Source: a virus. Taken from it: a stretch of 23,045 nt of DNA. The translations under genes and the position numbers were made by a program. Positions 1 to 23,045 of the stretch are shown one piece after another. The first letter of the stretch is position 1; every line of letters begins with the position of its first letter. The notes under the pieces are model-generated. The model ran no database searches, was not told the origin of the DNA, and saw only the letters and a list, made by a program, of their open reading frames with translations. The stretch lies in IMG/VR virus record IMGVR_UViG_3300023284_002951, positions 1 to 23,045 of that record. One strand, 5' to 3'.

Positions 1-318
1 ATAGACATTCGACGCGGGGTGGACTTCATCCAGGCACGGATGGAAGAGAATATCTTCGCCCAAATCGCAAATCTGGCGAAGATCCCGTTCACTGACGACG
101 GCATCGCAATCATAGAAAGCGAGATCAGTTTCGTCCTTGAAGAGGGAATCGACAAGGAGATTCTGGCGGCCGATCCCGAACCAACCATCACGGTTCCCGC
201 GGCGCTTAGTGTGTCGGCCAATGACAGGGCTAACAGACTGCTTCCCGACGTGAAATTCACCGCAAATCTCGCCGGTGCGATCCATAAAGTGATCGTCCGC
301 GGAACCGTATCGGTATAA
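1..318 (+). CDS. Tail sheath-like protein, C-terminal part (DUF3383 family)
   Basis: The reading frame is open from base 1 (I-D-I-R-R-G-V-D-F-I-Q...), so this is the last 105 codons of a gene that begins outside the window. A GTG at 19 is an internal codon, not a start. The segment with 'RRGVDFIQARMEENIF' and the closing beta-rich stretch resembles the C-terminus of DUF3383 proteins, which form the contractile sheath of one class of myoviruses. The next gene is a DUF3277-type tube protein 9 nt downstream, the usual partner, which supports the call. Family assignment is from remembered motif similarity and gene order; sure that it is coding, fairly sure of the role. Confidence 0.8.
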   Translation: MDIRRGVDFIQARMEENIFAQIANLAKIPFTDDGIAIIESEISFVLEEGIDKEILAADPEPTITVPAALSVSANDRANRLLPDVKFTANLAGAIHKVIVRGTVSV

Positions 319-327
319 GGAGGAATT

Positions 328-753
328 ATGGTAACGAATTACGATCCCAAAAAAGTGACCCAGATCATAGCCGGTCAGGTTCTTGAAGGTTATTCGGAAG
401 GAACGATGATTTCGGTCGAACGAAACGAAGATTCGGCGGTTCTCTCCATCGGTTCCCAGGGCGAGGGTGTTCGGACGATATCGAACAACAAGTCCGGCAG
501 GGTGACAATCAACCTTCAGCAAACCTCACCATCCAACGGGGTGCTCGACGCCCAGCGGATAGCCCTTGAGCTTTCCGGCGGGGGGATCTTCTCCATGCTT
601 GGAAAGGACAATCTCTCCCTAGATACATGGACCGGCGCGACAAGCTGGGTCCCAAAACCGGCCACGATGGAATTCTCAAACGAGGCGTCCAACCGTGAAT
701 GGCTTGTTGAGACGGACAATCTTGTGCTGGTCATAGGCGGACAGGTTACCTGA
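328..753 (+). CDS. Tail tube protein (DUF3277-like)
   Basis: A 141-residue protein starting at ATG 328 behind a strong AAGGAGG site. It begins 'MVTNYDPKKVTQIIAGQVLEG', a pattern typical of DUF3277 phage structural proteins in which a short N-terminal arm leads into 'I.G..l.Gya.gt.i.v'. Size and position between sheath and assembly chaperone fit the inner tube subunit, which polymerises around the tape measure and is enclosed by the sheath. No membrane segment or signal peptide. The reverse-strand frame over its 3' half is a shadow. The role is inferred from family resemblance and order. Confidence 0.8.
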   Translation: MVTNYDPKKVTQIIAGQVLEGYSEGTMISVERNEDSAVLSIGSQGEGVRTISNNKSGRVTINLQQTSPSNGVLDAQRIALELSGGGIFSMLGKDNLSLDTWTGATSWVPKPATMEFSNEASNREWLVETDNLVLVIGGQVT

Positions 754-826
754 CACAAAACGTTTTTAACGTCGTAGGAGGTTTAAGACATCTGCGACGA
801 TCACTTATTTATGTATGGAGGAAAAC
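754..826. other. Short intergenic leader with small dyads
   Basis: The 73-nt gap holds a perfect 5-bp/3-nt-loop dyad ACGTT-TTT-AACGT (760-772). It overlaps one arm of a second 5-bp dyad, CGTCG (770-774) with CGACG (795-799), whose loop carries an AGGAGG that has no start codon at useful distance. The gene's actual ribosome site is GGAGGA at 817-822. The two dyads are mutually exclusive, so this could be a weak structural switch or a processing site, or chance. No U-run follows, so it is not a standard terminator. Confidence 0.3.
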
Positions 827-1273
827 ATGAGCCGAGAGATGAAGACAAAGACAATTGACAAGCAGGAATACGCCTGTACACAGTTCCCCCCCCAAAAATC
901 GCTCAGGATACTGACCAAGATCACCCGTTATATCGGCGAACCACTGGCGGTGTTACTCGACTCCGATCGTGGATTGGAAGATGTCATGGAACGTGATGTG
1001 TCCGACCTCAACATCGGGGAAGCCATTATGAAGTTTGGGAAGAATCTCGGAGACGACGACCTGTATAATCTATGCAAGGACGTGTGCGAGAGTGTGCTGG
1101 TTGACATGACCCAGATCAAGGACAACACCTTCGATCAGCATTTCACCGGACCACAAGGGCTCAAGAAGATGTTTCAGGTCACCGCCTTCGCGCTGGAGGT
1201 GAATTATGGTGATTTTTTAGGAGGCGCCGTCGCGAACCTTGGAAATCTCAAGGGCCTGTCGGCGGCAAAGTAG
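827..1273 (+). CDS. Tail assembly chaperone, short (zero-frame) product
   Basis: A 148-residue soluble protein placed between tube and tape measure, the fixed location of tail assembly chaperones (lambda G type; resembles the Phage_TAC families with an 'F.a.k.lri..kl...' core). These bind the tape measure and tube subunits during tail assembly and are absent from the mature virion. I chose ATG 827 because GGAGGA (817-822) lies 5 nt before it; ATG 815 in the same frame (152 residues) has no site. The gene carries a slippery heptamer near its 3' end, so it should also give a longer product. Function rests on position and architecture, not on a decisive motif. Confidence 0.75.
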   Translation: MSREMKTKTIDKQEYACTQFPPQKSLRILTKITRYIGEPLAVLLDSDRGLEDVMERDVSDLNIGEAIMKFGKNLGDDDLYNLCKDVCESVLVDMTQIKDNTFDQHFTGPQGLKKMFQVTAFALEVNYGDFLGGAVANLGNLKGLSAAK

Positions 1274-1485
1274 ACAGTGTCGACGTCGGCGACATAAACT
1301 GGTATCTGTGGAGGCCGATTGTCGCAGGGATAACGACCAAGTATGAGGTGGACACCCACTATTCACTCATGGACTTGGCCGAGGCGCATGGCGCACTGGA
1401 CATCAAGATGGACATGGAACAGGCAGCCCAAGAGGAGTCAACCGCTGCGATGAAACGTGACCAAAAGAAGGCGGGGAAAAGATGA
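827..1485 (+). CDS. Tail assembly chaperone, long product by -1 ribosomal frameshift
   Basis: Join 827..1219 with 1219..1485. Reading zero frame to Leu131 (codon 1217-1219) and then slipping back one base opens a frame of 88 codons that runs exactly to the TGA at 1483-1485, overlapping the ATG (1482) of the tape measure gene as ATGA. This extension has no start codon with a ribosome site, yet it fills the 208 nt between the short product and the tape measure. It holds 'INWYLWRPIVAGITTKYEV' and 'YSLMDLAEAHGALDIK', which look like the T-type domain of long chaperone forms. Predicted length is 219 residues. Only the short frame would be found by ordinary gene calling. Frameshifting is inferred from sequence. 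Confidence 0.75.
1213..1264 (+). promoter_or_regulatory. Programmed -1 frameshift signal: T TTT TTA plus downstream stem
   Basis: The heptamer T TTT TTA at 1213-1219 is in the right register (gaT TTT TTA), the same heptamer as the HIV-1 gag-pol site. After a 5-nt spacer, CGCCG (1225-1229) can pair with CGGCG (1260-1264). Inside this, CCTTGG (1237-1242) can pair with TCAAGG (1248-1253, one G-U), giving a two-tier stem. AGGAGG (1219-1224) sits directly after the slip. Stimulatory Shine-Dalgarno elements normally lie upstream of the slip, so its role here is unclear. Confidence 0.7.
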
Positions 1486-3338
1486 CCGTTCGGGAGCTTT
1501 TAACCAAATGGAAAATTGTCGTAGATCAGAAGGATCTGAACAAGCTCGACCGTAAAATACGACAGGCGAAACGGAGTTTCAAAGCCGCCGGGGAAGAGGC
1601 CAGCAAGGCATTCAAAATAATCAAAACTAGTGTAAAAGCCGCTTCGATAGCGATATTGGCTGCATCAGCTGCCATAGGGGTCTTTCTTCAGAAGGCCGGT
1701 CAGTTCGAACAAGCGCAGATCGCCTTCGAGACCATGCTCGGTTCGGCAACGAAAGCTGCCAAATTACTTCAGGATATAACAGATTTTGCGGCCAAGACGC
1801 CGTTTCAACTGACCGGATTAATCGAGTCGTCCAAGCGGGTTCTGGCCTTCGGTTTCTCAATGGAAGAGGTCCTTCCAACCCTCAACACGCTCGGCAACAT
1901 AGCGGCCGGTGTGGGCCGTGACAAGCTTCCACGGTTGGTCCTCGCGTTGGGGCAGGTTCGTGCGGCCACGCGACTCCGTGGACAAGAATTGAGGCAGTTC
2001 ACCGAGGCAGGGGTTCCGCTCCTGGAGGAGCTCGCGAAGGCGCAAGGCAAGACAGAGGCACAGATTACCGACATGATCAGGGCGGGAAAGATCGGATTCA
2101 AAGACGTTAATCAGGCCCTCGTGAATCTGACAAGCAGCGGTGGACGGTTCTTCCAACTTATGGTGAAACAGAGCAAGTCGTTTTTGGGAGTTATATCAAA
2201 TATCATCGATGCTCTAGAAGTAACAGCCATCCGGATCGGACAGCAGTTATTACCGGATGCCAAGAAATTGGCCATCACATTTCTGGATTTTCTAACAGTT
2301 AATAGAAAGCTCATCGCTGTCAAAGTCGGGGAATTCTTCAAAAATCTCGTGGAATTCGTGGGTGATCTGGTATTCGTGCTCGGTCGGTTGGGAAAACTTC
2401 TCAAGACGATTGCGGATTTGTTTGGCGGAGTCAACAAAGTGTTATCTTTCACACTGCAACTCTTTGTATTTCTGACGAGTGCGAGTCTTCTATTCGGACT
2501 TGGAAGATTGATCCAAATAATATTTAAATTAACCAAGGCAATTAGAAAGCTTGGGATTGTTGCTCTCATTACCCAAGCGATAGGATTGTTTATCCCGATA
2601 TTAATAGGCGCGGCATTCATTGCTTTATTGGCCGCCATAGAGGATGTGCTTGCGTTTATCAGGGGCGAAATCTCGCTAACCGGACGTTTCGTAGGTGAAT
2701 TCAATAAGCTTGTTGATGATCTCAGCGAGTCATGGAAGAAACTTGGAGAGTTCGCTAGAAAAGTATTAACCGATTTACTGTTGCCCCTTCGCGCCCTTTT
2801 TAATGGCATCGATACAATATCGGAGGCGCTCGCCGCGGCCTTCGAGGGTGATTTCACGGGAGTGTTCAAGGCGCTTGCAAAGGGGATAGCCGAGACCTTT
2901 GATCCAAGAAACATAGAGGATTTCGGCGCCGCCTTGGGATTTGATCCGGAGGAGAGGACTTTCAGGCTCAAGGGGGCTGATCCCAAGGTCATTCGGGAAG
3001 AGAATGTGCGGCGGCGGAGAGAAATCAGACAGGCAGCAATTCCTCCATCAATAGCCAGGCCACCCTCTATAAGGGCTCGCGCCGGAATATTTCCTGAACG
3101 CACACCCACCTTCACACGCATAGTTACACCTGCACCTGCTGCCGGAGTCACACCAGCACCCACACAGGTAACTAATGGTGGGAATACCATATCTATTAAT
3201 ATAAATGCTCCTATCACCGTCCCAGCTGGCACTCGACCAGAGGTGGCCGGTGAGGCGTTGAGAAAGGCAGCCAACGAGGTCTTTAGCGAGGCATTGAGAA
3301 ACACTCGGCGCACTCTCCAGCCGGAGGTGGCGTTCTAA
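1482..3338 (+). CDS. Tail tape measure protein
   Basis: A 618-residue protein, the longest of the early tail genes and directly after the chaperone. Residues about 70-190 match the conserved tape-measure N-terminal domain: 'F..A...FE.mlGs...A..LL.di..FA..TPF...gl......L.aFG' and then the 'LRGQELRQFTEAGVPLL' signature. The N-terminus is charged and helical (1-50). Hydrophobic stretches occur near 52-68, 325-350 and 360-390, as expected for segments released into the host membrane during DNA injection. The C-terminal part (from about 510) is Pro/Ala-rich and ends in a helical tail. At about 0.15 nm per residue the predicted tail is near 90 nm (inference). It ends TAATG, sharing its last base with the next start. 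Confidence 0.93.
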   Translation: MTVRELLTKWKIVVDQKDLNKLDRKIRQAKRSFKAAGEEASKAFKIIKTSVKAASIAILAASAAIGVFLQKAGQFEQAQIAFETMLGSATKAAKLLQDITDFAAKTPFQLTGLIESSKRVLAFGFSMEEVLPTLNTLGNIAAGVGRDKLPRLVLALGQVRAATRLRGQELRQFTEAGVPLLEELAKAQGKTEAQITDMIRAGKIGFKDVNQALVNLTSSGGRFFQLMVKQSKSFLGVISNIIDALEVTAIRIGQQLLPDAKKLAITFLDFLTVNRKLIAVKVGEFFKNLVEFVGDLVFVLGRLGKLLKTIADLFGGVNKVLSFTLQLFVFLTSASLLFGLGRLIQIIFKLTKAIRKLGIVALITQAIGLFIPILIGAAFIALLAAIEDVLAFIRGEISLTGRFVGEFNKLVDDLSESWKKLGEFARKVLTDLLLPLRALFNGIDTISEALAAAFEGDFTGVFKALAKGIAETFDPRNIEDFGAALGFDPEERTFRLKGADPKVIREENVRRRREIRQAAIPPSIARPPSIRARAGIFPERTPTFTRIVTPAPAAGVTPAPTQVTNGGNTISININAPITVPAGTRPEVAGEALRKAANEVFSEALRNTRRTLQPEVAF

Positions 3339-4039
3339 TGTCCAGGCTCAGCATAATATTCGATAAACCAAAGAGAACGAGTCTCCAGGTCGTAGAAGAG
3401 AATGGAGATGAAACACCATATCTTATTTTTGATATGACAAAGTCTATTTCACATCAAAACGTCGCCGATCCGACAGAGGAACCGATAGAAAACGCATCGA
3501 TCGTCGGGGATCACATTGATGTGAGGCCGAAAGTAGTCACTTTTGAAGGGATCATGTCCGAGGCCCCCATCACCATTGGTCAGGCGCTTCTAGGTAATTT
3601 CGCGGGCGCCGTGCCAGCGATCGGCGGATTTGGGAACACACTGGGAGGAACACTTTTCACAGGTATCGCAGCGACCCTCGGCGGCAACCTATTGAATTCG
3701 AGTGAGAACCGACTGGAAAAAGCGCTGAATGCGATGCTTGACCTTCAACAAAAGAAAATAATCGTTACACTTGTAACGGGTCTGCGGGCCTATAATAACA
3801 TGGTGTTGCAGAGTTTCACTCCCATTGAGGAGCCAACCACCGGAAACTCCCTAATATTCACAGCCACGTTCAAAGAGATACAGATCGTTCAGTCTGAATC
3901 GGTCATTCTTCCCGCGTCGGTCGTCGATCCGGATGTGGCAAATAAGGCCCCGTCATTGCAGAAACGTGGCAAAAAAGTAACCAAGGAAACCACCAGGGGA
4001 TCATCTTTTCTGGCGACGGCATTGGGGGGGGGAGCCTGA
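3338..4039 (+). CDS. Dit-like/tube-initiator baseplate protein
   Basis: A 233-residue protein translationally coupled to the tape measure (TAATG). Residues 1-75 form a beta-rich domain ('SIIFDKPKRTSLQVVEE', 'ISHQNVADPTEEPIENASIVGDHI', 'VTFEG') resembling the N-terminal domain of Dit-like proteins that join tail tube and baseplate hub. The middle (80-125) is Gly/Ala-rich and could insert or pack as helices. Residues 130-190 return to beta structure ('KKIIVTLVTGLRAYNNMVLQSFTPIEE'), the part that is usually most conserved in this family. The C-terminus is basic and probably disordered. Gene order (tape measure, Dit-like, plug, hub, spike) matches simple myoviruses such as cyanophage Pam3. Confidence 0.72.
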   Translation: MSRLSIIFDKPKRTSLQVVEENGDETPYLIFDMTKSISHQNVADPTEEPIENASIVGDHIDVRPKVVTFEGIMSEAPITIGQALLGNFAGAVPAIGGFGNTLGGTLFTGIAATLGGNLLNSSENRLEKALNAMLDLQQKKIIVTLVTGLRAYNNMVLQSFTPIEEPTTGNSLIFTATFKEIQIVQSESVILPASVVDPDVANKAPSLQKRGKKVTKETTRGSSFLATALGGGA

Positions 4040-4041
4040 CC

Positions 4042-4365
4042 ATGGCAATTCGTGAGATACCTCTTCCAAATGACGTGGGCGCCTTTTCTTTCCTAATAGA
4101 TCTTGATAACAGAACATTTAACTTCATATTCAGATTCAATGACCGGACAGGACTATGGGGATTTGACATTCAGGACGTGGCCGGAACGGTTCTGCTGGGT
4201 GGAATCCCGTTGTTTTCGGATCAACTGCTTATCGATAAATATCAGCATGATGCACGGCTACCCCAGGGAAACCTGTTCGCACAAGACCTAGTTAATGTGG
4301 ATCTACCGGCCACCCGCGATAATCTGGGCATAGACATCGTGTTGCTATATGACGAGGTGGTTTGA
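4042..4365 (+). CDS. Baseplate plug protein (Pam3 gp18-like)
   Basis: A 107-residue beta protein starting at ATG 4042, two bases after the previous stop. 'FNFIFRFNDRTGLWGFDIQDVAG..LLGGIPLFSDQLLI' and 'LPATRDNLG' closely follow the pattern of the small plug family described from cyanophage Pam3, which closes the central channel of the baseplate hub. It lies between the Dit-like and hub genes, where the plug gene is expected. Its TGA overlaps the next ATG. A second-frame reading inside it is a shadow. Confidence 0.75.
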   Translation: MAIREIPLPNDVGAFSFLIDLDNRTFNFIFRFNDRTGLWGFDIQDVAGTVLLGGIPLFSDQLLIDKYQHDARLPQGNLFAQDLVNVDLPATRDNLGIDIVLLYDEVV

Positions 4366-5249
4366 TGGGACTTCTTTTTGAAAGATTTGTCCGAGTCTCA
4401 TTTGGCGTTCCGGGTGGAGATTTCACAGTCGTCGAAGGTCTGACCATGTCATTTGATGTTCAGAAAAATCTCGAAAAATCCACTAATAAGGCGTCGATCA
4501 AAATATTCAATCTCAATGAGACATCCTGCTCCCCCCTTCAGCAAGAGGGCGCTATTGTACGTCTGGACGCAGGATATGGCGAAAGCCCGGACGAACTGTT
4601 CACGGGGCAGATCTCCAGGGCAACCCCCGAGAAGCTCGGACGAGACATCATAACAACGATTGAGTCCGGTGACGGACAGGAGGAGTTCCGGGCGGCCCAG
4701 GTAAACAAGTCACTCGCGCCGGGTGCGACAGGACAACAGGTCATCGAGACGATAGCCAGCGCCCTGCAACTGGGCACCGGCGCCATAAAAGGGATCGTCG
4801 ACACGATCTTCCAGAATGGGATCACCCTGTCGGGGGATGCGGAGAAAAAAATGGACGAGATCACCGCCAAGATGGGATTGGAGTGGTCCATCCAAGATGG
4901 GAAGATACAGATCCTTGCACCGAATGAACCGTCCGAGGACATTGGTGTGTTGCTGACACCGGAAACGGGCCTTTTGGATGCCCCTATTCAACGTGAGGGC
5001 AAATCAGAGCTTGGAACGGGAAAATTCCTTGAGTTCCGTGCGCTGTTGCGGGCGCAGATTAAACCAGGCGTTCGCGTCCGGATCGTGTCCGACAAAGTAG
5101 ATGGCTTCTTTAAGATTCGCAAGGCGACTTATGCGGGAAACAGCCGTCAGGGACCATTCGAGGTCAGATGTGAGGCCACGGAGGTTCCATCCGGCGCGAT
5201 TGAGACCAGTAAACTGCTCAACGTTCCAGCATTTGCAGGGCTCGTCTGA
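4365..5249 (+). CDS. Baseplate hub protein (gpD/Mu gp44-like)
   Basis: A 294-residue protein. ATG 4365 overlaps the TGA (4363-4365) of the plug gene; an in-frame TTG at 4362 is less likely. 'DVQKNLEKSTNKASIKIFNL' (about 25-45) followed by 'V.LDAGYGE....LFTGQI' is the usual opening of hub proteins of the late-control D/T4 gp27 fold, which form the trimeric base under the tube. Residues 125-190 ('GATGQQVIETIASAL', 'KKMDEITAKMGLEWSIQDGKIQIL') are the hub's inner domain. Its partners are the upstream plug and the downstream spike, to which it is coupled by TGATG. Confidence 0.82.
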   Translation: MGLLFERFVRVSFGVPGGDFTVVEGLTMSFDVQKNLEKSTNKASIKIFNLNETSCSPLQQEGAIVRLDAGYGESPDELFTGQISRATPEKLGRDIITTIESGDGQEEFRAAQVNKSLAPGATGQQVIETIASALQLGTGAIKGIVDTIFQNGITLSGDAEKKMDEITAKMGLEWSIQDGKIQILAPNEPSEDIGVLLTPETGLLDAPIQREGKSELGTGKFLEFRALLRAQIKPGVRVRIVSDKVDGFFKIRKATYAGNSRQGPFEVRCEATEVPSGAIETSKLLNVPAFAGLV

Positions 5250-5935
5250 TGGGTATCGACAACGAAAGCCCCACCATGTCACAGGTTCTCGATTTTGCGA
5301 TAGAAAGAAGTCTGCTTAATCTCCACGTCTCGCTTCCCGCCTCGATCGAGAAATATGACGGGAAGAAGGCCGATGTCAGGATACTTTTGAAACGCCAGTT
5401 GAGACGCAAGAAAGAATCTGATCCGCTGATAGAATTTGAGTTGCCCGTCATCACGAATGTGCCAGTCATATGGCCGCGCACAAAGCTCGCAGAGATACAC
5501 CTTCCCCTCGCAGTGGGCGACACGGGTACATTACTTTTTGCGGAACGTTCGCTTGACACATGGCTTGTAGAAGGTGGATCCATCAACCCGAAGGACTTTC
5601 GCAAACACGACCTGTCGGACGCCCAGTTCATCCCCGGTCTCAAACCATTCTCCGAGGACACGGCGTTCGATCCTTTACGGCTTGTGATCAAACATGACAA
5701 AGGGGTTCTGACGATTACAGCGGATGGCCGTCTGAAGTTCACAAATGGCGTAGAAGAGCTCATGGACCTCGTCAAACAGCTGATCGACAAGACTTCCGAA
5801 CTAAGTGAAAAGGTCTCGGAAGGCACTACGAACACTATGATCGGGGCAAATAAATTCAATAACTTTACTGAGTTCATAACCCTACAGGGTGAGGTTGATA
5901 CAATCGGTACTAAATGGGACACTATCAAGGAATAA
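5249..5935 (+). CDS. Baseplate spike protein (Gp138 N-terminal OB-fold type)
   Basis: A 228-residue protein coupled to the hub by TGATG. Residues about 60-115 ('FELPVITNVPVIWPRTKLAEIHLPLAVGDTGTLLFAERSLDTWL') match the OB-fold N-terminal domain of Gp138/gpV-like membrane-piercing spikes, where 'GD..ll.f.eRslD.Wl' is the hallmark. Residues 140-165 ('PLRLVIKHDKGVLTITADGRLKFTNG') give the short beta segment that begins the trimeric spike. After about 168 the chain becomes helical or coiled coil ('ELMDLVKQLIDKTSELSEKV') instead of a long beta-helix needle, so the tip is short or is supplied by another protein. Confidence 0.8.
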   Translation: MGIDNESPTMSQVLDFAIERSLLNLHVSLPASIEKYDGKKADVRILLKRQLRRKKESDPLIEFELPVITNVPVIWPRTKLAEIHLPLAVGDTGTLLFAERSLDTWLVEGGSINPKDFRKHDLSDAQFIPGLKPFSEDTAFDPLRLVIKHDKGVLTITADGRLKFTNGVEELMDLVKQLIDKTSELSEKVSEGTTNTMIGANKFNNFTEFITLQGEVDTIGTKWDTIKE

Positions 5936-5945
5936 GGATGAAATT

Positions 5946-6167
5946 ATGGAACTAGTCGAATATGACAAAAAAGTAATCAGTAAAATGTCTGAGAAGCAGG
6001 TTAAACACGAATTACTAACCGCTCTTAAGGTAATCCGAAAAGTTTCTGATAATGTCCCGGCTCATATGAGGCGACCAACAGCCTCCTATAGCATTAAGGG
6101 GCATATTATTTGTGTAAATTATCTTAGAGGTTTTCTTAATATATGGGAGAAGCAAGATGGCACTTGA
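5946..6167 (+). CDS. Small hypothetical protein between spike and wedge genes
   Basis: 73 residues from ATG 5946, with AAGGA at 5934-5938 at good spacing; an upstream in-frame extension would run into the spike gene and has no site. The protein is basic and helical at first ('MELVEYDKKVISKMSEKQVKHELL'), then has an 'R-P-T-A-S-Y-S-I-K-G-H' stretch and a hydrophobic end. No family recognised. Base composition is visibly more AT-rich than the flanking baseplate genes, which suggests late insertion into the operon. It overlaps the next gene by 11 nt. Confidence 0.6.
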   Translation: MELVEYDKKVISKMSEKQVKHELLTALKVIRKVSDNVPAHMRRPTASYSIKGHIICVNYLRGFLNIWEKQDGT

Positions 6168-6381
6168 TTCCAACACTACATGGGGAGCGAATATAAGGGC
6201 CAAGATTACAGCCTTGGGGATAACTGATGGCACACCAGTAACCAATACAGATCTTGATGCCATCTGGTCTGAAGTAAAAATGGAAGACACTTCACAACTT
6301 GGGAAGTCCGACGTGGCGGCCGGAACATTTGTCGACGGAATGGCGTCACCTGTGACAGGTGTCGGGGGTCCCGTGACATGA
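6157..6381 (+). CDS. Small hypothetical protein in baseplate operon
   Basis: 74 residues from ATG 6157 behind GGGAGA. Begins 'MALDSNTTWGANIRAKITALGITDGTPVTNTDLDAIWSEV', a short helical domain, and ends in a Gly/Val/Pro-rich tail ('GMASPVTGVGGPVT'). No family recognised. Position directly before the gp25-like wedge gene and an ATGA overlap with it suggest a small baseplate-associated or assembly protein. Function unknown. Confidence 0.65.
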   Translation: MALDSNTTWGANIRAKITALGITDGTPVTNTDLDAIWSEVKMEDTSQLGKSDVAAGTFVDGMASPVTGVGGPVT

Positions 6382-6740
6382 GTGGAATCCTGATAAACAC
6401 CACAACGGGCGACGCGGACATCACCGCGGGGAGGCTTTCTCTGACTACAGAATTAAAAGCTGTGGAACAGAGGGTGTCCCAACGGCTGAAGTTGTTTCTC
6501 GGTGAGTGGTTTCTCGACCGGCGACGTGGTGTCCCATGGATTCAACAAGTATTTCTCAAAAACCCCAATCCAGTCATCATTGACGCAGTGATCACACGGG
6601 AGATCCTCGCGGAACCACAGGTAATCAAACTGCAGGAATTCAGTCTTGATATCGACACAACCACACGGATTCTGACGGTCACGTTCAAGGCCAACACGAA
6701 GTCCGGTGAATTGAACTTTCAAGAAGCCTTTGGCATCTAA
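6378..6740 (+). CDS. Baseplate wedge protein, gp25/Mu gp46-like
   Basis: A 120-residue protein with 'L..EL.AVEQRVSQRLKLFLGEWFLDRRRGVPW' (about 22-55), the signature of the Mu gp46/DUF2634 and T4 gp25 group: a helix that reads out the first length of tube, then 'GE.fld...GvPw'. It forms the wedge core with the baseplate J protein and connects to the first sheath ring. ATGA overlap upstream; baseplate J follows 9 nt downstream. Confidence 0.85.
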   Translation: MSGILINTTTGDADITAGRLSLTTELKAVEQRVSQRLKLFLGEWFLDRRRGVPWIQQVFLKNPNPVIIDAVITREILAEPQVIKLQEFSLDIDTTTRILTVTFKANTKSGELNFQEAFGI

Positions 6741-6749
6741 GGAGCAGAC

Positions 6750-8246
6750 ATGGCTTTCGGAGTTACGCCCACAGGCTTTATAAGAAAGAGGCTGGAAGAC
6801 ATTAAAGCGGAGATCGAACAGTCGCTTCGGGATACATTGGGTGAGAACATAAACCTGCTCCCCGAGGAGTTGCTCGGACAGCTGGTCGGTGTCTTCTCGG
6901 AGCGTGACGCGCTTATATGGGAAGACATGGAGGCATTGTTCGACTCACAATTCCCCGCCACAGCGGAAGCCGTGCCCCTCGACAACGTCTCATCCATAAC
7001 TGGATCGATCAGGAAGACTCCGAGTAAATCGGTTGTCACGGATCAATTGTTCTTCGGAACGCCCGCCACAGTCATCCTGCAGGGCAATTTCATAAGCGTA
7101 ATCGGGAATGCAGCTGCACAGTTCGTGACCCTTGCTAATGTGACGTTGATCGCGGGAACGGATGAGGTCCAGACGACCACGTTCTCGGGAACGCCCACGT
7201 CGGGATCATTCCGATATACTTTCGGCGGCATTCAATCTGCCCTCATTGTATTCACTGATGATGCAGCCGCAGTGAAAACAAAGCTAGAAGCTATGTCTTC
7301 GATCCCAGTCGGGTCAATGCTGGTAACCGGATCTTTTGCCGCAGGATTTGTCAAAACCTTCCAGAACCCAGGATTCGCAGGACTGGGAAAACGGGATGTG
7401 GCACTGTTAGGCACGGCGGACAATACGTTGGATGACGGTGCGCCGGTGACGATCAGTGTGGTCGAGACCACTCCGGGCGTTCCCCAGGGAACAGCCAATG
7501 TGGAGGCGGTGACGACAGGCGCCACGGTCGCGAACGCCAACACACTCAGAGTCATAGACAGCCCCGTGGCGGGATGGTCGGATACTGTTAATGCCCTGGA
7601 CGCGGTGGTCGGACAGGCGGTCGAGTCGGACGCAGCTTTTAAACTCAGACGATTAAATGAGGTCGCAAGAGCGGGAGCGGCGACACCGAATGCCATTTTC
7701 GCCGATGTCTCTGCGGTTAATGCCGTGACGGCTGTTGTGGTGTTTTTTAACAACACTGATGTGATCGATGTGGACCTCCGACCGCCGCATTCAGTTGATA
7801 TCGTAGTACAGGATGGTGACGATGACGACATCGCCTTGGCAATCTTTAACACTGTGGGGGCGGGGATAGATTTTTTCGGATCTGTCACAAAACTTGTCAC
7901 AGATTCCCAAGGATTTTCACAGACCATCAAATTCTCACGACCGACCGAGATAGATATCCATGTCGAGATTGATCTGACGGTGGGTGCGTTGTTTCCGGTC
8001 GATGGATTGGCACAGGTTGAGGCCGCCATTCTGGCATATGCCGCCAGACTGACGATCGGAGACGATGTCGTGGTCTTCGGTTCAGATCCGAATTTATCAT
8101 GTTCATTCCAAGACGTGCCAGGTGTAACAGATGTGGTGATCAGGGTGGGTACAGCAGCAAGCCCGACACTGGATGACAACATAGTGATCGCCGCTCGGGA
8201 GATTGCGAAATTTGACACCTCCAGAATCACGGTGATCACAGTATGA
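6750..8246 (+). CDS. Baseplate J-like protein (Mu gp47-like) with an inserted beta domain
   Basis: 498 residues from ATG 6750 behind GGAG. The N-terminal part ('R...DI..EIEQSLRDTLG.NINLLPEELLGQLVGVFSERDALIWED') and C-terminal part ('ESDAAFKLRRLNEVARAGAATPNAIFADVSAVNAVTAVVVFFN', then a wing domain at 350-498) match baseplate J proteins. Two copies would dimerise to build each wedge. The usual central region is interrupted at about residues 137-242 (7158-7475) by a separate beta domain with 'DEVQ...GTPTSGSFRYTFGG....l.f.dda..v...L..M' that also occurs in the protein at 15699-16349. ATGA overlap with the next gene. Confidence 0.88.
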   Translation: MAFGVTPTGFIRKRLEDIKAEIEQSLRDTLGENINLLPEELLGQLVGVFSERDALIWEDMEALFDSQFPATAEAVPLDNVSSITGSIRKTPSKSVVTDQLFFGTPATVILQGNFISVIGNAAAQFVTLANVTLIAGTDEVQTTTFSGTPTSGSFRYTFGGIQSALIVFTDDAAAVKTKLEAMSSIPVGSMLVTGSFAAGFVKTFQNPGFAGLGKRDVALLGTADNTLDDGAPVTISVVETTPGVPQGTANVEAVTTGATVANANTLRVIDSPVAGWSDTVNALDAVVGQAVESDAAFKLRRLNEVARAGAATPNAIFADVSAVNAVTAVVVFFNNTDVIDVDLRPPHSVDIVVQDGDDDDIALAIFNTVGAGIDFFGSVTKLVTDSQGFSQTIKFSRPTEIDIHVEIDLTVGALFPVDGLAQVEAAILAYAARLTIGDDVVVFGSDPNLSCSFQDVPGVTDVVIRVGTAASPTLDDNIVIAAREIAKFDTSRITVITV

Positions 8247-8842
8247 CGCCTCCAACCCCCATAACCACACACGTCGCGGATGCAAAGGCTCGATTGGTCG
8301 AGCAATACAAACGAAAACCCAACATCGACGGAATCCTGCAGTCGTTTGTACAGCAGTATCAGGACATGGAGGACGTAATAAACGACATGTTTTTCAGCCG
8401 GTTTGTGAATAATGCGGTTGGGCGACAACTAGACCTTTTCGGGACAATCGTGGATCTCGACAGACAGGGGTTCGACGACACATTCTATCGGATATTACTG
8501 AATGCCAAGATCGGACAGAATATCTCCAGTGGTGATCCTGAACGTGTGATTAGCACGCTTGTACTCTTAACGGGTGCCTCCCAAGTGATGTATCAAAATC
8601 TGAACAATGCCACAGTGGGCTTGGCGATTAATACAACCATTCCAGCAAATCTTGTTGATCTGATCTTCGCCACCATGCAAAGCGTGGTTATGGCTGGAAT
8701 ACGAATTGATTTCATAGTGAGTTATGACGCGACAGAGCCATTTTCGTTTGATGGGATAGGACCAATCGGATTGGGATTCAGCTCACTGGCCGCGCCGACA
8801 ACCGGAGGAAAGTTCGCATTTTTGAACATTCCAACACCTTAG
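8243..8842 (+). CDS. DUF2612 baseplate/tail protein (tail protein I/Mu gp48 position)
   Basis: 199 residues. 'NAVGRQLDLFGTIVDLDRQGFDDTFYRILLNAKIGQNISSGDPERVISTL' (about 55-105) is the DUF2612 signature: 'G.qLDllG.ivg..R.g.dD..YR..l.a+i..N.S.Gt'. The gene sits directly after baseplate J, where Mu gp48 and P2 gpI link wedge arms to tail fibres. The C-terminal 'FSFDG..PIGLGFSSL....GGKFAFL' motif is common in this family. It starts inside the stop of the J gene (ATGA). Confidence 0.83.
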   Translation: MTPPTPITTHVADAKARLVEQYKRKPNIDGILQSFVQQYQDMEDVINDMFFSRFVNNAVGRQLDLFGTIVDLDRQGFDDTFYRILLNAKIGQNISSGDPERVISTLVLLTGASQVMYQNLNNATVGLAINTTIPANLVDLIFATMQSVVMAGIRIDFIVSYDATEPFSFDGIGPIGLGFSSLAAPTTGGKFAFLNIPTP

Positions 8843-8896
8843 AGGCTGACTGCCCTTGATACACGGGTGGCCTTGTAATTATAGTAGGAGACATAT

Positions 8897-9367
8897 ATGG
8901 CAACCTTAATTAGACCGACTAGCAAAACAGACTGGACAGATGGAGCCGCCGCTAAACAAGTCGAGCCATCAGCTGCCAAAAAGCTCACTGGATGGGTGGC
9001 TCTTGAACGTCCGCCGTTTGAGTTCATGAACTTCCTGTTTTTCAACACGGACCAGTGGGTGAAGTTCCTAGAGCAAGATAATGAAAACATCGTGATCGCC
9101 GGTGCCACTCCTACCGCCGCGCCCGAACGATCGACCACCATATTGGTCGATGCCACGGCGGCCAATCATACGGTGAATCTCCCCGATGCAACGATTAATT
9201 CGGGTGTGCGATTACGAGTGGTGAAGACCGATGCAACCGCTAATACAGTCACATTGGACGCGTTCAGTACACAGACAATCAATGGCGCTTTGACACAGGT
9301 CATAAATAACCAATTCACAGCATTAACAGTGATCAGCGATGGCACTGAATGGTTTCAGATAGCATAG
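8897..9367 (+). CDS. Short tail fibre or fibre-base protein
   Basis: 156 residues from ATG 8897, with TAGGAGA upstream. The opening 'RPTSKTDWTDGAAAKQVEPSAAKKLTGWVALERPPFEFMNFLFFNTDQWVKFLEQ' is the common anchor seen at the start of phage fibre and tail proteins (P-W..G....ep...K..Gw...e+P....N......WV.yl). Residues 80-156 form a repetitive beta domain ('TTILVDATAANHTVNLPDATIN', 'LRVVKTDATANTVTLDAF', 'VISDGTEWFQIA') typical of fibre C-termini. It is placed between the baseplate and the large S74 fibre, and may be a short fibre or the adaptor for the next protein. Confidence 0.65.
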   Translation: MATLIRPTSKTDWTDGAAAKQVEPSAAKKLTGWVALERPPFEFMNFLFFNTDQWVKFLEQDNENIVIAGATPTAAPERSTTILVDATAANHTVNLPDATINSGVRLRVVKTDATANTVTLDAFSTQTINGALTQVINNQFTALTVISDGTEWFQIA

Positions 9368-9377
9368 GGAGACAGGT

Positions 9378-11447
9378 ATGAACGGATTTAAGAAAGCATT
9401 ACTCGGACTTTTGGCCGTCGGCGCCACCGCTTTGACGGTTTACGCGATAGAGACGGGCCCCGCGGATACCGTTTTGAGAGTCCCGGCGGCCGGTGGCAGG
9501 GCTCAGATGGGGGCTGTCGACATCAGCAAGGCTGCGGCTGTGACGGGCGTCCTGCGGCCTGTTAATGGCGGCACGGGCACGGCGGCAAGCTTCACCCAGG
9601 GATCGGTGATCCATGTGGATGGGTCCGGAAACCTTGTCGAGGACAATGCCGGATTGTTTTTTGACTCTGCCACTAATGAATTGGGAGTTAACACAGCGAT
9701 ACCTGAAGAGACTATCGAAGCTGACGGCAATATTGCACTGACCGGCACTGGGAAATTTATCCGAGCAAATAATAACGACACTATAGAAGGTCAAATTGTT
9801 ATAAGAGATTCAGGACCTGGGAACCTGCAATTAAGGCCCGCATCAGTGAGTTCAATTCAACAGGACGTAGAAATTCCCGTAGGAAGATTAGGTATAGGGG
9901 CTGCAGCACCTGAAGAGTCCCTAGAGGTCGCTGGCAGCATAGCTCTGTTTGGTACGAACAAGGTTATCCGTGCAAATAACAACGACACCACCGAATCAGC
10001 AATAACCCTGCGGGACGGCGCCACAGGTGACATTGTTCTAACCCCATCACTGGTCGGTTCCACCCAGAGCGATCTTGTAATAACAGCTGGAAATTTGGGA
10101 GTGGGTACCGTTACCCCGACATCAAAAATTCAGATGGTGGATACAGCTGGAGCAGGTGTCGGCACCCTACTTTTCGATGCCTCAATCACCCAGCCATATA
10201 CTGGGCATTTAAAGCTTACTGATACAGGCATGGAAGTAGGACATGATAATAATACTCGAAACCTGCAGTTGCTGACTGACAATACAGCACGGCTTACAGT
10301 TGGCGCCACGGGCGGTGTGACTATAGCTACTTTCCTCGGCCTGAATAGTGGTATCGGTTCATCAGGTATTCCTTTATTTGTTGATGATGCGCCTCGAATC
10401 CTATTCCGAAATAACGATGCCGTAGGTGATGATATTCTATTAGATGCAATTTCAGGTACCTCGGGAATGAGTTCTCTGCGGCTTGGGGATAGTACTTTTG
10501 AAGGTGCTGGACGCATTGATTATAACAATGCTGATAATAGTATGAGATTTTTTACCGATACCACAGAGGTGTTAACTCTACAGGGTAATAACGCTGTGGG
10601 GATAAACGACTCCACCCCGGCGGCGGCGGCGTTCAATGTCACGGCACTCACAGCAGGGGGCATCGTATCAACTTTCATAAATGATTTCTCTGTAGCCACA
10701 GGCAGAATCTTTGACCTGGCTTACACTGTAGACACAGATGTATCAGGACTCCTCATGATTCAGGCAGCTGATGGAGATAATTTACTCGCATCTTTAACGG
10801 TGACTAATGCCACCACAGCGACTTGGACAGATGGATCAGATGCACGGTTGAAAGATAATATCCGGCCATTGTCTCCAGAACTTGCCAGAGAAAAAATGAA
10901 TTCGTTAAAAATCAGACAATGGGAATGGAAAGCCGACGGGGTTTATAGTTTTGGATTAGTGGCACAAGAAACTATGCAATCAAATCCCGGGGATGGAATT
11001 GCTTTTGGAGATCCATATGGTGATGAACGTCTTGAACGTATGTCGGTAGATATAAAAAAACTCCCCCCGATTAATATGGTGGTAAACCAAGATCAAGAGA
11101 CGCGTATAGTAATGTTGGAATCGATCATTGCGATGTTATGTTCGAGACCAGAATTCGATTGCGGAAGTCTTCTCAATCCGGCTCCTCCAATATTGGTCGA
11201 AGTCGAGGTCGACGATTTGGCAAAGCCCATCGTTAACGAGCTCGCCGATTCAAGGATCACATTAGATCTCGACGGCATGACTCCCTTTCACCGTACCCGT
11301 GAGTATCAAAACGAACTGAGACAAGAAGGCACTCATCCGGGCGGTAAAATTCGATACAAGAAAAATCTGCTGGCCGGCTCGGTTGACGTGTGGTTTGTCA
11401 CTCCTATAGGATTTGAGAAGAAGACAGTCATGAGGGAAGATAACTAA
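9378..11447 (+). CDS. Tail fibre with C-terminal S74 intramolecular chaperone and N-terminal signal-like segment
   Basis: 689 residues. The end of the shaft carries 'DGSDARLKDNI' (Ser487, Lys492), the Ser-Lys dyad motif of peptidase S74 (endosialidase-type intramolecular chaperone), followed by 'RQWEWKADGVYSFGLVAQE' and a predicted helical bundle. Self-cleavage before Ser487 would release about 203 residues after trimer folding. The shaft has tandem beta repeats (102-170 and 171-239). Unusually, the N-terminus (1-23, ending V-Y-A) is basic then hydrophobic, like a secretory signal peptide, and no baseplate-anchor motif is evident, although the preceding small protein has one. After the chaperone an extra segment of about 100 residues contains acidic and basic patches. 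It shares its last base with the next start (TAATG). Confidence 0.85.
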   Translation: MNGFKKALLGLLAVGATALTVYAIETGPADTVLRVPAAGGRAQMGAVDISKAAAVTGVLRPVNGGTGTAASFTQGSVIHVDGSGNLVEDNAGLFFDSATNELGVNTAIPEETIEADGNIALTGTGKFIRANNNDTIEGQIVIRDSGPGNLQLRPASVSSIQQDVEIPVGRLGIGAAAPEESLEVAGSIALFGTNKVIRANNNDTTESAITLRDGATGDIVLTPSLVGSTQSDLVITAGNLGVGTVTPTSKIQMVDTAGAGVGTLLFDASITQPYTGHLKLTDTGMEVGHDNNTRNLQLLTDNTARLTVGATGGVTIATFLGLNSGIGSSGIPLFVDDAPRILFRNNDAVGDDILLDAISGTSGMSSLRLGDSTFEGAGRIDYNNADNSMRFFTDTTEVLTLQGNNAVGINDSTPAAAAFNVTALTAGGIVSTFINDFSVATGRIFDLAYTVDTDVSGLLMIQAADGDNLLASLTVTNATTATWTDGSDARLKDNIRPLSPELAREKMNSLKIRQWEWKADGVYSFGLVAQETMQSNPGDGIAFGDPYGDERLERMSVDIKKLPPINMVVNQDQETRIVMLESIIAMLCSRPEFDCGSLLNPAPPILVEVEVDDLAKPIVNELADSRITLDLDGMTPFHRTREYQNELRQEGTHPGGKIRYKKNLLAGSVDVWFVTPIGFEKKTVMREDN
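9681..10094 (+). repeat. Tandem duplication of a ~69-residue shaft unit
   Basis: Two consecutive 207-nt units (9681-9887 and 9888-10094) encode parallel sequences: both have 'LG(V/I)..A.PEE(T/S)(I/L)E..G.IAL.GT.K.IRANNNDT', then an 'I.(I/L)RD' strand and a closing strand. 'RANNNDT' is identical. A third unit begins 'LGVGTVTPTSKIQ' and then diverges. The pattern is a repeated beta-shaft module of the fibre. Confidence 0.7.
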
Positions 11448-11803
11448 TGATTGGGACTTTCTGGATGTGGTGTATGAAGTCAAAGGCGGCCAAGATAGCG
11501 GGTGGATCGGCGGGTGCGACGGGGCTCGCTGCACTGATCATGGTGCTTGTAAATCACATTGACGCACGCGTGACAAAGTCTGAAACTGCCATAAATAAAC
11601 ATATTGCCATGGTTCGTACAGTCGCTAAGACTGATTTGCGAGAGACCATGGAAACCCATGTGAAAGCTGAGCGCACCTATATAGATCTCAAGGACGAAGG
11701 TCTGATGAAGGAAATCAACCACCTTAAGGAAGGCCAGAAAGAGATCAAGGGATTGATGAGAGAGCAAATGCACTATCTGCGGAAGATGTCGCAGAGTAAA
11801 TAA
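11447..11803 (+). CDS. Membrane-anchored coiled-coil protein (lysis-cluster candidate)
   Basis: 118 residues from ATG 11447 (TAATG overlap). One predicted transmembrane segment at about 15-36 ('AKIAGGSAGATGLAALIMVLV'), then a long charged helix to the end rich in heptad-like Leu/Ile/Met ('LKDEGLMKEINHLKEGQKEIKGLMREQMHYLRKM'). This layout fits an inner-membrane spanin or an XhlA-like accessory holin, and the neighbours include a lipoprotein and an endolysin. No family motif recognised, so the lysis role is inference. Confidence 0.6.
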   Translation: MIGTFWMWCMKSKAAKIAGGSAGATGLAALIMVLVNHIDARVTKSETAINKHIAMVRTVAKTDLRETMETHVKAERTYIDLKDEGLMKEINHLKEGQKEIKGLMREQMHYLRKMSQSK

Positions 11804-11813
11804 GGAGATATTT

Positions 11814-12185
11814 ATGTCTGGGAAACACGGAGTCAACAACCTTCAGAAATTTGTCGAGCTTCTCGCGGAGGGCGGAAACGTCGCAGAGGATATCCACACA
11901 AGCAATGGTGGCTTATTTTCAAAGATCGCCCACCTGTCCGACCTTTTCGACGAGGTTATGGCCATCATGAATGTGGATTTCGCTGAATTGAAGAAGGAAG
12001 CCTCGGAACTTGACGAAGCGGATCTCAAGAGTTTAACCACTGCGTTAAAGGAAAAGCTTGATCTTGCAGATGACGCGTTTGAAGGAAAGGTCGAGTCGGC
12101 CATAGACCTCATCGTCGAGGGAAAAGACTTCGTTGAGAAAGTGATCGCGTTCAGCAGGTCACTCAAGAAAGAAGAGAAGACTTAA
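11814..12185 (+). CDS. Hypothetical helical protein
   Basis: 123 residues from ATG 11814 behind AAGGAGA. The sequence is all-helical and acidic, with no Cys or Trp and no membrane segment. It contains 'GGLFSKIAHLSDLFDEVMAIMNVDFAELKKEASELDEADLKSL' and ends 'FSRSLKKEEKT'. Co-transcribed with the membrane protein before it and the lipoprotein after it (TAATG). No family recognised; a soluble partner of the membrane proteins is one possibility. Confidence 0.65.
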   Translation: MSGKHGVNNLQKFVELLAEGGNVAEDIHTSNGGLFSKIAHLSDLFDEVMAIMNVDFAELKKEASELDEADLKSLTTALKEKLDLADDAFEGKVESAIDLIVEGKDFVEKVIAFSRSLKKEEKT

Positions 12186-12925
12186 TGCATATAATCAATA
12201 CCCTGCGAGAGCTGATGATATATTCGGGCGGTCTTCTGGCCGCTCTTTTTTTGTCCGGTTGTGTGAGTATGCCCCAGAATCTCCTGGATGGTCTCAGGCA
12301 GGACAAGTTCTATAAGCGCGATATAGGCATGACCGTCGACGGCGTGACATACACAGGGGCCATGGTGCTTCCACGGAGGGCATTCTACAGTATCCGGCTG
12401 AAGGCCAAGGGTCGTCTGGATCTCATGACTTTCGAGACGTGTCATCAGGCGATCATCCAAGAGGAGGCGTGGAAAAACTCCGGTATTTTCGATGGAAGAA
12501 ACGTGACGGTGATCGAATATAACCCCGTGCGGGACATTGAGCAGGGTGATCTGTCATGTCCTGTCAGGATCGGTGGATATGAGAAGAAGCGCGGCCGGCA
12601 CTCATGGGGTCTGATTGAATTTCAGTCAAAAAGTCTTAAGATGCCGGCGGTCGTCAGATGTGCGGGGGCAAGCAGGAGGACCGTCGGTGTCGCTATATGT
12701 CAAAGTAAACATGGGACGATCCAGGAGATCGAGTTTAAACGTCCCATGTTTGTGGCCAAAAAGACCAAGTGTATCCCGATGAAATGTGAAGGTAGCTGTA
12801 AGAAATTCAGATATACCATCCCCAAGGGCGAATGTATTTATAGGTTCAAAGAAGATCATAAGCGTGGGAGATCATTCAGACTCGTCACGATCGGCTATGA
12901 AGGCATTTTAATAAGAGAGGACTGA
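12185..12925 (+). CDS. Phage-encoded lipoprotein, Cys-rich
   Basis: 246 residues with a lipoprotein signal: hydrophobic 'MIYSGGLLAALFL' then the lipobox L-S-G-C with Cys26 as the lipidation site, followed by V-S, compatible with outer-membrane sorting. The mature part is basic and beta-rich, with pairs of Cys ('CIPMKCEGSCKKF', 'GECIY') that could form disulphides in the periplasm. It is too long for a typical outer-membrane spanin. Lipoproteins in this position may act in lysis or block superinfection; which one cannot be told from sequence. It starts by TAATG overlap. Confidence 0.72.
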   Translation: MHIINTLRELMIYSGGLLAALFLSGCVSMPQNLLDGLRQDKFYKRDIGMTVDGVTYTGAMVLPRRAFYSIRLKAKGRLDLMTFETCHQAIIQEEAWKNSGIFDGRNVTVIEYNPVRDIEQGDLSCPVRIGGYEKKRGRHSWGLIEFQSKSLKMPAVVRCAGASRRTVGVAICQSKHGTIQEIEFKRPMFVAKKTKCIPMKCEGSCKKFRYTIPKGECIYRFKEDHKRGRSFRLVTIGYEGILIRED

Positions 12926-12926
12926 T

Positions 12927-13244
12927 ATGTGGGAAAGAATACTTAACGCTGTGCTAACGGTCGCTGGGTTCGTTATAGGGCGGATCAAAGGCTATAGTGA
13001 TCGAAAGAAAAAGTGGCTGGAGCTCATAAATCTGATCGAAGCTGATTTGAATGGATCTGCGGAGCTCATGAAAGACGATGAGATCCAAAAAGATGAGATC
13101 GAAGAGATCTGGGAAGAAAAATATGATCCAGAACCTGAGGCAGAACAGCCTAAAGAAGATCTTGAAATCGCCAGTATGGAAAGAAGTAATCCAGGGATGA
13201 AATTCAAGAGGAAATCAAATGGATCTATCGTCCGAAAAGCTTAA
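12927..13244 (+). CDS. Small N-terminally hydrophobic, acidic protein
   Basis: 105 residues from ATG 12927, one base after the previous stop, with AGAGGA upstream. Residues 4-18 ('RILNAVLTVAGFVIG') could be a short membrane anchor or amphipathic helix. The middle (50-80) is very acidic ('KDDEIQKDEIEEIWEEKYDPEPEAEQ') and the last 15 residues are basic. It overlaps the endolysin gene by 26 nt. An inner-membrane partner in lysis is possible, but there is no family match. Confidence 0.6.
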   Translation: MWERILNAVLTVAGFVIGRIKGYSDRKKKWLELINLIEADLNGSAELMKDDEIQKDEIEEIWEEKYDPEPEAEQPKEDLEIASMERSNPGMKFKRKSNGSIVRKA

Positions 13245-13767
13245 ACATATTAAACGAATGCTACTGATATTTGAGGCCAAGCGGTGGCAGAACTTCGTCG
13301 AATCCGGCGGCGATAATAAGGGCCAGGTCGTTGAGATGTTTCAACGTGCGGTGGATGGCCGTGCGGTGGGTGAGCCCTGGTGTATGTCAGCACTACAATA
13401 TTGGGTGAAACAGGTCGATTTAATGACCGATGCTTTCGCACAGGCCACCATGGGGCCGGAACACCGTTCGAAATTATATTCCACCGAACATTGTCTGACC
13501 TGTTGGAATGACTCTGACAGAGACTGCCATCTTTCCACTCCCGTGATCGGAACCGTGATGATCTGGCAGAAGGGCTCCACATCATCAGGACATTGTGGTG
13601 TTGTGGTCGCCCTGGACAAAGACCCTGATTTCGTCTTGACCGTGGAGGGAAACACAGGTCCACGTAAGGTTGTCACGCGACAAGGTGACGGGGTATATTT
13701 GAAAAGACGCAGCGTCCATCCGGTGGGGAATATGCGTGTGAAAGGATGGTTGAATCCATGGCCATGA
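13219..13767 (+). CDS. Endolysin-like Cys/His peptidase or amidase (CHAP/NlpC type)
   Basis: 182 residues from ATG 13219 behind AGAGGAAA. Catalytic pattern: Cys55 in 'VGEPWCMSALQYWV', His125 in 'SSGHCGVVVAL' and Glu143/Asn145 in 'TVEGNT', in the order and spacing of CHAP/NlpC-fold peptidoglycan hydrolases. Additional Cys at 92, 95 and 103 could bind metal or form disulphides. No signal peptide, so release would need a holin. It ends with a short Trp/Pro tail and overlaps the next gene. Bond specificity is not determinable. Confidence 0.78.
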   Translation: MDLSSEKLKHIKRMLLIFEAKRWQNFVESGGDNKGQVVEMFQRAVDGRAVGEPWCMSALQYWVKQVDLMTDAFAQATMGPEHRSKLYSTEHCLTCWNDSDRDCHLSTPVIGTVMIWQKGSTSSGHCGVVVALDKDPDFVLTVEGNTGPRKVVTRQGDGVYLKRRSVHPVGNMRVKGWLNPWP

Positions 13768-13982
13768 AGACAGAAGCAGCAATTATGGGATTTTTTGGTG
13801 GAAATGAGAATATGATTCTCTGGATAGCCGGAGCAATTATATTGGCCATAATGGTTAAGATGAGCATGGCCATGATGAGTCCTCGGAAAAGAAGCAAGAG
13901 ACGATACCGCCGTGAGATGGCCAGAGTCCATAAACAGACGATGAAAAATGCGAAATATAGGCGAATAACCGAGGACTATTAA
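13758..13982 (+). CDS. Single-pass small membrane protein, holin candidate
   Basis: 74 residues from ATG 13758 (AAAGGATGG lies 8-11 nt before); in-frame ATGs at 13746 and 13764 are alternatives (78 or 72 residues). One strong transmembrane segment ('ENMILWIAGAIILAIMVKMSMAMM') is followed by a very basic cytoplasmic tail ('SPRKRSKRRYRREMARVHKQ'). Its place directly after an endolysin that lacks a signal peptide, together with its size and charge, fits a one-segment holin. It begins within the endolysin gene and ends TAATG. Holin function is inferred from context only. Confidence 0.6.
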   Translation: MAMKTEAAIMGFFGGNENMILWIAGAIILAIMVKMSMAMMSPRKRSKRRYRREMARVHKQTMKNAKYRRITEDY

Positions 13983-14935
13983 TGGTCGTTGCCCGTAATA
14001 GACTAATTACCAAAAGAATTGAACAATTCCCTGACTCATCGAGTGCGGCCATAGACTTTAAATGCGAAGCGCTTGATGTCAATGCAATTACCTCAGATTC
14101 TGTATGGAGGGTCTCCCGGGAAGTGAGGGTTAATTCTCGTCGTATTGAGACTCTTTTCGCTGGAGCAGGGCTCTTTGATCAGATTTGTGACAATAGAGAA
14201 GCTTTGTTTCCAGCCCCGCCCTTCATTAATGCATTGTCTACTCGATTCAGTGCAGGAAATGAATTTGCCCGTGTTTCGGTAGATCCTCTTCTTCAATTTG
14301 ACAAGGATGATGCTTTTTCAATTGTTGGCCGAATGAAATTTGCTAGTTTTGTAGGCAACCAGACGCTGGTATCATCGGTTGACCCAGGTGCTACGGCCAG
14401 AGGTCTAGAGGTCTTGCAGCCAGCAAACACCAGGAAAATCCGATTTAATCTTATTGCAAATGTGGCCGTCACAGATCTATTAATTGTCGAGACCACCAGT
14501 CCAGTCTTAACCTTGGATAAATGGCATAGCGTGATTTGTACTACAAACGGCAACGGCCTTGGTTCTGGTATGACAATTTACATAGATGGGCTATCAGTAC
14601 CATTGACAATTTCATTTGCTGGACCGTTGGTGGGCTCAACAATAAGTACCCAAGATTTTTTCATTGGATCAAGACCCGCCATTATCAATAACATGAACGG
14701 GAATCTTGATGAGATAGCTGTTATGGGTTTTGAATTAACCGCTGCTGATGCTTTGGAGATTCACAATGTAGGGGTAGATAGAGATCTAACTGAACGTACT
14801 TTTGCCGATCCTAATGCTTGGTGGTCCATGGGGGATGGCAGTACTTTTAATATTATCAACGATGTGATAGGCACATTGGATGCAACTATGGTGAATATGA
14901 ACGAAAATGACTTTGAATTGGATGTTTCTCCATGA
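13982..14935 (+). CDS. LamG/concanavalin-like beta-sandwich protein
   Basis: 317 residues. Residues about 80-245 show the laminin-G-3 pattern: 'FAR.....L.FDKDDAFSIVGRMKF', 'LDKWHSVICTTNG...SGMTIYIDGL', and 'IGSRPAIINNMNGNLDEIAVMGFELTAADALEIHNVG'. Such domains bind carbohydrate or protein and occur in phage virion proteins. The N-terminal 80 residues are unassigned. A tail repeats a second LamG-like ending ('NAWWSMGDGSTFNIINDVIG'). Base composition is more AT-rich than the tail genes. Start by TAATG overlap. It could be a head decoration or accessory receptor-binding protein. Confidence 0.72.
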   Translation: MVVARNRLITKRIEQFPDSSSAAIDFKCEALDVNAITSDSVWRVSREVRVNSRRIETLFAGAGLFDQICDNREALFPAPPFINALSTRFSAGNEFARVSVDPLLQFDKDDAFSIVGRMKFASFVGNQTLVSSVDPGATARGLEVLQPANTRKIRFNLIANVAVTDLLIVETTSPVLTLDKWHSVICTTNGNGLGSGMTIYIDGLSVPLTISFAGPLVGSTISTQDFFIGSRPAIINNMNGNLDEIAVMGFELTAADALEIHNVGVDRDLTERTFADPNAWWSMGDGSTFNIINDVIGTLDATMVNMNENDFELDVSP

Positions 14936-15204
14936 CCACTAGATCTAAATTCGCTTGGATAGTTGTCGACCCTGCGCTCATCACGCTAGAAATGATAAAC
15001 TGTATCAAGGTTACAATGTCATTTGAGTCTGTAAGTCTTTTGAGTAAAAATGTTGCAGGGGATAGAGTTTGGCTCAGATTTAACATGGAGCAAAATACGG
15101 TTTTCTTAAGCTTTCCATGGCTTACCCATGCTGAGATGTTAATCGAAAAGGCAAAACCTGAATGGACGATTCCCGATTCCGTTAATGATCTGGTAGGTCA
15201 ATAA
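14932..15204 (+). CDS. Hypothetical protein
   Basis: 90 residues from ATG 14932, overlapping the previous stop as ATGA and sharing its last base with the next start (TAATG). Beta-strand-rich in the middle ('VTMSFESVSLLSKNVAGDRVWLRFNMEQNTVFLSF') with an amphipathic helix near the C-terminus. No motif recognised. Tight coupling on both sides suggests a structural or assembly accessory of the same virion module. Confidence 0.6.
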   Translation: MTTRSKFAWIVVDPALITLEMINCIKVTMSFESVSLLSKNVAGDRVWLRFNMEQNTVFLSFPWLTHAEMLIEKAKPEWTIPDSVNDLVGQ

Positions 15205-15686
15205 TGGCTGAAGCGGTAAAATTGGGCGAACCTATAGAGCTGGATATAACACTCGAGAACTCGAATCCCCTCGAGCCAAAGTTTGTGCGTGTGATATTAA
15301 AGGATAGAGCCGGTGTGGCATTGTCACAGTCCCCGGTCTCATTAACCGATCAGGGCGGGGGACGGCATTTCAATGATTCGGTCGCAAAGCCAATTGGGTC
15401 AGTATCGGCGTTTTATGAAGTATTCGAGGACGCAGGATTCGTCACACGGGATGACAATTTCGAGGATGCCACCGAACGGTATATCGACCCGCCTTTCTCT
15501 TCGGCTTTTGTCGAAGGCCCAAGAGTTTCAGCCATAATCTCTCAAGATAGGATATCGGGTAAGATTCAGGTTAATACAATAAGCGCGACAGTGGGCCAAT
15601 CTGAGGCTATTATCGGGGAGATATCATCTGACGAAATATCTGGGAAGTTGGAACAAAATAATATTAGCGGCTCGGTAGAGTGCTAG
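15204..15686 (+). CDS. Beta-rich virion accessory protein with C-terminal ISG repeats
   Basis: 160 residues. The N-terminal half ('GEPIELDITLENSNPLEPKFVRVILKDRAG') looks like an Ig-like beta-sandwich. The last 50 residues hold two related units, 'ISQDRISGKIQVNTISATVG' and 'ISSDEISGKLEQNNISGSVE', a short repeat with I-S-G every 10-12 residues that would suit a beta-solenoid or trimeric stalk. Coupled to the gene before by TAATG; the next gene follows 12 nt downstream with its own site. Function unknown; virion surface is plausible. Confidence 0.6.
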   Translation: MAEAVKLGEPIELDITLENSNPLEPKFVRVILKDRAGVALSQSPVSLTDQGGGRHFNDSVAKPIGSVSAFYEVFEDAGFVTRDDNFEDATERYIDPPFSSAFVEGPRVSAIISQDRISGKIQVNTISATVGQSEAIIGEISSDEISGKLEQNNISGSVEC

Positions 15687-15698
15687 GGAGGCTTTAAG

Positions 15699-16349
15699 AT
15701 GGCAAATGAGATCGAATTAATCAGAGGTAGAGATGGAGAGTTTTTCATAGATCTTCTGGACAAAGATGGTCGCCAGTTTCGGACACCAGATACCATAACC
15801 TTCGCCCAAGTCAGACTCCCTAAATCAGGAGGAGGCAATGTGGATCTCTTTGCCCCTCTCACCGCGGCCGTTAATGAGATCCAAAATATACTTTATAGCG
15901 CGACTCCAGATGCCGGCACCTTTAAGCTACAGGCCGGCACAGAGACCACAACGGCTTTAAATTTCGATGCCGATGCAGCGGCCATCCAAACGGCTTTAAG
16001 AGCTCTCAATCAATTCTCAGCCCTCACAGTGGCAGCTGGCAGTGATTTCGATGTGAGTTTCGTTGGAGCTGATGGAGGCCGAAATCAGCCTCTATTGGTA
16101 GCTGTGGAGATCTCTTTAACTGCTGCTTCGACTCCAGTCACAGTCGCGATCACCAAAACCATTACCGGCAAGGGTGAATTTGGTATAGACATTATCGATC
16201 CACAATGCCCGAGGTTGAGATGTGTGGTGAGTGAAGATGAAACCAATTTACTCATAAAGGCTAGTGATCAAGATATCGAGCCCATCGTTCGTCAAGGTGC
16301 TAAAGATCTTCAAATCCAGATATTTGAGCGTGCATTGAAAGTCACATAG
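15699..16349 (+). CDS. Late accessory protein with inserted 'NEIQ' beta domain
   Basis: 216 residues from ATG 15699 behind GGGAGG. A beta domain built from residues 1-55 and 158-216 ('DGEFFIDLLDKDGRQFRTPDTITFAQVRLP' ... 'GIDIIDPQCPRLRCVVSEDETNLLIKASDQDI') is split by an insert at about 59-157: 'VNEIQNILYSATPDAGTFKLQAGTETTTALNFDADAAAIQTALRAL'. The same insert type is in the baseplate J protein of this window. The outer domain resembles N-terminal domains of baseplate-associated proteins (BppU-like) only weakly. It is the last rightward late gene and its stop lies 9 nt from the stop of the opposite-strand gene. Confidence 0.65.
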   Translation: MANEIELIRGRDGEFFIDLLDKDGRQFRTPDTITFAQVRLPKSGGGNVDLFAPLTAAVNEIQNILYSATPDAGTFKLQAGTETTTALNFDADAAAIQTALRALNQFSALTVAAGSDFDVSFVGADGGRNQPLLVAVEISLTAASTPVTVAITKTITGKGEFGIDIIDPQCPRLRCVVSEDETNLLIKASDQDIEPIVRQGAKDLQIQIFERALKVT

Positions 16350-16358
16350 CATAGAATC

Positions 16359-16958
16359 TTAAATTTCGATTACCGTCTTTCGAATGGAACTTTGGAGAAA
16401 GTCCAATCCTGTCAGATTATCATTTACGGCTATCTGTATGAAGTCCCCCGTATCGCCGAACAGCATAATCTTATCCTCCAGCATATATTTACCGGCGAGC
16501 CAATCTGGGGTATTGAATACTCCTACATTGGCACCAGTACCTGGTCCCGCAATGCCGACCGCACCCCCAAAACATTGAAGAATATCGGCATTTGTGAGTA
16601 TGAGAGTCATGGTATGCGGTATCCCATTCTGTTGACATTTAATCTCAATGCCATTGGTAAGGGCCGCGCCAAGCGAGCCGAATTCACCGGGAAGAAAAGC
16701 CCCGTCATGCACGATGAAAATCGTTACATAATTTACTGCGAAAGCTTCATTGCCTGTTGGTCTATGGTCGAACACCACGGGGGTACTGGAGCCATCAACT
16801 GTCATATCCTTATTAGTGGTGGGATTACCATCTAGAGGATTCCGAAGTCTTTTATCGAACGGTACAGAGAATCTGGATGGCAACGGACTACGCTGCATCT
16901 CACGTTGGACCTTCTGCATGGTAATCTGATTGCGTAGTTGAACGTCGGATAAAGCCAT
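16359..16958 (-). CDS. Leftward gene for a putative virion structural protein
   Basis: 199 residues on the minus strand from ATG 16958-16956, preceded by a strong GGAGGTT site (plus-strand 16962-16968) at correct spacing, which decides the strand against the competing plus-strand frames. After a basic helical N-terminus (1-35) the protein is beta-rich with Gly turns ('FAVNYVTIFIVHDGAFLPGEFGSLGAALTNGIEIKCQQNG', 'TGDFIQIAVNDNLTGLDFLQSSI'), reminiscent of jelly-roll virion proteins. No signal peptide. It is the only convincing leftward gene in the window, convergent with the late operon and with its own upstream control region. Function is inferred from sequence character alone. Confidence 0.7.
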   Translation of the reverse strand: MALSDVQLRNQITMQKVQREMQRSPLPSRFSVPFDKRLRNPLDGNPTTNKDMTVDGSSTPVVFDHRPTGNEAFAVNYVTIFIVHDGAFLPGEFGSLGAALTNGIEIKCQQNGIPHTMTLILTNADILQCFGGAVGIAGPGTGANVGVFNTPDWLAGKYMLEDKIMLFGDTGDFIQIAVNDNLTGLDFLQSSIRKTVIEI

Positions 16959-16971
16959 TGGAACCTCCTGA

Positions 16972-16986
16972 TATAGACAGTCTATA
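16972..16986. promoter_or_regulatory. 15-bp palindrome TATAGAC-A-GTCTATA, operator candidate for the leftward gene
   Basis: Perfect dyad 13-27 bp upstream of the leftward start codon. On the minus strand it overlaps a possible -10 (TATAGA, 16986-16981), with TTGATA as -35 at 17007-17002 but a short 15-nt spacer. A protein bound here would block that promoter. In RNA it could also form a short hairpin just before the ribosome site. Confidence 0.4.
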
Positions 16987-17015
16987 GATTCTGGCGAGGT
17001 GTATCAACTGGACAT

Positions 17016-17048
17016 AAAAAAAGCCAAGATCTCCGGAGAAATCTTGGC
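17016..17048 (-). terminator. Rho-independent terminator for leftward transcription
   Basis: GCCAAGAT (17023-17030) pairs with ATCTTGGC (17041-17048) over 8 bp, with a partly paired 10-nt loop containing CTCCGGAG. Read on the minus strand the hairpin is followed by seven U residues (A-run at 17016-17022). There is no U-run on the plus side. It lies upstream of the leftward gene and would stop leftward readthrough into it. Confidence 0.75.
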
Positions 17049-17154
17049 CTAATACGACAACTAACGTTGGGACACTAGGTAATCGTTAAAGGGAACATAT
17101 CAACGCAATCCTCCTATGTAAATGAAGAAAAATAACTTTTTTATCTTTTCTATG

Positions 17155-17175
17155 TTGACATATTTGTCGACAAAT
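17155..17175 (+). promoter_or_regulatory. Early promoter -35 (TTGACA) overlapped by operator palindrome
   Basis: TTGACA at 17155-17160 is a perfect sigma70 -35 box; no good -10 is seen at 17 bp, so the promoter may be activator-dependent or the match may come from the operator itself. GACATATTTGTCGACAAAT (17157-17175) contains the perfect 14-bp palindrome ATTTGTCGACAAAT and a second overlapping dyad GACA-N4-TGTC. The same 19 bp recur in inverted orientation at 19376-19394. Confidence 0.55.
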
Positions 17176-17221
17176 TAGAGAGTAGATCTACCTTAATAAT
17201 ATCCAACACAGGGGGACACTA

Positions 17222-18250
17222 GTGGATATTTTCGAAGCATTTCCAGCAACAGCAAAAAATCCAAATGGGTTCAGTCGTGAGCCGATTCCAGAGATTAATA
17301 ACTATATGAGTTACTCTCGGATCAAGACCATGGCGAAGTCCATGGCCGATTACGAGTGGCGTTATATTAAAGGCAACAAGCCCGAAGACACGCCCGAGAA
17401 AGAATTCGGGCGACTGGTTCATAATATGATTTTAGAGTCAGATAAGTTTGCGAAGCACCATTCAATTAGGCCGTCGAGGGAAGATTTCGAGAACTTATTG
17501 GACACGGTCTCTGACTTAAAAGAGGAATTTAAGAAGATACTCATAAAAACTAAATCCTCTGATACCAAACCCAAATTACAAGACTGGCTCGTTAAAATAG
17601 ATCCATTCTATAGAAAGAGAATTTGGCGGTTCATTGAGGAAGATTACGAGAAGACTCTGCCCAAGGAAGCTGTAAGCCTGTCAGCACCTCAATATGACCA
17701 TATTGTCGCCATGAACTCCGCCATTGATCAGAAAGTAATCAAACATAAAATGGCTAGAGATCTAATCACCAATGGATTCCCAGAGGTCTGTGCATATTGG
17801 CATGACGAGGAACTGGAGGTAACTTGGTTTATACGCCTAGATTATCTAAAGGTGAATCCTGTACTAGACACACATTTATTCTGGGCCACAGACCTGAAAA
17901 CTACTAAAAATGGGTCTCCACTTGGCTTCTCCAAGGATGTTGCGAAATGGGGCTATCATTTCCAGAATTGGATATATCATCGGGTTGTGACAGGAATTAC
18001 AGGATGCAAGGTGAATATGGTGAATATTGCAGTGGAAAAAGTAGAGCCCATAGGCGTTGGCGTTTATGAGCCAATAATGAAAGCCAATGACACTGCTGGT
18101 TTCCAAATACGCAATTTGCTGCGCGACTGGAGAGAGTGCCATGCAAAGGGGCGATGGCCCAAATATGAAGAGAGAATTGTCCAAATTGGGCCACCAAATT
18201 GGTATTATTGGCAGGTAGAAGAACAAGCAGATATGGAGGGAGACGCATGA
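17222..18250 (+). CDS. RecE-like exonuclease (PD-(D/E)XK, exodeoxyribonuclease VIII type)
   Basis: 342 residues from GTG 17222 behind GGGGGA. Motifs in order: 'FGRLVHNMILE' (62-72), Glu188 in 'FPEVCAYW', 'WFIRLDYL' with Asp207, 'ATDLKTT' with Asp224-x-Lys226, and 'GYHFQNWIYH' (Tyr245, Gln248, Tyr252). This is the nuclease core of RecE/DUF3799-type proteins, which digest one strand of a DNA end to leave 3' overhangs. The next gene, coupled by ATGA, is the annealing protein that loads on those tails, so the pair forms a single-strand-annealing recombination system. Expression is probably under the operator at 17157-17175. Confidence 0.85.
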   Translation: MDIFEAFPATAKNPNGFSREPIPEINNYMSYSRIKTMAKSMADYEWRYIKGNKPEDTPEKEFGRLVHNMILESDKFAKHHSIRPSREDFENLLDTVSDLKEEFKKILIKTKSSDTKPKLQDWLVKIDPFYRKRIWRFIEEDYEKTLPKEAVSLSAPQYDHIVAMNSAIDQKVIKHKMARDLITNGFPEVCAYWHDEELEVTWFIRLDYLKVNPVLDTHLFWATDLKTTKNGSPLGFSKDVAKWGYHFQNWIYHRVVTGITGCKVNMVNIAVEKVEPIGVGVYEPIMKANDTAGFQIRNLLRDWRECHAKGRWPKYEERIVQIGPPNWYYWQVEEQADMEGDA

Positions 18251-18963
18251 GCGAAACAATAGATACTACAGCACAAAGAATCGAAGAGCCAAAGCCGGAG
18301 GAAAAGAAGGAAACTCTGCCTGTCGTTCGAAGTCCTTTACTAGATATCGAAATGAAAGAAGGCAGTGCAGTTCCGAAAAACATTCAAGAGATGAGGCATC
18401 TGGCCACTATATGGTTGGATGGTGGTGTTCCCAAGTCCTATAAAAACTGGCAGCAGATTGTCTCAGGAATGTCATTCGCCCGAGGGCTAGGACTTCCGGT
18501 CGATGTCTCTTCACTCAAAAATATTGCGGTCATCAATGGCAACCCTTCTCTATGGGGTGATTTGCCTAAGAAGTTAGCCGAAGACTCAGGAGAGCTGGAG
18601 GAGTTTGATGAATATCTAATTGATAAGAATCACAAGCGTATTGAGTTTATAGACAGTTGGGACCAAATATATGCCGCTGTTTGTGTGATCAAGAAAAAAG
18701 ATCAGCCAGAAAAGAAATTCACTTTTACTCGATTTCAGGCCGAGCAAGGTATCCAAGGGGTAAAAGCCATTTGGAAGGGATATTATGATGTGATGATGAT
18801 CCGTAAGGTTAGGGCTAGAGCTCTTAACTCAGAATTTACATCTGTCCTCGGTGGCCGAAGCATTGCTGAGCATGATCATAACTTTGCTCCAGATGCCAAT
18901 GGCATGGAACAAAGAATTAAAGACGTAACGAATACAGTTTCAAACGATTTAGATCACTTGTAG
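18247..18963 (+). CDS. RecT-like single-strand DNA annealing protein
   Basis: 238 residues from ATG 18247, overlapping the exonuclease stop as ATGA; an in-frame ATG at 18199 lies inside the exonuclease and is unlikely. Residues 71-105 ('IVSGMSFARGLGLPVDVSSLKNIAVINGNPSLWGD') match the RecT core, in which a Gly-rich helix leads to the 'i.viNGkp.l.gd' strand. Then 'FTFTRFQAEQ', 'IWKGYYDVMMIRKVRARAL' follow, the usual second half where RecT proteins have 'P..M...RA...a.R'. It anneals complementary single strands during phage recombination and replication. The C-terminal acidic/His tail is not conserved. Confidence 0.85.
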   Translation: MSETIDTTAQRIEEPKPEEKKETLPVVRSPLLDIEMKEGSAVPKNIQEMRHLATIWLDGGVPKSYKNWQQIVSGMSFARGLGLPVDVSSLKNIAVINGNPSLWGDLPKKLAEDSGELEEFDEYLIDKNHKRIEFIDSWDQIYAAVCVIKKKDQPEKKFTFTRFQAEQGIQGVKAIWKGYYDVMMIRKVRARALNSEFTSVLGGRSIAEHDHNFAPDANGMEQRIKDVTNTVSNDLDHL

Positions 18964-18972
18964 GAGGTAAGA

Positions 18973-19362
18973 ATGGAAGCAGCGAACGAGATTAACCCAG
19001 AAGCTATTAAGCTTATTATTCCATTGGCTTTGGAAAAAATTGATTATAGCGAGATAGCAGAGAAGGCGAATGAGGCAGGATTCACCACTAAAACCGGCAA
19101 GGCTTGGACGGGAAGCACTATCTCTTATGTATGTCGGGAACATAATATCCACCGCCAAAACAAGAAGTCAGGCTATCGCAAAAAAGGTAAGTTAATTACC
19201 ACAGATGTCCCTGAGAGGCCCAGAACGGGCTACCACAAGGCGGCAGCTATCCATCGCAAACTAGAGGCAGGGGAAATCTTAACAGTGGACGAGGTGGAAT
19301 TTGTGGCCCAGAGGATATATTTAGGGTCAAGGCTGCCAACTTTGCAAGATGAATCACTCTGA
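18973..19362 (+). CDS. Helix-turn-helix-like DNA-binding protein
   Basis: 129 residues from ATG 18973 behind TAGGAGG. 'YSEIAEKANEAGFTTKTGKAWTGSTISYVCREHNI' (about 25-60) resembles the tri-helical recombinase-type HTH ('ia..Ln..G..tr.G..Ws...v..il') without a catalytic domain. It is followed by a very basic linker ('RQNKKSGYRKKGK') and a helical C-terminus. Its position between the two copies of the early operator makes it a candidate regulator of them, but that link is only inference. Confidence 0.65.
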   Translation: MEAANEINPEAIKLIIPLALEKIDYSEIAEKANEAGFTTKTGKAWTGSTISYVCREHNIHRQNKKSGYRKKGKLITTDVPERPRTGYHKAAAIHRKLEAGEILTVDEVEFVAQRIYLGSRLPTLQDESL

Positions 19363-19394
19363 TATTTGTCAGTATATTTGTCGACAAATATGTC
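19362..19394 (+). promoter_or_regulatory. Second early promoter with operator: 18-bp palindrome plus half-site
   Basis: ATATTTGTCGACAAATAT (19374-19391) is a perfect 18-bp palindrome; the half-site ATATTTGTC is repeated just before it (19362-19370), 12 bp out of step. A candidate sigma70 promoter fits exactly over it: TTGTCA (19366-19371), 17-bp spacer, TATGTC (19389-19394, weak). A repressor bound to the palindrome would cover the spacer. It drives the small early genes from 19434. Confidence 0.55.
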
Positions 19395-19433
19395 TACATG
19401 GGTTAGTATGAATTTAGCTAACGAGGAGACATA

Positions 19434-19667
19434 ATGGGAAATATAAAAGAAGTGCCCGGTCGATTTAATCCATCGATCGGTACTATCCGTCATTACGAAT
19501 CCGACAAGAATACTAGGTTTTATGCCAAATGTTGTACTTGTGGCCGTATGACCGCTGATGACAAAGAGTTGCCAATGTATCGCAGGATCGATCAAAGAAT
19601 GAAAGATCAAAAAACAGGTAAAACTATAAATTCCCGATATTACTGCGGCTGTCGAGGATGGGACTAA
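19434..19667 (+). CDS. Small zinc-binding-type protein
   Basis: 77 residues from ATG 19434 behind CGAGGAGA, the first gene after the second operator. Cys pairs 'CCTCGRM' and 'YYCGCRGWD' (C-x-x-C ... C-x-C spacing) suggest one metal site. No family recognised. Early position and small size are typical of phage host-takeover or accessory proteins. Confidence 0.6.
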   Translation: MGNIKEVPGRFNPSIGTIRHYESDKNTRFYAKCCTCGRMTADDKELPMYRRIDQRMKDQKTGKTINSRYYCGCRGWD

Positions 19668-19688
19668 TAATAACCCCGAGGAGGGATC

Positions 19689-20063
19689 ATGCAGATTTTA
19701 GTGATTGATGATCATGAAGAATTGCTGAATACAACAAAAGAGATTTTGGAAGATGTAGGGCATAACTGTTCTACGGCTTTGGATGGTGAGGCAGCGCTGA
19801 AGTTATTTCAAGAAGACGATTTTGATTTAATTATAACAGATGTCCAAATGCCGAGAATGGGTGGAATTGAACTCATCACTTTAATTCGTCGCGGGGATAA
19901 ACATCCAAATATTCCGATAATGGCCACCAGCGGGAATATGAATACATATGAAGCAGCCCTTAAAGATATTGGGGCGACTTATACTATTTGTAAGACGGAT
20001 GGTGATGGGCTTTATAGAGTGATCGATGAAGTTTCGACAGCTTTGGTTGCTGAAGGGGCATAG
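19689..20063 (+). CDS. Stand-alone response-regulator receiver domain (CheY-like)
   Basis: 124 residues from ATG 19689 behind GAGGAGG. All receiver landmarks are present: acidic pair Asp7-Asp8 ('ILVIDDHEE'), phospho-acceptor Asp51 in 'DLIITDVQMPRMGG', Thr80-Ser81 in 'IPIMATSG' and Lys102 in 'ICKTDG', where most receivers have 'KP'. There is no output domain, so it would act by binding a partner or by taking phosphate from host histidine kinases. No kinase is in the window. It is followed 1 nt later by a small RHH-like gene that could be its output partner. Confidence 0.88.
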   Translation: MQILVIDDHEELLNTTKEILEDVGHNCSTALDGEAALKLFQEDDFDLIITDVQMPRMGGIELITLIRRGDKHPNIPIMATSGNMNTYEAALKDIGATYTICKTDGDGLYRVIDEVSTALVAEGA

Positions 20064-20064
20064 T

Positions 20065-20241
20065 GTGGAGAACAAAACAACTGCCGATTATGCGGCCAAG
20101 AAAGAAGTCGCCACAGTCCCTTTTGGCGGTCGATTGCCGATGTGGAAGAAACAGAAAGTGATGGAGAAAATTAAAAAGGATGGCATAGCATCCCAACAGG
20201 CCCTTATAGAGGCCATGGTAGAGAGGTATCTAGATGAGTGA
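20065..20241 (+). CDS. Small protein, possible ribbon-helix-helix DNA-binding
   Basis: 58 residues from GTG 20065, with GAAGGGG 7 nt upstream; an in-frame ATG at 20026 inside the receiver gene is less likely. The last 40 residues 'GGRLPMWKKQKVMEKIKKDGIASQQALIEAMVERYLDE' have a strand-helix-helix profile like Arc/MetJ-type repressors, but no diagnostic motif. Adjacent to the receiver gene and overlapping the next gene by 8 nt. Confidence 0.5.
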   Translation: MENKTTADYAAKKEVATVPFGGRLPMWKKQKVMEKIKKDGIASQQALIEAMVERYLDE

Positions 20242-20665
20242 AATAACACGAGTGGACATTAATCAGAGTAATGAGCAAATTCAAAATCAATTAGATACGG
20301 TAAATGTGACGGCGCCGGAGGCTGCCATTTTTAATTTAATGGATGGGCTAACTGAGGAGATTTATTCTCGGCTGTATCCTGATCCCGAGGAAGATCCTGA
20401 AGCGCAAAACCCGGAGGCGAAAAGTGAAATTAAATCCGCCTTAGACCAATTTGTGAAGGATCACATTGTGCGATTCCAAAATTCAGAGCCTGTTCGTCCT
20501 AACCTGTATCCTGAAAATGAAGAGTATAGGAGAATATTAAACAATGCACTATTTGAAGTAATGTCAGGCGAAATAGTAGAAGCCTGTGGCATACCATCTT
20601 TCGATGCTAATGAAGAAGTGCAGACAATGACACTCTATATAGTAGCAGTCGAGAAAGTATTTTAA
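20234..20665 (+). CDS. Hypothetical acidic protein
   Basis: 143 residues from ATG 20234 behind GAGAGG. Strongly acidic centre ('YPDPEEDPEAQNPEAKSEI'), helical elsewhere, with two Pro-rich turns containing 'LYP'. No Cys cluster, membrane segment or known motif. Acidic early phage proteins sometimes mimic DNA or bind host enzymes, but nothing in the sequence shows this. Last gene before the hairpin-controlled zinc-ribbon gene. Confidence 0.6.
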   Translation: MSEITRVDINQSNEQIQNQLDTVNVTAPEAAIFNLMDGLTEEIYSRLYPDPEEDPEAQNPEAKSEIKSALDQFVKDHIVRFQNSEPVRPNLYPENEEYRRILNNALFEVMSGEIVEACGIPSFDANEEVQTMTLYIVAVEKVF

Positions 20666-20683
20666 TCCATTGACCTTTTATTT

Positions 20684-20715
20684 CCCCGATAGCAAGATCT
20701 ATCTCTATCGGGGGG
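20684..20715 (+). promoter_or_regulatory. Hairpin that sequesters the ribosome binding site of the next gene
   Basis: CCCCGATAG (20684-20692) pairs perfectly with CTATCGGGG (20705-20713) around a 12-nt loop; two U-G pairs can extend it to 20715. The 3' arm contains the G6 run (20710-20715) that is the only ribosome site for ATG 20719. No U-run follows on either strand, so it is not a terminator. Confidence 0.65.
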
Positions 20716-20718
20716 CAC

Positions 20719-21138
20719 ATGGATTTCGACGAAATAACTCTCAAACTTAACAATCTAGTAAATCTCTTTAAAAAGGCTTCAGGGCTTTCGAAAACGCCCT
20801 CTAGACGCATGGAATATGACAGGCAGTCATCTCTTATAAATGACACTATTGCCATTCTAGGGGCTTATATAGAGCCGTGGATCTGCCCAGATTGTGGGCA
20901 TGTCATAAAAATACCTGTTTGTTTAAAAGATCCAGGCAGATGCCCGAAATGCTGCAATAATAGAATGCTGACCTATTCCTACCATGAAATAAAACGTATG
21001 GACGGTCAGTTGCGTCTGACACTCCAATGTGTGGAATATTACTCGAAGCAACATAACGGACAGATCGCAACAGAAACTTTAAGAAATTTATCCAAGGCAT
21101 ACAGCGTCGACCTTAAAAAAAGAAGTTCTCAACTGTGA
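20719..21138 (+). CDS. Zinc-ribbon protein
   Basis: 139 residues from ATG 20719, 3 nt after a GGGGGG site that lies in a hairpin. A helical N-terminus (1-55) leads to a zinc ribbon 'WICPDCGHVIKI..C.....RCPKCCNNRM' (C-x2-C ... C-x2-C) at about 55-85, then 'TYSYHEIKRMDGQLRLTLQCVEYYSKQ'. Could bind DNA or RNA near the replication genes. No named family recognised. Confidence 0.65.
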   Translation: MDFDEITLKLNNLVNLFKKASGLSKTPSRRMEYDRQSSLINDTIAILGAYIEPWICPDCGHVIKIPVCLKDPGRCPKCCNNRMLTYSYHEIKRMDGQLRLTLQCVEYYSKQHNGQIATETLRNLSKAYSVDLKKRSSQL

Positions 21139-21208
21139 AAGGATACTCTATAAACTTTCCACAGACTAAAGTCTTAATGCAACAGGGACACATCGGGGGG
21201 GGTAATTC

Positions 21209-22189
21209 ATGAACTTTTTTAGACACGATTGTAATTCACACGAATCAAAATTCTTCCAAGGGTTAATCAAAAACTTCGGTTTCGAAGGATATGGCCGTTT
21301 TTGGGTACTACTAGAGATCTGTTATGAACAGTTAAACAAGCATGATAAATCCTTCATGGAACGATGCGAAAAGACTGGTGTGGAATTTCAATTCTTCCCA
21401 GATTTGGTATGTCGAAAGCTAAAAGGGAAGTCCAAAAAACTACCAGATCTATTTAATTTTTGCCAAGAGACAAGCGATTTTAGTTGGACTCCTACCGAGT
21501 GGCTACCGACTACCAACCGAGTACCTACCGAGTCAGTACCGAGTACCTACCGAGTGGGTACTCAGTCACCACTGGGTACTGACTCGGTAGCCGCCGGTGG
21601 CCACTCAGTACCTACCGAGTACCCATGGAGTTTCAGGGTACCTAACATATTGAAAAGACTCACTACGAAAGAGTTTCAATATTGGTCGCGCTATTCTTGG
21701 GACGGACATATAAGAGAAGAGAAGATAAGAGAAGATAAGATAAGAGATAAAAATATAACAAAAAAAATCTTGGCCACTCCTCCGGAGCGTCCGCCGGGAG
21801 CAAAGCCCCCACCTCCAGATAAATTTCATTTGCTTACAAACATTTGGAATTTACATTGTGGAACGCTCGGGAAAGTGAAACTCGAAAACCCATCACGCCG
21901 AAAACATATCGCACTGCGCTGGAAGGAAGCGCCCGATGACCGAGAAAAATACTGGACACAAATCGTCAAACGTATGGCCGCGTCGGATTTCTGTACGGGT
22001 AAAACCACTCGTGGGTGGCGGGCGTCGTTCGATTTTCTCCTGAAACCGGATACTCATTTGCGGGTCGATGAGGGCCAATTCGATAATCGCGGATCGGAAT
22101 CAAATCCGCCAGCGCGGCCAACTTTTTCCCAACAAAAAACCAAAAATAATGCGGATTTGTATGCAAAATACGAAGGAGTCGAATCTTGA
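21209..22189 (+). CDS. Replication initiation protein (lambda O/DnaD-like position) with iterons in its gene
   Basis: 326 residues from ATG 21209 behind an unusual G8 run. The N-terminal 'FFRHDCNSHESKFFQGLIKNFGFEGYGRFWVLLEICYEQ' fits the winged-helix start of Lin1244/Lin1753-type (DUF4373) replication proteins ('hd......dpKi..L...fG.eGyg....llE'). Residues 94-146 (Pro/Thr/Ser-rich, with the 11-residue repeat 'PTEWLPTTNRV'/'PTESVPSTYRV') are encoded by DNA iterons. Residues 168-186 are a charged spacer encoded by a purine-rich tract. The C-terminal part (from 205: 'LTNIWNLHCG...V', 'RRKHIALRWKE', 'CTGKTTRGWRASFDFLLKPD') is a typical DNA-binding and partner domain of phage initiators. The following gene is in the helicase-loader position. 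Confidence 0.78.
   Translation: MNFFRHDCNSHESKFFQGLIKNFGFEGYGRFWVLLEICYEQLNKHDKSFMERCEKTGVEFQFFPDLVCRKLKGKSKKLPDLFNFCQETSDFSWTPTEWLPTTNRVPTESVPSTYRVGTQSPLGTDSVAAGGHSVPTEYPWSFRVPNILKRLTTKEFQYWSRYSWDGHIREEKIREDKIRDKNITKKILATPPERPPGAKPPPPDKFHLLTNIWNLHCGTLGKVKLENPSRRKHIALRWKEAPDDREKYWTQIVKRMAASDFCTGKTTRGWRASFDFLLKPDTHLRVDEGQFDNRGSESNPPARPTFSQQKTKNNADLYAKYEGVES
21493..21620. repeat. Iteron array, candidate replication origin
   Basis: Six tandem 11-bp units begin at 21493, 21504, 21515, 21526, 21537 and 21548, with core TACCGAGT (four exact, TACCGACT and AACCGAGT variants). Another exact core is at 21613 and one inverted (ACTCGGTA) at 21582. GTACCTACCGAGT occurs three times (21521, 21543, 21608). 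A 16-bp perfect inverted repeat pairs 21525-21540 with 21575-21590. The array lies inside the initiator gene. Confidence 0.72.
21708..21768. other. AT- and purine-rich tract, candidate DNA unwinding element
   Basis: About 60 bp of nearly pure purine plus T on the plus strand, with three copies of GATAAGA (21724, 21734, 21739), ending in A-rich AAAATATAAC and A8. It lies 90 bp after the last iteron, the order seen at the lambda origin. It also encodes the charged spacer of the initiator, so codon content may explain part of it. Confidence 0.5.
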
Positions 22190-22764
22190 AACTACCACGC
22201 TCTACGGTTGGATTTTATGCTTTCATGGCCCAATATTACCAAATCGAACTGCCAGAACCCACGGCGTTAATCTACGCCCAGGAACTCCAGGGACACACGA
22301 TCGAACAATTGTTCGACGCTTGGAGCCTCTACAAGGCCGATTATAAAAATATCCGTATGCCCCTCCCAAATCAGCTTACGGAGTTTTTGAATAAACGGCT
22401 TGGCGTGAAGGACGCGGCCAATCTGATGGTTTCAAAACTCATCGGGTTGGTCGGGTCCAAGGGGCGTTTGTGGTCGTGGCATCAAGAAAGCGAAGCTGAA
22501 ATCGGCGATGGATATTTCCAACTGGTTTCCGCAGTGATCCGAAATCGGGGTGGGTGGAATCGATTCTGTGACCAGCTCGACAGATGCGCCTCCGAAGAGA
22601 CCTTCAGAGCCCAGCTACGGGACGAACTGGCTGCCACGGTCCAAGCGTCACGGATGGGGCAATTAAGCACGTCACCGGCCCTTATGGAGCCCTCACGGAT
22701 ATTGCGGCTCATCTCGGATACCAGTGAGAAACTACAGTTAGGAGGAGAGACAAATGGAAATTAA
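22186..22764 (+). CDS. Putative helicase loader/replisome organiser (lambda P or G39P position)
   Basis: 192 residues from TTG 22186, which overlaps the initiator stop (TTGA) and has GAAGGAG 7 nt upstream. The N-terminal 75 residues 'FYAFMAQYYQIELPEPTALIYAQELQGHTIEQLFDAWSLYKADYKNIRMPLPNQLTEFL' resemble the small helical domain of phage helicase loader/inhibitor proteins of the G39P type. The C-terminal half is helical and less clear. Position immediately after the initiator supports a role in bringing host DnaB-type helicase to the origin. No P-loop, so it is not a DnaC-type ATPase. Confidence 0.6.
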   Translation: MKLPRSTVGFYAFMAQYYQIELPEPTALIYAQELQGHTIEQLFDAWSLYKADYKNIRMPLPNQLTEFLNKRLGVKDAANLMVSKLIGLVGSKGRLWSWHQESEAEIGDGYFQLVSAVIRNRGGWNRFCDQLDRCASEETFRAQLRDELAATVQASRMGQLSTSPALMEPSRILRLISDTSEKLQLGGETNGN

Positions 22765-23045
22765 AGTAGGAACGAAATTAAGAGTTTTAAAACATAGATC
22801 TGGCATAATACCACTGGCCCTTAAAGTTGGCCAAATAGTAACCATTATAGACATTGATGATGGTAAAGATCATAAATATGATTTCAGAATTGATCTTAAA
22901 GATATGGAATCTGTTTTAGTTTCATGGGGTTTCAATATTGAATGGCTTGGAACATTTTGGGAAATTGTGGATGACAACTCCACCACAAAACAAAACCTTC
23001 AGACGATCACATTAGAACAACTCTGTCGAATGCATGAGGTGGAAT
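22754..23045 (+). CDS. Hypothetical protein, 3' end outside the window
   Basis: Open from ATG 22754 (GGAGGAGAGA upstream) to the last base without a stop; 97 codons are visible. Begins MEIKVGTKLRVLKHRSGI and continues with beta-strand-rich sequence ('LALKVGQIVTIIDIDDG'), like a small SH3/KOW-type barrel, then 'WLGTFWEIVDDN' and a helical stretch. It overlaps the loader gene by 11 nt. AT-rich compared with the loader. Function unknown. Confidence 0.65.
   Translation, partial: MEIKVGTKLRVLKHRSGIIPLALKVGQIVTIIDIDDGKDHKYDFRIDLKDMESVLVSWGFNIEWLGTFWEIVDDNSTTKQNLQTITLEQLCRMHEVE

Follow-up and report, generated by a model that had tools for sequence, protein, structure and literature searches.

The window analyzed here, a 23,045-nucleotide stretch of viral DNA (IMG/VR record IMGVR_UViG_3300023284_002951), carries a replication initiator gene whose middle portion contains an array of 11-bp units, a 16-bp inverted repeat and, downstream of the array, an AT-rich and purine-rich tract (Table 1). 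Judged by position only, the product of the next gene is a candidate helicase loader; relatives of this protein were found neither in a single-protein search of viral contigs nor among the loci collected. Upstream of the replication genes, an Exonuclease VIII-like gene (17222-18250) is followed by a weak RecT-like match (18199-18963), the two forming a probable recombination pair. A short protein at 18973-19362 matches the Recombinase domain PF07508 only, and a stand-alone response-regulator receiver domain protein (PF00072) is encoded in the phage early region at 19689-20063.

Table 1. Features of the initiator locus, with coordinates given as positions in the window.
Feature	Position	Strand	Basis or remark
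Replication initiator gene, 326 aa	21209..22189	+	phrog_19658, phrog_345 'replication initiation O-like', phrog_10469; weak Lin1244_N match
N-terminal Lin1244_N-like domain, aa 1 to ~92	21209..21484	+	Weak PF14297 match; alignment with Lin1244_N phage proteins
Nine iteron units in a single exact 11-bp register	21494..21592	+	Cores ACCGAGT/ACCGACT, then ACTCAGT, ACTGGGT, ACTCGGT
Inverted repeat, left arm	21525..21540	+	CTACCGAGTCAGTACC; 16 bp exact; lies inside the array
Inverted repeat, right arm	21575..21590	-	16 bp exact; inverted stretch of iteron sequence
Two more units, ACTCAGT (21603) and ACCGAGT (21614)	21603..21620	+	Register shifted by -1
Candidate unwinding element	21708..21771	+	AT-rich, purine-rich short repeats (AAGAG/GATAAGA); stability and purine ranking
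C-terminal O-like domain, aa 201-317	21809..22159	+	PHROG matches; 298 relatives confirmed in viral contigs; high pLDDT
Next gene	22186..22764	+	TTG start overlaps initiator stop; weak phrog_10105 match (unknown-function family)

The C-terminal third of the initiator (aa 201-317) matches the replication-initiation families phrog_345 (O-like) and phrog_19658 with E-values of 1.4e-15 and 1e-15. At the other end of the protein, the Lin1244_N profile (PF14297) matches aa 3-55 at E=1.5e-4 and 22.9 bits, under the 25-bit Pfam gathering cut-off, and both the alignment and the relatives recovered by tblastn support a distant relationship of the N-terminus to Lin1244_N. No close full-length relative of the initiator was found, and single-protein searches of viral contigs and species genomes returned no relatives, these being recovered only through profiles. 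Structure matches in BFVD included a replication protein, a replisome organizer, a replication initiator protein and a Lin1244_N protein, several of the top matches being uncharacterized or unnamed. In the AlphaFold model the N-terminus is helical and of low confidence, residues 57-146 have pLDDT under 50, and the C-terminal domain stays mostly above 90 as far as residue 290; the purine tract encodes a helix. Fold searches of the PDB with both models and a profile search of PDB sequences gave nothing significant, and the N-terminal domain, modelled at low confidence, had no significant match among solved structures. From the family matches together with the AlphaFold model, the array, which starts about where the N-terminal domain ends, is predicted to encode a disordered linker.

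The earlier note on this DNA had described six units at exact 11-bp spacing, and these are present: ACCGAGT occurs at 21494, 21516, 21527, 21538 and 21549, and ACCGACT at 21505. The register is even longer than had been noted, extending past unit six with ACTCAGT (21560), ACTGGGT (21571) and ACTCGGT (21582) for a total of nine units. The two further cores of the earlier description, one of them inverted, were also located, the inverted ACCGAGT at 21582 (where the plus strand reads ACTCGGT) and the direct one at 21614. The latter is 11 bp from the unit at 21603, and the step from 21582 to 21603 measures 21 bp. The AC...GT core is a 7-bp pseudo-palindrome only, the units of the array being 11-bp direct repeats, and agreement with the consensus, by hand count over the register table, reaches about 87% of cells at core positions and about 56% in the 4-bp spacers. 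The regularity is not matched by recoded versions of the gene: identity at lag 11 is 41/55, whereas 2000 synonymous recodings never exceeded 35 and 2000 codon permutations never exceeded 29. When the heptamer is masked to AC...GT, eight units fall in the 11-bp register, compared with a maximum of 6 in 5000 synonymous recodings, none of which matched the regularity of the array, and a maximum of 3 units elsewhere in the 23-kb window. The 16-bp inverted repeat is exact, as stated, but its left arm lies within the array and not after it. As a single strand, the array region folds better than all of 200 shuffles (200/200, z -5.2), a strong folding that is expected from the inverted copies.

Downstream of the array lies a stretch that the earlier note had not mentioned and that is added here. 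Among all 60-bp windows of the 23-kb record, the one starting at 21708 has the lowest nearest-neighbour stability (with 40- and 80-bp windows the region ranks second and third, not first), and the most purine-rich 40 bp of the record start at 21714. The interval 21706-21775 has 26% GC and 77% purine. On this composition and predicted stability, the 60 bp from 21708 are likely to constitute an unwinding element.

In order to survey related initiator genes, loci were collected by profile search, 80 via the C-terminal domain (of 298 confirmed viral-contig relatives) and 80 via the N-terminal domain, and yielded a non-redundant set of 104 phage initiator genes with a relationship to either domain, with 170 other ORFs from the same contigs serving as background. 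Tandem similarity was expressed as z scores from block-wise codon shuffles. In the initiator genes, which were picked by their relation to the window and are phylogenetically non-independent, the mean z was 1.89 at lag 11, 0.85 at lag 22, 0.48 at lag 12 and did not exceed 0.24 at any other lag, whereas the background ORFs averaged 0.01 at lag 11 and -0.05 at lag 22. A z above 4 at lag 11 or 22 was reached by 24/104 initiator genes versus 1/170 background ORFs (Fisher p=2e-10); about three quarters of the initiator genes (80/104) presented no array at this threshold. The sequences repeated at these lags vary from phage to phage, and in 25 of the 34 initiator genes with arrays at z above 3 the purine maximum of the gene comes directly after the array. 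Among the nearest relatives, no array was detectable in L269, the closest on the N-terminal side, and L172/L173, the closest on the C-terminal side, carry a different repeat, GGTTACCG, at 22-bp spacing. L172/L173 share 54% of the C-terminal domain of the window, with both the N-terminus and the repeat being different.

The window's own core was also searched for elsewhere. Ten viral contigs were identified with three ACCGAGT-type cores spaced exactly 11 bp apart, and two of them (L009 and L010) carry the same sequence. In L009/L010, L013 and L017 the repeat falls, according to family search, in the linker of a protein of replication initiation or of the primosome; L014 and L018 resemble these in layout without matching a replication family, and the repeat-bearing protein of L012 is an AAA-domain protein. 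The mirror-image motif at the same spacing occurred in four contigs, none with the repeat in an initiator gene; the counts are small throughout. Searching the array with blastn against phage records gave weak matches only (E about 6), and the idealised repeat gave no blastn match, possibly due to the low-complexity filter. A scan for ACCGAGT with variable gaps was dropped as evidence: most of the matches listed were repeats in coding sequence whose period was divisible by three, and few of them had the (11,11) spacing. In bacterial species genomes, ACCGAGT triples at 11 bp were found in 36 places (L136-L171), mostly outside replication genes, often intergenic and several of them in Pedobacter. 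Separately, contig L011 carries on its minus strand, at about 5432-5460, a tandem GTGTAAACCGA array at 11 bp with no long open frame, beside GTGTAAACCGGTTTACAC palindromes.

The Lin1244_N phages bear on which domain of the initiator would read the repeat. At least two GTCATG cores were present in the linker of 31 of 54 Lin1244_N phage genes, a GTCATG group that takes in Escherichia phage mEp515. Since these 31 genes were chosen on GTCATG, conservation of the core is itself no evidence. No constraint was placed on the spacings, however, and these amounted to 11 bp (34 times), 21 (6 times), 22 (3 times) and 32 (3 times), with 10, 42 and 60 once each. The cores are read in differing codon phases and the spacers differ between phages. 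The N-terminal parts of the 31 genes form one cluster (BLAST E of 1e-3 or better), and the 29 genes with a C-terminal part over 60 aa fall into ten C-terminal clusters, three of them singletons. One N-terminal cluster set against ten C-terminal ones, together with the different N-terminus and repeat of L172/L173, indicates that the repeat goes with the N-terminal and not the C-terminal domain, and in Lin1244_N phages the N-terminal domain is probably what binds the core. By analogy, the N-terminal domain of the window's initiator may bind its 11-bp units.

Iteron plasmids usually carry their iterons outside the rep gene. They resemble the window in that direct iterons, phased to the helix, lie next to an A+T-rich stretch (PMC5043065), and differ from it in using another initiator family, bound as monomers. 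In the pSK41 plasmid, the boxes to which the N-terminal domain binds lie midway along rep, and the linker residues that this origin encodes can be dispensed with (PMC5703833); RepA_N origins of this type are like the window in layout, with mid-gene boxes that encode a linker, but they belong to a plasmid and a different initiator family. The SPP1 oriL lies within gene 38, where gp38 binds direct repeats in its own gene next to an AT-rich unwinding element (PMC6316719), and is similar to the window in this layout. The earlier note had compared the locus with lambda, where O dimers bind iterons that are 19-bp inverted repeats (PMC5043065) and a 40-bp A+T-rich region adjoins these iterons (PMC5043065, PMC7466680). 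The position inside the initiator gene bears this out, with mid-gene iterons, an AT-rich tract and a C-terminal domain that matches O-like families. The repeat type does not: the window lacks 19-bp inverted repeats in the strict sense of lambda O iterons and has instead 11-bp direct units, one per helical turn, as has been proposed in Salmonella phage L. For that phage, the published proposal is an origin consisting of six imprecise 11-bp repeats inside the O-like gene 18 (PMC8022706). The corresponding record (MW013502) annotates a putative origin, which the lag method recovers with z 8.9 at lag 11. The two phages share an O-like initiator gene whose central part holds imprecise direct repeats of 11 bp, followed by an AT-rich stretch; phage L differs in carrying the repeat sequence TGTCCAACGGA in a split array, and its origin was proposed from sequence. 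The window's unit had been called short and not a known one, and its sequence is indeed absent from the descriptions found; phage L nevertheless provides a precedent for an 11-bp unit within an initiator gene.

Taken together, the observations make it very likely that the array is a replication origin embedded in the phage's own initiator gene. This reading, already put forward in the earlier note, is the best supported one given the initiator family matches, the 60-bp stability minimum of the record that follows the array, and the same kind of layout in relatives. Three features of a lambda-type origin residing in an initiator gene are found here, namely location inside that gene, an array of putative initiator sites and an adjacent, easily melted AT-rich tract. 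In the proposed mechanism, the N-terminal domain of the initiator would bind the 11-bp units, which occur once per helical turn, so that all of them lie on the same DNA face, and would build a nucleoprotein array over ~127 bp; the stress of this array would then open the neighbouring tract rich in purine and AT (~21708-21771), and the replicative helicase or a helicase loader would be recruited by the C-terminal O-like domain. The nearest relatives weigh against the origin reading, L269 being without a detectable array and L172/L173 having another repeat, as do the 80 initiator genes without an array at z above 4, the low-confidence model of the N-terminal domain and the ACCGAGT triples in bacterial genomes, and other origins are possible because the record is only a 23-kb fragment.

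The same protein-DNA contacts could instead serve autoregulation, partition or another form of control, the array being bound by the initiator or by a different phage protein for that purpose and not for origin opening. Phased arrays of winged-helix sites have control and partition roles elsewhere, and the array does lie inside the gene that would be autoregulated. Such a role is nevertheless unlikely, since the adjoining unstable purine tract, like the similar tracts beside the arrays of other phages, is what an unwinding element would be expected to look like, since Salmonella phage L has a comparable layout annotated as a putative origin, and since no sense-strand promoter-like site was found over the array.

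Slippage in a tolerant linker could have generated a neutral minisatellite, an idea to which the probable tolerance of the encoded linker and the 36 bacterial places lend something, but which becomes very unlikely when it is considered that conservation is high in the cores and much lower in the spacers, that the register persists through units altered in sequence and orientation, that other phages keep steps of 11, 21, 22 and 32 bp around a common core with differing spacers, and that the lag-11 signal is absent from background ORFs of the same contigs. Selection on the protein, a Pro/Thr/Ser linker with an 11-residue repeat, would account for a translation that is repetitive, yet it is scarcely credible when 11 bp is no multiple of three, the ACCGAGT and AC...GT cores occupy all three codon phases of the initiator gene, synonymous recoding of the same peptide never regains the DNA regularity, and Lin1244_N phages read one DNA core in different phases. 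The suggestion of the earlier note that DNA rather than protein is under selection therefore holds up, given these codon phases and the predicted disorder of the encoded linker.

The origin type of the window is already known from Salmonella phage L, and no description of the breadth of its 11-bp version across phages was found within the open-licence literature. On balance, we lean towards the view that one-turn (11-bp) arrays in initiator genes represent a widespread, sequence-diverse class of phage origins, in which an N-terminal DNA-binding domain, iterons and a purine-rich tract would travel as a cassette and be joined to different C-terminal helicase-recruiting domains. For this phage, the window provides a testable origin candidate. 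If the survey holds, sequence alone could be enough to locate the origins of many uncultured phages, by the 11-bp period in the initiator linker, and the pairings of DNA-binding domain and repeat would amount to natural experiments on joint change of initiator and origin. Arrays with a 12-bp period were also observed in the initiator linkers of L004, L178 and L210, a set that includes a Marinitoga virus and possibly constitutes a second class, with GAGACGGT-like repeats in L178 and L210.
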